From the NCBI RefSeq assembly GCF_019458025.1, contig NZ_JAHZUY010000003.1, forward strand, positions 62,001 to 126,000: 64,000 nt of DNA. Reading direction: 5' to 3'. Both the position numbers and the translations under genes were made by a program. Below the pieces are notes generated by a model. The model worked only from the letters and a program-made list of their open reading frames with translations. It did no database searches and was not told the DNA's origin. Each line of letters begins with the position of its first letter. Position 1 is the stretch's first letter. Shown in pieces: positions 1-64,000 of the stretch. The DNA comes from Caldovatus aquaticus. GTDB taxonomy: Bacteria; Pseudomonadota; Alphaproteobacteria; Acetobacterales; Acetobacteraceae.

Positions 1-1112
1 TAGGCGAGGTCGCGCACCGCCCGCCCCCGCCCCTGCACGAACAGCACCCCGCCGTCGAAGGCGCCGGGCCGCACGTCGCCGGTGCCGAAGGGGGCAACGT
101 GGCGGATGCGCGCCGTGGTCGGGGTGATCGGGCGCGTCTCCTGCTCGGGGACGAAGAACACCCCGGCCTCGGTGAAGAAGGTGAGCTGCGGGCCGGAGAC
201 GGCGTGGGCGATGGTCCGCACCCGGGTCGCGCCGAGCGCCATCGCGATCGCGTCGGCGTCGGCCGCGGTGCCGAGGTCGAAGTTCCAATACTGGCCGACG
301 CGGCTCATCCAGATCGCATCGCCCGCGTCGCGCGAGCCGCCGAACACCAGCCGCTGCTGATGCAGGCAGACCGAGCGCGGCCAGCCGCGCACCGCCGAGA
401 AGGCCGCCTCCTCCCACAGCGTCGTCGCCTTGCCGTCCGGGGGCGCGGCGCCGCCGTCCCAGGTCACGGCGCATTGGGTGGCGCTGTTGACCGCGCCGAT
501 GGTGCCGTGCCGGTAGCGGCTGGCGTCCACGTCCCAGACCCGGAGCGCGGTGCCGGCGTGCCCGGCGGCGAGCCAGCCGGCCGAGAAGTTCAGCACCCCG
601 CCGGCGGCGTTCCAGGTGGCGGTGATCGCGCTCGCCGCGTAGCGGAAGAACGGCGTGCCGCGCGGCCCGTCGAAGGCCAGGGTCTCGAGCGACCAGGTGT
701 CGGCGCCGGTGCGGCGGATGATCCGCGGCGCGAGGTCGGGATGCACCACCCACATCAGGTCGCCGCCCTGGGCGAAGCGCAGGCCGCGGAGCTGGCCGGC
801 GGTCCACGGGCAGCCGGTGAGGGCGCCGGCCGCGGCGCCGTCCGCGGCGTAGTAGAACCGCACCTCGCCCGGCAGGAAGGCGGCAATGTAGGACTGGTCG
901 AGGCTGAAGGCGAACTGCTCGAGCACCGGGGCGGTCGGCAGCTCGGCCAGGTGCCGGGTGCCCCAGCGCGACACCACCCCGCCGGTGGCGAGGGGGAGGC
1001 AGTTGAGGAGCGCCGCGGCACCGTGGCGGTAGAGCGCGGTCTCCTGCCGGGCGCGCGCCGCCTCGTCCAAGGTGCCGGCGACGAAGCTGGTCTGGGAGAT
1101 GTGGGTCTTCAC
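1..1112 (-). CDS. Tail tubular protein B (T7 gp12-like), partial
   Basis: The frame opens with GTG at 1112 and stays open to the window edge, so the C-terminus is missing. The N-terminus has a 'SFVAGTLDEAARAR' stretch followed by 'ALYRHGAAALLNCLPLATGGVVSRWGTRHLAEL'-like content (compare residues 6-60). This is the usual opening of podovirus tail-nozzle or gp12-like proteins: a segment on few instances per virion, then a 'GG.v.R.GTr' block. It starts 9 bases after the gp11-like gene, as expected in a tail-tube cassette. In T7 the homologue forms the nozzle below the gp11 gatekeeper ring. The family call rests on this pattern and on position; the lack of the C-terminus limits certainty. Confidence 0.72.
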   Translation of the reverse strand, partial: MKTHISQTSFVAGTLDEAARARQETALYRHGAAALLNCLPLATGGVVSRWGTRHLAELPTAPVLEQFAFSLDQSYIAAFLPGEVRFYYAADGAAAGALTGCPWTAGQLRGLRFAQGGDLMWVVHPDLAPRIIRRTGADTWSLETLAFDGPRGTPFFRYAASAITATWNAAGGVLNFSAGWLAAGHAGTALRVWDVDASRYRHGTIGAVNSATQCAVTWDGGAAPPDGKATTLWEEAAFSAVRGWPRSVCLHQQRLVFGGSRDAGDAIWMSRVGQYWNFDLGTAADADAIAMALGATRVRTIAHAVSGPQLTFFTEAGVFFVPEQETRPITPTTARIRHVAPFGTGDVRPGAFDGGVLFVQGRGRAVRDLA

Positions 1113-1121
1113 CGGCCGGCC

Positions 1122-1709
1122 TCAGCGGCGGCGCAGCGCCTCGAAGCGGCCGAGCGGGATGCGGCGCGCCGGGCGCTCGGAGGCGTTCTGGTGGCGGGCG
1201 ATCGCCAGCTCGCGCGCGGCGAGCTGCAGCATCGCCCCCTGCAGCTTCGGGTCGTCGCGGATCGGCACCGCGAACTCGGCGGCGAGGCGATAGACCACCG
1301 CCTGGCGGAAGGCCGGGGTCCAGCGCAGCTCGTCCACCCGGGCGTGGTATTCGAGCGCGACCGTCTGCGACGCCTCGGCGTCCAGCCAGATCGCCGTCTC
1401 GGCCGGCTCCCAGCCCGGCGCCACCGTGCCATCGACGAAGGGGGCGACGATGCGCAGGCAGTCGGTCGGCAGGGCGTAGGCGGCGGAGTAGCCGGACGCC
1501 TCCGCCGGCGGGTCGGCGAGGCGGGCCAGCGTCTCGATGCGGCGGTTGAAGCGCCAGGGGTGCGAGGCGAGGAGGAGGTCGGCGATCGGCTGGTAGCGGG
1601 CGTTCGCCACCACCTGCGCGGCGGAGGCGCCCTCGAAGGTCTCGATCGGGCTCTCGCCGATCAGCACCAGGGCGTCGGAGCAGAGGCGGAGGGCGTCGGC
1701 CTGGGCCAT
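1122..1709 (-). CDS. Tail tubular protein A (T7 gp11-like adaptor)
   Basis: A 195-residue protein starting at the internal Met of 'MAQADALRLCSDAL'. The opening 'ALRLCSDALVLIGESPI' and a downstream 'HPWRFNRR' segment are characteristic of gp11-like adaptor proteins. These form the ring joining the portal to the tail nozzle. The length agrees with the family (about 190-200 residues). A start 10 codons further upstream is possible but adds a poorly conserved extension. The gene lies between the small protein at 1835 and the gp12-like gene, the order seen in T7-like genomes. Confidence 0.82.
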   Translation of the reverse strand: MAQADALRLCSDALVLIGESPIETFEGASAAQVVANARYQPIADLLLASHPWRFNRRIETLARLADPPAEASGYSAAYALPTDCLRIVAPFVDGTVAPGWEPAETAIWLDAEASQTVALEYHARVDELRWTPAFRQAVVYRLAAEFAVPIRDDPKLQGAMLQLAARELAIARHQNASERPARRIPLGRFEALRRR

Positions 1710-1834
1710 GGCCGCGCTATGGGGCCGGAGTGCGCCCACGCGCCACGCACAGACAGAAAGCGGGCGGGGCGCGCATCACGCCCCGCCCGAGTTTGCAAGG
1801 GGAGCCGGACTTGCCCCGCCCGGCAGGGGAACGC

Positions 1835-2113
1835 TCAGACCGTGGTGATCTGGGCGATGCTGACGCTACTCGCCGAGCTCGCGGTGACGATGTAGGCGCG
1901 GAGCTGCGGCGTGCCGCCGAGGTCGAGCGCGGCGAGGATGATGTCGCCGGGGTTCAGCCGCTGGTAGAGCGCGCTGAAGTAGCCGGCGCCGCTGACCGTG
2001 GCGTGCGTGTCGTCCGAGGTGTAGAGGTGCAGCTTGCGCCGCGCGCCGGCCTGGCCGTTCGGCCGGGTGGCGCCGATCGAGAGCACCGTCAGGCTGTTGG
2101 GGGTGAGCGCCAT
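1835..2113 (-). CDS. Small phage structural protein candidate
   Basis: A 92-residue protein of unknown family, 13 bases downstream of the major capsid gene. It is rich in Ser, Thr, Ala and beta-branched residues and has no transmembrane segment or signal peptide. Its place between capsid and adaptor genes suggests a virion role such as head decoration or completion, but nothing in the sequence proves this. Confidence 0.65.
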   Translation of the reverse strand: MALTPNSLTVLSIGATRPNGQAGARRKLHLYTSDDTHATVSGAGYFSALYQRLNPGDIILAALDLGGTPQLRAYIVTASSASSVSIAQITTV

Positions 2114-2126
2114 GGTGCGGCCCTCC

Positions 2127-2957
2127 TCAGTTCGCGTAGCGCCGGGCGATGACGCCGAGGCTCTCGATGAGGGCGGCGCCCATGCGCATCTTCCCCATCA
2201 TGAAGGTGGCGTCGTAGTCGGGCAGGCGGGCGACCTCGCTGGTGATCTCCTGGCCGACCGCGACCGCCGCCGCCGAGGCGTTCCACCACAGGTTCAGCTT
2301 CGAGCCCGAGATGTGGGTCGGCAGGCGCGAGAACGGCGCGTAGGCGAAGCCGAACCACATCTTCGGGCGCTGGCCCTCGACCGTGAGCTGCGGGTCGCCG
2401 CCGTAGTCGGCGTGGATGAAGGTGTTGAGCGACAGGGCGTCGTTCCACGCCTTCCAGGTGATGAGGGCGTGCATCTGCCCGCCGGCGATCGCCTCGTTCT
2501 GGCCGAAGGTCTGCAGCACCGAGCGCGGCACCGCGTCCGAGGTCCAGGCGTCGTCGGTGGCGAGGTTGTTCGCCGCGTTGGTGGTGGTGGCGAGCGCCGC
2601 GAGGGCGATGTCGTCCTCGGTGCGGGCGAGCGACATGCTGATGGCGCGCTGCACCGCGGCCTTCTCGTCCACGTTGGTCTTGAGCTCGTCGAGGCTGTCG
2701 ATCATGTCCGCGCCGTAGTAGTCGGCGAGGTCGCACTGCACCCGGTCGCGCACGATGTCGAGCAGCGGCACCTTGCCGTTGCGGCTCTTCGGCTGCGCCG
2801 CCGGGGCGAGGCCGATCTTCGGGAAGTGCGTGCGGGTGCCGACCACGCCGGTCTTGCGGCGGAGCCGGCCGCGCATCGCACCGCCCTGGTTCTGGAAGGC
2901 CTCGAACAGCTCGGCCTCGAACTGCTGGATGAAGATTGCGTCGGAGGTCTGCGACAT
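2127..2957 (-). CDS. Major capsid protein
   Basis: A 276-residue protein, directly downstream of the scaffold gene, with 'GGAG' about 8 bases before the ATG. The N-terminal 'FIQQFEAELFEAFQNQGGAMRG' segment and the later 'GMIGKMRMGA'-type end (residues about 250-265) resemble the short HK97-fold capsid proteins found in alphaproteobacterial podophages. The protein is soluble, with one near-central Trp/Asn-rich region. Portal-scaffold-capsid order supports the assignment more strongly than any single motif. Confidence 0.85.
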   Translation of the reverse strand: MSQTSDAIFIQQFEAELFEAFQNQGGAMRGRLRRKTGVVGTRTHFPKIGLAPAAQPKSRNGKVPLLDIVRDRVQCDLADYYGADMIDSLDELKTNVDEKAAVQRAISMSLARTEDDIALAALATTTNAANNLATDDAWTSDAVPRSVLQTFGQNEAIAGGQMHALITWKAWNDALSLNTFIHADYGGDPQLTVEGQRPKMWFGFAYAPFSRLPTHISGSKLNLWWNASAAAVAVGQEITSEVARLPDYDATFMMGKMRMGAALIESLGVIARRYAN

Positions 2958-3102
2958 GGGGATCTCCGCCGGAGGCGGGATGAGCCGTGGCTTGTCCCCC
3001 GTTCGCCGGCCGCGGCTTGTCCCTGAGCGGGGGCCGGGCGGCGCGCGGCGGGGCCGGAGGCGCGTCTAGCGCCTCGCGGCCCGCCGGTTCCACGCACAGA
3101 GG

Positions 3103-4008
3103 TCAGATGCTCGGGCGGTGGAGCGTGCGCGGGATCTGCCCGCCCGCCTTGAGGAACTCATAGACCGCCCGGCGCATCGGCTCGCCCTTCTCCGGATGGT
3201 TGTAGTCGGGGTGGCGCATCAGCTCGCGCGCCTTCTCCCCGGTCATCTGCCCCTCGCCCCCGCCGGGCAGGCCGGCCGGGAGCCCGCCGGCCGCGCCCCC
3301 CGTGGCCTTGCGCATCAGGCTCTCCATGGCGAGCACGAAGGGCGCGCTGGTCGCCGCGCCCATCAGCGCCCGATACTGCTCCTCGGGGAGCTGGCGGGCG
3401 AGCCACATGTCCACCGCGGCGATGCGCTCCTCCGCCCCCTCGCCGATCTTCTGCCGCTCGGCCTCGAGGTCCGGCGCCTGCGCCACCTGCCAGCGCACGA
3501 AGGCGCCGATCAGGCGCCGCCACTGCTCGGGCTTCGCACCGAGCTCGTGCAGCACCTTGCGCGCCTCGCCGAGCAGCGGGTCGTCGGCCGGCGGCTGCTG
3601 CACCTCGAAGCCCTCCGGCACCAGCTCCTTCGGGATCTCGAAGCTGTAGCCCTCCGGGGTCTCGGGCACGCCGGCCCGCAGCTCCTTCAGGACCTCGGCC
3701 TTGAGCGTCTCGTTCTTCTGGCTGAACCGCCCCTGCAGCTCGCGGTAGCTGTTCGCCAGCGCATCCACGCGGATGCCCTTCCGCTCCGGGTCGTAGAAGG
3801 TCTCGGGCAGCCAGTCGGGCCGCTCCGGCGCCGCATGGAGCCAGTCCGGCGCGGCCGGCGCCCGGGTCCCATTCGGATCGCCCCCGCGATCCGAATGGGG
3901 GCCCGCCGCCGCCTCCGGCGCGGCCGCCGGTTCACCACCCCCGCCGCCCCCCGCAGGCGGATCGGCGGTTTCGTGCACGAAGGGGAAGCGCCAAGGGAAG
4001 GGGTGCAT
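3103..4008 (-). CDS. Capsid assembly scaffolding protein
   Basis: A 301-residue acidic, helix-rich protein between portal and capsid genes. Residues 1-50 form a Gly/Pro/Ala-rich disordered arm. From about residue 60 a 'PDWLPETFYDPE' motif appears, typical of T7-like scaffold proteins in alphaproteobacterial phages, followed by a 'LQGRFSQKNE' helix. Scaffolds nucleate procapsid assembly and leave before packaging. The DNA for the N-terminal arm contains a perfect 14-bp inverted repeat (3868-3899) that recurs in another phage gene, suggesting insertion of a palindromic element into the coding sequence. Confidence 0.85.
   Translation of the reverse strand: MHPFPWRFPFVHETADPPAGGGGGGEPAAAPEAAAGPHSDRGGDPNGTRAPAAPDWLHAAPERPDWLPETFYDPERKGIRVDALANSYRELQGRFSQKNETLKAEVLKELRAGVPETPEGYSFEIPKELVPEGFEVQQPPADDPLLGEARKVLHELGAKPEQWRRLIGAFVRWQVAQAPDLEAERQKIGEGAEERIAAVDMWLARQLPEEQYRALMGAATSAPFVLAMESLMRKATGGAAGGLPAGLPGGGEGQMTGEKARELMRHPDYNHPEKGEPMRRAVYEFLKAGGQIPRTLHRPSI
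3868..3899. repeat. Palindromic element inside scaffold gene
   Basis: Perfect inverted repeat with arms CCCATTCGGATCGC and GCGATCCGAATGGG around a CCCC loop, flanked by GGG and CCC that lengthen the stem. It lies within the coding sequence of the scaffold N-terminal arm and keeps the frame open. A near-identical copy sits in the coding sequence at 11690-11720. Confidence 0.8.
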
Positions 4009-4010
4009 GG

Positions 4011-4241
4011 TCAGGTCGGTTCCTTCTGCTGCATCCGCCGCCGGTGCCGCTCGGCGCGGGCCATGACCGCGAGGAAGCGCTCACGGTCGCCCTGCAGCAT
4101 CAGCAGGCGGTTCGGGTCCACGGGGCCGGGCGGGAGCACGGAGCGCAGCGCCTCGCGCTCCCACCACAGCCGCAAGGGCGCCAGGTCCTCGGCCGTCATC
4201 AGCTCGAAGCAGGCGCGGTCGATCCGCTCCTCGGGCGTCAT
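4011..4241 (-). CDS. Small phage protein between portal and scaffold
   Basis: A 76-residue charged protein starting with 'MTPEERIDRACFELMTAEDL'. Its ATG overlaps the portal stop codon (ATGA) and it ends 2 bases before the scaffold start, so it is translationally coupled to both. It is rich in Arg, Glu and Leu and predicted helical. No family is recognised. Coupling implies a role in head assembly. Confidence 0.8.
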   Translation of the reverse strand: MTPEERIDRACFELMTAEDLAPLRLWWEREALRSVLPPGPVDPNRLLMLQGDRERFLAVMARAERHRRRMQQKEPT

Positions 4242-5797
4242 GCGGCGCGCGCCCCGAGCGCGGCGAGCAGCGGCGCCATCGCCGCCGCCTCCGCGCCGCC
4301 CTGCCCGGCCTGGGCGAGCAGCTGCCCGGCCGCCTGCGCGTTCTGGCTGATCTCCTCGGACGAGAACGGCAGGTTGGCCGGAATGTCGAGCCGGTCGGCG
4401 GTGATCCGCATGTAGCGCTCGGCCGGCACCAGCGTCTGCACCGCCGCCGGGCCGTAGAGCTGCGCGATCGCCCCGAGCCACTCGTTGATCCGCGCCACCT
4501 CCTCGGTGCGCGCCGAGCGCACCAGGGTCGAGGCCGGGGCGATCCGCACCCGCCGCCCGTCCACCTCCGGCATGACGATCCGCCCCTGCTCGGTCAGCAC
4601 CCGCAGGATGCGCAGCAGCAGCGGCACCACCACCTCGTGCCACACCCGCCCGTAGGCGGGGCCGATCTGGCGCGCCAGCTCCTGCATCCGCTGGCGGATC
4701 TCCAGCGCGGTCGGCGGGGTGTCGGCGGTGCGCGGCGTGATCGTCTCGTTGAACAGCGCCTTGCGGATCGCGTGCCGCTGCTCCTCCAAGACGATCTGGC
4801 CGATGTCGAGCCGGGTGCTCGGCAGGGTGAGCGGCTGCAGCCCCCGGCTCCCCGGCGCGATCGGGATGATGGCACCGGGGGCGAGCTGCACGCTCCACGG
4901 GTTCAGCACCCCGTCGTCCTCGGCCTGCCACATCCCGGAGAGCGCCATCTCGCCGTGCGCCAGGATCAGCCGCACCGCCTCGTTCACCACCTCGATCGCG
5001 GGCAGCGCCTGCATCCCCTGGCCGACCCCGTAGAGCTCGCCGGCCGCCTTGCTCCACCGCCCGAAGACGTAGCAGCAGCTCCCGCGCCCGGTCTCCACCT
5101 TGGCGACCAGCAGGTGCTTGCCCTCGACATGCACCTGGCGCAGCCAGCGTTCAGTCGGGCTGTCGAGGTCCCGGATCCAGCTATCGATCACCGCCACGTT
5201 GTCGGCGCCGCCAACCCCGCCGAGGTCGCGCGGCAGCTCGGCGTTCGGATACTGCGCCCGCACCACGTAGCCCGGCACCCGGTAGCGCACGTGGATGTCG
5301 GCGATGGTGCCGTCCGGCCCAGGCGTCACCCAGGCATCGGCCAGCGGGATCGCCTGGAAACGCAGCGGCTGCGCCCAGTCGCCCGGCACCACCTTGAGGC
5401 AGACGTTGCCGAACCCCGCGAGGTCCTTGAAGCCGTCGAACACCTCGGGGGCGAAATTGCTCCGGCTGAGCTGCAGGAACAGCTCCGCCTGCACCTCGGC
5501 CACGCCAGCGCGCACCGGGTCGGGCAGGCCGGGGTCGGTGTCGAAGCGCGCCCACTCCACCCCGTCCGGCACGATGCCGCCAACCAGCCGGCCGGCGAAC
5601 TCCTCGATGCCGACCATGCCGGTCTCGTCATAGACGCTCGCCGTGTTCTGCCCGTGCCGCGGCGCGAGCCCCCCGGTGAAGGGGGTGCGGTAGGGCATGG
5701 CGACGTCGATCAGGCGCTGCCACCGCCCCTCCCAGGGCTGGCGGAGGCGCTGCGCGAGCTCGAAGCTCGCGCGCACCTGGCGCGATGGCTCCGCCAT
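4238..5797 (-). CDS. Portal (head-to-tail connector) protein, T7 gp8-like
   Basis: A 519-residue protein of the podovirus head-to-tail connector family. Visible family features are the 'LRQPWEGRWQRLIDVAMPYR' N-terminus, 'DETGMVGIEEFAGRLVGGIVP' near residue 55 and 'FKDLAGFGNVCLKVVPGD' around residue 125. The length fits T7 gp8-type portals (about 510-540). Twelve copies would form the DNA entry ring at one head vertex, contacting the large terminase during packaging and the gp11-like ring afterwards. The start codon overlaps the stop of the preceding small gene. Confidence 0.93.
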   Translation of the reverse strand: MAEPSRQVRASFELAQRLRQPWEGRWQRLIDVAMPYRTPFTGGLAPRHGQNTASVYDETGMVGIEEFAGRLVGGIVPDGVEWARFDTDPGLPDPVRAGVAEVQAELFLQLSRSNFAPEVFDGFKDLAGFGNVCLKVVPGDWAQPLRFQAIPLADAWVTPGPDGTIADIHVRYRVPGYVVRAQYPNAELPRDLGGVGGADNVAVIDSWIRDLDSPTERWLRQVHVEGKHLLVAKVETGRGSCCYVFGRWSKAAGELYGVGQGMQALPAIEVVNEAVRLILAHGEMALSGMWQAEDDGVLNPWSVQLAPGAIIPIAPGSRGLQPLTLPSTRLDIGQIVLEEQRHAIRKALFNETITPRTADTPPTALEIRQRMQELARQIGPAYGRVWHEVVVPLLLRILRVLTEQGRIVMPEVDGRRVRIAPASTLVRSARTEEVARINEWLGAIAQLYGPAAVQTLVPAERYMRITADRLDIPANLPFSSEEISQNAQAAGQLLAQAGQGGAEAAAMAPLLAALGARAA

Positions 5798-6051
5798 CAG
5801 GCCGCCCCCAGGTCGCCGCCGCGGCGGAAGCCCTGCCAGTCGCCCGAGAGCAGCGAGCGCGCGCCGACGCGGTTGGCCGCGCGCAGCTGCTCCTCGCGCT
5901 CGCGCTCGGCCGCCAGCCGCGCCTCCTCCTCGGCCGCCAGCCGCCGCTGCCGCTCAAGCTCGGCGCGCTGCTCCTGCTGCGCCTGCAGCTCCTCCTGCGA
6001 CGGCGCCGGCATCCGCGGCGCCTTGATCCCGAACATCCGCCTCATGCTCAT
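5797..6051 (-). CDS. Small coiled-coil phage protein before portal
   Basis: An 84-residue protein. Residues about 15-55 are a nearly unbroken Glu/Gln/Arg/Ala helix, a likely coiled coil, with 'GARSLLSGDWQGFRRGGD' at the C-terminus. Start and stop overlap the neighbouring genes by a few bases. The start at 'MSMRRMFG' is preferred over a longer frame because it overlaps the previous stop. Function unknown; small coiled-coil proteins before the portal are common in this phage group. Confidence 0.8.
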   Translation of the reverse strand: MSMRRMFGIKAPRMPAPSQEELQAQQEQRAELERQRRLAAEEEARLAAEREREEQLRAANRVGARSLLSGDWQGFRRGGDLGAA

Positions 6052-6461
6052 GCCGGCACCCCTCCGCGACCAGGCCGACGAAGCGGGAAGGCGCCGCGCC
6101 GGCGCAACGCACAGCGCAGACGCCAGGGCGTGCACCAGGGCGGCACCCGCACCCCCACCGTGTCCGCCACCAGCGTCACGCAGTCGAGCAGGTGCGGCCA
6201 GGCCAGGCGCCACCGGCGCGGCTCGCCCGCCACGCCGGCGTCGAACACCAGCACCTCATGCGCCGCCACGCTCGCCCGCCTCACCAGGTCGGGGCCGCAG
6301 ACGCCGAGGATGATCCGCTCCGGCGTCCACTCGGCCCACAGCCACAGCCCGCGCCAGAGCCGCCGCGACGCCCAGACATGGGCGTAGCCGGGCCGCAGCA
6401 GCCGCTGCCACCACCCCGTCGCCGGCTCTGCCGCGGCGAGGAAGCCGATCCGCCACCTCAC
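6048..6461 (-). CDS. Phage protein after large terminase, unknown function
   Basis: A 137-residue protein starting with GTG at 6461, which overlaps the terminase stop (GTGA). It has many Trp, Arg and Leu residues. A His in 'GYAHVWASR' (about residue 28) and a Cys in 'HLLDCVTLV' (about residue 97), followed by 'TPWRL', loosely resemble the rearranged Cys/His layout of papain-like NlpC/P60 phage proteins. That resemblance is weak. What is solid is the tight translational coupling to the terminase. Confidence 0.78.
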   Translation of the reverse strand: MRWRIGFLAAAEPATGWWQRLLRPGYAHVWASRRLWRGLWLWAEWTPERIILGVCGPDLVRRASVAAHEVLVFDAGVAGEPRRWRLAWPHLLDCVTLVADTVGVRVPPWCTPWRLRCALRRRGAFPLRRPGRGGVPA

Positions 6462-8062
6462 GGTCGCGGCTCCGCCCCCCGCCACCCGCGCAGGCGGCCC
6501 GACAGGCGCGCCATCGCCAGCGGGTCCACCCGGGTCCGCCCGTTCGGCGTCCCCGGCCCGCGCGCCGCCGCCCGCCGCTGCTCCTCCGCGCCGCGCACGC
6601 CGCGCCGGTCGAGCCCCAGCACCAGATACTCGGCCGCCTCGCAGATGTGCGAGTAGATGTTCTTCTCCACCTCCTCGGCGTAGCGGTCCAGCGTCCCCTC
6701 GACCTGGATGCGCCGGTAGCGGAAGCCCCCCGCCAGCCCGCTGATCAGCGTCGGGCACCCCCTCGGGCAGAAGATCGCCGCCGGCGCCCCGTCCACCATC
6801 CGCGTCAGCCGCCGCTCGAGCGCGGCCCGCCGCTCGTCCGGGTCGTTGGTCCAGGCCCTGACCAGCGGCAGCCCCTCCTTGCGCGCGTGCGTGAAGGCGG
6901 TGCTGTCGTCGCCGCCCGTGCGGTTGCCGCCCGAAGGATCCCCCCACCCCCGCAGATGCTCGGCCCAGCCGGGGTATTCGGCGTTGAGCGCCGGCACGAC
7001 GTGGTTGCGGACGAACATCTCCACCGAGATGTTCTGGCCGATCCACTCGCGCACGAAGCGGAGCTGCCCGCCCACCTCCTGCGCCAGCACGGTCGCCGGG
7101 TTGCGCGCGAAGTCCATGCCGATCAGGCAGCTCCGCGCCTGCGGGTCCCAGCCGATGGGGCGCGGCGCCACATGCGTCTCGCGGTGGAACTGAGGATGCA
7201 CCGGCCGCGCCGCCTGGCCCTTGCGCACCTCGACACAGATGAGGTTCAGCACCTCGTCCACCGTCGAGCCGGAGAGCTGCGCCCGGTAGTAGCCGGGCCG
7301 GAGGTTCTGCAGGTTCTCGGCCGCCGGGTTGTCGTCGAAGCGCACCACCCGGCCGCGCTCGTCGCGCACCGGGAACAGCCCCGGCGGCTGCACGAAGATC
7401 GTCACCCCCTCGGGCCGCGCCATGAGCTGGCGCGTCATCGGGTCCATCCAGTCCGGCGGCTCGCTCCACCCGGCCCAGAGCGCGAGGTAGTGCAGGTCGT
7501 CCTCGGGCGCGTTGGTGTCGAAGATCACCCCGGCCCAGCCCGGCTTCGCCCCCGAGCGCAGCGAGGGGTAGCGGCCGCAGCGGCGCCTGAGCCCGATCAG
7601 GATCTCGCGCGGCACCTCGCGCGCCTCGTTCACCCAGGCGCCCGTCACCTCCATCGAGAGCAGGTTGCGCACCTGCTCCGGCCGGTCCAGCGGGATGAAC
7701 CACAGCTCCAACTCGATCCGCGCCTCCGGCAGCCGGATCATGTAGCTGTAGGGCGGCGACCAGTTGAACCGGCCGAACACGCTCTCCGGGAACCAGTCGA
7801 GCACGCTCGGGATGGTCGTCGTCTCCAACATCGGGTTGGTGTTGCGCACCACCACCCAGCGCGAGCGCCGCCAGCCGTCCGCCCCCGGCGGCTGCTCGGT
7901 CGCGTGCAGGAACATCCGCATGATGCAGGAGCCGGTCTTGCCGGAGCCGATCGGCCCGACGATGCCGTCAATCGGCAGCTCCTCGCCCGCCGCCGCCGGC
8001 CGGTGCCGCAGGAAGTCGCGCGCCACCGGGCCGGGCGGCCGGTAGTGTAGCGCGAAGCCCAT
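6458..8062 (-). CDS. Terminase large subunit
   Basis: A 534-residue packaging motor. The N-terminal ATPase has a Walker A motif GPIGSGKT at residues 36-43 and an acidic NEA motif near 145-147. The C-terminal nuclease shows the first metal-binding Asp in 'MDFARNP' (residues 316-322) and further acidic residues in 'WGDPSG' and 'DD' (373-386), as in RNase H-fold terminase nucleases. It cuts concatemeric phage DNA and pumps it through the portal. The start at 'MGFALHYR' is chosen because the ATG overlaps the upstream stop; an upstream extension in the same frame lacks support. Confidence 0.94.
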   Translation of the reverse strand: MGFALHYRPPGPVARDFLRHRPAAAGEELPIDGIVGPIGSGKTGSCIMRMFLHATEQPPGADGWRRSRWVVVRNTNPMLETTTIPSVLDWFPESVFGRFNWSPPYSYMIRLPEARIELELWFIPLDRPEQVRNLLSMEVTGAWVNEAREVPREILIGLRRRCGRYPSLRSGAKPGWAGVIFDTNAPEDDLHYLALWAGWSEPPDWMDPMTRQLMARPEGVTIFVQPPGLFPVRDERGRVVRFDDNPAAENLQNLRPGYYRAQLSGSTVDEVLNLICVEVRKGQAARPVHPQFHRETHVAPRPIGWDPQARSCLIGMDFARNPATVLAQEVGGQLRFVREWIGQNISVEMFVRNHVVPALNAEYPGWAEHLRGWGDPSGGNRTGGDDSTAFTHARKEGLPLVRAWTNDPDERRAALERRLTRMVDGAPAAIFCPRGCPTLISGLAGGFRYRRIQVEGTLDRYAEEVEKNIYSHICEAAEYLVLGLDRRGVRGAEEQRRAAARGPGTPNGRTRVDPLAMARLSGRLRGWRGAEPRP

Positions 8063-8295
8063 CAGCGTTCCCGGTGCAGGCGGTGCAGCAGGTCGGTCAT
8101 GCCGCCGGACAGGCGGAAGAAATGCCCGTCCCGATGCCCGGCATAGCCGGCCTCCACCGATCCATCGGCGCGCACGAGCACGACGGCCATGGCCCGGCAA
8201 TCGCCGCGGCGCAGCCTGGCGATGGTGCCGGCCACCATGCCCGCGACCTCGCGCGAGGGACCGCCGGCGATCACGCGCAGGGGGCGGCGGCGCAT
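8062..8295 (-). CDS. Small conserved-looking phage protein
   Basis: A 77-residue protein, 'MRRRPLRVIAGG' at the start, with a central 'AVVLVRADGSVEAGY' beta-rich piece and 'FFRLSGGMTDLLHRL' near the end. It overlaps both neighbours by 1-4 bases. Unknown function; probably co-translated with the large terminase. Confidence 0.75.
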   Translation of the reverse strand: MRRRPLRVIAGGPSREVAGMVAGTIARLRRGDCRAMAVVLVRADGSVEAGYAGHRDGHFFRLSGGMTDLLHRLHRER

Positions 8296-8762
8296 CAGAA
8301 GCCCTCCGGGCCGAGCCCGTTCACCGCCCGCCGCAGCAGCTCCTCGCGCTTCGGCGGATCGAGCGAGGCGATGAAGCGGTCCATCGCCAGGTCGCTCTGC
8401 GAGGGGTCGGCGAGCAGCCGCCAGCGCACCCAGTCGCGCGCCGCCTTCGCCGTCGCCAGCGGCACCTCGCGCCACCAGTAATCCGACGCAAGCCCGTCCT
8501 GCGGCGGGGCGACCGGGTCCACATAGGGCCGGTCGCGCAGCGCCTCGGCCAGCCGCCGCACCACCGGATGCACCCGCGCCGCCGAACACACCAGCCGCAC
8601 CAACCGATGCCCATTGCCGAGATGCACCGCGTAACTGTCACCCGCCCCCACCTGGCAGATGGTCAGCGAGAGGCTCTGCCCCGCGATCTCGCAGGCCTCG
8701 CGGCGCAGCTCCTCGATGCTGATCTCCGCGCCGTCCCACACCCCCTCGCGGAGCACCGTCAC
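8295..8762 (-). CDS. Phage protein of unknown function
   Basis: A 155-residue soluble protein with no recognised family. The N-terminal half ('IEELRREACEIAG', then 'VGAGDSYAVHLGNGHRLVRLV') looks alpha/beta. The C-terminal half is Arg/Asp/Trp-rich and helical. It is located between the small and large terminase genes and overlaps its neighbours, suggesting a packaging or head-related accessory role. Confidence 0.75.
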   Translation of the reverse strand: MTVLREGVWDGAEISIEELRREACEIAGQSLSLTICQVGAGDSYAVHLGNGHRLVRLVCSAARVHPVVRRLAEALRDRPYVDPVAPPQDGLASDYWWREVPLATAKAARDWVRWRLLADPSQSDLAMDRFIASLDPPKREELLRRAVNGLGPEGF

Positions 8763-9115
8763 GACACCTCCCCCGGCGCCCCCTCCGCCCCCCGCTCGGC
8801 GGGCGGCGCCTTCGGGGCCGCCGGCTTCGGGCGCGCCGCGGGACGCCTCTGCACCTTCTTCGCCACCTTCGCCACGACGGGCTTCGCGACGGGCTTCGGC
8901 GGCGGCGGCGGCGACGGCGCGGCCTCGGCCATCACCGGCGCCGACACCACCCGCCCCGGCACCACAGCCACCACGGCCTCAAGCCGCCCGAGCGCACGCT
9001 CAAGCTCATCCAGGTCCGTGGCCGCAGCCAGATTGTGGTGAAACCCCCGCTCCACCAGGTCCCGCAGCCGCGCCCGCAGCGCCTCATACCGCTCGATCCG
9101 CGCGAAGTCGGCCAT
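8759..9115 (-). CDS. Lys/Pro/Ala-tailed phage protein
   Basis: A 118-residue protein starting at 'MADFARIERYEALRARLRDL'. Residues 1-55 are a helical Arg/Glu/Leu domain. The rest is a Pro/Ala/Lys-rich low-complexity tail with 'KPVAKPVVAKVAKKVQRRP', resembling histone-H1-like DNA-binding tails. A start 15 codons upstream exists but adds an unlikely segment. The basic tail suggests nucleic-acid contact; no function is known. Confidence 0.7.
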   Translation of the reverse strand: MADFARIERYEALRARLRDLVERGFHHNLAAATDLDELERALGRLEAVVAVVPGRVVSAPVMAEAAPSPPPPPKPVAKPVVAKVAKKVQRRPAARPKPAAPKAPPAERGAEGAPGEVS

Positions 9116-9333
9116 CCACGCCACCCCTCTCCCAGCAAGACCAGAACACCCCTGGCCCATCCAGGCAAAGCAGCGCCACGCACAGCAAGCGGCTGTAGGC
9201 GGCCAACATATCGGCGGGGGTCCTCTCCCCCGCGCGCGCCCGGATTTTCCGGGGGGCCTTCGCGGATCAGCACCCCCGGTGTCGGATGCGGAGGCGGACG
9301 AATGCAGATCAGGCGGGGCGGAGCAGGACCGGC

Positions 9334-9753
9334 TCAGTCCCCCAGGTCAATGCGGATCGAGACCTGACCCGCGACCAGGTGCTGGTGCTTGTCGGGCGGC
9401 TTGAAGCCCGCTCGGTCGAGGAGATCCGCAGCGGCCTGCTGCCTGACATACCCGCTCGGGTGCTCGAGCAGCTTCACCATCGTCCGCAAGGCCTGCGGGG
9501 CAGAGGCGCCAACGGCCTGTAGCGTCAGGCGGTGGATAGCATCCAGCACTTCCGGCTTCCGGAGCAGGCGATACCCCACGGCGTGGGCGGAGGAGCTTGC
9601 GTAGCCGGCGGCGAGGGCGGCGCGGGTGGCGTTGCCGTCGCCGTGCTGGACGTAGCAGCGGACGAAGGCCGACTGCATGGGGGTGAGGCCGGGGAGGCAG
9701 GGGAGATCCTCCGTCTCCTCCGGTGGGGAGTGTGGGATGAGGTCGGTGCTCAT
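9334..9753 (-). CDS. Terminase small subunit
   Basis: A 139-residue protein of the small-terminase helix-turn-helix family. It has 'LTPMQSAFVRCYVQHGDGNATRAALAAGY', then 'AHAVGYRLLRKPEVLDAI', the family's standard opening. It recognises the phage packaging site and feeds DNA to the large subunit. It is the first gene of the leftward structural block, 218 bases upstream of the next gene, so its promoter must lie in 9754-10344. Confidence 0.88.
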   Translation of the reverse strand: MSTDLIPHSPPEETEDLPCLPGLTPMQSAFVRCYVQHGDGNATRAALAAGYASSSAHAVGYRLLRKPEVLDAIHRLTLQAVGASAPQALRTMVKLLEHPSGYVRQQAAADLLDRAGFKPPDKHQHLVAGQVSIRIDLGD

Positions 9754-10344
9754 GGCCGCGCGCGCGTGGAGTGGGACGGTAGGACGCCGCTCCTGTCAAC
9801 GCACATGGCCGATCGAGGCGAGGAGGAAGGAAGCGGGAGCTGCCCGAGGCACGGGCCGGACCTGGTGGCGCATCGCGCCCGGCCTGCGCCGGCATCCCCG
9901 CACCCTCTCACCCGGCGTCGGCGCAGGCGTCCGCTCCGCGCCCGCCCGGCAACGGGCCTGATGCTTGCCTGAGCCGGTCCACCCGGTCGAGGCGTTGGTC
10001 CTCGCCGTGCTCGCCATGCTCGCTGCGCTGCGCGTGGCTGCGCGCGGCTCCGGTCCCGCTGCGCGGCCTCGACCGGGCGGCGTGCGGCTCAGGCTGCGCG
10101 GCCCCACGCCGGGCGGGCTTACGCGGAGCGGATGCCCCCCGGCGAGCCGGCGGGTGAGCGTCGAGGGAATGCCTACGTGGCTGGGCGCGCCGAAACACCC
10201 CAGGTCCGGCCCCTCCCTCTCCTCGGGAACCCCCTGAGGAGAGGGAGGCAATGCGAAGAGGGAGATCAACTCCCCGAAGAAGCGGCCCCGTCCGGTGCTG
10301 GAACACCGAGCGGGGCCTGACCCGAACCAGATGGAGAACGCATC
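9754..10344 (+). other. Divergent intergenic region between late and early-side genes
   Basis: About 590 bases with no convincing gene; open frames here have no start signals and biased composition. It separates the leftward terminase block from the rightward gene at 10345 and must hold divergent promoters, though none matches a clear consensus. It contains one strong hairpin (10212-10248). The packaging (cos or pac) site could also lie here, next to the small terminase, but this is speculative. Confidence 0.5.
10212..10248. other. 13-bp perfect inverted repeat
   Basis: Arms CCTCCCTCTCCTC and GAGGAGAGGGAGG around an 11-base loop. There is no T-tract, so an intrinsic terminator is unlikely. 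A protein-binding site or RNA hairpin in the leader of the gene at 10345 is possible. Confidence 0.6.
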
Positions 10345-10941
10345 ATGGCTCAGGCTGCCACGAAGAAGTCACCGAAGGTTGCTCCGGTCAAGACCTTCGC
10401 GCCCGGCGTCCGCACGCCGGACACGCTGGAGCGCGCGGCGCTCCTCTGCCCCGCCTGGTCGCCCATGCGGGCGCAGTCCTACGCCACCGTGGCCGGCGTC
10501 GAGGCGCCGGGCGACGGCCACGCCGATCTCGTCACCGAGCGGACGCACAGCGCCCTGCACGCGCTGGCGGACGCGGCCGGCGAGGACGGCGCGCGCTTCC
10601 TGCTCGGCCGCGTGGTGGCGGCGATCGTCGCCGACGCCTGCAAGACCGGCCAGCTCTACAGCGATGCGGTGAGCGACGCGCGCGCCATCACCGCCCAGAT
10701 CGCCAGCATGTCGGAGGGCGACCGCGACGCGATCTGGGGCCTTGCCTCGGCCCAGGAGCGGGCGCGCGAGAAGGCCGCCCGGTTCGGCCTGCGCGCCATG
10801 ACCGCGCGCGTGATGGCCGAGGCCGCGGCCACCGCCTACCTGAACATCGTCGGCGAGGACTGGAAGCCCTACTCGGGCGCAGCTCGCCCCGTCGCCACCT
10901 CGGCGGAGGCCGCCGCCGCTGCGATGGCGATCTTCGACTGA
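10345..10941 (+). CDS. Phage protein of unknown function
   Basis: A 198-residue Ala-rich helical protein with a Lys-rich N-terminus ('ATKKSPKVAPVKTF'). No domain recognised. It stands alone on the plus strand, followed by a terminator-like hairpin, so it is probably a separate transcription unit. Good composition and 'GGAG' before the ATG support it as real. Confidence 0.75.
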   Translation: MAQAATKKSPKVAPVKTFAPGVRTPDTLERAALLCPAWSPMRAQSYATVAGVEAPGDGHADLVTERTHSALHALADAAGEDGARFLLGRVVAAIVADACKTGQLYSDAVSDARAITAQIASMSEGDRDAIWGLASAQERAREKAARFGLRAMTARVMAEAAATAYLNIVGEDWKPYSGAARPVATSAEAAAAAMAIFD

Positions 10942-10951
10942 CCGACCGAGA

Positions 10952-10979
10952 GGGGATCGGGGCCCAGGCCCCGGTCCCC
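10952..10979 (+). terminator. Terminator-like hairpin
   Basis: Stem GGGGATCGGGGCC and GGCCCCGGTCCCC with a 2-base loop, followed by a weak T-rich stretch (TTCGTCGTT). It lies 10 bases after the stop of the gene at 10345. Confidence 0.6.
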
Positions 10980-11486
10980 TTCGTCGTTGCGCCGGATCCG
11001 GCGCCGGCCTGGCGCCGCTTCCACCCCCCCTCCCAGCGCGACCAGGGGGGCTTCGCCCCCCTGGACCCCCCAGAAACGGGCGCCAGCCTGAGGAGAATGC
11101 CGTCCCTCATGCGGCACCCGGATCACGCCAGGCCGTGACGCGCAGGCGCACGGCCAGGCTGGTCGCATTGGCGGGCGGCGGTGGCGCACAGCAGCTCGGC
11201 GGCGCCGCGAAAAGGGGAAGGGCGGCCGGGCTCCGTCCACGAACAAAGGCGGCTGGCGGCCGACGATGCATTGCGTGGCCGCGCGGAAAATCCGACGCGC
11301 CGGCGTCTCGCCGGCGCCGATCGAGACCAGGCCCAACACGCTCGCGCGGGGGCTCGCCGAGACGAAAGAGGCCTGCGACGGCCCGACGGAAACCGCCGGC
11401 CGCCCCGCCGCCGCCCCCGTCCCGGGTGCGGGCGGCGGCGGGCCGTCCGGCGAACCGCTGACCAGGGCGGAAGGAGGAACACCGAC
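10980..11486 (+). other. Intergenic region with GC hairpin
   Basis: About 500 bases without a gene I can support; a 74-residue frame at 11266 has no credible start signal. It contains a 10-bp GC hairpin at 11042-11064 (CCAGGGGGGC, TTC loop, GCCCCCCTGG) of the kind dispersed in genomes of this group. It ends with a strong AAGGAGG ribosome-binding site at 11471 for the next gene. Confidence 0.5.
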
Positions 11487-11750
11487 ATGACCGACACCTA
11501 TGCGCTCGTGCAGGAGCAGATCGACGCGCTCGTGCACGACTTGACGGCGGCGCTGCGCGAGCGGAACGGCCTGCCGTGGGGCTCGCCGCAGCGCGCCGCC
11601 GTGCAGGCGCGCGTCGAGGAGCTCTCGCGCAAGATCGAGTGGCTCTTGGGGATGCCGCCCGACGACGACGGACCGGCGGCGCCCGGGCTCCCATCCGGAT
11701 CGCCGGGCGATCCGGATGGGGACCCGCCCGCGCTGCCGGCGGCTGCCTGA
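11487..11750 (+). CDS. Small phage protein with palindrome-encoded linker
   Basis: An 87-residue protein preceded by AAGGAGG. Residues 1-60 are helical ('ALVQEQIDALVHDLTAALRE', 'VQARVEELSRKIEWLLGM'). The C-terminal 25 residues are Gly/Pro/Asp-rich and encoded by a palindromic element (11690-11720). It is the first gene of the unit leading to the ParB-like gene. Unknown function. Confidence 0.78.
   Translation: MTDTYALVQEQIDALVHDLTAALRERNGLPWGSPQRAAVQARVEELSRKIEWLLGMPPDDDGPAAPGLPSGSPGDPDGDPPALPAAA
11690..11720. repeat. Second copy of coding palindromic element
   Basis: Perfect arms CCCATCCGGATCGC and GCGATCCGGATGGG with a CGG loop, flanked by CCCGGG-like and ACCCGCC sequences as in the copy at 3868-3899. 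The two elements differ at only a few positions and both lie inside coding sequence. Confidence 0.8.
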
Positions 11751-11758
11751 GGAGGGAC

Positions 11759-11986
11759 ATGCGCCGACCGATCACCACATTCCGCAACCGCCACTGCACC
11801 GTCACGCACGACCCGGTGCGTGGCGGTGCGGTGCATCCCGACACCAACGAGAGGATCGTCGGGCTCGACGAATTCTTCCGGGCGCTGCAGGCGCAGCGGC
11901 GGGCGCACCGGGAGCTCGGCGAACCCTACGCCATCACGCAGGAGATCGTCGCCGGCGACGCCGGCGCAGAGGAGAGGACCGAATGA
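11759..11986 (+). CDS. Small phage protein upstream of ParB-like gene
   Basis: A 75-residue protein, 'MRRPITTFRNRHCTVTHD' at the start, with GGAGG before the ATG. It overlaps the next gene by ATGA. Basic N-terminus, acidic C-terminus. No family recognised. Confidence 0.78.
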   Translation: MRRPITTFRNRHCTVTHDPVRGGAVHPDTNERIVGLDEFFRALQAQRRAHRELGEPYAITQEIVAGDAGAEERTE

Positions 11987-13803
11987 TCCGCAGCATTCCG
12001 ACCCTGGAGATCGAGCCCGACCCCGAGAACGTGCGGGTGTGGGGGGCGAGCAAGGAGGCGGACGACCAGCTGCTCGCCAGCGTGCGGGCGCTCGGCGTCC
12101 TGCAGCCGCTCATCGTGCGGCCGGCGCCGAGGACGATGACGGGCGAGCCGCGGCTTGACGCCGAGAACAACCCGATCCTCTGGCGGGTGGTGGCCGGCAA
12201 CCGGAGGCTGACGGCGGCGCGCATCGCCGGGCTGCAGACCGTGCCCTGCGACGTGCGGGAGGAGCTCGCCGAGGGCGAGGCGACGGCGATCCAGCTGGCC
12301 GAGAACACGGTGCGCTCGGACATGACGCCCGTGGACGTGTGGCTCGCCGTGAACCGGCTGGCGAAGGAGGGCTGGCAGCCGGAGGCGATCGGCCTGGCCT
12401 TCAACCTCACGGCGCATCGGGTGCGGCAGCTGATCCAGATGGCGCAGCTGCCCGAGCCGATCGTGCAGTGGATCCGTGAGCAGGGCGACGTGCCCGAGGT
12501 CCGCTACCTGCGGGTCATCTGCCAGGCCGAGCCCGACAAGGTGCTGGCGGTCTGGAAGCAGAAGGGGCCGCGCAAGGGGGAGAGGAGCGCGCAGTGGTGG
12601 TCCATCGCGCAGGCGCTCGAGGTCAAGCGCATCCCCTACGAGCACGCCATCTTCGAGATGACGGAGGAGGCGAAGGCCGAGGCGGGCTGGGCCCGGGATC
12701 TGTTCGATCCGGCCGACCACCCCGGCTACTTCCATGACGTCATCGCCTTCCGCCGGCTGCAGCTCGCCGCCATCGAGGCGAAGCTGGCGACGGTGGCGAA
12801 GCTCGGCGTCGAGACGACGACGCTGACCGACGCCTCCGCCCACCCCCCGGGCTGCACCTGGGAAAGCCGGCCGATCGGCGCCGCCAAGTCCATGAAGAAG
12901 GCGGAGCGGGGCGAGTGGGTAGCGGTCGGCAAGATCCTCTGGGACGGCCGGGCGGACCTGGCGCTCTACCGCAAGAAGCCGACGAAGAAGGCGGGCGACG
13001 GCGCACCGGCGACGGCGGAGGCCGGCGCCGGCGGGAAGGTGAACACCCGCACCACGGGCCGGACCGACGGGCGGGACGCCGAGGCCGGGATGCTGACCGA
13101 GAAGGGGATGCATCTGGTCGAGGTGGCGAAGCGTGAGGCGGTGAAGGCCGGGCTGGTCGGGCTCGGCTCGCACGACCTGCTGCTGATTGCCCTGCTGCTG
13201 CTGCGCCACAAGCTCGGCGTCACGACGCCGGCGATGAACCGGCTGCTGGTCGGCGGGGACGGGGCGATCGACTGCAACAGCGAGGACCGGATCGAGCGGA
13301 TCAATGCGGCGGCGGTGGAGCTGCTCGGCTGGGCGATCGGCCAGGCCACGACGAACCGCTATGCCGAGACCGACGTGCCGCTGGCGCTGGTCGAGCGGAT
13401 CGGCATGGGGCTGGCGGTCGAGCCGCGGCTGACGCTGAACCGGGAGGGGCTTGATCAGCTGAAGCGGGACGCGCTCGAGGCGGTGCGGACGGCGCGCTCG
13501 CTGCCCGGCTTCAACACGCAGAAGGAGCTCAAGAACCACATCGTCCGCATGCTCGGCACGAAGGAGGGGATGGTGACGCTGACGCCGGCCGACCTGCCGG
13601 TGCTTGCCTGCTCGGCGGCGATCCGCCTGCCCTACCGCTGGCAGGCCGACATCTCCGCCGCCGACGACGGGTGCGGCAAGGCGGCCGGGCGGGAGAGCTG
13701 CGAGTGCGGCTGGATCGCCGGCAACGACGAGGCGCAGAACCCGTGCGCCGACGAGGTGGACGGCTGGGAGAACGACGACGAGGCGGTGGACGAGGCGGCC
13801 TAG
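11983..13803 (+). CDS. ParB/Srx-domain phage protein
   Basis: A 606-residue protein. Residues 1-100 carry a ParB/Srx domain ('PDPENVRVWG', 'LLASVRALGVLQPLIVRP', 'WRVVAGNRRLTAARIAGL', 'AIQLAENTVR'). A helix-turn-helix follows ('EAIGLAFNLTAHRVRQLIQMAQLPEPI', about 130-160). The large remainder is specific to mobile elements and ends in a Cys-rich acidic tail ('CGKAAGRESCECGW'). The family binds specific DNA sites using CTP; phage members are not necessarily partition proteins. It is not next to a parA gene, so partition of a plasmid-like prophage is not supported. It ends 4 bases into the repressor gene, which faces it. Confidence 0.85.
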   Translation: MIRSIPTLEIEPDPENVRVWGASKEADDQLLASVRALGVLQPLIVRPAPRTMTGEPRLDAENNPILWRVVAGNRRLTAARIAGLQTVPCDVREELAEGEATAIQLAENTVRSDMTPVDVWLAVNRLAKEGWQPEAIGLAFNLTAHRVRQLIQMAQLPEPIVQWIREQGDVPEVRYLRVICQAEPDKVLAVWKQKGPRKGERSAQWWSIAQALEVKRIPYEHAIFEMTEEAKAEAGWARDLFDPADHPGYFHDVIAFRRLQLAAIEAKLATVAKLGVETTTLTDASAHPPGCTWESRPIGAAKSMKKAERGEWVAVGKILWDGRADLALYRKKPTKKAGDGAPATAEAGAGGKVNTRTTGRTDGRDAEAGMLTEKGMHLVEVAKREAVKAGLVGLGSHDLLLIALLLLRHKLGVTTPAMNRLLVGGDGAIDCNSEDRIERINAAAVELLGWAIGQATTNRYAETDVPLALVERIGMGLAVEPRLTLNREGLDQLKRDALEAVRTARSLPGFNTQKELKNHIVRMLGTKEGMVTLTPADLPVLACSAAIRLPYRWQADISAADDGCGKAAGRESCECGWIAGNDEAQNPCADEVDGWENDDEAVDEAA

Positions 13804-14459
13804 CGGCCCTGCCGGGGCAGCTCCCGCTGCACCTGCACGGCGACGCCGATCACGTGCGCCTCGCCGATGCGCAGCGGCGGCACCTGCTCGACGGTGGCCG
13901 GCACCAGCCAGGGTTCCTGCACCCGATAGACGGCGGCGTCGCCGGTGTCGAGCGCGACCACGACCAGATCCCCCGGCTCCATCTCGGTGCCGGGATCCAC
14001 CACCACCAGGTCGCCCGGCAGGATGCCGGCGAGGATGCCCGTGCCCGTCGTGATCCGCACGGCGACGCAGCCGGCGAACTTCGCCGGCGCGCGTGTGACT
14101 TCGACCGATGACCGCACCGCCCGTTCCAACCCTCCGCTGCGGAACAATGCGGGAACGATGACGGGGATGTCAATGAAGGGCCGGGCGTCGGCGGAGAGCA
14201 CCAGGTCCGGGGGCTGCAGCCCGATCGCCGCCGCCAGCTTCGCCAGCGTGCTGGTCTTGGGCACGGGGTAGCCGTGCTTCAGGAAGCGGGTGATCGAGGT
14301 GCCGGCCACCCCCGCCTTGTTCGCCCACGCTTCCGCCGACAGCGGCGGGTGGTGGTTGGCCATCGCCCGCCGCATCCAGGCCTGCAGCCGCCGCACGGTC
14401 TCGGCGTCGTCCGACACATGCCGTCCGCCCGGCGCCCGGAGACGCACGATCTCGCCCAT
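13800..14459 (-). CDS. CI-type repressor with degenerate S24 domain
   Basis: A 219-residue protein with an N-terminal helix-turn-helix ('WANKAGVAGTSITRFLKHG', 'KTSTLAKLAAAIGL') and a C-terminal S24/LexA-like fold ('LPGDLVVVDPGTEMEPGDLVVVALDTGDAAVYRV'). It should keep the lytic genes off in the lysogen. The catalytic Ser expected about nine residues before the 'GD' appears to be Gly, and the expected Lys before 'R' is Tyr, so self-cleavage seems lost. The start at 14459 is chosen because AGGGGA precedes it and because an upstream in-frame ATG would place the palindromic operator at 14475 inside the gene. Confidence 0.88.
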   Translation of the reverse strand: MGEIVRLRAPGGRHVSDDAETVRRLQAWMRRAMANHHPPLSAEAWANKAGVAGTSITRFLKHGYPVPKTSTLAKLAAAIGLQPPDLVLSADARPFIDIPVIVPALFRSGGLERAVRSSVEVTRAPAKFAGCVAVRITTGTGILAGILPGDLVVVDPGTEMEPGDLVVVALDTGDAAVYRVQEPWLVPATVEQVPPLRIGEAHVIGVAVQVQRELPRQGR

Positions 14460-14474
14460 TCTTTCCCCTTGCGT

Positions 14475-14560
14475 CCTGCGATATCGCAGGCTCATGCTCT
14501 GTGCGTTGACAGTTCCGGCATCTCCGCCGGGCTGTCAACAGAAACGCGATCCATCGCAGG
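14475..14560. promoter_or_regulatory. Repressor/early-gene operator region
   Basis: A perfect 16-bp palindrome CCTGCGATATCGCAGG (14475-14490) and a related GCGAT-CC-ATCGC site with trailing AGG (14546-14560) flank an 8-bp inverted pair GTTGACAG/CTGTCAAC (14505-14512, 14532-14539). That pair places TTGACA-like -35 boxes in both directions. This lies between the divergent repressor and HTH genes, so it is the likely lysis-lysogeny switch. Confidence 0.65.
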
Positions 14561-14588
14561 AAAGCGCGCGAAGGCGAGGTAGAGAGGG

Positions 14589-14918
14589 GTGCCTGGACTC
14601 GCGCCCGAGTTGCAGACGGCCATCGAGGCGCTGATCGCCGAGCGGCGGCGCCGTGGGCTGTCGCAGGAAGAGCTGGAAGCGCGCATCGGCATCACCCGGG
14701 GGCTGCTGTCGAAATGGGAATGCGGCGTGCGCAGGCCGAGCGCCTGGCTGCTGGCGATCTGGGCGGGCGTGCTCGGCTTCGGGCTCACCGTCGCCCCTCT
14801 AAGTTCGGCTCCGAGCGGGCCGAGTCGCGAGACGGCCGCCGCTTTGCCAGCAAGGCCGAGCGGGACCGCTACGAGGAGCTGCGGCACCTTGAGGCGGCGG
14901 GCGAGATCCGCGGCCTGA
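14589..14918 (+). CDS. Small HTH (XRE/Cro-like) protein
   Basis: A 109-residue frame with a GTG start. Residues 5-60 form an XRE helix-turn-helix ('RRRRGLSQEELEARIGITRGLLSKWECGVRRPSAWLLAIWAG'). The last 40 residues are Ser/Pro/Ala-rich and overlap the DUF1064 gene in another frame, so the functional protein may be just the HTH part. The position opposite the repressor is that of Cro in lambda-like switches. Confidence 0.7.
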   Translation: MPGLAPELQTAIEALIAERRRRGLSQEELEARIGITRGLLSKWECGVRRPSAWLLAIWAGVLGFGLTVAPLSSAPSGPSRETAAALPARPSGTATRSCGTLRRRARSAA

Positions 14919-15145
14919 CCTGCCAGCCCGCCTGGCACTTCCCGATCAACGGCGTGCCGCTGACCATCGGCGGCCGCAAGGTCCGCTACACGGCGGATTT
15001 CCTCTACTTCGACTGCCGCGCCGGGACCACGGTGGTCGAGGACGTGAAGGGTCACATGACCCGGGACGCCGTGCTGCGCATCGCCCTGATGCGTGCCGTA
15101 CACGGCATCGAGGTCCAGCTGGTCAAGCCGAGGAGCAGACGATGA
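14714..15145 (+). CDS. DUF1064 phage nuclease-like protein
   Basis: A 143-residue protein. From residue about 36 it matches DUF1064, a PD-(D/E)XK-like family of phage nucleases: 'RRFASKAERDRYEELRHLEAAGEI', 'PAWHFPINGV', 'YTADFLYFD', 'VVEDVKGHMTRD'. The metal-binding Asp and 'EDVKG' are present. The first 35 residues overlap the HTH gene in another frame and look unconserved, so either the start is poorly defined or the two domains are joined by a frameshift. Confidence 0.78.
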   Translation: MGMRRAQAERLAAGDLGGRARLRAHRRPSKFGSERAESRDGRRFASKAERDRYEELRHLEAAGEIRGLTCQPAWHFPINGVPLTIGGRKVRYTADFLYFDCRAGTTVVEDVKGHMTRDAVLRIALMRAVHGIEVQLVKPRSRR

Positions 15146-15999
15146 TGCCACGCCTGGCGGCGCGCCTGCCGCTGGCCGTGCCCGCCGAGCTGCTGGCCCG
15201 GCCCGACGTCAGCCCAGCGGCGAAGCTCGCCTGGATGGCGCTGGCGTCCTGCCTCGCCGGCGACGGCCTGGCCCGCGCCTCCCTCCGCGCGCTGCGCTCG
15301 GTGGTGGGACTGGCCGACAAGACGATGCGCCGGGCGCTCGCCGAGCTCGCCGACGCCGGGCTCGCCACGCCGGTCAAGCTGCCTGGGGGCGGCACGGCCT
15401 GGGCGGTGCAGGTGCCCGGACCGGGCGGCCAGATTGACCGTCGGTCAAATCGGCCGTCGGTCAGAATGACCGTCGGTCAGAATGACCGATCCGCCCCCAA
15501 CGAAATCAACGACTTGCCGGCGCCGCCCGAGGCGGCCGCCGGTCCCCCCCATACCCCCCCTAATTCTGCTCCCAGAGAGAATTCCTCTGTGGTGGAGGAG
15601 AAGAAGGGGGGTGCAGGGGGGAAGGGAGCACCCGGCAAGGCGAAGCGAGTGCCGACCTCCCTTCCCCCCGATTTCGCCCCGAGCGAGCGGCTGCTCGCCC
15701 ACATCCGCGAGCACTACCCGCTGGTGGACGCGAGCCGGGAGCTCTCGGCCTTCCGGCTCTACTGGCTGGAGGGCAAGGGCAAGGGGAAGCTCAAGTCCGA
15801 CTGGCAGGGCGCGTTCCGCGTCTGGTGCGAGAAGGCGCAGGCCTGGGCGGAGGAACGCCGCCTGGCCGCCGGCTCCGCCGCCGCCCCGTCCGGGGCGCGG
15901 GCGGCGGCTCCGCCGCCGGCCGGCCGGCCGGAGAGCGCGGGCATCCGGCGGCTCAGGGAGATCATCGCCGAGGCCCAGGCCAAGAGGAGGACCGCATGA
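15142..15999 (+). CDS. Phage replication initiator (winged HTH + DnaT-like)
   Basis: A 285-residue protein. Residues 1-90 are a winged helix ('DVSPAAKLAWMALASCLA', 'LRSVVGLADKTMRRALAELADAGLA'). A Pro/Gly-rich linker follows (about 95-170). The C-terminal domain ('ASRELSAFRLYWLEGKGKGKLKSDWQGAFRVWCEKA') resembles the DnaT-like domain of phage initiators. It is expected to open the phage origin and recruit the helicase system. The linker-coding DNA holds four iterons with a 16-bp period, as the lambda origin lies within gene O. Confidence 0.82.
   Translation: MMPRLAARLPLAVPAELLARPDVSPAAKLAWMALASCLAGDGLARASLRALRSVVGLADKTMRRALAELADAGLATPVKLPGGGTAWAVQVPGPGGQIDRRSNRPSVRMTVGQNDRSAPNEINDLPAPPEAAAGPPHTPPNSAPRENSSVVEEKKGGAGGKGAPGKAKRVPTSLPPDFAPSERLLAHIREHYPLVDASRELSAFRLYWLEGKGKGKLKSDWQGAFRVWCEKAQAWAEERRLAAGSAAAPSGARAAAPPPAGRPESAGIRRLREIIAEAQAKRRTA
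15435..15491 (+). other. Iterons of a candidate phage replication origin
   Basis: Four directly repeated units start at 15435, 15451, 15467 and 15483, exactly 16 bp apart. Units 1 and 3 contain TGACCGTCGGTCA, itself an interrupted palindrome. Unit 2 has CGGCCGTCGGTCA, and unit 4 is a half-site TGACCGATC. A less GC-rich stretch follows at about 15560-15600. All lie within the replication initiator gene. Confidence 0.78.
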
Positions 16000-16736
16000 A
16001 CGAGCTGATCGCCGCCCGGCACGACCACCGGGCGGTGACGCCAGTGACCGCCGCCCATGCGCACCGGCTGCGGGACATGGACCCGACCTGGGGGCTCTAC
16101 CCGCACCTCCGCCCCGACGCCCACGACCCGGTGCACCTCGACCTGCCGGGCGACGACGTGCTGGCGGTGATGGAGCTGGAGCTGGCCCGGGCGCTGCTGC
16201 CCTGCGCCGATCCGGTGACGGGCGAGGGGATGGACGCGGCGGCGGCGGCGGCCGGGGTGCTGATCGAGAGCTGGCCGCAGAAGGACGCATCCAGCCCGAC
16301 CTACGCCGAGCAGGTGGCGATGCGCCTTGCCGCCTGTCCGCGCGACCTGCTGCCCAAGGTCATCGCCCGTCTCGTGGACGAGGAGGAGTTCCGGCCCTCG
16401 GTCGCCAAGGTGCGCCAGGCGGTGGAGCGCGAGCTCGCCAAGCGCCGGCTGCTGCTCGCCAAGGTGCAGGCGGCGCGGCGGTGGTGGGCGTGGCGGGTCG
16501 AGGAGGACTGGCGCCAGGCGGAGATCGCCGCCGACCGCGAGGCGGCGGCCGAGCGGGTGGCGCAGGGGCTCGCGGCGACGCTGCGCCTCGCCGATGCGCC
16601 GCCGGCGCCGGCGGCGACGCCGGCCACGGCGCCGCCGTCCCGCCCGGTCCGCCCGGCCCACCTCTCGCCGGAGCAGCTCGCCCGTGCGCGGGCGCGCCCG
16701 GCCCATGCCCACGATCCTGCGATGATGCAGGAATAA
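15996..16736 (+). CDS. Phage replication-associated protein, unknown
   Basis: A 246-residue protein overlapping the initiator stop (ATGA). The central part is helical and charged ('YAEQVAMRLAACPRDLLPKVIARLVDEEEFRPSVAKVRQAVERELAKRRLLLAKVQAARRWW'-like region, residues about 105-170). It has no ATPase motif. Position downstream of an initiator suggests a helicase loader or primosome partner, but no family is recognised. Confidence 0.78.
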   Translation: MNELIAARHDHRAVTPVTAAHAHRLRDMDPTWGLYPHLRPDAHDPVHLDLPGDDVLAVMELELARALLPCADPVTGEGMDAAAAAAGVLIESWPQKDASSPTYAEQVAMRLAACPRDLLPKVIARLVDEEEFRPSVAKVRQAVERELAKRRLLLAKVQAARRWWAWRVEEDWRQAEIAADREAAAERVAQGLAATLRLADAPPAPAATPATAPPSRPVRPAHLSPEQLARARARPAHAHDPAMMQE

Positions 16737-16752
16737 CGCACTTATGCCCTTG

Positions 16753-16776
16753 CATGTCTGCGTTTTTGCAGACATG
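16753..16776 (+). promoter_or_regulatory. Perfect 9-bp hairpin before small gene
   Basis: CATGTCTGC, loop GTTTTT, GCAGACATG. It lies in the 67-base gap before the gene at 16804. It could be an operator, an attenuator or an RNA stability element. The gap is notably more AT-rich than its surroundings. Confidence 0.65.
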
Positions 16777-16803
16777 ATCGTGCCAGTCAGGGAGCCACCG
16801 ACC

Positions 16804-17046
16804 ATGGATGCCCACACGCCGACCGCGGCCAACGACACGGTGCCGCCGCGCCGCACAAACCCGGAGGCGCTGGCCGCGCATCTCGCGCTCGACCTCGACT
16901 TCATCGCCGCGCAGCTCGATGAGCTGATGGCCCGGCTGTTCCACCCGGACATCCAGGCCCGGCCGCTCATGCGCAGCCGCGGCTACCTGCTGCCGCCGCT
17001 CAAGGCGGCGATCGCCCGCTGCCGCCAGGGGCTTGAGCGGCGATGA
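16804..17046 (+). CDS. Small phage protein
   Basis: An 80-residue protein starting at 'MDAHTPTAAND' (an upstream in-frame ATG at 16744 would place the hairpin in coding sequence). Helical centre 'ALAAHLALDLDFIAAQLDELMARLFHPD'. It overlaps the exonuclease gene by ATGA. Unknown function. Confidence 0.75.
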   Translation: MDAHTPTAANDTVPPRRTNPEALAAHLALDLDFIAAQLDELMARLFHPDIQARPLMRSRGYLLPPLKAAIARCRQGLERR

Positions 17047-17732
17047 GCACCAACCCCTGGGCCTGGTCCATCGGCGCCTCCGACGCCAAGGCGCTGATCG
17101 CCGGCGACCTGCCGCACCTCGCCGCCATGGTGCGCGGCGAGCGCCCCCGGCCCACCCCGGCCGAGACCGCCGCCGCCTCCGCCGCCGCCCTGCGCGCGAA
17201 GGGCGCCGTGCGCGTCAGCGAGGACAACCTCGAACTCGCGCTGCTGATCGGCGCCGCCCTCGAACCGCTGCACGAGGAGTGGTTCACCCGCCGCACCGGC
17301 CTGCGCGTGCAGGGCCAGCAGCAGCGGGTGCGGCATCGCAGCTACCCGCTGCACGCCACCCTCGACGGCATGGTGGAGATCGGCGGCACGTGGCTGCCCT
17401 GGGAGGCCAAGACGACCTCCCCGCACATGACGCTGCCCGCGCTGATCGCGCGCGAGGCGCCGCAGTTGCAGGCGCAGATGCTCTGCCTCGGCGCCCCTGC
17501 CGCCGTCGTCTCCGTCCTCTGGCGCACCCCGAAGTGGGAGGCCGTGGTGGTGGAGGAGGATGACGTGCTGCAGGCCGAGATCCTCGACCGCCTCGATCTC
17601 CTCGCGCTGCACATCGAGCAGGGCACGGAGCCGCCGACGCTCCCGCCCTTCCCGGTCCCGACACCACGCCGGCGGCCCCTGGCCGTCGCTCCGGCGTGCA
17701 TCCCCGAGACGGCCGACAACCTCCTGACCTGA
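17043..17732 (+). CDS. YqaJ-type phage exonuclease
   Basis: A 229-residue PD-(D/E)XK nuclease of the YqaJ recombinase type. Motifs in order: 'LIGAALEPLHEEWFTRRTGL' (Glu of motif I), 'HATLDGMVEIGGTWLPWEAKTTS' (Asp and the E-A-K triad) and 'PQLQAQMLCLGA' (Gln motif). It resects double-stranded ends 5' to 3', giving single strands for the annealing protein two genes downstream. The pairing with an annealing protein and SSB defines a phage homologous-recombination module. Confidence 0.85.
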   Translation: MSTNPWAWSIGASDAKALIAGDLPHLAAMVRGERPRPTPAETAAASAAALRAKGAVRVSEDNLELALLIGAALEPLHEEWFTRRTGLRVQGQQQRVRHRSYPLHATLDGMVEIGGTWLPWEAKTTSPHMTLPALIAREAPQLQAQMLCLGAPAAVVSVLWRTPKWEAVVVEEDDVLQAEILDRLDLLALHIEQGTEPPTLPPFPVPTPRRRPLAVAPACIPETADNLLT

Positions 17733-17747
17733 GAGGGACACACCGAC

Positions 17748-18173
17748 ATGCCCAAGCCGAACCTGCTGCCCGTGTTCGTGGACGCCGGCACCTACGGCAG
17801 CCGCCTCCCGGCCTCCGTCAGCACCGCCGCCCCGGCCATCATCGAGGCGGCGCTGACGGCGCACGGCCTGCTGCCGACCGAGACCGCCCGCCGGGCGATC
17901 GCCGCCGCGCTCCGCATGTTCGCCTACCAGGTCCTGGTCCACGACCAGGCCCTGGGCCGCGACAAGAGCGACAACGCCGGCCTCATCCGCTGGGAGCTGC
18001 AGGTGGCCGCCAACACGCTCGGCCACCTCTGCGCCACCGAGGAGGAGCGCGCCGCCGCCGAGGCGGAGGAGGAGAAGCGCGCCGCGCTGCGCGAGCGCCT
18101 CCGCGCCGAGGCACAGCTCGCGCGCGCCGACGACGACGAGGACGACGAGGCCGACGAGGCCGAGGCCGCCTGA
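17748..18173 (+). CDS. Phage protein with acidic tail
   Basis: A 141-residue protein between exonuclease and annealing genes. Residues 20-95 look helical. The last 40 residues alternate Glu/Arg/Ala and end in a run of Asp/Glu, like the tails of proteins that touch SSB or DNA-binding partners. No family recognised. GAGAGGGA precedes the ATG. Confidence 0.75.
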   Translation: MPKPNLLPVFVDAGTYGSRLPASVSTAAPAIIEAALTAHGLLPTETARRAIAAALRMFAYQVLVHDQALGRDKSDNAGLIRWELQVAANTLGHLCATEEERAAAEAEEEKRAALRERLRAEAQLARADDDEDDEADEAEAA

Positions 18174-18282
18174 CCTCCGGGGCGGGGCGCCTCCCCCATC
18201 ACGCCTCGCCCCACGCCCGCCCGTCTGCCACCTCCTGCGGACGGGCGGGCGCCCCTTCCCCAACGCCACGACGGAGACGCCC

Positions 18283-19119
18283 ATGCCCTTCGACCGAACG
18301 AACCCGAACCTCGCGCTGTGGCTGCGCGAGATGCCGACCGACCCGAGCTTCGAGGGCAGGCCAGTGGTCAGGCCCTTCACACGCGGCGGCGGGTTCCGCG
18401 GCTCCGCGATCAACGGCACCTACCTGGTCATGCGGCTGACCCAGGCCTTCGGCCCGGTCGGCTGGGGCTGGGGATACGAGGTCCTGAGCGACGACGTCGT
18501 GCCGGGCGCGCCGGTCTACGAGGACGGCAAGCTCCTCGGGCACGAGAGCGTCCAGCGCACCCGCATCCGCTTCTGGTACTACCCGAACGGCCGGCCCGCC
18601 GACCTCGACAACTTCACGGGCCAGGCGAAGCGGGCCGAGTTCGAGCAGGTCGGGCAGACGACCTATGTGCTCTGGCGTCGGCCGAACCCGGAGAAGCGCC
18701 AGCCCGGCCGCTTCGAGACCGACGAGGAGGCCTGGAAGAAGAGCCTCACCGACGCGATCAGCAAGGCCGCCAGCCACATCGGCTTCGCCGCCGACGTGCA
18801 TCTCGGGCTCTGGGACGACAACAAGTACGTCAACGACCGCGCCGCCGAGAGCGAGCAGCAGCAGCGCGCGCTCGACCAGGCGGCGGCGGCCGAGGGCGCG
18901 GCCGAGGCCCGGCGCCGGGCGCAGGAGATCGCGGACGAGCTCGCCAGGGCCGAGACGCTGGCCGAGGTGACGCGCCTGCGCGGCGAGGCGATCGCGCTCC
19001 GCCCGATGCTCAAGAGGCACGGCCTCGCCGACGTGGAGGCTACGCTCGGCGCCGCGGTGCGCGACGCGCAGCAGCGCGTCGGCGCGCTGGAACGGCAGCG
19101 CGAGAGCGCTGTCGCCTGA
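18283..19119 (+). CDS. Rad52/DdrA-like single-strand annealing protein
   Basis: A 278-residue protein. Residues about 40-190 hold the annealing domain: 'INGTYLVMRLTQAFGPVGWGWGYEV' then 'WKKSLTDAISKAASHIGFAADVHLGLWDDNKYV'. This is the pattern of Rad52-like phage recombinases (Sak/DdrA group). The C-terminal third is a long Ala/Glu/Arg coiled-coil-like helix. It should anneal strands exposed by the YqaJ exonuclease. Confidence 0.8.
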   Translation: MPFDRTNPNLALWLREMPTDPSFEGRPVVRPFTRGGGFRGSAINGTYLVMRLTQAFGPVGWGWGYEVLSDDVVPGAPVYEDGKLLGHESVQRTRIRFWYYPNGRPADLDNFTGQAKRAEFEQVGQTTYVLWRRPNPEKRQPGRFETDEEAWKKSLTDAISKAASHIGFAADVHLGLWDDNKYVNDRAAESEQQQRALDQAAAAEGAAEARRRAQEIADELARAETLAEVTRLRGEAIALRPMLKRHGLADVEATLGAAVRDAQQRVGALERQRESAVA

Positions 19120-19138
19120 ACCCAAGGAGCAGATCGAC

Positions 19139-19555
19139 ATGGAAAGTGAGATCCTACCGCCGAGCGGCGGCAAGGGCACGCTGGTGCCGGTGGGCGGCAG
19201 CGTGCCCGCCGTCGCCGGCGCGGAGAGGAAGCGCGGCCGGAAGAAGGCCGAGGCGGGGGCGCCGCCCATCAGCAACCGCGAGACGATGGCGAAGGGCTAC
19301 GTCGAGCGCCTGGCGCGGCTGCTGGCCGAGAAGCAGGAGCTCGCCATCCAGATCGCCGAGGTGAAGGCCGAGGCCAAGAGCGCCGGCTTCTCGCCGAAGG
19401 CGATCGCCATGGTCGCCGCCCGCCAGCTCGAGACCGCCGAGGAGCGGGACCGGCGCGAGGCGGTGGAGATGGAGGCCGACCAGATCATGGCCGCGCTCGG
19501 GATGCTCGCCGACACGCCGCTCGGCCAGGCGGCGACGGAGCGCGCAGCGAACTAG
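19139..19555 (+). CDS. GapR/DUF2312-like DNA-binding protein
   Basis: A 138-residue protein. Residues 50-125 match the GapR (DUF2312) family: 'YVERLARLLAEKQELAIQIAEVKAEAKSAGFSPKAIAMVAARQ', a helical domain that in Caulobacter tracks overtwisted DNA ahead of replication forks. The N-terminal 45 residues are a basic low-complexity arm with 'KRGRKKAEAG'. A phage copy next to replication and recombination genes suggests a role in phage DNA topology. Confidence 0.78.
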   Translation: MESEILPPSGGKGTLVPVGGSVPAVAGAERKRGRKKAEAGAPPISNRETMAKGYVERLARLLAEKQELAIQIAEVKAEAKSAGFSPKAIAMVAARQLETAEERDRREAVEMEADQIMAALGMLADTPLGQAATERAAN

Positions 19556-19779
19556 GGGGCCGGTCCTCGACTACCTACGGCCGACCCCGGCCGGCCCGAA
19601 CACCAACCCGACCTCCCTAAGCCACGGCAGCCGGCCCCCGCAGGTAGCCAGGCCGTGGCAGTGGGCAAACCCAGTCGAGGCCGCGGCGCCAGGCGCCGCG
19701 TGAGGACAAGGGCAAGGCGGGAGCCGGGGCTTCGCAACACCGATAGGAGGCCGGGCGCGACCCGCCCGGAGCGCACACG

Positions 19780-20235
19780 ATGGCAGGCAGCCTCAACAGC
19801 GTGCAGCTGATCGGACACCTCGGCCGCGACCCCGAGATCCGCACCACGCAGTCGGGCAACAAGGTCGCGAACCTCCGCCTCGCCACCAGCGAGAGCTGGA
19901 AGGACAAGGCCGGCGAGCGCCAGGAGCGGACCGAGTGGCACACCGTGGTCATCTGGGGCCCGCTCGCCGACGTCGCCGAGAAGTATGCGCGGAAGGGCAG
20001 TCGCCTCTACGTGCGCGGCCAGCTCCGCACCCGCTCGTGGGAGAAGGATGGCGTCGAGCGCTACACGACCGAGGTGGTGGTGCAGGGCTACGGCGCCGAG
20101 CTGATCCTGCTCGACGGCAGGAACGGCAGCGGCGGCGGGAGCACCGGCGGCGGCGGCGGCCGCCAGGCCGCGCGCGACGCCGGCGGCGAGGGCAGCGGCA
20201 GCAGCGACGGGTGGGACGACGAAATCCCCTTTTAG
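19780..20235 (+). CDS. ssb: Single-stranded DNA-binding protein
   Basis: A 151-residue SSB. The OB-fold spans residues 5-110 ('NSVQLIGHLGRDPEIR', 'KVANLRLATSESW', 'EWHTVVIWG', 'GSRLYVRGQLRTRSWEKDG'). A Gly/Ser-rich linker follows, then the acidic tip DDEIPF that recruits repair and replication proteins. It is probably phage-encoded and works with the exonuclease and annealing proteins upstream. Confidence 0.95.
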   Translation: MAGSLNSVQLIGHLGRDPEIRTTQSGNKVANLRLATSESWKDKAGERQERTEWHTVVIWGPLADVAEKYARKGSRLYVRGQLRTRSWEKDGVERYTTEVVVQGYGAELILLDGRNGSGGGSTGGGGGRQAARDAGGEGSGSSDGWDDEIPF

Positions 20236-20247
20236 GGCTGCGACGAC

Positions 20248-20721
20248 ATGGCTTCCTGCAAGCTCTGCGGCGCCACGCCAGAGACGGCGCCGTTCTATAC
20301 GAGCGTCACTTCGCGCTGCGCCGCCTGCCACAAACAGGCGATGCAGCGGCGCCGCGCCGAGAACCTCGACGGCCACCGCGAACGCGACCGGATGCGCTAC
20401 CCACGCGAGCGCGAGAAGCGGCTCGCGGCCTATGCCGCCTACCGCCAGACGCCCAAAGGCCGCGCGGCGGCACAGCGGGCGAAGGTCCGCTACGAGGAGC
20501 GCCACCCCGAGAAGCGCGCCGCACACATCGCGCTCGGAAATGCGCTGCGTGACGGGCGAGTGATGCGCCCGAAGGCCTGCGAGCAATGCGGCGCCAGTGG
20601 GCGCCTGCATGGACACCACGACGACTACACCCGGCCGCTCGACGTGCGCTGGCTCTGCGTCGCCTGTCACGAAGGCGAGCACCACTCTGAAAGCGAGGTG
20701 CAGCATGAGCATCCCTTCTGA
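20248..20721 (+). CDS. HNH-like zinc-binding phage protein
   Basis: A 157-residue basic protein with two zinc-binding regions. The first is at the N-terminus ('CKLCGATPE', 'RCAACHKQ'). The second, at residues about 110-145, has CEQCGASG...HGHHDDY...WLCVACHEGEHH, a Cys2-His layout typical of phage HNH-like proteins. The middle is an Arg/Lys/Glu-rich helix. It may be a nicking or homing endonuclease or a structural zinc protein. It starts 12 bases after ssb. Confidence 0.8.
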   Translation: MASCKLCGATPETAPFYTSVTSRCAACHKQAMQRRRAENLDGHRERDRMRYPREREKRLAAYAAYRQTPKGRAAAQRAKVRYEERHPEKRAAHIALGNALRDGRVMRPKACEQCGASGRLHGHHDDYTRPLDVRWLCVACHEGEHHSESEVQHEHPF

Positions 20722-20989
20722 GGTCGCCTTCGAGGAGGACCTGCCGCTGCCCGCCCGGGTGGCGGCGCGGGAGGAGAACGACCGCATCCGCGCCGCGCTG
20801 CGCGCGCTCGCCCCCGGGCAGTCGTTCTTCCTCCCCTGCCCGGAGGACGTGGCGCTGGCGCGCTGGCAGACGCGCATCGCCGTGGTCGCCAACCGCCTGC
20901 TCGGCGCCGGCCAGGTGGCGACCTCGCAATGCGTGGAACGCGGCCGGCGCGGCGTGCGCGTGTGGAAACGAGGAGACACCGATGCCTGA
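20705..20989 (+). CDS. Small phage protein
   Basis: A 94-residue protein that starts inside the end of the HNH-like gene, 'MSIPSEVAFEEDLPLPARV'. The segment 'FFLPCPEDVALARWQTRIAVVANRLLG' looks like a small winged or helical domain. It overlaps the next gene by 8 bases. Unknown function. Confidence 0.72.
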   Translation: MSIPSEVAFEEDLPLPARVAAREENDRIRAALRALAPGQSFFLPCPEDVALARWQTRIAVVANRLLGAGQVATSQCVERGRRGVRVWKRGDTDA

Positions 20990-21329
20990 GCGCGAGAACC
21001 CGATCGAAGCCGCTCTCGCGGCCATGGGCGAGATGACCGGCTGGACCGAGGCCGAGTGCCGCAACTTCCTCGCCTGCCTCCGGGGACCGACGCCCGAGGC
21101 GCTCCTGGAGAGCATCCCCGAGGCGGTGGAATACGCCATGCGGGTCGAGCGGGCGGCAACCTTCGTCGCCCTGATGAAGCGGCTCGGCCCGGTGATCGAG
21201 GCCGAGTGGCGCGACGGCGACCTGCACATCCGCCTCACACCGGAGGCCGAGGTCACGGAAGGGGAGGATGGGGCCAGCCTCAACATCCGCTGGCATGGCT
21301 TCCTCGGCCCGAAGGACGAGAGGCCATGA
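20982..21329 (+). CDS. Small phage protein
   Basis: A 115-residue acidic protein ('ALAAMGEMTGWTEAECRNFLACLRG' at the N-terminal side). It overlaps both neighbours by 4-8 bases, so it is part of a coupled early operon. No family recognised. Confidence 0.73.
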   Translation: MPERENPIEAALAAMGEMTGWTEAECRNFLACLRGPTPEALLESIPEAVEYAMRVERAATFVALMKRLGPVIEAEWRDGDLHIRLTPEAEVTEGEDGASLNIRWHGFLGPKDERP

Positions 21330-21613
21330 CCACGCCGACGCTGGACGAGCAGATCGCCGAGCTGAAGCGCGAGCTCGCCCTGCGCGAGCGCGCCTTCCCC
21401 CGCTTCGTCGCGAGCGGGCGGATGAAGCAGGCCGAGGCCGACCGCTCGATGGCCCGCATGAAGGCGGCGCTGCACACGCTGCTCGCCGTCCAGGCCGTGA
21501 TGAGGGACGGCGCCCGGGTCGTGAAGATCCAGCTGCAAGCGGCGCTCGACATGCAGCGCGAGCCGCGCGTCGCCGTCCGCCCGGTCGGCCCGCACGGTGA
21601 GCCTCTGCCATGA
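21326..21613 (+). CDS. Small helical phage protein
   Basis: A 95-residue protein with 'LDEQIAELKRELALRERAFPRFVASGRMKQAEADRSMARMKAAL', a pattern often seen in short phage proteins of unknown function encoded near replication genes. It overlaps neighbouring start and stop codons. Confidence 0.75.
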   Translation: MTTPTLDEQIAELKRELALRERAFPRFVASGRMKQAEADRSMARMKAALHTLLAVQAVMRDGARVVKIQLQAALDMQREPRVAVRPVGPHGEPLP

Positions 21614-21927
21614 TCGCGGCCTGCCTGTGGTGCGGCCGCGCCCTGCCGCCGCAGAGCCGCGGCCTCTACGCCGCGCGCTTCTGCTCGCCCGCGCACCGGA
21701 CCGCCCTGCACACGGCGGCCCGGCGCTACGCCCTCGCCCTGCTCGATGCGGGCTTCATCAGCGCCACCACCCTCAGGGAGAGCCCGGCGTGTCAGACCGA
21801 CCGCCATCAGACCAGCCGCCGCCGCGTCCGCCCTGCGGCCCCACCTGGGACTGCGCCTTCTGCCGCCACTGGCAGCCCGGCGCCGTCGTGCTGCGCGGCA
21901 ACAGCCTCGGCGCCTGCCGCGCCCTAG
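21610..21927 (+). CDS. Small zinc-finger-like phage protein
   Basis: A 105-residue frame. Residues 1-60 are plausible protein with Cys residues in 'CLWCGRAL' and 'FCSPAHRTALH', a possible zinc knuckle. The C-terminal 45 residues overlap the next gene and look like non-conserved read-through. Overlap with the previous stop (ATGA) supports the start. Confidence 0.55.
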   Translation: MIAACLWCGRALPPQSRGLYAARFCSPAHRTALHTAARRYALALLDAGFISATTLRESPACQTDRHQTSRRRVRPAAPPGTAPSAATGSPAPSCCAATASAPAAP

Positions 21928-22019
21928 AGCAGATCACCGCCGCCGATTTCGGCTGCGGCCTCTTCGCCTTCCGCCCCAAGGAGAACCCCGATGCGCATGC
22001 CCGTGAAACGGCTGAGTGA
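21789..22019 (+). CDS. Small Cys-containing phage protein
   Basis: A 76-residue protein starting with GTG. Cys residues in 'CAFCRHW', 'GACRAL' and 'FGCGLF' could bind a metal. It overlaps the preceding frame by about 140 bases and the dUTPase gene by 29 bases. Unknown function. Confidence 0.6.
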   Translation: MSDRPPSDQPPPRPPCGPTWDCAFCRHWQPGAVVLRGNSLGACRALEQITAADFGCGLFAFRPKENPDAHARETAE

Positions 22020-22437
22020 CACCGCGCGGCTGCCGTTCCGCGCCAGCGCCGGCGCCGCCGGCTACGACCTGCACGCCGACCTGCGGCAGGGTGGGACCGA
22101 CGCCCCGCCCTGCCTCATCCCACCGGGGCAGCGGGTGACGGTGCCGACCGGCATCGCCCTCGCCATCCCCGAGGGCTGCTACGGCCGCATCGCCCCGCGC
22201 TCGGGGCTCGCCATCCGCGGCCTCGACGTGCTCGGCGGCGTCGTGGACGCCGACTACCGCGGCGAGATCATGGTGATCCTTGCCAACCACGACCACCATC
22301 GGGCCGTGGAAATCCAGCACGGCGAGCGCATCGCCCAGCTCATCATCGAGCGCATCGAGACGCCCGTGGTCGAGCTGGTCGAGAGCCTGCCCAGCACCTG
22401 GCGCGGGGTGGGCGGCTTCGGGAGCACCGGCCGATGA
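21991..22437 (+). CDS. dut: dUTP diphosphatase
   Basis: A 148-residue trimeric dUTPase. The five motifs are visible: 'AAGYDLHA' (1), 'PRSGLA' (2), 'GVVDADYRGEI' with catalytic Asp (3), 'GERIAQLI' (4) and C-terminal 'RGVGGFGSTG' (5). It hydrolyses dUTP to dUMP, keeping uracil out of replicating phage DNA and supplying dTMP synthesis. Position inside the phage early operon shows it is phage-borne. Confidence 0.94.
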   Translation: MRMPVKRLSDTARLPFRASAGAAGYDLHADLRQGGTDAPPCLIPPGQRVTVPTGIALAIPEGCYGRIAPRSGLAIRGLDVLGGVVDADYRGEIMVILANHDHHRAVEIQHGERIAQLIIERIETPVVELVESLPSTWRGVGGFGSTGR

Positions 22438-22796
22438 ACCGGTTCCCCGACGATCCGGCGCGCGCCGCCGAGAACCTCCGACGCACGATGATCGCCGCGC
22501 GCGAGATGATGCGGCGGGCGGACCCTGAGCAGATCAAAGCCGCGCTACCAAGGCTGCGCGCCCTGCTCGCCGAGCTCGACGGCGCCAGCGCCATTATGCT
22601 GCTCATCCACCACCTCGCCGCCTTGTCCATCGCTGTCGCGGCGGAGGCGGACGGCGACGAGGACCGGCGCTTCGTCACGCTCAATCTGCCCACCATACTG
22701 CTCGGCCAGGTCATCAACAACGCCTGGGCAACGCTGCGGCAGGACGCGGCTGAGGCCGCCGCCGATCCCATCGGCGAGCCGGCGGGGCACGCCTGA
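22434..22796 (+). CDS. Phage protein of unknown function
   Basis: A 120-residue protein, helical, overlapping the dUTPase stop (ATGA). It contains 'DGASAIMLLIHHLAALSIAVAAEA', a hydrophobic helix that is short for a membrane span. The remainder is charged. It ends 2 bases before the excisionase-like gene. Confidence 0.72.
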   Translation: MNRFPDDPARAAENLRRTMIAAREMMRRADPEQIKAALPRLRALLAELDGASAIMLLIHHLAALSIAVAAEADGDEDRRFVTLNLPTILLGQVINNAWATLRQDAAEAAADPIGEPAGHA

Positions 22797-22798
22797 GC

Positions 22799-23161
22799 AT
22801 GGACCGCCGCATCCAGATCCGGGAGGCCGCCGCCCTGCTCGGCGTCTCGCCGCGCACGGTGCGGCGCCTGTGCCAGCGCGGCGAGCTCAGGGCCGCCAGG
22901 GTGGGCAAGCTCTGGACAACCACCGTGCGACTCGTGCACGAATACCTCAGCCGCCAGACCAGCGGTCCCCGCAACACCGACCCCCCGCCCCCGTGTCCTC
23001 CGCCGCGCGCAACCTCCTTCTCCGCAACGGGGTCTGGTATGCGCGCCTCCAGGTCCGAGGCCGCGACGTCTGGCGAAGCCTACGCACGGCTGATGAGCGG
23101 GAGGCTCGCAAGCGGCTCAAGGAGATCCGGCGCCAGGCCGAGCGCGAACGCGCCGGCCTGA
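22799..23161 (+). CDS. Excisionase-like HTH protein
   Basis: Residues 1-55 form a MerR/excisionase-type winged helix ('IQIREAAALLGVSPRTVRRLCQRGELRAARVGKLW', 'LVHEYLSRQ'). This is the usual recombination directionality factor next to an integrase. The frame continues to residue 120 as Pro/Ser/Ala/Arg-rich sequence overlapping the integrase in another frame; this tail is probably not functional. Binding next to attP would favour excision. Confidence 0.75.
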   Translation: MDRRIQIREAAALLGVSPRTVRRLCQRGELRAARVGKLWTTTVRLVHEYLSRQTSGPRNTDPPPPCPPPRATSFSATGSGMRASRSEAATSGEAYARLMSGRLASGSRRSGARPSANAPA

Positions 23162-24084
23162 GCCCGCCCCCCGCCCCGGAGGCCGAGGCCCGGGTGTGGG
23201 AGGACGCGGTGGTGCGCTGGTCGCAGACCCACCTGCCCGGCAAGCGGGCGAGCACGGCGAAGCGGTATCTCTGCTCGCTCGCCCAGGTCGAGGCGCACCT
23301 GAAAGGCCGGCCGCTCGCCGCGATCACCCAGGCCCTGCTCAACGACTACGTGGCCGAGCGGCTCGAAGACGGCGTGACGCCGGCCACCGTGCGGCGCGAC
23401 CTCACCGCGGTGAGTCTGGTCTGGCGCGCGGCGAAGCGGGCGGGCTGGGTCAGCGGCGAGAACCCGGCGCTCGCCGAGCTCGAGGAGATCAAGGAGCTGC
23501 GCGAGGCGATCCGCCCGGTGCGGCTGCGCGACCTCGCCTTCGTGCTGCGCCGCTGCACCCCCGCTTTCGCCGCGCTGATCCGCTTCCTCGCCCGCACCGG
23601 CTGCCGCCAGGAGGAGGCGGCGAGCCTCGAATGGCAGGACGTGGACCTCGCGCGCGGCACCGTCACCTTCGCGCGGACCAAGACCCGCAGCCCGCGGGTG
23701 ATCCAGCTCTCGCCGCGCACCGTCGCCATGCTGCGCGCCCTTCCGCGGCATCCGCGGCTCTCCTATGTGTTCTGGCACCGGGAGGGGAAGCGCGGCCCGG
23801 ATGGGAAGCCGACCCCGGACCGCTACAGGAACGTCGCCACGAACTTCCGCAAGCTGGTCACTTGCGGGGAGCAGTTCGCGGCGACCGGGGCGGAGGGCGG
23901 CGGGTTTCGTCGGTGTGGCCCGGCCGCCTTCCGCCCCTTCCGCTGCCACGACCTGCGCCACACCTGGGGCATCCGCGCGCTGCAGCGCGGGCTGCCGATC
24001 TTCGAGGTGTCGCGCCATCTCGGCCACGCCACGGTGCAGACCACCGAGGGCTACGTGCGCTGGCTGCGGCAGGCGCCAGGCTGA
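22993..24084 (+). CDS. int: Tyrosine integrase
   Basis: A 363-residue phage integrase, with a GTG start chosen because it gives the standard opening 'LLLRNGVWYARLQVRGRDVWRSL'. The arm-binding domain is at 1-60, the core-binding domain at about 65-165 and the catalytic domain at 175-363. Catalytic residues are all present: Arg205 (ARTGCRQEEA), Lys230, His319 and Arg322 (CHDLRHT), His345 (LGHAT) and the nucleophile Tyr354 (EGYVRW). It integrates the phage into the tRNA-Thr gene lying 135 bases downstream. Confidence 0.95.
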   Translation: MSSAARNLLLRNGVWYARLQVRGRDVWRSLRTADEREARKRLKEIRRQAERERAGLSPPPAPEAEARVWEDAVVRWSQTHLPGKRASTAKRYLCSLAQVEAHLKGRPLAAITQALLNDYVAERLEDGVTPATVRRDLTAVSLVWRAAKRAGWVSGENPALAELEEIKELREAIRPVRLRDLAFVLRRCTPAFAALIRFLARTGCRQEEAASLEWQDVDLARGTVTFARTKTRSPRVIQLSPRTVAMLRALPRHPRLSYVFWHREGKRGPDGKPTPDRYRNVATNFRKLVTCGEQFAATGAEGGGFRRCGPAAFRPFRCHDLRHTWGIRALQRGLPIFEVSRHLGHATVQTTEGYVRWLRQAPG

Positions 24085-24112
24085 GGCGCCTCCCTGTGGG
24101 CCGATGCAGCCC

Positions 24113-24164
24113 CCCGTAGCAAATCCCGTAGCAGCGCCCGAAAGCGGGCCGGCCGGCCGTAGCG
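24113..24164 (+). other. Candidate integrase arm-binding repeats / attachment flank
   Basis: CCCGTAGCA occurs at 24113-24121 and 24125-24133, and GCCGTAGCG at 24156-24164, between the integrase stop and the tRNA 3' end. Direct repeats in this position are typical of integrase arm-type sites. The crossover core itself cannot be delimited because the left junction is outside the window. Confidence 0.55.
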
Positions 24165-24218
24165 GAAACCGCCGTCCCGTGGCGCTCAAGCCTTTGAGAC
24201 ATAGGCGCTTTCGGACGA

Positions 24219-24290
24219 TGCCGGGTGAGGGATTCGAACCCCCGACCTTCGGTTTACAAAACCGCCGCACTACCGCTGTGCTAACCCGGC
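24219..24290 (-). tRNA. tRNA-Thr (anticodon TGT)
   Basis: 72 nucleotides, read on the minus strand from 24290. The acceptor stem GCCGGGT/ACCCGGC is perfect, the D stem is GCAC/GTGC, the anticodon loop TTTGTAA carries TGT, and the T loop is TTCGAAT. The CCA end is not encoded. Its 3' end faces the prophage integrase, so it is the likely host attachment site, kept intact by the integrated phage. Confidence 0.97.
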
Positions 24291-24429
24291 GCGGGCGGGT
24301 CGGCGCCGCCGGGGCGCGACCAGGCCGAAGTCTCCGGCCCGCGGCCCATGCCACGCCCGATAGCGCACCGGCCCAAGGCACTCAATCGCGCTGCGCCGGC
24401 CCCCTGCGGCGGTCCGGCGCGCGGCCTCC

Positions 24430-25578
24430 TCACGCCGGCCGCAGCCGCAGCACCCGTCCCGCCGGTTCGTCGGTCAGCAGGTAGAGAAACCCCTCAGGCC
24501 CGACCAGGACCTGGCGCAGCCGCGCCAGCCCCGGCAAGAGTCGCTCCTCGCCCGTCACCCGGCCGTCCTGGATGGTCAGCCGCACCAGGGCCGGGCGGTT
24601 GAGCGCGGCGACGAACAGATTGCCGCGCCAGGAGGGAAACGCCGCGCCGTCATAGAACGCGATGCCCGAGGGGCTGATCACCGGCGTCCAGACCCGCACC
24701 GGGTCCTCCATCCCCGGCTCGCTCCGCCGTTCGGAGATGACCGAGCCGTCGTAGTTCACCCCGTGCGTCACCAGCGGCCAGCCGTAATTCGCGCCGCGGC
24801 GGATGATGTTCAGCTCGTCCCCGCCGCGCGGGCCGAACTCGGAGGCCCACAGCAGCCCCGTGCCCGGCTGGAAGGCGAGGCCCTGCGGGTTGCGGTGGCC
24901 GTAGGACCAGATCTCCCCCCGCGCGTCGCCGCGTCCGGCGAAGGGGTTGTCCGGCGGCACGCGGCCGTTGCGCGTGAGGCGCAGCACCTTGCCTGCCAGG
25001 TCGTCGAGGCGCTGCGCCCGCCCCATCTCCACGTAGCGGTCGCCGGTGGAGAGGAACAGGTATCGCCCTCCGTCGGGAGAGAAGGCCATGCGGCAGCCGA
25101 AGTGGTTGCGCCCCCGCGCCTGCGCCGGCGTCGCGTCCAGCACCGTGCGGACCGCCTCGAGCGCCGTCGCGTCCTCCGACAGCCGCGCGCGGGTGAGCCG
25201 CGTCAGCGCTCCGCCCTCCACCCGCGCGGCGTGGCAGAGGAACAGCGCGCGCGAGTCGGGAAAGTCCGGCGCCAGGGCGATGTCGAGCAGCCCGCCCTGT
25301 CCGCCCGTCTCCACGGCCGGCGTCCCGGCGAGCGGGGCGGAGACGCGCCCGTTCGTCCCGATCAGGCGCAGCCGCCCTGGCCGCTCCGTCACCAGCAGCC
25401 GCCCGTCCGGCAAAAAGGCGCCGCCCCATGGGCGCTCGAGCCCGGCGGCGAAGACCTCGACGCGGAAGTCCGCGGCCTCGGAGCGTACCACTCCCGCGGG
25501 GGGCGGCACCTGCGCGCAGGTGCCGCCCGCGGCGAGCAGGACGGCGAGGGCGGCGATGCGGGCGAGGCGGCGCGGCAT
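24430..25578 (-). CDS. PQQ-dependent sugar dehydrogenase (YliI/GDH-B type)
   Basis: A 382-residue secreted six-bladed beta-propeller enzyme. The signal peptide spans residues 1-22. Family motifs: 'LERPWGGAFLPDGRLLVTERPGRLRL', 'GGQGGLLDIALAPDF', 'FGCRMAFSPDG', 'IWSYGHRNPQGLAF' (with the catalytic-region His), 'GPRGGDELN' and 'ANYGWP'. It would oxidise an aldose in the periplasm using PQQ and calcium. No PQQ biosynthesis gene is in view. Substrate is unknown; soluble aldose dehydrogenases have broad specificity. Confidence 0.9.
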   Translation of the reverse strand: MPRRLARIAALAVLLAAGGTCAQVPPPAGVVRSEAADFRVEVFAAGLERPWGGAFLPDGRLLVTERPGRLRLIGTNGRVSAPLAGTPAVETGGQGGLLDIALAPDFPDSRALFLCHAARVEGGALTRLTRARLSEDATALEAVRTVLDATPAQARGRNHFGCRMAFSPDGGRYLFLSTGDRYVEMGRAQRLDDLAGKVLRLTRNGRVPPDNPFAGRGDARGEIWSYGHRNPQGLAFQPGTGLLWASEFGPRGGDELNIIRRGANYGWPLVTHGVNYDGSVISERRSEPGMEDPVRVWTPVISPSGIAFYDGAAFPSWRGNLFVAALNRPALVRLTIQDGRVTGEERLLPGLARLRQVLVGPEGFLYLLTDEPAGRVLRLRPA

Positions 25579-25637
25579 GGCGACAGGATCGGGCCGGCGC
25601 GGCCGGATGCCAATGCCTTTCCACCGCGCTTTCGCGA

Positions 25638-26746
<1,109 letters not shown>

Positions 26747-26761
26747 CGCGGCGGTTCTCCC

Positions 26762-27649
26762 TCACTGCCCGCGGAGGGGAATCGCGACGTCCGCCGCCTC
26801 CGCGCCGCCGGGCGGGATCGGCGCGGCGTCGCGCGCGGCCTCGAGCAGCGCCGGCACGCGTCCGGCGGCGGCGAACAGCTCGGCGTAGTCGTCGAGGACG
26901 AAGTAGGTCGGCTGCAGGTCGTCTATGAAGTACTCGCTGCGCAGCACGCGCCAGAGGTCGAAGCGCAGCCGGCGGGGCTCCTGCACGCCCTGCGCGCGCA
27001 GGGCGTCGTGGCGCGGCTTCCCGCCGACGGCGTGCCGCAGCTCGGCGTGCGGGGACATGATGCCGGCGCCGTAGGCGCGGATCTCCCCGTCCTCGCGGAT
27101 CAGCCCGAACTCCACCATGAACCAGTAGAGCCGCGCCAGCGGGCGCAGCGCGCCGGTCGCGAGCGCCCGCTCGCCCATGCGGCCGTAGGCCTCCAGGAAG
27201 CGGGCGAAGTCGGGCTGCATCAGCGCCGGGACGTGGCCGAAGACGTCGTGGAGCACGTCCGGCTCCACGATGTAGTCGAGCTCCTCGGGCCTGCGGATCC
27301 AGTTGGTGACGGGAAAGCGGCGGGCGGCGAGGTGCGCGAAGAAGGCCGCGTCCGGGATCAGGCCAAGCACGGCGACGAGCGACCAGCCGGTCGCCTCGCG
27401 CAGCCGCGCCGAGGCACGCGCGAAATCCGGCACGCCGCCGGCGCAGTCGAGCCGCGCGAGGCCCTCGCGGAAGGCGTGCGCGGCGTGCCGCGGCAGCAGG
27501 GCGGATTGGCGGGCGTGGAGGGTGCGCCAGGTCGCGTGGTCGGCTTCCGTGTAGCCGGCCATCTCCTGCGGCAGGGTGTAGTCGGGGCGCGCGGCGGCGT
27601 AGTCGCCGCGCAGCGTCCGAGGCAGCCCTTCGGCGGTCGAGGTTCCCAT
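26762..27649 (-). CDS. phhA: Phenylalanine 4-monooxygenase
   Basis: A 295-residue pterin-dependent hydroxylase. Iron ligands are His134, His139 (VLHDVFGHVP) and Glu180 (YWFMVEFGL). It converts phenylalanine to tyrosine, feeding the HPPD gene 15 bases downstream (same strand, presumed operon). The ATG at 27649 (MGTSTAEG) is chosen because the longer frame upstream is composed of antisense-like sequence. A divergent Lrp-type regulator starts 127 bases away and probably controls it. Confidence 0.94.
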   Translation of the reverse strand: MGTSTAEGLPRTLRGDYAAARPDYTLPQEMAGYTEADHATWRTLHARQSALLPRHAAHAFREGLARLDCAGGVPDFARASARLREATGWSLVAVLGLIPDAAFFAHLAARRFPVTNWIRRPEELDYIVEPDVLHDVFGHVPALMQPDFARFLEAYGRMGERALATGALRPLARLYWFMVEFGLIREDGEIRAYGAGIMSPHAELRHAVGGKPRHDALRAQGVQEPRRLRFDLWRVLRSEYFIDDLQPTYFVLDDYAELFAAAGRVPALLEAARDAAPIPPGGAEAADVAIPLRGQ

Positions 27650-27776
27650 CCCCGGCCTCCCGGTCGTGTCTCGCCTGGAAACGCACGAACCCCGGGCCGG
27701 GGGGCGGAGCGAAAGGTCGCGATTCGCCCGGCGCGGCGGGCCAGATTGGAAGAATTCGCCAGCCGGAGGTCCCTTC

Positions 27777-28250
27777 ATGGCGAAAACCGCCGGCGGCCTC
27801 GACGCCGCCGACCGCCGCATCCTGCGCGCCCTGCAGCGTGACGGCCGCCTGCCGATCGTCGCCCTGGCCGGCCAGGTCGGGCTCTCCCCCACTCCCTGCC
27901 AGCGCCGCGTGCGGCGGCTCGAGGAGGCCGGCATCATCGCCCGCTATGCCGCGGTGGTGGATCCGGCGCGCGTCGGCCTGCCGCTGCAGGCCTTCGTGCT
28001 GGTCAGCCTCTCCTCGCACGCCCAGGAGGTGGTGCAGGCCTTCCAGAGGGCGCTGGCGGCGCGGCCGGAGGTGCTCGCCGCCTACGCGATGAGCGGCGAG
28101 ATGGACTACCTGCTGCACGTGCTGGCGGCGGATTTCGAGGCCTACGCCGAGTTCGCGCTGCGGGCGCTGCTGCGCATGCCCGGGGTGAAGGAGACGCACT
28201 CCTCCTTCGTGCTGGCGACGCTGAAGCCGCCCGGCGAGGTGCCGGTCTGA
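27777..28250 (+). CDS. Lrp/AsnC-family transcription regulator
   Basis: A 157-residue regulator with an N-terminal winged helix ('LDAADRRILRALQRDGRLPIVALAGQVGLSPTPCQRRVRRLEEAGII') and a C-terminal ligand-sensing domain ('VLAAYAMSGEMDYLLHVLAADFEAYAEF'). Divergent from phhA-hpd, so the 127-bp gap is a likely operator. The family usually senses amino acids; phenylalanine or tyrosine is a natural guess here. GGAGG precedes the ATG. Confidence 0.9.
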   Translation: MAKTAGGLDAADRRILRALQRDGRLPIVALAGQVGLSPTPCQRRVRRLEEAGIIARYAAVVDPARVGLPLQAFVLVSLSSHAQEVVQAFQRALAARPEVLAAYAMSGEMDYLLHVLAADFEAYAEFALRALLRMPGVKETHSSFVLATLKPPGEVPV

Positions 28251-28265
28251 ACCCGCTGCCGCGCC

Positions 28266-29918
28266 CTAGCCGGCGAGCAGCGCCAGCACCGCCCGGCCTT
28301 CCTCGGCCTCGGCGCAGCGCGCGGCGGCGCGCGGCAGCAGGCGGCGCAGGTAGAACTCGGCGAGCGCGCCGTAGCGCGCCGCATCCGCCGCCCGCGCCCG
28401 CGCCAGCATCCAGCCGCCGAGCACCCAGCCGGCGGCGTCGAGATAGGCGGCGGCCCCGGCCTGTGCCTCGTTCGCATCCCGCGCCTGCGCGGCGAGCATC
28501 GCCTCCGTCGCCCGCGCCAGGCCGTCGAGCGCGGCGTCGAGCCGCGCATCGAGCCCGCGCGCCTCGGCGAGCAGCGCGCGCATCGCCGCCCCCTCGTCGC
28601 GCGCCAGCTTGCGGCTGACGAGATCGATCGCCTGGATGCCGTTGGTGCCCTCGTAGATCGGCGCGATGCGCGCGTCGCGCAGCACCTGGGCGGCCCCCGT
28701 GTCCTCGACGAACCCCATCCCGCCATGCACCTGGATGCCGAGCGAGGCGTTCTCCACCCCGCGCTCGGTGCACCAGGCCTTGACGACCGGCGTCAGCAGC
28801 GCAAGCCGCGCCGCCGCCGCCGCGTCGCCGAGCAGCCGCGCGCGGTCGCCCGCCGCCGAGGCCTCCAGCGCCAGCAGCCGCCCGGCGAGCGTGGTCGCGC
28901 GCATCTCGGCGAGCATCCGCGCGACGTCCGGCATGCGCGCGATCGGCACGCCGAACTGCACGCGCTGCGCCGCGTAGGCCTCGGCCAGCGCCAGCGCCCG
29001 CGCCCCGTGCGCGACGCCCTGCACGCCGACGGCGAGGCGGGCGTTGTTCATCATCGCGAACATCGCCGCCAGGCCGCGATGCGGCTCGCCCACCAGCTCC
29101 GCCTCCGCCTCCTCGAACAGCATCACGCAGGTGGGCGAGGCGTGGATGCCCATCTTGCGCTCGATGCCGCCGCAGCGGATGCCGTTGCGCCGCCCGTCGG
29201 GCAGGAATTTCGGCGCCCCGAACAGCGAGATGCCGCGCGTGCCGGCGGGCGCGTCCGGCAGCCGGGCGAGGACCAGGTAGAGCGTGTTCTCCGAGCAGTC
29301 CTGCTCGCCCCAGGTGATGAAGATCTTCTGCCCCGTGACCGCATAGCTGCCGTCGCCGCGCGTCACCGCGCGGGCCCGCAGCGCGCCGAGGTCGGAGCCC
29401 GCCTGCGGCTCGGTCAGGCACATCGCGCCCGACCAGCGCGCCGCGATCATCGGCGGCAGCCAAGCCGCGGCCTGGCGCGGCGTCGCGTGATGGCACAGGA
29501 GATCGATCGCCCCCGCAGTCAGCAGCGGACCGAGGGCGAAGGAGGTGTCGGCCGCCAGCACCAGCTCCTGCACCGCGTTCCACAGCGCGCCCGGCAGGCC
29601 CTGCCCGCCGACCGCCACGCCGTGCACCGCCGCCGGCGCCGGCAGCGACTGCCAGCCGCCCGCGATCCAGTCGCGGTAGAGGGCCGGGTAGTGCGGCGGC
29701 GTGCGCACCGCGCCGTTCTCGTAGACCGCGCCGTGGCGGTCCGCCTCCTGCCAGCCCGGCGCGACCTTCTCGCGCGCGAAGCGGTCCGCCTCGGCGACGA
29801 TCGCGGCGATGTCGTCGGGCGAGAGCGGCGCGCCGGCGGCCTCGGTCAGCGCCGGCAGGCCGACGACGTGGATCAGGCCGAAGGCGAGGTCCTCGGCGGC
29901 GGTGGTGGCGGGGATCAT
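28266..29918 (-). CDS. Acyl-CoA dehydrogenase
   Basis: A 550-residue flavoprotein of the long ACAD group with a C-terminal helical extension. 'MCLTEPQAGSDLGALRARA' is the FAD/substrate signature, 'GQKIFITWGEQD' follows, 'VQGVAHGARALALAEAYAAQRVQFG' is the second signature, and 'IAPIYEGTNGIQAIDLVSRKL' carries the catalytic Glu. It oxidises acyl-CoA thioesters to trans-2-enoyl-CoA. No beta-oxidation partners lie nearby. The start at 29918 (MIPATTAAEDL) is preferred; the long open frame upstream is an antisense artefact. Confidence 0.92.
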   Translation of the reverse strand: MIPATTAAEDLAFGLIHVVGLPALTEAAGAPLSPDDIAAIVAEADRFAREKVAPGWQEADRHGAVYENGAVRTPPHYPALYRDWIAGGWQSLPAPAAVHGVAVGGQGLPGALWNAVQELVLAADTSFALGPLLTAGAIDLLCHHATPRQAAAWLPPMIAARWSGAMCLTEPQAGSDLGALRARAVTRGDGSYAVTGQKIFITWGEQDCSENTLYLVLARLPDAPAGTRGISLFGAPKFLPDGRRNGIRCGGIERKMGIHASPTCVMLFEEAEAELVGEPHRGLAAMFAMMNNARLAVGVQGVAHGARALALAEAYAAQRVQFGVPIARMPDVARMLAEMRATTLAGRLLALEASAAGDRARLLGDAAAAARLALLTPVVKAWCTERGVENASLGIQVHGGMGFVEDTGAAQVLRDARIAPIYEGTNGIQAIDLVSRKLARDEGAAMRALLAEARGLDARLDAALDGLARATEAMLAAQARDANEAQAGAAAYLDAAGWVLGGWMLARARAADAARYGALAEFYLRRLLPRAAARCAEAEEGRAVLALLAG

Positions 29919-30148
29919 GCGGCGAAGGTCTCCGCGACGGGATCGGCCGGCGGCCCGGGCGGCGGCGGCGCCGCCGCCGCGGACGAGGCCCGGGGCAGGG
30001 GGATCGCACACCGGACGGGCGAGCGCCAGCCCCGCCACCGCGGCGCCGCGCGCCGGCCCTGCGACCGCCGCCGCTGCCGTCCGCGCCCGTCGCCGGGCGG
30101 GATTGCCCGCGCGCCGGCCCCCCTGGCGGGAGAGGCGCGCCGGCCCCC

Positions 30149-31243
<1,095 letters not shown>

Positions 31244-31258
31244 CGGAAGTCCTCGCTC

Positions 31259-32587
31259 TCAGCTCAGCAGGCGCACCAGCCAGAGGCTCAGGGCCGGGAA
31301 GGCGACGCAGAGCGCCAGCCGCACCAGGTCCATCGCCAGGAAGGGCACCACGCCGCGGTAGGTCTGGGCGATCGGCACGTCGCGCGCAAGGCCGCTGATG
31401 ACGAACACGTTGAGCCCGATCGGCGGCGCGGTGAGGCCGATGCCGACCACGACCAGCACCAGGATGCCGAACCAGATCGCCGTCTCCTCCTGCCCCGCAA
31501 GGCCGAAGTCGAGCGCGGTCACCACCGGAAAGAACACCGGCAGCGTCAGCAGGATCATCGCCAGCTCGTCCATCACCGCGCCCAGCACGAGATAGGCGAG
31601 CAGCAGCGTCGACAGCACCAGGTAGGGTGGCCAGCCCCGCTCGGTGATCCAGACCGCGAGCAGGTCCGGCGCCTGGGAGAGGGCGAGGAAGGCGTTGAAC
31701 ACCTCGGCGCCGAGCAGGATGGCGAAGATCATCGCCGTCGTCTCGGCGGTGGCGAGCAGCGCCTCGCGCACGTGCCGCGCGTGCAGCGTGCGGCGCGCGA
31801 GCCCGACCGCGAGGGTCGCCGCGCAGCCCACCGCCGCGCTCTCGGTCGGGGTGAAGATCCCGCCGTAGATGCCGCCCACCACGACGACGGCGATGGCGAG
31901 CACGGGGAGGACGTTGCGCACGGCCTCGCGCCGCTCCTCCGCCGGCACCGCGTCGCGCGCCGGCGGGCCGAGCTCCGGGCGGCGCCGCACCAGCGCGGCG
32001 ATGGCGAGGATGTAGAACAGCGTCGCCATCAGTCCCGGGATCAGCGCCGCCATGAACAGCTTGGCGATGTTCTGTTCGGTGCTGATCGCATAGACGACGA
32101 GGATCACCGAGGGCGGGATGAGGATGCCGAGCGTCCCCCCGACCGCGATCGTCCCGGTGGCGAATCCGGGGTCGTAGCCGTAGCGGCGCAACTCCGGCAG
32201 CGCCGCGCGCCCGAAGGTCGCCGTGGTCGCGACCGAGGAGCCGCACACCGCCCCGAACCCCGCGCACGCGGCGATCACCCCCATCGCCATCCCGCCGCGC
32301 CGGTGCCCGAACAGGGCGTTTGCGGCGGCGAACAGGTCGCGCGCCAGGCCGCCGCGCTCGGCCAGCGCGCCCATCAGGATGAACAGCGGGATGATCGAGA
32401 GGGTGTAGTTGGCGAACAGGAAGAAGGGCGTGGTCTTGAGGTAGTTGAGCAGCGGCTCGAGCCCGACGATGTAGTAGTAGCCCGCCGCACCGACCACCAG
32501 CATCGCCAGCGCCACCGGGCAGCGGACCGCGATCAGGGCGAGCAGCGCCGCGAAGCCGGCGCCGGCGAGCGCGAACTCCGGCGCCAT
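31259..32587 (-). CDS. dctM: TRAP transporter large permease (DctM)
   Basis: A 442-residue membrane protein with about 11-12 predicted spans. Family motifs: 'PLFILMGALAERGGLARDLF', 'GFGAVCGSSVATTATFGRAALPELRRYGYDPGFATGTIAVGGTLGILIPPS', 'MDELAMILLTLPVFFPV' and 'GIGLTAPPIGLNVFVISGLA'. It imports the solute delivered by the receptor using a sodium gradient. Its ATG overlaps the small permease stop. Confidence 0.94.
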   Translation of the reverse strand: MAPEFALAGAGFAALLALIAVRCPVALAMLVVGAAGYYYIVGLEPLLNYLKTTPFFLFANYTLSIIPLFILMGALAERGGLARDLFAAANALFGHRRGGMAMGVIAACAGFGAVCGSSVATTATFGRAALPELRRYGYDPGFATGTIAVGGTLGILIPPSVILVVYAISTEQNIAKLFMAALIPGLMATLFYILAIAALVRRRPELGPPARDAVPAEERREAVRNVLPVLAIAVVVVGGIYGGIFTPTESAAVGCAATLAVGLARRTLHARHVREALLATAETTAMIFAILLGAEVFNAFLALSQAPDLLAVWITERGWPPYLVLSTLLLAYLVLGAVMDELAMILLTLPVFFPVVTALDFGLAGQEETAIWFGILVLVVVGIGLTAPPIGLNVFVISGLARDVPIAQTYRGVVPFLAMDLVRLALCVAFPALSLWLVRLLS

Positions 32588-33132
32588 CAGCCCCGGCCCC
32601 GGGCGAAGCGCGCCGTCCAGTAGAGCGCCGCCGCCGCCGTCGCCGCGAAGCAGGCGGCGCCGAGGCCGATCGCCCACCAGATCGGCACGCCGAGAAGGCC
32701 GATGGTGCGTGTGCCGCTCGCCAGCGCCTCCGCCGCGCCGAGCGCCATGCGCTCGGCCAGCACCAGGGCGCAGCCGGCCCAGACCAGCATCCAGAACGCG
32801 TCCGCCGCATCGTTCAGCCGGCGCGGCAGCCGCGCCGTGAAGGTGTCCACCAGGATGTTGGCGCGCATGATCGTGCCGTAGGCGAGGAAGCCGAGCGCGG
32901 CGAGGCCGGAGCCGAGCGAAACCAGCTCGAAATCCCCCTTGATCGGCCCGCCGGCGAGCCAACGCAGCAGCACCGACAGGGTGGTGAGGAGGGCGACGCC
33001 GAGCAGCGCCACGCCGCCCGCGAAGGCGAGCCAGCCGGCGAGCGCCGCCACCGCGCCGCGCGGCGGCGCTGCCGGCCGCTCCTGCCCGCCGTCCGCCCCG
33101 CCGGCGCCGGGGGGCGCGGGATCAGGCGACAC
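32587..33132 (-). CDS. dctQ: TRAP transporter small permease (DctQ)
   Basis: A 181-residue protein with four predicted membrane spans and a Pro/Gly-rich N-terminal extension of about 28 residues. Typical features are 'VLLRWLAGGPIKGDFELVSLGSGLAALGFLAYGTIMRANILVDTF'. It overlaps dctP by 11 bases and dctM by 1-4 bases, so all three are coupled. It forms the membrane complex with DctM. Confidence 0.9.
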   Translation of the reverse strand: MSPDPAPPGAGGADGGQERPAAPPRGAVAALAGWLAFAGGVALLGVALLTTLSVLLRWLAGGPIKGDFELVSLGSGLAALGFLAYGTIMRANILVDTFTARLPRRLNDAADAFWMLVWAGCALVLAERMALGAAEALASGTRTIGLLGVPIWWAIGLGAACFAATAAAALYWTARFARGRG

Positions 33133-34180
33133 CCTGGCCGTAGCGCGCGATCAGCGCCCGCGCCTCCTCGAGCAGCGCGCCGCCGTCAATGCCGCGCTCG
33201 CGCATCTGCGCGATCCAGGTGTCCACCACCGGCTGGGTCGCGCGCTGCCAGCGGGCCTTCTCCTCGGCCGTGATCTCGACGATGTGGTTGCCGCGCCGGC
33301 GCACCTGCGCCTCGACCGCCGGGCCCTGCTCGTCCCACACCTTGGCCGCCATCGCCGCCGCCGCCTGGCCGGAATTGGCGTCGAGCACGCGGCGCAGGTC
33401 GGCGGGCAGGCTGTCGTACCTCGGCTTGTTCATCGCCAGCACGAAGCTCGTCGTGTAGAAGGTCGGGCTGCCCGGGATCTCGGTGTGGTGGCGCACCATC
33501 TCCTGCAGGCGGATGGCCGGCACCACCTCCCACGGCACCACCGCGCCGTCGATCACGCCCTGGGTCAGCGCCTCCGGCACCTGCGGGATCGGCAGGCCGA
33601 TCGCGGTGGCGCCGAGCGCGCGCAGCCCCTCTCCCGCCATGCGCGTCGGGAAGCGCAGCTTGAGGCCGCGCAGGTCCTCCATCGTCCGGACCTCGCGCCG
33701 GGCGTGGATCAGGCCGTGGTCGTGCGCCCAGGCGGCGATGATGTGGGTCTCGCGGAACTCGTCGCGCATGTGCTTCTCGAACAGCTCCTGCGTGACGCGC
33801 GCGTTCACGCTGGCGCGCTTGTGCGCGACGAAGGGCAGTTCGATCACCTCGATGCGCGGGAAGCGGCCCGGCGTGTTGCCGGGCAGCGTCCAGATGATGT
33901 CCGCCACCCCGTCGCGCGCCTGGTCGTAGAGCTGCGGCGGCGCGCCGCCGAGCTGCATCGCGGGGAAGATCTGGATGCGCAGGCGGTTGCCGCTCTCCTC
34001 CTGCACCTTGCGCGCCCAGGGCTGGAGGAAGTGCCGGTGCACGTTGGAGACGGCCGGAAGGAAGTGGTGCAGCCGGAGCGTCACCTCCTGCGCCTCGGCG
34101 CGGGGGATGCGCAGCACGGCGGGGGCGGCGAGGGCGGCGGCACCCGAGAGCAGGGCGCGGCGGCGGAGGGCGTCGGTCAT
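33122..34180 (-). CDS. dctP: TRAP solute receptor (DctP family)
   Basis: A 352-residue periplasmic receptor with a Tat-like leader (RRRALLSGAAALAAPAVL). 'LRLHHFLPAVSNVHRHFLQPWARKVQEESGNRLRIQIFPAMQLGG' is the classic DctP opening. 'LRGLKLRFPTRMAGEGLRALGA' holds the Arg that pairs with a carboxylate substrate. It differs in subfamily from the TakP-like receptor at the end of the same operon. Position after dgoA suggests a sugar-acid substrate (inference). Confidence 0.9.
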   Translation of the reverse strand: MTDALRRRALLSGAAALAAPAVLRIPRAEAQEVTLRLHHFLPAVSNVHRHFLQPWARKVQEESGNRLRIQIFPAMQLGGAPPQLYDQARDGVADIIWTLPGNTPGRFPRIEVIELPFVAHKRASVNARVTQELFEKHMRDEFRETHIIAAWAHDHGLIHARREVRTMEDLRGLKLRFPTRMAGEGLRALGATAIGLPIPQVPEALTQGVIDGAVVPWEVVPAIRLQEMVRHHTEIPGSPTFYTTSFVLAMNKPRYDSLPADLRRVLDANSGQAAAAMAAKVWDEQGPAVEAQVRRRGNHIVEITAEEKARWQRATQPVVDTWIAQMRERGIDGGALLEEARALIARYGQGVA

Positions 34181-34251
34181 CGGCGGGCGTTCCCAGGACG
34201 TTTTCGTTGTTGGTTGGAGCGCCAGGGAGGCTAGCCGTCCGCGCGCCCGTT

Positions 34252-34878
34252 TCAAGCGGAACCGAGCGCCGCGCGCAGAATTCGCGCCCGTTCCGCGACC
34301 CGCGCCGGGGGGTCGCCGGGCCGGTAGAGCGCGGAGCCGATGCCGAATCCGGCCGCCCCCGCCGCCCGCCAGGCGGCGAGGCTCTCCGCCCCGATCCCGC
34401 CCACCGGCAGCACCGGCGTCCCCTTTGGCAGCACCGCGAGCAGCGCCCGCAGCACGGCGGGCGAGGCGGCCTCGGCCGGGAACAGCTTGAGCGCGTCGGC
34501 CCCGGCATGGAGCTGGGCGAAGGCCTCGCCCGGGGTGAGGAAGCCGGGGACGGCGATCAGCCCGGCCGCCTTCGCCGCGCGGACCAGCGCCGGATCGGCG
34601 TGCGGCGTCACCATCAGCCGCCCGCCCGCGCGCGCCACCGCCGCGACCTCCTCGGCCCGCGTCACCGTCCCGGCGCCCACCAGCGCCTCCGCCTCGCCGA
34701 AGCGCGCGGCGAGGCGGCGGATGCTCTCCAGGGGCTCGGGCGAGTTGAGCGGCACCTCGAGGAGGACGAGGCCCTCCGCGACCAGCGCCTCGCCCACCGC
34801 CACCGCCTCCTCCGGGCGGATGCCACGCAAGATGGCGACGAGCGGGCAGCGCGCGAGCCAGTCACCAAGCGGTCTCAC
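34252..34878 (-). CDS. dgoA: 2-dehydro-3-deoxy-6-phosphogalactonate aldolase
   Basis: A 208-residue class I aldolase. Schiff-base Lys131 lies in 'DALKLFPAE', and Glu41 in 'LLEVPLNSPEP' and Arg18 in 'AILRGI' are active-site residues. 'EVPLNSP' rather than 'EITLRTP' and pairing with dgoK point to the DgoA rather than the Eda specificity. It splits KDPGal into pyruvate and glyceraldehyde 3-phosphate. It overlaps dgoK by 17 bases. Confidence 0.9.
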   Translation of the reverse strand: MRPLGDWLARCPLVAILRGIRPEEAVAVGEALVAEGLVLLEVPLNSPEPLESIRRLAARFGEAEALVGAGTVTRAEEVAAVARAGGRLMVTPHADPALVRAAKAAGLIAVPGFLTPGEAFAQLHAGADALKLFPAEAASPAVLRALLAVLPKGTPVLPVGGIGAESLAAWRAAGAAGFGIGSALYRPGDPPARVAERARILRAALGSA

Positions 34879-35770
34879 CGAGGCGTTCTCCGATCAGGGC
34901 GAGGCCGCGGGCGGCGGCGTCGGGGTCGTGGCTGCGGTGCGGGATGCCGAAGGCGTCGAGCGCGCGGGCGTAGAGCGCGACCAGCGGCTCCGCGCCGGCG
35001 AGGTGGACCGGCGGCGCCACGCCCGCCTCCAGCGCCGCCGCGACCTCGTGGCCGATCAGCAGGCCGGAGAGGTAGGAGCGGCCTTCTCCGGGCGGCAGCT
35101 CCCCCGTCAGCGCCAGCGCCCGCACGCCGAACAGGTGGTGCAGCAGCCCGCCCTTCTGGCGCGCGCGCGCCAGGCCGCGGTCGAAGGCGCCCCGGTGCGG
35201 CGGCGCCTCGGCGTCCAGGGTGCGGGCGAGGATGGTATGGGAGGAGAGCGCGGCGAAGACCTCGCCGGTCATGGCGGTGGCGAAGCCGGCGACGCGGCCG
35301 GCCCGGACGCGCACCCACTTGCAGTGCGTGCCGGGCAGGCAGAGCGTCGCCTCCGGCGCGTCCTCGCCGATCGCGGCGAGCAGCCCGACGACCTTCGTCT
35401 CCTCGCCTCGCATCACCTCGGGCACGCCGGCGGCGTCGCGGGCGGCGAGGCCGGGAACGAGGCGCACCCGTGCCGTCGCGTCCGCGAAGGGCACGGGGAC
35501 GGTCGCCGCGGCCAGGTCCGCCGCCCCCGCGGGGCAGGCGAGATAGGGCGCCTCCACCCACCCCTGGCGGCTGCCGACCATGCCGCAGAGGAGGATGCGG
35601 TCCTCGCCTGCGGCGATCCAGTCGCCGACCGCCTGGCGCAGCGCCGCCGGAAAGCCGCCGGGCGGGACGGCCAGGATGCCGCGCTCCGCCTCCCGCTTCT
35701 CGCGCACCGCGCCGCCGGGGGCCAGACGGTAGGCGCGCAGGCTGGTGGTGCCCCAATCCACGCCGATCAT
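34862..35770 (-). CDS. dgoK: 2-dehydro-3-deoxygalactonokinase
   Basis: A 302-residue sugar-acid kinase. 'MIGVDWGTTSLRAYRL' is the ATP-binding start, 'GMVGSRQGWVEAPYL' and 'LPGTHCKWV' are DgoK signatures, and 'TGEVFAAL' follows. It phosphorylates 2-dehydro-3-deoxygalactonate, the step before DgoA in De Ley-Doudoroff galactose breakdown. First gene of the presumed dgoK-dgoA-dctPQM-takP operon. Confidence 0.93.
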   Translation of the reverse strand: MIGVDWGTTSLRAYRLAPGGAVREKREAERGILAVPPGGFPAALRQAVGDWIAAGEDRILLCGMVGSRQGWVEAPYLACPAGAADLAAATVPVPFADATARVRLVPGLAARDAAGVPEVMRGEETKVVGLLAAIGEDAPEATLCLPGTHCKWVRVRAGRVAGFATAMTGEVFAALSSHTILARTLDAEAPPHRGAFDRGLARARQKGGLLHHLFGVRALALTGELPPGEGRSYLSGLLIGHEVAAALEAGVAPPVHLAGAEPLVALYARALDAFGIPHRSHDPDAAARGLALIGERLGETAW

Positions 35771-35879
35771 GCCGGCGACATGGCGCCGCGGGGCGCGCCG
35801 CGCAACGGGCGCTTGCGCGCGGGGCCGGGAATGCCAGACTGGCGCCGGGGGCACGCAACGCCCCGGGGAGGAACGGCCC

Positions 35880-37127
35880 ATGAAGGCAGTGCTGCTCGCG
35901 GGCGCGGCCGCGCTCGCGATGACGGTGGCGGCGGGCGCGGGGAAGGCGACGGCGCAGATCGCCGTCTCGGGCAACGACAACAAGCGCGCTCTCGTCAATG
36001 GCGTGAACACGCTGCTGCAGAACCCGCGCCCCGACACCGTCACCGTCATAGACCTCAATGGCCGCACGCCGCGCGTCCTGGGCGAGGCCGAGGCGCCCCA
36101 CTCGGTCGTCGGCCCGCCGCTCTCGGTCGCCGTCACCCCCGACGAACGCTTCGCGCTCGTCTCCTCGAACGAGCGCATCGACCCGGCGAACCCGGCGCGC
36201 ACCGTGCCGGACAACCGCGTCTCGGTCGTGGACCTGCGCGCCAGCCCGCCGCGGGTGGTGCAGACCGTCGAGGTCGGCGCCGGGCCCGCCGGCCTTTCGA
36301 TCAACCGCGCCGGCACGCTCGCCCTGGTCGCCAACCGCGCTGCCGGGACGGTCAGCGTGCTGCGCCTGCGCGACGGCCAGGTGAGCGTGATCGGCACGGT
36401 CGAGATCGGTACCCCCGCCTCCCTGGTCAGCCACGCGCAATTCACGCCGGACGGCCGCCATGCCCTGGTCACCCGCTACGGCGACAACCTGATCACGGTG
36501 CTGCGCATCGAGGGCGAGACGGTGAGCAGGCTCGACCGCGACATGACCGCGGGCGTGCACCCCTACGCGCTCAGCGTCTCGCCGACCGGCGCCTGGGCGA
36601 TCGTCGGCAACATCGGGCGCAGCGCCAACAACACGGGCGACCGCGACACCGTCAGCCTGATCGACCTCTCGCGCGAGCCCTTCCGCGTGGTGGACACGGT
36701 CACGGTCGGCACCACGCCCGAGGGCGTGATGGCGAGCCCGGACGGCCGCCACGCCGTCGTCACGGTGCACAACGGCACCGGCCGGCCGCTCGGCCATCCG
36801 CTGCGCGGCCAGGCGCAGGTGAAGCTGCTGCGCGTCGAGAACAACCGCCTCCGCGTGGTGAGCGAGGCACCGGCCGGCGACTGGGTGCAGGGCGCCGCCT
36901 TCTCGCGCGACGGGCGGACGCTGCTGGTCGGCAACATGGCCGACAAGACGATCGGCGTGTACCGCGTCGAGAACGACCGGCTGCGCGACACCGGCCAGCG
37001 CATCCCGGTCAACGGCGGCCCGGCGGCGATCCGCACCGCCGAGGTCGCGCCGGCGCCCGCCGCGACGCGTCCGGGCGGGCCGCAGCGCCGCGGCGGGGCC
37101 GCGGCGGGCGCCGCACCGGCGCAGTAG
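35880..37127 (+). CDS. Secreted YVTN-type beta-propeller protein
   Basis: A 415-residue protein with a signal peptide (residues 1-25). It contains about seven repeats of the YVTN/lactonase type ('TVTVIDLNGRTPRVLG', 'RVSVVDLRASPPRVVQTVEVGAGPAGLSINRAGTLALVANRAAGTVSVL', 'GTTPEGVMASPDGRHAVV'). The C-terminal 30 residues are a Pro/Ala/Arg low-complexity tail. These proteins bind ligands or act as scaffolds; the function here is unknown. Divergent from dgoK. GGAGG precedes the ATG. Confidence 0.88.
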   Translation: MKAVLLAGAAALAMTVAAGAGKATAQIAVSGNDNKRALVNGVNTLLQNPRPDTVTVIDLNGRTPRVLGEAEAPHSVVGPPLSVAVTPDERFALVSSNERIDPANPARTVPDNRVSVVDLRASPPRVVQTVEVGAGPAGLSINRAGTLALVANRAAGTVSVLRLRDGQVSVIGTVEIGTPASLVSHAQFTPDGRHALVTRYGDNLITVLRIEGETVSRLDRDMTAGVHPYALSVSPTGAWAIVGNIGRSANNTGDRDTVSLIDLSREPFRVVDTVTVGTTPEGVMASPDGRHAVVTVHNGTGRPLGHPLRGQAQVKLLRVENNRLRVVSEAPAGDWVQGAAFSRDGRTLLVGNMADKTIGVYRVENDRLRDTGQRIPVNGGPAAIRTAEVAPAPAATRPGGPQRRGGAAAGAAPAQ

Positions 37128-37141
37128 CGGACCCGGGAGGA

Positions 37142-38008
37142 GTGGGGCGCGGCTGCCACGGGTTCCGGCTCGCCCCGCTCGCCTTCGTCTGCCTCTGGTC
37201 GGGCGGCTTCACCGCCATCAAGTTCGGGCTGAGCGGCGCCGGGCCGCTCGGCCTGCTCGCATGGCGCTATGCCGCCTGCGTCGCGGTTCTCGCGCCGCTC
37301 GCGCTCGCGCTGCGGCCGCGCCTGCCGCGCGGGGCGCCGCTCGCCCACCTCGCGATCAATGCGCTGATCGTGCAGGTCGGATACTTCGCGCTGATGACCG
37401 TCTCGCTCCGGCTCGGCCTGAGCGCGGCGGCGGCGGCGCTGATCGTGGCGCTGCAGCCCGTGCTGGTCGGACTGCTGGCGCCGCGCCTGGTGGGCGAGCG
37501 GGTGGGCGGGCGCGTCTGGCTCGGCCTCGTGCTCGGCCTCGCCGGCGCGGCGGCGGTGATCATGTCCGGCGGCACGCTGGAGGCGCGCGGCGCCTGGGGC
37601 GTGCTCGCCGCCGCCGGCGCGCTCGCGACCATGACCGCAGGCGTGCTCTACGAGAAGCGCTTCGGCCGGCCGCACCATCCGGTCGCGGCCAACCTGGTGC
37701 AGTACCTTGTCGGCGCCGCCGCGACCCTGCCCCTCGCCGCCCTGGTGGAGGGGCTTTCCGTGGCCTGGTCGGCGCCCTTCGCGCTCGCGCTCGCCTATCT
37801 CGTGCTCGGCAACTCCCTGCTGTCCATGAGCCTGCTGCTCGCGATGGTCCGCCGCGGCGAGGCGGCGCGCGTTTCTGCCCTGTTCTTCCTGGTTCCGCCG
37901 GTCGCGGCGCTGATCGCCTGGGCGCTGCGCGGCGAGGCGCTGGCGCCGGCCGCCTGGGCGGGCATGGCGCTCGCGGCCGCTGGCGTGGCGCTGGCGGCGC
38001 GGCGCTGA
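37142..38008 (+). CDS. EamA/DMT-family transporter
   Basis: A 288-residue membrane protein with ten predicted spans in two repeats. 'PLAFVCLWSGGFTAIKFGLSG' and 'LLAWRYAACVAVL' open the first EamA domain, 'SAAAAALIVALQPVLVGLLAPRLVGERV' ends it, and 'FLVPPVAALIAWALRGEAL' closes the second. The family exports amino acids, metabolites or drugs. The start is uncertain: GTG at 37142 follows GGGAGG by only one base, yet no other start gives the first span. Confidence 0.87.
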   Translation: MGRGCHGFRLAPLAFVCLWSGGFTAIKFGLSGAGPLGLLAWRYAACVAVLAPLALALRPRLPRGAPLAHLAINALIVQVGYFALMTVSLRLGLSAAAAALIVALQPVLVGLLAPRLVGERVGGRVWLGLVLGLAGAAAVIMSGGTLEARGAWGVLAAAGALATMTAGVLYEKRFGRPHHPVAANLVQYLVGAAATLPLAALVEGLSVAWSAPFALALAYLVLGNSLLSMSLLLAMVRRGEAARVSALFFLVPPVAALIAWALRGEALAPAAWAGMALAAAGVALAARR

Positions 38009-38118
38009 ACGGCCGCCGCGACAGGGAGGCTTGCGGGCAAGGCGGTGTCCGGCCCAGGCTGAGGGGCGGGACGGCCGGCGCGAGACCGGTCGCCCGACGC
38101 AGGGAGGTCCGATCCGTC

Positions 38119-39207
<1,089 letters not shown>

Positions 39208-39218
39208 CGGAGGCCGGG

Positions 39219-39260
39219 GCCGGCCCGGGCGCGGCCCTTCGCGCCGGGCCGGCTTCCCTT
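39219..39260 (+). terminator. Terminator-like hairpin
   Basis: Arms GCCGGCCCGGGCGCG and CGCGCCGGGCCGGC (one bulge), followed by TTCCCTTT, 12 bases after the receptor stop codon. Confidence 0.65.
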
Positions 39261-39438
39261 TGCCGGCGTGCCGGCCGCTGCCGCGAGGCGGGCGGCGGAG
39301 GTGCCGGCGGTTCCTCCGCTCCGGCCGGGACGGCGCGGAAGCCGGGGCGGCGCACGCGCAGCCGTCTGTGCCGGGAAAGGCGGCTGCCGCGCCGCGGGTT
39401 CGCGCGCAGGAACGCGGCGCCCGCCGCGGTGCCGTGTC

Positions 39439-39951
39439 TCAGATGCGCTCGGGATTCCCGCGCAGGAGCTCGAAGCGGGTCGGGCTGATCGCGCCCGAGA
39501 CGTCGATCGCCACCAGGGACTCGCCGAGCCGGAACCAGGCGAAGCAGGTCGGTCGGCCTCCCTCGATCTTCTCCCAGCTCGAGCAGACCTCGTCGCCCTG
39601 GACGACGACGCGCCCGCGGTCGGTCGCCGTCTGGCCGCCGACGCCGACGAGCCGCAGCCGCTGCGAGCCGTCGGCGGCGATGTGCATCGTCAGCCGGCTG
39701 CCGTTCGGCAGGCGGCGGTCGAGGGTGTTGCCGAACACGAGCCGGCGGAACTCCTCGCCCGAAAGGCGCTGGCCCCCGACCACCTGGGGCACCGGCCGCG
39801 CCGGTCCGGCCTGCGCGGCGCTCGCGGCGGGCTGCGCGGGGGAAGCCGCGCCCGGCTCGGGGCCGCCGGCGCAGCCGGCAGCCGCCAGCGCCAGCGCGCC
39901 GCTCAGCAGCAGAAGGGAGGTGCGCATGGTCTCGGAAGTCTCCTGGTTCAT
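39439..39951 (-). CDS. Small lipoprotein at end of amyloid-like locus
   Basis: A 170-residue protein with a lipobox (LAAAGC, Cys about 27). After an Ala/Pro-rich linker comes a beta-rich domain, 'LSGEEFRRLVFGNTLDRRLPNG', 'EVCSSWEKIEGGRPTCFAWF', with a Cys pair. This resembles small periplasmic 'GNT' domains of the DUF995 kind. Its start overlaps the stop of the preceding small gene. It may be the last gene of the amyloid-like operon or an unrelated neighbour. Confidence 0.78.
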   Translation of the reverse strand: MNQETSETMRTSLLLLSGALALAAAGCAGGPEPGAASPAQPAASAAQAGPARPVPQVVGGQRLSGEEFRRLVFGNTLDRRLPNGSRLTMHIAADGSQRLRLVGVGGQTATDRGRVVVQGDEVCSSWEKIEGGRPTCFAWFRLGESLVAIDVSGAISPTRFELLRGNPERI

Positions 39952-40328
39952 CGCAGCACGCGAGAGGTCGCGTTGACCACCCCATCCTGCGGCGGAAGCG
40001 GCTGCGGCGGACGCCCGATCTCGTCCCAGAAGCGGATGCTGGCGTTGACGCCGGGCGGCGCCAGCGGGCGCGGCGCGTCCTGTCCGCCGCGCATCCGCCC
40101 GAGCGTCGCCGGCGCGAGGGGTTCCAGCCCCTCGAAGGCGTGCGGGGCGGCGTTGCCGGTTGCCGCGGGGGGCGGCGCGAGCGCCTCCGCCAGCAGGGAG
40201 ACCTGGAAGGCGGGCGGGGCCCGGCCGCTCTCCTCCGCGCGCAGGGCACGGCCGCCCGCGCCCAGCGCAGCGACCAGCGCCAGCGCGGCGCCGAGCCGGA
40301 GGAGAAGGGAAGGGCGCCCGGCCCTCAT
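39948..40328 (-). CDS. Small secreted protein with double-glycine motif
   Basis: A 126-residue protein with a signal peptide (residues 1-31). Residues 71-82, LAPATLGRMRGG, fit the LSxxELxxIxGG pattern recognised by C39 peptidases; cutting after it would release a 44-residue Pro-rich C-terminal peptide. It overlaps genes on both sides by 4 bases. Lies two genes downstream of a C39-peptidase lipoprotein. No known family. Confidence 0.78.
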   Translation of the reverse strand: MRAGRPSLLLRLGAALALVAALGAGGRALRAEESGRAPPAFQVSLLAEALAPPPAATGNAAPHAFEGLEPLAPATLGRMRGGQDAPRPLAPPGVNASIRFWDEIGRPPQPLPPQDGVVNATSRVLR

Positions 40329-40957
40329 CGCCCGATCCTCGTCCGGGTCATGAGGGCGTTCTCGAGCGCGAACCGGCTCGCGGTGTTGTTCAGCAGGGCC
40401 CGCATGCCGGCGACGTCGAGCGTGACGGTGGTGGCCACGCTCACCGCCTGGCCGTTGGCGCGGTTCTGCACGATGCCGACGATGCCTGCGCCCTCGACCA
40501 CGGTGCCGACCCGGGTCGCGCCGCCGTTGAAGAGGCTTTCCACGACGATGGGGCCCGAGGCGGAGAGGGGCACCTGCCGGGTGTCGCCCTGGGCGTCGGT
40601 GATGGTGACGGCGGGCGCCGCCCCCGGGACGAGGACGGTGGTGGGCAGGACGAGGCGCTGCGCCACCGCGCCACCCACGCGGGTTTCGGTCTCGAAGCCG
40701 AAGGCGACCGCGACCCCGCCGGGCAGGCGGAAGCCGGCGCGCATCTCGCCCAGCGCCTCGTCCGGCAGCGGCACGGCGCCGAGCGCCAGCACCTCTCCGG
40801 CGGGCGCAAGGCGCACGCCGAGCGCGTGCGCATAGGCGGCGACCAGGTCCTGTCCGGGCTCCGCCGGACGCGCCCCGTCGGATGCGGCCCGGGCCGGACC
40901 GGCGAGGGAGAGCCCGAGCACCAGCGCGGAGATGCCGCGAAGGAACGGATCACGCAT
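40325..40957 (-). CDS. Secreted protein of amyloid-like locus, one divergent repeat
   Basis: A 210-residue protein with a signal peptide (1-24). Residues 64-75, LPDEALGEMRAG, again match the C39 double-glycine pattern with Ala-Gly at the cut. 'GGVAVAFGFETETRV' follows. Residues 158-182 ('GIVGIVQNRANGQAVSVATT') align with the Gln/Asn amyloid repeat of the neighbouring proteins. It may correspond to FapA or FapE in role, but the relationship is not clear from sequence alone. Confidence 0.8.
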   Translation of the reverse strand: MRDPFLRGISALVLGLSLAGPARAASDGARPAEPGQDLVAAYAHALGVRLAPAGEVLALGAVPLPDEALGEMRAGFRLPGGVAVAFGFETETRVGGAVAQRLVLPTTVLVPGAAPAVTITDAQGDTRQVPLSASGPIVVESLFNGGATRVGTVVEGAGIVGIVQNRANGQAVSVATTVTLDVAGMRALLNNTASRFALENALMTRTRIGR

Positions 40958-40977
40958 CGTTGTCTCCCCGCGTCGCA

Positions 40978-41757
40978 TCAGAAGAGCCATCGCAGCGGCG
41001 GTTCGCCGCTGTTGAGGAGGATCGGCGAGGGCATGCCGAGCCCGTGCAGGCCGCCGTCCATAGCCTCGCGGACCAGCGTGCCCGGCGCCCGCGGCCGCAC
41101 GCCCCAGTCCTCCGGCCGGTTGAAGCTGGCCTGGGCGATCTCCGGATGGTCGAGGATCACGAACAGCACGCCGCTCCAAGCCTCCTCGAAGCGGACGCGC
41201 GGCATGGTGCGGGTGCCCAGGTTGGGGTCGGCCAGCAGCACGCGGTCCTCGGACAGCCCGCGCACCACCACGAAATGGCGGTAGCCGTTGGTGTCGATCA
41301 GGGCGATGCCCGGGATGCGCGCCTCGGCGAGCCGCGCGAGCGGCAGGCGGTAGCCGTTCGCCCGCAGCCCGCGCCGCGCCAGGTAGTTGCGCATGTCGAG
41401 GAGCGAGAATCCGGCGGTGCGGATCCGCTCGGCGTCGCCATGCGCGATCATGTCGCGCAGCACCTCCTCCTCCGTCGTCGGCAGCCCGTAGTGGTAGGTG
41501 AGAAGGGTGGCGAGGGCGGCCGAGCCGCAGGAATAGTCGAAGCGCTGGCGGATGGTGGTGGCGAAGCGGCGCGAGCGGATGTCGCGCACCGGCAGCAGCA
41601 GGTTGGGGCCGCCGGTCGCGGTCTCGCTCAGCATCACGCGCGCCGGGGCCGGCGCGCCGGCGCCGCCGGGCGCCTGCGCGGCGCAGCCCGCAGCGAGCAG
41701 CGCCAGCGCGGCGATGGCGCCGGCGGCGATGCGCGCCTGGAACCGCTGCCCGCCCAT
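40978..41757 (-). CDS. C39-peptidase lipoprotein (FapD-like)
   Basis: A 259-residue lipoprotein (lipobox LLAAGC25) with a C39 papain-like domain. Catalytic residues visible: Gln71 (oxyanion), Cys77 (DYSCGSAALATLL), His161 (YRHFVVV) and Asp177 (LLADPN). No ABC transporter domain is attached, unlike bacteriocin exporters. A stand-alone C39 protease is the hallmark of Fap loci (FapD), where it is needed for amyloid export. The ATG is 7 bases after the stop of the single-repeat protein. Confidence 0.88.
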   Translation of the reverse strand: MGGQRFQARIAAGAIAALALLAAGCAAQAPGGAGAPAPARVMLSETATGGPNLLLPVRDIRSRRFATTIRQRFDYSCGSAALATLLTYHYGLPTTEEEVLRDMIAHGDAERIRTAGFSLLDMRNYLARRGLRANGYRLPLARLAEARIPGIALIDTNGYRHFVVVRGLSEDRVLLADPNLGTRTMPRVRFEEAWSGVLFVILDHPEIAQASFNRPEDWGVRPRAPGTLVREAMDGGLHGLGMPSPILLNSGEPPLRWLF

Positions 41758-41764
41758 GTCCGCC

Positions 41765-42100
41765 TCAGCGCACGGTGATGTTGATCGCGGTCGTGGCCTG
41801 GAAGAGGGAGTTGTTGCCGGTGTTCTGGAACACAGTGGTGACGCCGGCGGTCCCGTTGAGCGAGCCGGTAATGGTGTTGTTGCCGGTGGCGGTGTTCGCG
41901 CCGACCTGGTTGTTCTGTAGCAGCGCGATGTTGCCGCCCTCCGGGGAAAGCCCGGCGCGTCCCGAGCTTCGTGCCAAATCGGCCGCGTCCATGGGCGCGA
42001 GGCCGGCGAAGGCGTCGCCGCTGCCCGGCGGCTCCGAAGCGCCGGCACCCCCGGCGGCGAGGGACGCGCCGAGGACGAGCGCGAGCAGGACGTGCTTCAT
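41765..42100 (-). CDS. Single-repeat amyloid-like secreted protein (FapB-like?)
   Basis: A 111-residue protein with a signal peptide (1-21). Residues 37-48 are a degenerate C39-type motif (MDAADLARSSGR). The C-terminal half has 'NQVGANTATGNNTITGSLNG' and residues 86-108 'GVTTVFQNTGNNSLF', which line up position by position with the repeat core of the protein encoded just upstream. It may act as a minor subunit or nucleator, as FapB does. Confidence 0.82.
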   Translation of the reverse strand: MKHVLLALVLGASLAAGGAGASEPPGSGDAFAGLAPMDAADLARSSGRAGLSPEGGNIALLQNNQVGANTATGNNTITGSLNGTAGVTTVFQNTGNNSLFQATTAINITVR

Positions 42101-42195
42101 GGTGGCTGACCTTGCATTCCCTGGCGGTGTCGGACACGGAGCCGGCATGGCGAAGCGCGCCGGCGGCCGAGCGGCCGCCGGCGCCTCTCCGACGA

Positions 42196-43179
42196 TCAGC
42201 GCTGATAGATCGCCCCGATCGCCACCGCGTTCTGCATCAGGCTGTTGGCGCCGGCATTCTGCGACACCTGCGCCACGCCGGTCGCGTTGTTGAAGGAGTT
42301 CGACATCGACACGCTGGCGTTGCCGAGGCCGGCGCTCGCGTGGTTGCCGATCACCGCGCCGAGGTTGCCCGCCGCCGCGATGGTGGTCGAGAGGTCCTCC
42401 GCCGCGCAGCCGCAGTACGTGATCGCCGAGAGGGCGGTCGAGTTCTGCTGCAGGCTGTTGGCGCCGACGTTCTGGTTGACGTTGGCCGCGCCGGTGAAGT
42501 TGTTGAAGGAGTTGCTCAGGCTGGCCGCGCTGCGGTGCCCGACGTCGAAGCTCCAGTTGCCGGAGCCGGTCACGATCCCGGCGTTCCCCGCGATCGCCCA
42601 GGCGTCACGGTCCTGCTCCCGGCCGCGGATGTTCTCCACCATCGTCACTGCGGAAGCGTTCTGCTGCAGGCTGTTGGCGCCGGCGTTCTGGTTGACCTGC
42701 ACCAGCCCGGTCGCATTGCCGAAGGAGTTGTCGAGCGACGCCGAGGCGCTGCCGCCAAAGTTCGTGCTGCGGTTGCCGATTACGGAGCCGGCATTGCCCG
42801 CGACCGAGTTCGCGTTCGCGTCGCCATTGCTGCTCCCGTTGCCCTGGCCAGCGATGTGGCAATCGCAGCCCTCGACATAGGCGACGGCGACCGCGTTCTG
42901 CTGCTGGCTGTTGGCTCCGGCGTTCTGGTTGACGTTGGCGATGCCGCGCAGGCCGCCGAAGCTCGCGCTCATCGAGACGGCGTTGTTCTGGCCGAGGGTG
43001 CCGGAATGGTTTCCGGCGGTCGTGCCGAGGTTCACCGCGAGCGCGGCCGCGTAGTAGTCCTCGATGGCATGGCCCTGTCCAGGGAAGGTGGAATGACCGT
43101 TGCCGTTACCGTTGCCGTTCGCGAACGCCGCGCCGCTCAGCGCGACGACACCGACCGAAGCGAGAAGAAGCGCACGCAT
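42196..43179 (-). CDS. Four-repeat functional-amyloid protein (FapC-like)
   Basis: A 327-residue secreted protein (signal peptide 1-20). It is built from four repeats of about 70-76 residues starting near residues 49, 125, 195 and 268. Each has an 'AGN.G.V.GN' part, a 'S.S...NSF.N.TG' part and the core VNQNAGANSLQQNA (83-96, 162-175, 234-247, 305-318). The core closely resembles the 'VNVAAGDNNQQ.NA' repeats of Pseudomonas FapC. Two linkers hold C-x-C pairs (GCDC near 104-107, YCGC near 255-258). Ala, Gly, Asn, Gln and Ser dominate, and there are almost no Lys. It is the first gene behind a sigma-54 promoter. Confidence 0.87.
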   Translation of the reverse strand: MRALLLASVGVVALSGAAFANGNGNGNGHSTFPGQGHAIEDYYAAALAVNLGTTAGNHSGTLGQNNAVSMSASFGGLRGIANVNQNAGANSQQQNAVAVAYVEGCDCHIAGQGNGSSNGDANANSVAGNAGSVIGNRSTNFGGSASASLDNSFGNATGLVQVNQNAGANSLQQNASAVTMVENIRGREQDRDAWAIAGNAGIVTGSGNWSFDVGHRSAASLSNSFNNFTGAANVNQNVGANSLQQNSTALSAITYCGCAAEDLSTTIAAAGNLGAVIGNHASAGLGNASVSMSNSFNNATGVAQVSQNAGANSLMQNAVAIGAIYQR

Positions 43180-43314
43180 GTGCCTGACCCTTTTGGTGTT
43201 GCGGTTGACGGCGGCCGACCGCCGCGCGCATCGGCCGTTGCCGCCGGGCAGGCGAGGGGAGAGCCGAGGGAAACACTGCTCTCTCCTCACGCACCCGGCG
43301 CGCGCCGGAACAGG

Positions 43315-43330
43315 AGCAACGGCCATGCCA
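43315..43330 (-). promoter_or_regulatory. Sigma-54 promoter of the amyloid genes
   Basis: TGGCATGGCCGTTGCT read on the minus strand, with invariant GG and GC separated by ten bases. It matches the -24/-12 consensus TGGCAC-N5-TTGCA/T at all but two positions. Transcription would start near 43304, giving a leader of about 125 bases before the amyloid gene. A sigma-54 activator gene is adjacent. Confidence 0.8.
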
Positions 43331-43715
43331 GCGTCGTCGCGGCTTCGGCGCATCCGCCGCAAACCCTCGGATTTCCTCGCCTTCACCTCTTCGTGCGCGC
43401 CACCTCGCCGCGGTGTGCGCAACCAGGGCGTTCGTAATGCGCGCCACAATGAGCTTGCCGCGCGTGATGTGTAACGCGCAACGCGGCGTGGTTTACGTTC
43501 CCTTAACAGCGTATGCGGATACGCGGACACCGCAGGGCGGCGCGGCGCGCGACAGCCCGACGGTCGGCGTGACGCGGCAGATGCGCGCGGGCGTGCGCCG
43601 GAGCGCTGCCGGCGCCTCGTTCGGAACGGCAGGACGGCAGGGCGAACGCGCGCGAGCGGCCGCTCCGCCGCGCGGTCAGGGACCGGCGCGGCGGGGGCCG
43701 GGCGGTGCGCCGCCT
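43331..43715 (-). other. Upstream control region of the amyloid promoter
   Basis: About 385 bases between the sigma-54 promoter and the barrel gene, with no supportable gene. It includes GCGTAT-GCGG-ATACGC (43509-43524), a perfect inverted repeat about 190 bases upstream of the promoter, in the usual range for sigma-54 activator sites. Its centre (43440-43525) is clearly less GC-rich than its surroundings, allowing DNA bending. Confidence 0.5.
43509..43524. promoter_or_regulatory. Candidate activator binding site
   Basis: Perfect 6-bp inverted repeat GCGTAT/ATACGC with a GCGG spacer, about 180-190 bp upstream of the -24/-12 element. Candidate enhancer for the adjacent sigma-54 activator. Confidence 0.45.
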
Positions 43716-45148
43716 CTACAGGCTGAAGCGGTAGGGGACGCGCAGGATGATGCGGGCGTCGGGGGCGTTCTCGGTCGCGCCGACGCTGACTCCGAGGCTG
43801 ACGCTCAGCCGCTCGGACGCCCGGTAGGACAAGCCGAAGTTGAAGGAACCGATGTCGAGCCCCGACCCGGCGATGTTGCGGCCGCCGGCGCGGGAGGACA
43901 TGACGAAGATGTGATCATAGCCCAGGCTGAGCGAGGTGCGCTCGTTCAGGGCGAAGCCGACGCCGAAGTTGAGGCCGACGCCGTCGCCCGGTTCGAGACG
44001 GGTGCGGGTGGGCGGGCCGCCGGCCGGATCCTGCAGGGAGACGGTGCGGCCGATGTTCCAGATGTAGCGCAGGCCGCCGAAGAACACCGCGGGGTCGGAG
44101 GCCCAGGCGACGGTCACGCCCGGCTCGACCGACCAGAAGCCGGTGCCGGTGGCGAGCTCGCGCTCGAGGCCGCGCAGGAACCCGCCCTGCGGGTCGGTGA
44201 CGCGATAGATCGGCACGTCGAAGGGACTGCGGCCGGTGTCGCTCTTGACCCGCAGGTTGGCGATGAAGACCGGCCAGTCGTCGAGGCCGTCGTTGACCTG
44301 GTAGCTCGCGCCGAACTCGACGTCGCCGAGCCCGCTGCCGGTCGGGCTGACGGTGATGGGCGAGGCGTTGATGTCGGCGGGGGCGGTCTGGATGGTGTCG
44401 CCGCGCCAGACCCAGGGGATGCGCGCGTTGATCTCCAGGCGGTCGGTGATGCCGTAGCGCAGCGTCAGCGCGGCGATGGCGGCGCGCTGGGTGGCGCGGC
44501 GGATGTCCACCGTGCCGAAGGTGATGCCCGGGATGATCGAGAAGCCGTTGACGATCGCCTGGGTGTTCTGCGTGTACAGGTATTCGACCGAGCTCTCGGC
44601 CGAGATCACGCCGCGCGGGGTCAGCACGCCGCCGACGCGGGCCAGGGTCGGGTCGGTCGCGAGCACGCGCTGTTCCTCCCGGCGCCGAACGGCGGCCGCC
44701 TCGGCCGCGGTGGAGGGGGCCTGGGGGTCGCGCGGCGCGGCGGCGGAGGGCGCGCCCGGCGCCGGCGCGGCAACGACAGGGGGCGGGGCGGGCGCGCCGG
44801 GGGCGGCCTGCGCCGGGGCGGCGGGTGGGCGGGCCGGCCCCGGCGCCCGCAGCGCGCGGCGCAGGCCCTCGAGCGCGCGCGCCGGCGCCGCGCTCAGGCG
44901 CTGCTGCCGGGCGAGCCGCGCGTCCTGCTCCTCCAGGCGGCGCTGCTGCTGCTCCAGCATCGCGCGCAGACGGCGCAGATCCTCGACGGTGACGGCCTCC
45001 TGCGCGCGGGCGGGCGCGGCGGCGAGGAGCGCGGCGAGGGCGATCCCCAGCGCGGCCGGCCCGGCGAGGGGGCCGGGAGCCGGGCGGCTGGCGGCGGCGC
45101 ACCCCGGCATCCGCGTCCGGGCGGGCACGCGCCCTTCGGCGAGGCCAG

Positions 45149-45152
<4 letters not shown>
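43716..45152 (-). CDS. Outer-membrane barrel with N-terminal coiled coil (FapF-like)
   Basis: A 478-residue protein. The signal peptide ends at Ala50 (APARA|QEAV), a coiled coil follows (about 55-88, 'EDLRRLRAMLEQQQRRLEEQDARLARQQ'), then a Pro/Ala-rich linker (100-150). From about 165 a series of amphipathic strands forms a beta-barrel ending 'RVPYRFSL'. FapF, the amyloid export pore, has this same order of coiled coil, linker/plug and barrel, at about 430 residues. The start overlaps the activator stop (ATGA), so both are co-expressed. Confidence 0.83.
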
Positions 45153-46363
<1,211 letters not shown>

Positions 46364-46445
46364 GTTCCTCCGAGCGCAATCCGGTCAGCGGGACCCGGTG
46401 GTATCGCCGGCCTGGATGACCTTCGGTTCAGCGGGCGCGCAAAAA

Positions 46446-46474
46446 ATGGTATGATGGCATCCGGAATGGTGCAA
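46446..46474 (-). promoter_or_regulatory. Sigma-70-type promoter of the activator gene
   Basis: On the minus strand TTGCAC (46474-46469), 17-base spacer, TACCAT (46451-46446). Transcription would start near 46439, about 75 bases before the activator ATG. It lies in an AT-richer island. Confidence 0.6.
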
Positions 46475-46851
46475 GGTGAGCACGCGCCCGATCAAAACGT
46501 CTTCACGGTAACCATATTGAGAGCGCATGCGTTGCGAGGACCGGGCAGAGCGAATCCTAGCCTTAACCTCTGTTAGGGACGCGCGGCTGGGCATCGGGGA
46601 TCGGGCGCGTCGTTGGTAGCGTGTGCTGTATCGTCTCGGGAAGGCCGTGCGGCTGTTATTGTTGCGGCGGCTCCGGAGACGGTGCGCAGGGCTGGGTGCT
46701 GCGAGCCGGGCGACACGGCCTGCGGGCCGGACGGTGCAGACCGGAGGCAGTCGCGCGCGACCGGGCCCGCGAAGTGGCGCCACCGGCAGCAGGAGGGCGT
46801 TGCCGCGTCGGACGACCCTCGTCCCGCTTTCCTGCGCCACGGGAGGGGATC
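46475..46851 (+). other. Intergenic region upstream of MmgE/PrpD gene
   Basis: About 375 bases without a supportable gene. It must contain the promoter of the rightward gene at 46852; no clear consensus seen. A CCTTAAC/GTTAGGG imperfect inverted repeat lies near 46560-46577. Confidence 0.4.
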
Positions 46852-48222
46852 ATGGAGAGGGCCAGGCAGGATCCGGCCGCCTTCGCCGGGCAGATGCTCG
46901 GCGACTTCGTCGCGCGGTTCCCGCCGCAGGAGGTGCCCGCCGCGTTGCGGCACGAGGCGAAGCGGGCGCTGCTCAACGTCTTCGGCTGCGCCCTCGCCGT
47001 CGCGCGCGACCCGGCGGTGGACGCGGCGGTGCGGGTCCTGCGGCCCCTCTCCGGACCCGGCGCGGCGACGGCGATCGGCCGGCCGGAGCGGCTCGATCCG
47101 ATGGCGGCCTCCTTCGTGAACGCGATGGCGGCGAACCTCCTGGACTACGACGACACGCACCTCGACACGGTCATCCACCCGACCGCCCCCGTCGCCCCGC
47201 CCGTGCTGGCGCTCGCCGAGGCGCGCGGCCTCTCCGGCGCGGCGGCGCTGCACGCCTTCCTGCTCGGCGCGGAGGTCGCGTGCCGGCTCGGCAACGCCGT
47301 CTCGCCCGGCCACTACGCGCGCGGCTGGCACATCACCGCGACCTGCGGCGTGTTCGGCGCGGCGGCGGCGTGCGCGCGGCTGCTCGGCCTGAGCGGGGCG
47401 CAGAGCTGGAGCGCGCTCGGCATCGCGGCGAGCCAAGCCGCGGGCGTGGTCGAGAGCCTGCCGAGCGCGGCGAAGAATGTCGGCGTCGGCAACGCGGCGC
47501 GCAACGGGCTGTTCGCGGCCCTTCTCGCGCAGCAGGGCTACGCGGCGGCGCCGGCCGCGATCGAGGGGCCGCTCGGCTGGGCGCGCGCGGCCGGCGATGA
47601 GCCGCGCCTCGCCGCCCTCGGCGACGGCCTGGGCGAGCGCTGGGAGTTCGGCAAGAACACCTACAAGCCCTACCCCTGCGGCATCGTCCTGCATCCGGTG
47701 ATAGACGCCTGCCTCGCGCTGCGCGCGGCGCACGGGCTCGCGCCCGATGCCGTCGCCGGAGTGCGGGTGCGGGGCCATCCGCTGCTGCTCGCCCGGGGCG
47801 ACCGGGCGGTGGAGAACGAGCGCGACGCCCGCGTCAGCATCCATCACAGCGTCGCCGTCGCGCTCGTCCTGGGCGCGGCCGGCGTGCGCGAGTTCTCGCC
47901 GGCGGCGGTCGCCGACCCGGCGATCGCGGCGTTCCGCGCCAAGGTGCGGGCTGAGGCTGACGATTCCCTGCCCGTCGGCGCCGCCGCCGTCACCGTCGAG
48001 ACGACCGGGGGCGCGGCGCTGCAGGCGGTCGTGACGCACGCCCGGGGCAGCCGCGAGCGGCCGCTGTCGGACCGCGAGCTCGAGGCGAAGTTCGAGGAGA
48101 ACGCGCGCCTCGGCGGCTTCGGGGGACGCGACGTCGCGCGCCTGATCGCGCAGGTCTGGCGGCTCGACGAGGCGGACAGCGTGCGCCCGCTGCTGCGCGC
48201 GCTGTCGGCGCCGCGGTCCTGA
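46852..48222 (+). CDS. MmgE/PrpD family protein
   Basis: A 456-residue protein of the MmgE/PrpD (2-methylcitrate dehydratase-like) family. Family signatures: 'AANLLDYDDTH', 'IHPTAPVAPPVLALAE', 'GWHITATCGVFGAAAA', 'AGVVESLPSAAKNVGVGNAARNG', 'KPYPCGIVLHPVIDA' and 'SIHHSVAVALV'. Members dehydrate 2-methylcitrate or related acids, or isomerise other small acids. No prp genes nearby, so the substrate is open. GGGAGG precedes the ATG. Confidence 0.9.
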   Translation: MERARQDPAAFAGQMLGDFVARFPPQEVPAALRHEAKRALLNVFGCALAVARDPAVDAAVRVLRPLSGPGAATAIGRPERLDPMAASFVNAMAANLLDYDDTHLDTVIHPTAPVAPPVLALAEARGLSGAAALHAFLLGAEVACRLGNAVSPGHYARGWHITATCGVFGAAAACARLLGLSGAQSWSALGIAASQAAGVVESLPSAAKNVGVGNAARNGLFAALLAQQGYAAAPAAIEGPLGWARAAGDEPRLAALGDGLGERWEFGKNTYKPYPCGIVLHPVIDACLALRAAHGLAPDAVAGVRVRGHPLLLARGDRAVENERDARVSIHHSVAVALVLGAAGVREFSPAAVADPAIAAFRAKVRAEADDSLPVGAAAVTVETTGGAALQAVVTHARGSRERPLSDRELEAKFEENARLGGFGGRDVARLIAQVWRLDEADSVRPLLRALSAPRS

Positions 48223-48333
48223 GACGCGCCGCTGGAGCGGGACGCCGGAGCGCATCCCGGGCCGCGGCACCGGCCGCTCCGGGCCGCGGTGTCCGGCGTC
48301 CCGCCCCCCGAAAGGCCAGGCGGGGCGCGCCCC

Positions 48334-49248
48334 TCAATCGGCGGCGACCGCGTTGCGCAGGCGGCCGATGCCCTCGATCTCGAGCTCCATCACGTCGCCC
48401 GGCCTGAGCGTGCGCGGCGGCTGCATGGCGTAGCCCACCCCCTCCGGGGTGCCGGTGAGGATCACGTCCCCCGGCCGCAGCGTGAAGCCCGCCGAGAGCT
48501 GGTGGATGATCTCCTTCACGTCGAAGATCATCTTGCTGGTTCGGCTGTCCTGCCGCTTCTCGCCGTTCACCCAGAGCCGGATGGCGAGGTCGGAGGCGTC
48601 GAGATCCTCGGCCGGCACGATGCAGGGGCCGAGCGGGCAGGAACGGTCGAGCGACTTGCCCTTGAACCACTGCCCGTGCCGCCGCTGCAGGTCGCGCCCG
48701 GTCACGTCGTTGCCGATGGTGTAGCCGAAGACGTGGTCGAGCGCGCGCTCGCGCGGGATGTCGCGGCCCTCCTTGCCGATCACGACCGCCAGCTCGACCT
48801 CGTAGTCGAGCCACTGCGTCACCCCGGCGTGCGCCGGCACCGTCTCCTCCGGGCCGATCACGCATTCGGGGGCCTTGGTGAAGAACTGCGGGTATTTCGG
48901 CACCTCGCTCTGGGTGATGCCGCGGGTGCGGTCGCCCTCCGCCACGTGCTCCATGTAGTTGCGGCCGACGCAGAACACGTTGCGGCGCGGGCGCGGGATC
49001 GGCGCCCGCAGCGTGACCGCGGCGCGATCGAGCAGGAAGGCGGCGGGCGCCTCGGCGAGCAGCGCGCGCGCCGCGGCGAGCGCCGGCGATCCGGCCTCGA
49101 TCAGCGCCAGCATGTCCTCCGCCGCGGCGGCGTGCGCGCCGCCGGCCCAGGCGGCGGCGAGGTCGAGGACCTTGTCCTCCCCGGCCAGGGCGCCGACGCG
49201 CGCGCCCTTGCGGTCGGCGAAGGTGATCAGCTTGAGCGCGGCGGCCAT
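48334..49248 (-). CDS. Fumarylacetoacetate hydrolase-family protein
   Basis: A 304-residue protein of the FAH superfamily (2-keto-4-pentenoate hydratase / acylpyruvase type). 'VFCVGRNYMEHVAE' opens the catalytic domain, metal ligands lie in 'QWLDYEVELAVVIGKEGRDIP' (Glu, Glu) and 'GYTIGNDVTGRDLQ' (Asp), and 'GDVILTGTPEGVGYAM' follows. It cleaves C-C bonds in a 1,3-diketo acid or decarboxylates/hydrates one. It is the FahD/MhpD-like short type, not the 420-residue tyrosine-pathway enzyme. Confidence 0.9.
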   Translation of the reverse strand: MAAALKLITFADRKGARVGALAGEDKVLDLAAAWAGGAHAAAAEDMLALIEAGSPALAAARALLAEAPAAFLLDRAAVTLRAPIPRPRRNVFCVGRNYMEHVAEGDRTRGITQSEVPKYPQFFTKAPECVIGPEETVPAHAGVTQWLDYEVELAVVIGKEGRDIPRERALDHVFGYTIGNDVTGRDLQRRHGQWFKGKSLDRSCPLGPCIVPAEDLDASDLAIRLWVNGEKRQDSRTSKMIFDVKEIIHQLSAGFTLRPGDVILTGTPEGVGYAMQPPRTLRPGDVMELEIEGIGRLRNAVAAD

Positions 49249-49339
49249 GCGCGGTTCCCCCGTTGCGAGCGATCGCTCGGCGCAGAGCAGCGCGGACCGG
49301 GCCGCCTGGCAAGACCCCGGCCCGGAGGGGCGACGACGG

Positions 49340-50357
49340 CTATACGCCGTCCAGCGCGAACAGCAGCAGCAGCGTCCGCTGCAGCGGGCTCTCGTTGTCG
49401 TCGCTGACGAGCGCGACGAGGGTCCGTCCGCCGATCCGCGCCGCCGCGACGCCTTCCCAGTTGTCGGTCGGCAGCGGCGGCTCCAGGCGCAGCAGCGCCT
49501 CGCCCTCGAGCACCGTCTCGGGATGCGGGGCGGCCAGCGCGGCGGCCGGGATGCGCACGAGCCGGCCGCGGAAGCCGTCGAGGAGGGAGAAGCTCCGCTC
49601 CAGCACCAGCGCCCCGCCATCGGGCAGCGGCGCGGCGTCGGCGGGGTCCAGCTCCGACGCGCCGGGGCGGTAGGCGAGGGGGGTCCAGTGGCCCGGCGCG
49701 CCGATCCAGGCGCGCCGCAGCGCCGGTGCCCCGGGCGGCGCCAGGCCCTCGGCCACGGCGAGCCAGCGCCCGTCGGCGAGGACCGCCAGCGCCTCCAGCC
49801 CGGCATTGCGCGGCGCGCGCTCGAGCCCCGGCGGGGCCGCGACGTAGCCGCCGGGGCCATCGAGCCCGCGGGGATAGGCGCGGATGCGGTGCCAGCGCTC
49901 GAAGGCGACCAGCCAGGTGCCGTCCGCGAGGCGCGCCAGCGCTTCGGCGTCGGCGGCGTAGCCGCGCGGCAGGGGCGCGCCGCTGCCGTCGCGCAGCCGG
50001 CCGGTGCGCAGCCCGTCGAGGCCGAGCGGCGCGCCATCCTCGCCCAGCACCAGCCGCGCGGTGAGGTGGCGGCCGAGGTCGCTGACCGCGGTCAGCTGCA
50101 GCGCCGCGTCGAGATGCAGGCCCGAGAGCCCGCCGAAGCCGATCGCCGCGGTGTCGAGCGCGAGCGCGCCGAGCGGACGCAGGGCGCCGGCGCTGTATGC
50201 CGCCGGGGGCAGGGCGATGGGCGCGGCAGGGGCGCGCCCCGGGCCCGCCTCGGCCGCGCCAAGCGAGGGGCGGGCGAGGCCGGCGGCGAGGGCGAGGCAG
50301 AAGGCGCGCCGCCCCGGACCGCCGACCGGCCGGCGCGCCTGCGCCGGCGGCGTCAGG
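49340..50357 (-). CDS. Phytase-like esterase, start codon unclear
   Basis: About 338 residues with a Tat/Sec-like leader ('[20 protein letters not shown]'). The rest is the 'esterase-like activity of phytase' beta-propeller: '[29 protein letters not shown]', '[23 protein letters not shown]', '[17 protein letters not shown]', '[16 protein letters not shown]'. No ATG, GTG or TTG is in frame before the leader; a CTG overlapping the cobT stop (CTGA) is the only coupled candidate. Function of such secreted proteins is mostly unknown. Confidence 0.75.
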
Positions 50358-52230
50358 CGAGCAGCGGCGCGCGCTCGGCCGCGGCGCGGTGCCAGGCCTC
50401 GGCGGCGTCCTCGTCGAACAGCTCGGCGAGCTTCTTCATCATCGTCCCGCCCAGCTCCTCGGCGTCCACGATGGTGACGGCCCGGCGGTAGTAGCGCGTG
50501 ACGTCGTGGCCGATGCCGATCGCGATCAGCTCGACCAGGCCGCGGCTCTCGATGTCGTGGATCACCTTGCGCAGGTGGCGTTCGAGATAGTTGCCGGGGT
50601 TGACGCTGAGGGTCGAATCGTCCACCGGCGCGCCGTCGGAGATCACCATCAGGATGCGCCGGTGCTCGGGCCGGAGGAGCAGGCGCTTGTAGGCCCATTC
50701 CAGCGCCTCGCCGTCGATGTTCTCCTTGAGCAGCCCCTCGCGCAGCATCAGGCCGAGATTCTTGCGCGCGCGCCGCCAGGGCGCGTCGGCGGCCTTGTAG
50801 ATGACGTGGCGCAGGTCGTTCAGCCGCCCGGGGTTGCGCGGCTTGCCGTCCTGCACCCACTTCTCGCGGCTCTGCCCGCCCTTCCAGGCGCGGGTGGTGA
50901 AGCCGAGGATCTCGACCTTCACCCCGCAGCGCTCGAGCGTGCGCGCGAGGATGTCGGAGCACATCGCCGCCACCGTGATCGGCCGGCCGCGCATCGAGCC
51001 GGAGTTGTCGATCAGCAGCGTCACCACGGTGTCGCGGAACTCGGCCTCGCGCTCGCGCTTGTAGGAGAGCGAGTGGAGCGGATTCGCCACCACGCGGGCG
51101 AGCCGCGAGACGTCGAGCAGCCCCTCCTCCAGGTCGAACTCCCAGGCGCGCTGCTGCTGCGCCAGCAGCCGGCGCTGCAGCCGGTTGGCGAGCTTCGAGA
51201 CGACTCCCTGCAGGTGCGAGAGCTGCTGGTCGAGCTGCTGGCGCAGCCGCGCCAGCTCCTCGGGATCGCACAGCTCGTCGGCGGCGATCTCCTCGTCGAA
51301 CTGGCGCGTGTAGGCGCGATAGAGGGTGGAATCGTCCGCCTGCGGCGCCTCGCGGCGCTGCTGCGGGCCGCCGGGCCGCTCGTCGCCGTCGGCGGCGGCG
51401 CCCTCCTCCTCCCCTTCCTGCGCCTCGTCCTCGGCCGCCTCGCCCTGCATCGCCTCGGGCTGGGCGCCGAGCATCTGTTCGCTGTCCTGCGCCCGGCTCT
51501 CGCCCTCGGCGGACTGGTCCTGCTGGGGCGAGGACTCCCCGCCCTCCTCGCCTTCTTCCTGGTCCTCCGCCTCGGCCTCGACCTCGGCCTCGGCGAGGTC
51601 GAGCGCGGCGAGCAGCTTGCGGGCGGCGCGCGCGTAGCGCTCCTGGTCGTCCTGGTGGCGCGCCATCTCGTCGAGTGCGGCCTCGGCCTCCGCGCCGAGC
51701 GTGTCGCGCCAGAGGTCGAGCACGCGATGCGCCGCCGCCGGCGCCGGCTCGCCGGAGAGCCGCTCGCGCGCGAGCAGCGCCAGCGCCGCGGGCAGCGGCA
51801 GCTGGTCCTTGCGCGTCATGCGGTCGTAGCCCTCGGCCTCGCACTCCTCGGCGAGGCGGGCGCGGAGGTTGGCTGCGACGCCGGCCATGTGGCGCGCGCC
51901 GACCGTCTCGACGCGCACCTGCTCGAGCGCGTCGAACACCTCTCGCGCCTCGCGCCGCTGCGGGGTGCGGGCGGCGTGCAGCGCCTCGTCGTGGTGGCGC
52001 AGGCGCAGCGCCGCGGCGTCGGCGGCGCCGCGCAGCCTGGCGATCTCGCCCGGCGGCAGGGCGCGGGTCGGCAGCGGCAGGCGTACGCGCTTGCCGGCCA
52101 CGCCGGCGGGGCCGGGCTGGAACGCCACCTGCACCTCGGGGCCGGCGTGCGCGAGCGCGCGCAGCACGCCGGCGGTGGCGCGCTTGAACTCCTCCTGGCG
52201 CGAGAGCTGGTCCTTGGCGGTGCTGCTCAT
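50353..52230 (-). CDS. cobT: Cobaltochelatase subunit CobT
   Basis: A 625-residue protein. The N-terminal helical part is followed by a long Glu/Gln/Ala/Asp-rich acidic linker (about 215-300). The C-terminal von Willebrand A-like domain has the metal site DNSGSMRG and '[13 protein letters not shown]'. CobT and CobS form the AAA+ chaperone complex that helps CobN insert cobalt into hydrogenobyrinic acid diamide in aerobic B12 synthesis. CobN is not in the window. Confidence 0.95.
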
Positions 52231-52237
52231 GGCGAGG

Positions 52238-53248
52238 CTAGCTGGCCCTGCGCAGCAGCGACCCGGTCGGCAGCTCCTCGTTGAAGCAGCGCTGGTAGTA
52301 CTCGGCCACGGTCTGCCGCTCCGCCTCGTCGCACTTGTTGAGGAAGGTGAGGCGGAAGGCGAAGCCGACGTCGCCGAAGATGCGCGCGTTCTCGGCCCAG
52401 GTGATGACGGTGCGCGGGGACATCACCGTGCTGATGTCGCCGGCGATGAATCCCGCCCGCGTCAGGTCGGCGAGCGCCACCATCGCCTCGATCCGCTTGC
52501 GCTGCCGCGCGTCGGCGGGATCCACGCCGAGCTTCGCCATCACGATCTCCACCTCCTGCTGGTGGGGGAGGTAGTTGAGCGTGGCGACGATGTTCCAGCG
52601 GTCCATCTGGCCCTGGTTGATCTGCTGCGTGCCGTGGTAGAGGCCGGTGGTGTCGCCGAGGCCCACCGTGTTCGCGGTGGCGAACAGGCGGAAGGCCGGG
52701 TGCGGCCGGATCACGCGGTTCTGGTCGAGCAGCGTCAGCTTGCCCTCGACCTCCAGCACGCGCTGGATGACGAACATCACGTCCGGGCGGCCGGCGTCGT
52801 ACTCGTCGAACACCAGGGCGCAGGGGTGCTGCAGCGCCCAGGGCAGGATGCCCTCGCGGAACTCGGTGACCTGCTTGCCCTCCTTCAGCACGATCGCGTC
52901 CTTGCCGATCAGGTCGATGCGGCTGATGTGGCTGTCGAGGTTGACCCGGATGCAGGGCCAGTTGAGCCGCGCCGCCACCTGCTCGATGTGGGTGGACTTG
53001 CCGGTGCCGTGGTAGCCCTGGATCATCACGCGCCGGTTGAAGGCGAAGCCGGCGAGGATGGCGAGGGTCGTCTCCCTGTCGAAGCGGTAGGCGGGGTCAA
53101 TGTCCGGGACGTGCTCGGTGCGGGTCGAGAAGGCCGGCACCTCCATGTCCGTGTCGAGGCCGAACACCTCGCGCGCCTTCACCCGCAGGTCCGGCATGTC
53201 GATCGCCGAGGTCGGGCGGATATCGGCGAGGGCGGTGACCTTGTTCAT
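52238..53248 (-). CDS. cobS: Cobaltochelatase subunit CobS
   Basis: A 336-residue AAA+ ATPase. '[52 protein letters not shown]' contains the Walker A motif, '[22 protein letters not shown]' the Walker B motif, and sensor residues follow. It works with CobT, whose gene starts 7 bases downstream. Confidence 0.96.
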
Positions 53249-53305
53249 CGTGCGTCCGTCGGGTCCTGCTGTTGCGCGAAATCTAGGGCGGCACCGCGGG
53301 GCCTG

Positions 53306-53959
53306 CTAGCCGGCGGTGGCGCCCTGCGGGGCCGGAGGCGTGGCGCCGTGGGCCGCCGCGCGCGCCGCCGGCGGGGCGGGGCGCCGCGGGGCCAGCTTGG
53401 CGCGCAGCAGGCTGTAGGCGCGATTGATGTCCTTCAGCCGGTCCTCGGCCGAACGGTCGCCGCCATTCGAATCGGGATGGTAGCGCTTGGCCAGCTCCTT
53501 GTACCGCGCCCGGAGCTCCTCCTGCCCGACCGGCCAGCCGAGGCCGAGAACGCCGAGCGCGGCCCGCAGTTCGGGCGGCGCCTCGTCGGTGCGTCGGGAC
53601 CGCGGCGGCGGCTTCGGCCCGCCCTCGAGCACGCCGAGAGGATCGCGCAGGTATTCCGCGGGGTCGAGCGCGCTGCGGCCGAGCCGGCCGAGCGGCCAGG
53701 TCGGGCGCTGCCAGCCGGCGTCGTCGCGCAGGTGGCGCTCGATCTCCTCCGGGCTCATGCCGCGGAAGTAGTCCCAGGCGGCGTTGTACTCCCGCACGTG
53801 CTGCAGGCAGAACCAGTAGTAGTCGCGCAGCCGGGTGCGGTCGCGCGGCGCCCGGTACTCGCCCGCCGCGCCGCAGCCCGGCGCGTCGCAGGCGCGCGCG
53901 GCGAGCGGCTCGGTGTCGGTCAGGGTGAAGCGGGGGCGCGCGGCGCCACGGCGGGTCAT
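53306..53959 (-). CDS. J-domain protein
   Basis: A 217-residue protein with a C-terminal J domain ('GWPVGQEELRARYKELAKRYHPDSNGGDRSAEDRLKDINRAYSLLRAKL', with the HPD motif). The N-terminal 120 residues contain 'CDAPGCGAAGEYRAP' and 'YWFCLQHVREYNAAWDYFRGM', features of the short DnaJ-like proteins encoded next to cobS in alphaproteobacteria. It probably stimulates a DnaK-type chaperone. Divergent from bolA. Confidence 0.9.
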   Translation of the reverse strand: MTRRGAARPRFTLTDTEPLAARACDAPGCGAAGEYRAPRDRTRLRDYYWFCLQHVREYNAAWDYFRGMSPEEIERHLRDDAGWQRPTWPLGRLGRSALDPAEYLRDPLGVLEGGPKPPPRSRRTDEAPPELRAALGVLGLGWPVGQEELRARYKELAKRYHPDSNGGDRSAEDRLKDINRAYSLLRAKLAPRRPAPPAARAAAHGATPPAPQGATAG

Positions 53960-54045
53960 TGGCGGTTTATGGGCGTCCCCCGCCCGATCCGCAAGCGGCT
54001 CAGACCCCTTGCATTCGCAGGGCGCGGGCCGGAATTGCGCATGTC

Positions 54046-54399
54046 ATGACCGCACCCCCCGCACCGCTCGGCCCGGCGCGCGCCGAGCGCATCCGCGCCG
54101 CTCTCGCCGCCGCCTTCCCGGGCGCCGCGATCGCCGTCCTCGACGACAGCCATCGCCATGCCGGCCATGCCGGCGCGCGGCCGGAGGGCGAGACGCACTA
54201 CACGGTCCGGGTCGTCGCGCCGGGCTTCGCCGGGCTGTCGCGCGTCGAGCGCAGCCGGCGCGTCCATGCCGTGCTCGCGGCGGAGTTCGGGACCGGACTG
54301 CACGCCTTGTCGCTGCGGCTGCTGACGCCGGAGGAAGCGGCGGGCGGGGACGCGGCGGAGACGCGGCGCGGCGCCGGGCCCCGCCGGCCGTCGCCCTGA
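54046..54399 (+). CDS. bolA: BolA-family protein
   Basis: A 117-residue BolA protein: 'ERIRAALAAAFPGAAIAVLDDSHRHAGHAGARPEGETHYTVRVVAPGFAGLSRVERSRRVHAVLAAEF'. The His in 'DDSHRHAGH' and the invariant 'H' in 'ETHY' region and 'RVERHR'-type site suit binding a [2Fe-2S] cluster with a monothiol glutaredoxin. The last 20 residues are an unstructured tail. Confidence 0.9.
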   Translation: MTAPPAPLGPARAERIRAALAAAFPGAAIAVLDDSHRHAGHAGARPEGETHYTVRVVAPGFAGLSRVERSRRVHAVLAAEFGTGLHALSLRLLTPEEAAGGDAAETRRGAGPRRPSP

Positions 54400-54641
54400 C
54401 CGGCAGCAGGCCGGGCCTTCGCCGCCGCAGGCCGCGAACGGCCGGTCGCCGACACGGGACTTGCCGGGCCGCCCGACCCGTCGCGAACGGTCGCGGCGCT
54501 TGTCCTGGCCGTCGCGGGGCCCGGGAGGGGCGCATCCGCCCCGCGCGCCGGCCGCGGGCCCGCACGGGGCGGCCTGCCGCCGGGCGAGGGGGACCGAGGA
54601 GGGCGGCCGGATCGGATCCGGTCCCGGGCGAAACGTCCTTG

Positions 54642-54684
54642 TGCACCGTCCGGACGGTCTTGATCCGACCGTCCGGACGGTGCA
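54642..54684. promoter_or_regulatory. Double-palindrome TetR operator
   Basis: Two copies of the 14-bp palindrome ACCGTCCGGACGGT, at 54645-54658 and 54668-54681. They are arranged within a larger perfect inverted repeat (18-bp arms, 54642-54659 and 54667-54684) with a 7-base spacer. It ends 10 bases before the TetR start codon, so binding would block the promoter of the whole operon. Confidence 0.88.
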
Positions 54685-54694
54685 GTATGTTGGC

Positions 54695-55321
54695 ATGAGC
54701 CGGCCCCCCCTCGCCACAACCCGCCCCGCTACCCTGGCCGCCGCCTCCCCCTCCGGCGCGGCGGCCGACGCCCGCACCCGCATCCTCGACGCCGCCGAGG
54801 CGATCGTGCAGGCGCGCGGCGTGCCCGCGCTGACGCTCGAGGCCGCGGCGCGCGAGGCCGGCGTCTCCAAGGGCGGGCTGCTCTACCACTTCGCCTCCAA
54901 GGAGGCGCTGCTCGCCGCCATGCTGGCCCGGCTCTCCGACTGGTTCCGCGCCGAGTTCGAGACCTGCGTCGCCGCCCAGGCCCCGGGCGCGGGGCGCGTC
55001 GCCCGCGCCATGCTCGCCTGGTCGCTCGGCGAGGACGAGCACGCCTGCAACGAGCGCCACGAGCGCGCCGCCGCGGTGTTCCTAGCCGTCTTCCACCACG
55101 ATCCGGCGATGCTCGACCCGGTGCGCGCCGTCATGGCCGAGATCAAGCGGGCGGCGGCGGCGGACGGGCTGCCGCCGGGCCACGGCCACGCCGTCATGGC
55201 CGCCTGCGACGGCCTGTTCTTCTACCGCATCTTCGGCCTGGTGCGCTTCGACGCGGCCGAGCGCGCGGCGCTGCGCGCCGCTCTCGACGGGCTGGCGACC
55301 CCGGAGGCGCGGGCGCGATGA
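54695..55321 (+). CDS. TetR-family regulator of DevBCA-like exporter
   Basis: A 208-residue repressor. The N-terminal HTH is 'RTRILDAAEAIVQARGVPALTLEAAAREAGVSKGGLLYHFASKEALLAAML', and the C-terminal ligand domain has 'DGLFFYRIFGLVRFD'. First gene of the operon, overlapping the membrane-fusion gene (ATGA). The double operator just upstream implies autorepression, relieved by an unknown export substrate. Confidence 0.93.
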   Translation: MSRPPLATTRPATLAAASPSGAAADARTRILDAAEAIVQARGVPALTLEAAAREAGVSKGGLLYHFASKEALLAAMLARLSDWFRAEFETCVAAQAPGAGRVARAMLAWSLGEDEHACNERHERAAAVFLAVFHHDPAMLDPVRAVMAEIKRAAAADGLPPGHGHAVMAACDGLFFYRIFGLVRFDAAERAALRAALDGLATPEARAR

Positions 55322-56367
55322 CGCCACGGCTCCGGCGCGCGCTCCTCGCCGCCGCGGCGTTCGCTCTCGCCGGCGGGGCCCTGCTCGGAGCGCGGCAGGA
55401 AGGGGCGGGGCGCGGCGCCGCACCGGCGGCCGCCGTCGCGGCGCCCCCCGCGCCGGTCGGCGTCGGCGCGCTCGGCCGCGTCGAGCCCGCCTCGCGCATC
55501 CGCCGGCTGACCCAGCCGGGCGGCATGGCCGTCACCCGCCTCGGCGCGCTGTTCGTCGCGGAGGGGGACCAGGTCGCCGCCGGCCAGCTCCTCGCCGAGT
55601 TCGCCGACGCGGCGCAGAAGGACGCCGCGGTGGCGCAGGCCGAGGCGGCGCTCGCCGAGGCCCGCGCGCAGCTCGCCAGGATCCGCGCCGGCGCCCGCCC
55701 GAGCGAGATCGCCGCGCAGCGCGCGCGCATCGAGAGCCTCGCCGCGGCCGAGGAGATCGCCCGCCGCGACGCGGCGCGGACCGAGCGCCTCGTCCCCTCC
55801 GGCGCCGGCGCCGAGGCGGTCGCCGAGCGCAACCGCTTCGCCGCCCGCCGCGCCGCCGCCGAGCGCGCCGAGGCCGAGGCGCAGCTCGAGACCCTGCTGC
55901 GCCCGCGCCCCGAGGACGTGGCGCTGGCCGAAGCGAGGGTCGCGAGCGCCGAGGCGGCGCTCGCCCGCGCGCGGGCGGACGCGGCGCTCGCCCGCGTGTA
56001 CGCGCCCTTCGCCGGCACGGTGCTGCGCATCCACGCGCGCCCCGGCGACCAGGTCGGCGCCGACGGGCTGCTGGAGCTGGCCGACCTCGGCCGCCTCGAC
56101 GTGGTCGCCGACGTCTACGAGACCGACCTGCCGCGGGTGCGGATCGGCGCGCCCGCCGAGGTCGTCGTGCCGGGCGAGGCGCGCCGCTTCGGCGCGACGG
56201 TGCGCGAGATCGGCTGGGTGGTGCGCCGCACCGTCCAGGCCGGCACCGATCCGGTCGCGGCGGTGGACGCGCGCACGGTCGAGGTGCGGCTCGCGCTCGA
56301 CGCCGAGGGCACGGCGGCGCTGGCGCGGCGCTCCAACATGCAGGTGCAGGTGGCGATCCGGCCGTGA
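55318..56367 (+). CDS. ABC exporter membrane-fusion protein (DevB-like)
   Basis: A 349-residue HlyD/DevB-type periplasmic adaptor. Single N-terminal anchor (residues 6-24). A lipoyl half-motif 'LGALFVAEGDQVAAGQLLAEF' is followed by a long Ala/Glu/Arg coiled-coil hairpin (about 95-220) and the second half-motif 'VYAPFAGTVLRIHARPGDQV'. It links the inner-membrane permease to an outer-membrane channel, which must be encoded elsewhere. Confidence 0.9.
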   Translation: MTPRLRRALLAAAAFALAGGALLGARQEGAGRGAAPAAAVAAPPAPVGVGALGRVEPASRIRRLTQPGGMAVTRLGALFVAEGDQVAAGQLLAEFADAAQKDAAVAQAEAALAEARAQLARIRAGARPSEIAAQRARIESLAAAEEIARRDAARTERLVPSGAGAEAVAERNRFAARRAAAERAEAEAQLETLLRPRPEDVALAEARVASAEAALARARADAALARVYAPFAGTVLRIHARPGDQVGADGLLELADLGRLDVVADVYETDLPRVRIGAPAEVVVPGEARRFGATVREIGWVVRRTVQAGTDPVAAVDARTVEVRLALDAEGTAALARRSNMQVQVAIRP

Positions 56368-57653
56368 ACGAGATCGCCGCCGCGCCGAAGCTGCTGCCCT
56401 GGGCGCCGGAGCGGACGGGCGAGGTGCCGCCCGCCGCGGCTGGCGGACTGGCGCCGGACGGCCGCGGGGGCGGGCCGGGCTGGACGCGTTCCCTGGCCCT
56501 TCCTCTCCGCCTCGCCTGGCGGCAGCTGCGCGCCGAGCGCGCGCGGCTGTTCTCCGCCCTCGCCGGCGTGATGTTCGCCTGCGTGCTGGTGTTCATGCAG
56601 CTCGGCTTCCGCGCCGCGCTGTTCGAGAGCGCGACCTCGCTCCTCTCCGCCATGCGCGCCGAGCTGTTCCTGATGCACCCGCTGACCACGGCGAGCTTCC
56701 GCCCGGAGCCGCTGCCGCGCGCCCGCGCCTTCCAGACCCTCGCCCTGCCCGAGGTGGCGCAGGCGGTGCCGGTGTACATGGCGCAGGTCTCCTGGCGGAA
56801 CCCGGAGACCGGGGCGCGGCGCATGATCCAGCTCGTCGGCTTCGACATGGAGGCCGGCGCCATGCGCTTCCCCGGCCTCGAAGCGGTCGCGGAGGCGCTG
56901 AAGCGGCCCGACACCGTCGCCTTCGACCTCCGCTCCCGCCCGGAATTCGGCGACATCCCCGGCCTGCTCGCCCGCGCGGGCGGGGCGCCGCTCAAGGTCG
57001 AGGCGGGCAACCGCGAGGTCGAGGTGGTCGGCCTCGTCGAGATCGGCGCGAGCTTCGGCGCCGACGGCAACATGATCGCGAACGAGGTGAATTTCCGCCG
57101 CCTCGTCCCGCAGCGCCGGGCGAGCAACACCGACCTGGTTGCGCTGCGCCTCGTCCCCGGCGCCGATCCGCGCGCGGTGCAGGCCAGGCTGCGCGAGATC
57201 CTGCCGCGCGACGTCGCGGTGCTGACCCACGAGGAGCTGGTCGCGCACGAGCGCCGCTACTGGGAGGAGGCGACGCCGATCGGCTTCATCTTCGGCTTCG
57301 GCAGCGCGATGGGGCTGATCGTCGGCATGGTGATCGTCTACCAGATCCTGTTCAGCGACATCGCCGCCCACCTGCGCGAGTACGCGACGCTGAAGGCGAT
57401 GGGCTACTCGGACGGCTACCTCGTGCGGGTGGTGATGGGCGCGGCGCTGATCCTGGCGGGCCTCGGCTTCGTGCCGGGCGCGGCGCTCTCCGCGGCGCTC
57501 TACGGCCTGGTCGGCGAAGCGACCTACCTGCCGCTCGGCATGACGCCCGGGCGCGCCGTGCTGGTCTTCGGCCTGATCTTCGCCATGTGCGCGGCTGCCG
57601 GCCTGCTCGCGGTGCGCAAGCTGCGCGACGCCAACCCCGCGGACATGTTCTGA
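56364..57653 (+). CDS. ABC exporter permease (DevC-like)
   Basis: A 429-residue FtsX/MacB-type permease with four membrane spans: one near residue 70 and three at the C-terminal end ('AMGLIVGMVIVYQILFSDIAAHLREYATLKAMGY'). The large periplasmic loop (about 95-290) contains DevC-type 'NPETGARRMIQLVGF' sequence. Overlaps devB-like and devA-like genes by 1-4 bases. Related exporters in cyanobacteria export glycolipids; the substrate here is unknown. Confidence 0.92.
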   Translation: MNEIAAAPKLLPWAPERTGEVPPAAAGGLAPDGRGGGPGWTRSLALPLRLAWRQLRAERARLFSALAGVMFACVLVFMQLGFRAALFESATSLLSAMRAELFLMHPLTTASFRPEPLPRARAFQTLALPEVAQAVPVYMAQVSWRNPETGARRMIQLVGFDMEAGAMRFPGLEAVAEALKRPDTVAFDLRSRPEFGDIPGLLARAGGAPLKVEAGNREVEVVGLVEIGASFGADGNMIANEVNFRRLVPQRRASNTDLVALRLVPGADPRAVQARLREILPRDVAVLTHEELVAHERRYWEEATPIGFIFGFGSAMGLIVGMVIVYQILFSDIAAHLREYATLKAMGYSDGYLVRVVMGAALILAGLGFVPGAALSAALYGLVGEATYLPLGMTPGRAVLVFGLIFAMCAAAGLLAVRKLRDANPADMF

Positions 57654-58396
57654 TGCGCGACCAGGCCCCGGTCCTCCTGCGCGGCGTGAGCTACGCCTAC
57701 GGCGAGGGCGAGCTGCGCCGGCCGGTGCTGCGCGCGGTGGACCTCACGGTCGGCCCCGGCGAGATCGTGCTGCTGACCGGCCCCTCGGGCAGCGGCAAGA
57801 CCACGCTGCTGACCCTGATCGGCGCCCTGCGCGCGATGCAGGAGGGCAGCGCGGCGGTGCTCGGGCGGGAGCTGATGGGCGCGGACGAGGCCGCCCGCGT
57901 GGCGCTGCGCCGGCGCATCGGCTTCATCTTCCAGCACCACAACCTGCTCGGCTTCCTCACCGCGCGGCAGAACGTGGCGATGGCGCTGGAGCTCGACCCG
58001 GCGCTGAGGGAGCGGGAGCGTCTCGCACGCGCGGGCGCGATGCTGGAGGCGGTGGGCCTCGGCGCGCACGCGGACCGCGTGCCGGCGCAGCTCTCCGGCG
58101 GGCAGCGCCAGCGCGTCGCCGTGGCCCGCGCGCTGGCGGGGTCGCCGGGCCTCGTCCTGGCCGACGAGCCGACCGCCGCGCTCGACCGCGCGAGCGGCGG
58201 CGAGGTGGTGCGGCTGCTGCGCGACCTCGCCCGCTCGCGCGGCGTGCCGATCCTGATGGTCACGCACGACCCCCGCATCCTCGACATCGCCGATCGCGTG
58301 GTGGCGCTGGAGGACGGGCGGATCGTCGCGGCCCATGCCGGGGCGGCGGATCGGGGCGGGCCGCCGCCCCTCAGCGCCGCAGCAGCCAGAGGATGA
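57653..58396 (+). CDS. ABC exporter ATP-binding protein (DevA-like)
   Basis: A 247-residue ATPase. Walker A GPSGSGKTT, Q-loop 'GFIFQHHNLLGFLTARQNV', signature LSGGQRQRVAVARAL, Walker B 'LVLADEPTAALD' and H-loop 'THDPRI' are all intact. 'FQxHNLL' is typical of the DevA/MacB group. The start overlaps the permease stop (TGATG). Last gene of the TetR-controlled operon; the end overlaps the convergent DUF2905 gene by 26 bases. Confidence 0.94.
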   Translation: MRDQAPVLLRGVSYAYGEGELRRPVLRAVDLTVGPGEIVLLTGPSGSGKTTLLTLIGALRAMQEGSAAVLGRELMGADEAARVALRRRIGFIFQHHNLLGFLTARQNVAMALELDPALRERERLARAGAMLEAVGLGAHADRVPAQLSGGQRQRVAVARALAGSPGLVLADEPTAALDRASGGEVVRLLRDLARSRGVPILMVTHDPRILDIADRVVALEDGRIVAAHAGAADRGGPPPLSAAAARG

Positions 58397-58577
58397 GGCT
58401 CAGCAGCGCGCTGAGGAGCAGGCCGGTCGTCAGCGGGAAGTAGAACGTGAACCCGTCCCGCCGGATCAGGATGTCGCCGGGCAGCCGGCCGAGGCCGAGC
58501 TTCGCCAGCAGCGGCCACAGCAGGCCGATCAGCACGATCGCGAGCCCGAGGCCGATGAGGAAGCGCGAGATGTCCAT
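58371..58577 (-). CDS. DUF2905 small membrane protein
   Basis: A 68-residue protein with two membrane helices around the conserved 'LGRLPGDILIRRDGFTFYFPLTT' core of DUF2905. Function unknown. GGAGG precedes the ATG. Confidence 0.9.
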   Translation of the reverse strand: MDISRFLIGLGLAIVLIGLLWPLLAKLGLGRLPGDILIRRDGFTFYFPLTTGLLLSALLSLILWLLRR

Positions 58578-58657
58578 CGGGCATCCCTCCCTGGCCGCCT
58601 GAGGTGGGGCAGGCCGGACGGGCGATCAAGCCGGGGCCGCGCGGCGGGGGCGCCGCC

Positions 58658-59431
58658 CTACACCGAGCCGGCGTCCACGACGAACCGCTGCGCGGTCACC
58701 AGCCGGCTGTCGTCGGCGGCGAGCCACAGCACCATCCGCGCGACGTCCGGCGCCTGGAGCCGCTCCTTGAGGCATTGCCGCGCCATGGTCTCGGCCACCG
58801 CCTCCGGCGTCGCCCAGAGGGCGAGCTGGCGCTCGGTGAAGACCCAGCCCGGCACCACCTCGTTCACCCGGATGCCGAACGGGCCGAGGTCGCGCGCCAT
58901 GCCGCGCGTCAGCCCCAGGACCGCGGCCTTCGCCGTGGTGTAGGCGGGCATGCCGCCCTCCGCCTTCATCCAGCTTATCGAGCCCATGTTGACGATCGAG
59001 CCGGCGCGCGCCGCCCTCATGTCCGGCGCGACGGCCTGGATGCAGAAGAACTGGTGGCGCAGGTTGGTGTGCAGGCGCTCGTCCCAGTAGGCGGGCTCGA
59101 CCGTTTGCCAGTCGTGCCGGTCGTCGCGCGCGGCGTTGTTGACCAGCACGTTCACCGGGCCGAGCGCCTGCCGTACGGTCGCGACCGCGGCGCGCAGGGC
59201 GGCGATGTCGCGCAGGTCGCAGAAGAGGAAGCGCGCGCCGGTGCGCGCGGCGACGGCCTCGCCAGGGGCGCGGTCGAAGTCGAGGAAGGCGACGCGCGAC
59301 CCCTGGCCGGCGAAATGCTCGACGACGCTGGCGCCGATGCCGGTGGCGCCCCCCGTGACGAGCACGACCTTGCCGGCGAGGCTCGGGTAGCGGGCGAAGG
59401 CGGATTGCGGCTGCTGCAGGTCGTCGGACAT
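58658..59431 (-). CDS. Short-chain dehydrogenase (sugar dehydrogenase-like)
   Basis: A 257-residue SDR. Coenzyme motif TGGATGIG (residues 27-34), 'NVLVNNAA', catalytic Ser in 'NMGSISWMKAEGGMPAYTTAK' with Tyr and Lys in the Y-x3-K motif, and 'VVPGWVFTERQ' near the substrate loop. The FLDFD after beta-2 favours NAD. The 'GSISWMK...P.Y' pattern is seen in aldose dehydrogenases such as L-arabinose/D-galactose types; substrate not proven. Confidence 0.9.
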   Translation of the reverse strand: MSDDLQQPQSAFARYPSLAGKVVLVTGGATGIGASVVEHFAGQGSRVAFLDFDRAPGEAVAARTGARFLFCDLRDIAALRAAVATVRQALGPVNVLVNNAARDDRHDWQTVEPAYWDERLHTNLRHQFFCIQAVAPDMRAARAGSIVNMGSISWMKAEGGMPAYTTAKAAVLGLTRGMARDLGPFGIRVNEVVPGWVFTERQLALWATPEAVAETMARQCLKERLQAPDVARMVLWLAADDSRLVTAQRFVVDAGSV

Positions 59432-59504
59432 GGCGCGGTCCCGTGGCTGCTGGCGATGGGCCCCACGCCAACGCGCCGCTGCGGGGGCGCGTTGCCTGCC
59501 GGGC

Positions 59505-60326
59505 TCAGGCGGGCGGCAGCACCGGCTGCGGGTCGAGGAAGGTCTGGTACCAGGACAGGCCGAAATGGAGGTGCGGACCGGTGACGCGCCCGGTCGCGCC
59601 GATCGCGCCGATGCGCTCGCCCTGCTCGACCTCGGCGCCCTCCGGGACGGCGACCTCGCTGAGATGCGCGTAGAGCGTGTTCACGCCCTGGCCGTGGTCC
59701 ACCACCAGCAGCCTGCCGAAGAAGAAGAACTCGCCCGCCAGCGTCACCCGTCCGGAGGCGGCGGCGAGCACCGGCGTGCCGGCCGGGGCGGCGATGTCGA
59801 AGCCGAGATGCGGCTGGCGCGGCTGGCCGTTGAGGATGCGCTGGCTGCCGAACACGCCGCTGATCCGCCCCCGCGCCGGCCAGCCGAAGCCGCGGGCGAA
59901 GTCGGTGCGCGCGCTGTCCGTGGCACGCGCCGCGGCGAGCCGCTCGCGCTCGGCGCGGATGCGCGCGAGCGCCGCCGCGTCGGGCGTCACCTGGGCCGGC
60001 GGCAGGCCGCTGATGTGCTGCACCTCCCATTCCCGCCGCGCGACCTCGAGCCGGCGGATCTCCTGCCGCCCGTCCGGATGGGTGATGGCGAGCGTCGCCT
60101 CCGGCCCGTGGTCGCGGCCGAAGCCGAAGGCGAAGGCGCCGCCGGCGCCGACCCGCACCGCGCGCCCGTCGAGCGCGAGGCGGGTCCCGGGTGCCGCGCG
60201 GCCGACGAGCAGCGCGCCCTGCGCCGGCGCGCCCTGCCATGCGACCGCACCGGCCGGGCGCGGCGCCGCGAGCAGCGCGAGCGCCCCGCCCAGCGCCGCG
60301 CGGCGGGCGAGCGGCGTCCCGGTCAC
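59505..60326 (-). CDS. M23-family peptidoglycan endopeptidase
   Basis: A 273-residue secreted LytM-type protein. Leader 'RRAALGGALALLAAPRPAGA', a beta-rich middle domain, and the C-terminal M23 domain with 'GVFGSQRILNGQPRQPHLGFDIAAPAGTPVLAAASGRV' (His and Asp zinc ligands), 'VNTLYAHLS' and 'GPHLHFGLSW' (catalytic His and zinc His). All zinc and catalytic residues are present, so it should be an active endopeptidase. GTG start overlaps the xseA stop (GTGA). Confidence 0.92.
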   Translation of the reverse strand: MTGTPLARRAALGGALALLAAPRPAGAVAWQGAPAQGALLVGRAAPGTRLALDGRAVRVGAGGAFAFGFGRDHGPEATLAITHPDGRQEIRRLEVARREWEVQHISGLPPAQVTPDAAALARIRAERERLAAARATDSARTDFARGFGWPARGRISGVFGSQRILNGQPRQPHLGFDIAAPAGTPVLAAASGRVTLAGEFFFFGRLLVVDHGQGVNTLYAHLSEVAVPEGAEVEQGERIGAIGATGRVTGPHLHFGLSWYQTFLDPQPVLPPA

Positions 60327-61810
60327 AGCAGGGCGCCCTGGCGCGGCTCCCGCGGCGCCGGCGAGGGGCGGCGGTCGCGCAGCGGCCGCGGCGCCCCGCC
60401 GGTCGCCGTCGCGTCCACCGTGCCGTCGGCGAAGCCGAGCGCGAGGCGCTGCCCCGCCGTCACCTGCGCCGCGCGCGTCACCGCCTCGCCCGCCTCGCCG
60501 CGCACCAGCACGAAGCCGCGGGCGAGCACGGACTGGTAGGAGGCGCCCTCGAGCCGCGCCGCCAGGCCCTCCAGCGCGGCGCGCTTCTCGCGGATCAGCG
60601 CCCGGAGCGGGGCGTCGGAGAGGCGGATCAGCACCCGTTCGCAGCGCCACGCCTCGTGCCGCCGCCGCCAGGCGGCCTCGAGGCGCGCCCCGAGCAGGCC
60701 GAGCGCGGCGCGGCGCGCGGCGATCGCCTCGCGCGGGTGCGGCACGCGCAAGGGCGCCAGGGCCTCGCGCCGCGCGCGCAGCAGCGCCGCGACCGCGCGC
60801 GCGAGCCGCTCCGCCCGGTCGTCGAGGCGCTGGCGCGCCTGCTGCACGCGGCCGGGGATGTCGGGCAGGCGGCGCTCGACGGCGAGCAGGCGCAGCCTGG
60901 CGCCGTTCAGCGCGTGGGCCGCCGCCTGCTGCAGCCGCGCTGCGGTGTGGGCGAGGTCGGCGAGGAGCTCGGCGCGCGCCGGCACCGCCATCTCCGCCGC
61001 CGCGGTCGGCGTCGGCGCGCGGCGGTCGGCGGCGAAGTCGAGCAGCGTCGTGTCGGTCTCGTGCCCGACGGCGGAGATCAGCGGGATCGAGCACGCGGCC
61101 GCGGCGCGCACCACGACCTCCTCGTTGAACGCCATCAGGTCCTCGAGGCTGCCGCCGCCGCGCGCGACGATCAGCACGTCCGGGCGCGGGATCGGGCCGC
61201 CCGCGGGCAGCGCGTCCATGCCGCGGATCGCGGCGGCGATCCGCTCCGCCGCCCCGTTGCCCTGCACCGCGACCGGCCAGAGCAGGATGCGGCGCGGGAA
61301 GCGCCGGGCGATGGTGGTGCGGATGTCCTGGATCACCGCCCCCTGCGGCGAGGTGACGACGCCGATCACCTCCGGCAGGCGGGGCAGGGGCACCTTGCGC
61401 GCCTCGTCGAACAGGCCCTCGGCGAGCAGCCTCTGGCGCAGCTTCTCGATGCGTGCGAGCAGGGCGCCGGTGCCGGCGTACTCCAGGCGTTCGATCACGA
61501 GCTGGTAGCGGGACCGGTCGGGATAGGTGCTGACCCGCCCGGTCGCTATCACCTCGACGCCGTTCTCCGGCGTCAGCCCGAGGGAGGGCACGCGGGTCTT
61601 CCACACCACCGCCTCGAGCTTGGCCGACGCGTCCTTCAACGAAAGGTAGAGATGGCCCGAAGGATAGCGCTTCAGCTCGGTGACCTCGCCGCGCACGCGC
61701 ACGCGGCCGAAGGCGCCCTCGAGCGTGCGCCGGATCGCGCCCGCGATCTCGGACACCGTGTATTCGGGCGTGGTCGTCGGCGGTTGCGACTCGCGGGGCA
61801 GGCTGTCCAT
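60323..61810 (-). CDS. xseA: Exodeoxyribonuclease VII large subunit
   Basis: A 495-residue nuclease subunit. The N-terminal OB-fold ('YTVSEIAGAIRRTLEGAFGRVRVRGEVTELKRYPSGHLYLSLKD') is followed by the catalytic domain ('VIGVVTSPQGAVIQDI', 'ARGGGSLEDLMAFNEE', 'ISAVGHETDTTLLDFAADRRAPTPTAAAE') and a long helical arm that binds XseB subunits. It degrades single-stranded DNA ends. Divergent from purD. Confidence 0.95.
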   Translation of the reverse strand: MDSLPRESQPPTTTPEYTVSEIAGAIRRTLEGAFGRVRVRGEVTELKRYPSGHLYLSLKDASAKLEAVVWKTRVPSLGLTPENGVEVIATGRVSTYPDRSRYQLVIERLEYAGTGALLARIEKLRQRLLAEGLFDEARKVPLPRLPEVIGVVTSPQGAVIQDIRTTIARRFPRRILLWPVAVQGNGAAERIAAAIRGMDALPAGGPIPRPDVLIVARGGGSLEDLMAFNEEVVVRAAAACSIPLISAVGHETDTTLLDFAADRRAPTPTAAAEMAVPARAELLADLAHTAARLQQAAAHALNGARLRLLAVERRLPDIPGRVQQARQRLDDRAERLARAVAALLRARREALAPLRVPHPREAIAARRAALGLLGARLEAAWRRRHEAWRCERVLIRLSDAPLRALIREKRAALEGLAARLEGASYQSVLARGFVLVRGEAGEAVTRAAQVTAGQRLALGFADGTVDATATGGAPRPLRDRRPSPAPREPRQGALL

Positions 61811-61891
61811 TCGCGGACACTATGCTAAGGGCCGGCCGCTGCGGAACATTCCGCGGAAGTTCTTCCTTTGTTCCTGGATGAAGGGGGCGCG

Positions 61892-63160
61892 ATGAAGGTC
61901 CTGGTGGTGGGCGGCGGCGGTCGGGAACACGCGCTGTGCTGGTCGCTCGCGTCCTCGCCGCTGCTGACGAAGCTGTGGTGCGCCCCGGGCAACGCCGGGA
62001 TCGCGGAGGTCGCGGAGTGCGTGCCGATCGGCGCCGAGGACGTGCCCGCGCTGGTCCGCTTCGCGCGCGACAACGCGGCCGATCTGGTCGTCGCCGGGCC
62101 GGAGGCGCCGCTGACCCTTGGCCTCGCCGACGCCTGCGCCGCGGCCGGGCTGCGCTGCTTCGGGCCGAGCGCGGCGGCAGCGCGGCTCGAGGGCAGCAAG
62201 GCCTTCGCCCGCGAGGTCTGCGCGGCCGCCGGCGTCCCCGGCCCGCGCTGGCGCCGCTTCGACGACCCGGCCGCCGCGCGCGCCTACGTCCGCGCCCAGG
62301 GCGCGCCGATCGTGGTCAAGGCGGACGGCCTCGCCGCCGGCAAGGGCGTCGTCGTCGCCGCCACCGTCGCGGAGGCGGAGGCCGCCATCGCCGACCTCAT
62401 GGAGCGCCGCGTGCACGGCGCCGCCGGCGCCGCGGTGCTGGTCGAGGAATGCCTGGTCGGCGAGGAGGTCTCGTTCTTCGCCCTCTGCGACGGCGCCCAT
62501 GCCGTGCCGTTCGCCGCGGCGCAGGACCACAAGCGCGTCGGCGAGGGCGACACCGGCCCCAACACCGGCGGCATGGGCGCCTATTCCCCGCCGCCCGCCT
62601 TCACCGCCGCGATCGAGGACGAGGTGATGGCCCGCATCGTCCGCCCCACCCTCGCCGAGATGGCGCGGCGCGGCACCCCCTTCCGCGGCGTGCTGTTCGC
62701 CGGGCTGATGCTGACCGCCGAGGGCCCGCGGCTGATCGAGTTCAACGTCCGCTTCGGCGATCCCGAATGCCAGGCGCTGCTGGTGCGGCTGCGCTCCGAC
62801 CTCCTGAGCGCGCTGCTCGCCGCCTGCGACGGCGAGCTCGCCGATTTCGACCTGCGCTGGGAGCCGCTGCACGCGCTCGTCGTGGTGATGGCGGCGAAGG
62901 GCTACCCCGGACCCTATGTCAAGGGCACCGAGATCCGCGGCCTCGAGCGCGCCGCGCGGGTGCCGGGCGTGCACATCTTCCACGCCGGCACGGCGCGGCG
63001 CGAGGACGGAGCGCTGATCGCCGTGGGCGGGCGCGTCCTCGGCGTGGCGGGAACGGGCGCCACCCTGCGCGCGGCGCGCGACGCCGCCTATGCCGCCGTG
63101 GACGCGATCGACTGGCCGGAGGGATTCTGCCGCCGCGACATCGGCTGGCGCGCGCTGTAG
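61892..63160 (+). CDS. purD: Phosphoribosylamine-glycine ligase
   Basis: A 422-residue ATP-grasp ligase making GAR, step two of purine synthesis. 'MKVLVVGGGGREHAL' is the N-terminal Rossmann motif, 'VVKADGLAAGKGVVVA' the ATP-binding region, 'HKRVGEGDTGPNTGGMGAYSP' the family signature and 'EFNVRFGDPECQ' the metal site. An in-frame TTG 24 bases upstream is possible; ATG at 61892 fits the family. Confidence 0.96.
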   Translation: MKVLVVGGGGREHALCWSLASSPLLTKLWCAPGNAGIAEVAECVPIGAEDVPALVRFARDNAADLVVAGPEAPLTLGLADACAAAGLRCFGPSAAAARLEGSKAFAREVCAAAGVPGPRWRRFDDPAAARAYVRAQGAPIVVKADGLAAGKGVVVAATVAEAEAAIADLMERRVHGAAGAAVLVEECLVGEEVSFFALCDGAHAVPFAAAQDHKRVGEGDTGPNTGGMGAYSPPPAFTAAIEDEVMARIVRPTLAEMARRGTPFRGVLFAGLMLTAEGPRLIEFNVRFGDPECQALLVRLRSDLLSALLAACDGELADFDLRWEPLHALVVVMAAKGYPGPYVKGTEIRGLERAARVPGVHIFHAGTARREDGALIAVGGRVLGVAGTGATLRAARDAAYAAVDAIDWPEGFCRRDIGWRAL

Positions 63161-63392
63161 CGCCCGGCCGCCCCCGGAGGCCGCCGGCGCCGCCACCGAT
63201 GGGCCGCGGCGCGCGGCTCCGCAGAAGGGGTGTAGCCGCTTCCCGGCCGGCCGGTGGCGCGCCGCGGCGGTGCGGGCGGGGTCGGGCCTGCTGGACGCAT
63301 GACGGCGCGTCCGGCTATTGCGCAGGCGGGCGAAATCATCACGGCCGGCCCCGCTGGCCGGCCCGCCACCAAGCCCGGGAGGACCGATCGCC

Positions 63393-64000
63393 GTGACCCC
63401 GCCGACCTTCACCCGCCGCGCCGCCCTCGCGCTCGCCGCCGGCGCGGCGGCCGCGCCGCTCGCCCGTCCTGCGCTCGCCCAAGGCCGCTTCCCCGACCGT
63501 CCGATCCGCATGATCTGTCCCTGGCCGCCAGGCGGCTCGACCGACGTGCAGATGCGCGCCATCTGCGAGATCGCCTCGCGCCACCTCGGCCAGCCGGTGG
63601 TGATCGACAACCGTCCCGGCGTCTCCGGCACGCTCGGGGCCCAGGCGGTGAAGGACGCGCGGCCCGACGGCTACACCCTGACGCAGATGCCGATCTCGGT
63701 GTTCCGCTTCCCGCACATGATGAGCCGGCCGAATTTCGACCCGCTCAAGGACTTCACCTACGTCATCCACGTCACCGGCTACCTGTTCGGCGTAGTGGTG
63801 CGCGCCGACCGGCCCTGGCGCACCTGGCAGGACTTCGTCGCCTACGCCAAGGCCAATCCGGGCAAGGTGACCTACGGCACGCCGGGCGTCGGCTCCTCGC
63901 TGCACATCACCATGGAGCAGATCGCCCAGCGCCTCGGCATCGAGTGGGTGCACGTGCCGTTCCGCGGCGGCGCGGAGAACCAGCAGGCGACGCTCGCCGG
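63393..64000 (+). CDS. Bug-family (TctC-like) solute receptor, partial
   Basis: The first 202 residues of a periplasmic receptor of the tripartite tricarboxylate transporter family, cut by the window end. GTG start with GGGAGGA before it, Tat-like leader (FTRRAALALAAGAAAAPL), then 'FPDRPIRMICPWPPGGSTDVQMRAI', 'PVVIDNRPGVSGTLGAQAVKDARPDGYTL' and 'GTPGVGSSLHITMEQ'. These are family-defining segments. Such receptors are numerous in this group of bacteria; the ligand is unknown. Confidence 0.92.
   Translation, partial: MTPPTFTRRAALALAAGAAAAPLARPALAQGRFPDRPIRMICPWPPGGSTDVQMRAICEIASRHLGQPVVIDNRPGVSGTLGAQAVKDARPDGYTLTQMPISVFRFPHMMSRPNFDPLKDFTYVIHVTGYLFGVVVRADRPWRTWQDFVAYAKANPGKVTYGTPGVGSSLHITMEQIAQRLGIEWVHVPFRGGAENQQATLA

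Follow-up and report, generated by a model that had tools for sequence, protein, structure and literature searches.

Three small proteins encoded beside a stand-alone C39 peptidase in Caldovatus aquaticus share a conserved leader of the double-glycine type, positioned behind a Sec signal. This leader is probably removed as a propeptide by the periplasmic, FapD-type peptidase, making the proteins competent for export. The genes lie in the window, a 64,000 nucleotide stretch of contig NZ_JAHZUY010000003.1. Double-glycine tags are what bacteriocin-type proteases recognise, and the original prediction that the motif represents a substrate code for a Fap-type protease is supported, in that it is conserved, follows a Sec signal, neighbours a stand-alone C39 peptidase and acts like a code common to several proteins.

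The genes form part of a Fap-like operon on the minus strand, at approximately 46.4-39.4 kb, in the order sigma-54 activator, FapF-like pore, N/Q-rich repeat protein, P0004, P0003, P0002, P0001 and P0006. The activator, P0008 (45149..46363), matches PF00158 (E = 6e-68), and P0007 (43716..45152), a FapF-like outer-membrane pore with an N-terminal coiled coil, matches the FapF model NF058560 under its cut-off (E = 2.6e-47). P0005 (42196..43179) is likely to be the fibre subunit, being an N/Q-rich repeat protein with weak similarity to the FapB/C-like models NF058557 (E = 2e-4) and NF058558 (E = 3e-4). The peptidase P0003 (40978..41757) is flanked by the three motif-bearing proteins: P0004 (41765..42100), which on the evidence of its family alignment combines the motif with an N/Q-rich C-terminal segment; the FapE-like P0002 (40325..40957), so called because its profile matches that of FapE across the motif and the FGF region; and P0001 (39948..40328), assigned by alignment to an 'LWDE' family. 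The last gene, P0006 (39439..39951), encodes a predicted lipoprotein without the motif that is conserved in the operon, its homologues adjoining the same genes in relatives. The C-termini of P0002 and P0004 have in common the N/Q-rich segment GITTVIQNTGNNvLIQ (hhalign E = 2e-10), which resembles those of minor amyloid subunits. No confident Pfam or NCBIfam match was found for the LWDE family, represented in the window at 39948-40328 and at loci L109, L110, L117, L185, L218 and others.

All three genes and their motifs are found where they had been predicted, each on the minus strand. P0001 carries LAPATLGRMRGG at residues 71-82 (40083..40118), which reads L(-12)APATL(-7)GRM(-4)R(-3)G(-2)G(-1) when numbered back from the proposed cut; P0002 carries LPDEALGEMRAG at residues 64-75 (40733..40768), with L(-7), R(-3) and G(-1) invariant across 20 sequences; and P0004 carries MDAADLARSSGR at residues 37-48 (41957..41992), whose L(-7) and G(-2) hardly vary across 24 sequences. 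Each of the proteins has a Sec-type N-terminus ahead of the motif, as judged by eye, in agreement with the signal peptides originally proposed. The consensus can be written [LVIM](-12)-x4-[LM](-7)-x2-hydrophobic(-4)-R(-3)-G(-2)-[G/R/K/Q](-1). The earlier description of P0001 and P0002 as matching the bacteriocin leader pattern, with P0004 as a weaker version, holds with two departures, as the residues at -2 and -1 are GG in P0001, AG in P0002 and GR in P0004. The Ala(-2) of P0002 is found in the genus of the window, with Gly(-2) present in 17 of 20 relatives, and the Gly(-2)-Arg(-1) of P0004 is the same in its close relatives. A strict GG rule is ruled out, with -1 varying while G(-2) is kept.

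A single match to such a motif is unremarkable in isolation: the loose pattern occurs in 4.1%, 14.6% and 5.1% of shuffles of P0001, P0002 and P0004, respectively, and the strict pattern in 0.12% of shuffles of P0001. It is conservation, along with enrichment at held-out loci, that puts the motif far beyond chance. Loci with stand-alone C39 peptidases were drawn from the order, the phylum and named genomes, with the genes at relatives' loci called by a codon-based script that left some N-termini truncated. Conservation in homologues, proposed as a check on the motif, is observed in the P0002, P0004 and LWDE families alike. Among the 20 sequences of the P0002 family, which have identities of 17-68% with the protein of the window, only five columns show no variation at all: M1, L(-7), R(-3), G(-1) and an asparagine, N165. 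Position -12 is L, V or I in all 20 sequences, -7 is L in all 20, -4 is M, I, L or V in 18 and Y in two, and the relatives mostly have GG at -2 and -1. In the P0004 family, L(-7) and G(-2) show almost no variation while the adjacent linkers differ, and -4 is less consistently hydrophobic than in the P0002 family; 22 of the 24 LWDE family members have the motif a few dozen residues upstream of LWDE. When the profile of P0001 is compared with that of either P0002 or P0004 using hhalign, just the motif stretch aligns. The shared stretch is very improbable as a functionless relic of a common ancestral N-terminal segment: the N/Q-rich segment common to P0002 and P0004 does indicate that some of the families are related, but the motif is better preserved than any other part of these proteins, which are only 17-30% identical, and it reappears in FapF and in the LWDE family, with which nothing else was detected in common.

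The pattern [LVIM]x4[LM]x3RG[GRKQA], fixed after the first two sets of loci, was then run on further loci from named genomes, with neighbours defined as small same-strand genes no more than two genes from the peptidase. It is present in 70 of 159 such neighbours, where 200 shuffles gave 0.6 on average and 4 at most, and in 24 of the 663 other genes, more than half of these 24 being FapF-type pores. As these genes are interrelated rather than independent trials, the conservation of columns is the better evidence. Since single loose matches arise in 4-15% of shuffles, the motif might be taken for a coincidence in proteins rich in Ala, Leu, Gly and Arg that are encoded by a GC-rich genome, yet it is also found at loci with a GC content of 41-44% (L110, L127 and L130), and the combination of column conservation and held-out enrichment refutes such an origin, leaving it a negligible probability. 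The P0002 family is present in exactly 19 of the 299 genomes of the order, those with a FapD-like gene at E below 1e-37, and was found in none of the others. This co-occurrence alone is no proof of a protease-substrate pair, because the genes share one operon.

P0003 matches the C39 peptidase model PF03412 (E = 9e-22) and has a lipobox-like N-terminus (...LAAGC), predicting a lipoprotein. Its score against the FapD model NF058616 (152.7 bits, E = 9e-45) falls short of the curated cut-off of 330 bits, making it a relative of FapD and not a member by that model. It has the features of a stand-alone secreted C39, with an intact Cys/His/Asp set beside a FapF-type pore: the catalytic C77 is accompanied by Q71, H161 and D177. 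Among 138 stand-alone peptidases Q71, D74 and C77 are invariant, and H161 and D177 are found in all those having the position. The predicted structure (pLDDT 84) retrieves the PCAT1 peptidase with Foldseek (E = 9e-8), as well as ComA (TMt 0.80) and LahT with its leader peptide (TMt 0.75). D74, three residues before the catalytic cysteine, is absent from the corresponding position of PCAT1 and LahT in the alignment, and is a candidate reader of the arginine at -3 or -1. P0003 is the sole Peptidase_C39 match in the genome and is stand-alone; therefore, by this test, no peptidase-containing ABC exporter is present, and such an exporter was rejected as the reader of the motif.

Related arrangements were seen at other loci. 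At L070-L073 and L140, stand-alone C39 peptidases of a second clade occur with a FapF-like pore and with small, secreted, Tyr-rich proteins of approximately 105-117 aa, in which no double-glycine-like motif was detected. Beside another stand-alone C39, a 133 aa Gly/Ala-rich protein (L139:7283-7681) starts with the bacteriocin-like MLPDRPPHLESIDTSEMDEVRGRFGP, with no Sec signal in the called frame.

The register of the motif is that of known C39 leaders. The leaders read by PCAT1 and LahT have L(-12) and L(-7) in a hydrophobic knot and -4 in a variable pocket; they are helical from -10 to -4, and both glycines reach into the active site, while for LahT E(-8) has no critical role (PMC6959990, PMC6363468). 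The spacing of -12, -7, -4 and -2 is matched here, with the differences that an arginine is added at -3 and that -1 is relaxed to G, R, K or Q. The C39 fold and catalytic residues are likewise common to PCAT1, LahT, ComA and the window peptidase. By contrast, a canonical leader lies at the very N-terminus and meets its ABC-linked peptidase in the cytosol, whereas the window motif lies behind a Sec-type signal: there is no ABC transporter in this system, the substrates cross by Sec first, and the candidates belong to an amyloid exporter, as subunits or as parts of its pore, unlike the peptides of ABC exporters. The structural model of P0002 is weak (mean pLDDT 65), placing residues 66-73 (-10 to -3), in a low-confidence stretch, in a short helix ahead of a beta domain from residue 82. 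Alignment with the PCAT1 groove, assuming a numbering offset of 3, pairs A55 with L119, G135 with V197 and I59 with K/R123; read in this way, the FapD-like groove appears similar to that of PCAT1 but not identical, the knot residue I59 being replaced by K/R123. The residues at the proposed cut argue against cleavage. A GG, GA or GS pair enters the narrow cleft at known C39 sites, while FapE and many P0004 proteins have R or K at -1, and the Ala(-2) of P0002 in the window departs from the G(-2) site.

The unusual -1 residue would be easier to reconcile with a docking tag, bound by the C39 protein as a chaperone or tether and left uncut, and inactive C39-like domains of RTX exporters are cited in PMC5557850. 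Such a role is nevertheless unlikely: the catalytic Q and C are invariant in the 138 homologues, as are H and D wherever the position exists, Gly(-2) is about as well conserved as the docking leucines, and the C38A mutation in FapD abolishes secretion of FapC (PMC5557850). The favoured reading is instead a pre-pro arrangement, with the Sec signal first and the C39 leader second. Following Sec export, the periplasmic, FapD-like stand-alone C39 would bind the short leader helix via -12, -7 and -4 and cut at or beside G(-2)-X(-1), so that the propeptide would be lost from the FapE-like P0002, P0004 and P0001; in many species the FapF pore may be cut too, where its coiled coil ends. In P0001, a cut at the motif would free a peptide of approximately 44 residues.

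Processing would most likely render these parts competent for export through FapF. Cleavage had previously been proposed to trigger assembly, but that it confers competence for export is no less probable: because FapD C38A blocks FapC secretion, the cut probably licenses export, perhaps with effects on assembly later. The N-terminus of FapE is absent from mass spectra (PMC5557850), with peptides missing up to approximately residue 70 in the published spectra, which indicate FapA-D to be without processing. The FapE motif site is near residue 40, and the missing stretch reaches further than a cut there predicts; to account for this, one has to suppose either additional trimming or poor coverage. 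FapD was already recognised as indispensable to amyloid secretion. In the open-access literature the substrate of FapD and its site were recorded as undetermined in papers from 2017 and 2018, although the FapE site may stand in subscription journals; Rouse et al had suspected the FapF linker and FapE on other grounds.

The FapD paper describes the Fap proteins as being without canonical C39 sites, although both FapE and FilA carry the motif. NCBIfam-named FapE proteins and their relatives have the pattern L-x4-L-x3-R-G-[RK], as in LKDQELATLRGR and LKDAEMADLRGR: in all 13, -12 is aliphatic, -7 is L or M, G(-2) is invariant and -1 is R or K. P0002 itself does not match the FapE model NF058559; its profile-profile match to FapE covers the motif and the next 20 residues only, and its phmmer match to one FapE-like protein is weak. 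The Pseudomonas Fap system (FapA-F) resembles that of the window in having a stand-alone periplasmic C39 beside an N/Q-rich minor subunit and a FapF pore, with FapE bearing the same leader as the window proteins, with R or K at -1. The window system differs in falling below the NCBIfam cut-offs, in its additional P0004 and LWDE families and in the predicted lipoprotein anchor of its peptidase. Degenerate copies of the motif are seen in Pseudomonas FapA (LSDGDFASVASG and LSDSDFAGVTSG; L103:10665-11099 and L107:10443-10892), despite which no processing of FapA was seen in the spectra of Rouse et al.

In the Fil system, a putative pilus system comprising FilA with DUF6160, the peptidase FilB and FilC, FilB is again a stand-alone C39, and the adjacent FilA carries MDDAALSGITGQ straight after its signal peptide. 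It differs from the window in having Gln at -1, Thr at -3 and another downstream domain. FilA/DUF6160 proteins with L-x4-L-x3-T-G-Q directly behind the signal peptide are found at L134:7312-7737, L136:7292-7744 and L137:8698-9117. The Pfam DUF6160 model has a weak match to P0004 (E = 0.19), covering just the motif region. A search of the literature on FilB and DUF6160 found nothing useful.

The original prediction named accessory subunits as the substrates. The small proteins do carry the motif, but the term is too narrow, as FapF often carries it too: a copy at the end of the coiled coil is found in 31 of 120 FapF proteins, compared with 0.6 in shuffles. Cupriavidus is among the genera whose FapF has it. 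Homologues with the motif include those at L158, L170, L196, L202, L063, L069, L116 and others, as in VDSEALSRRRGG and LLDSQMAKLRGT, and a cut there would separate the barrel from the coiled coil. A site just upstream of the barrel was rejected, there being no motif within 45 residues; the copies lie further upstream, at the coiled-coil end. The motif was not found in Pseudomonas FapF, nor in a scan of the window pore P0007. That so many FapF proteins bear the motif is odd for a receptor, and bears on whether it might be a targeting sequence for FapF or another periplasmic factor, with the peptidase unconnected. Motif proteins are probably exported with FapF, and Rouse et al suggest that the FapE N-terminus may target it; even so, with a register the same as that of a C39 leader and a fibre repeat protein, P0005, that lacks the motif, targeting is distinctly improbable.

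The preferred reading, a propeptide removed by the FapD-type peptidase, may extend beyond this operon. On balance, the evidence slightly favours a general periplasmic leader code, with the stand-alone C39s of Fap, Fil and related pore systems acting on more than one partner, the pore itself among them. If so, one protease would time both export and the state of the pore. P0004, the LWDE proteins, many FapF pores and FilA are further predicted substrates of FapD-type peptidases, and the conserved site in the FapE of true Fap operons makes it a candidate FapD target that point mutations can test. The double-glycine code would then be one used outside ABC exporters, after Sec export.
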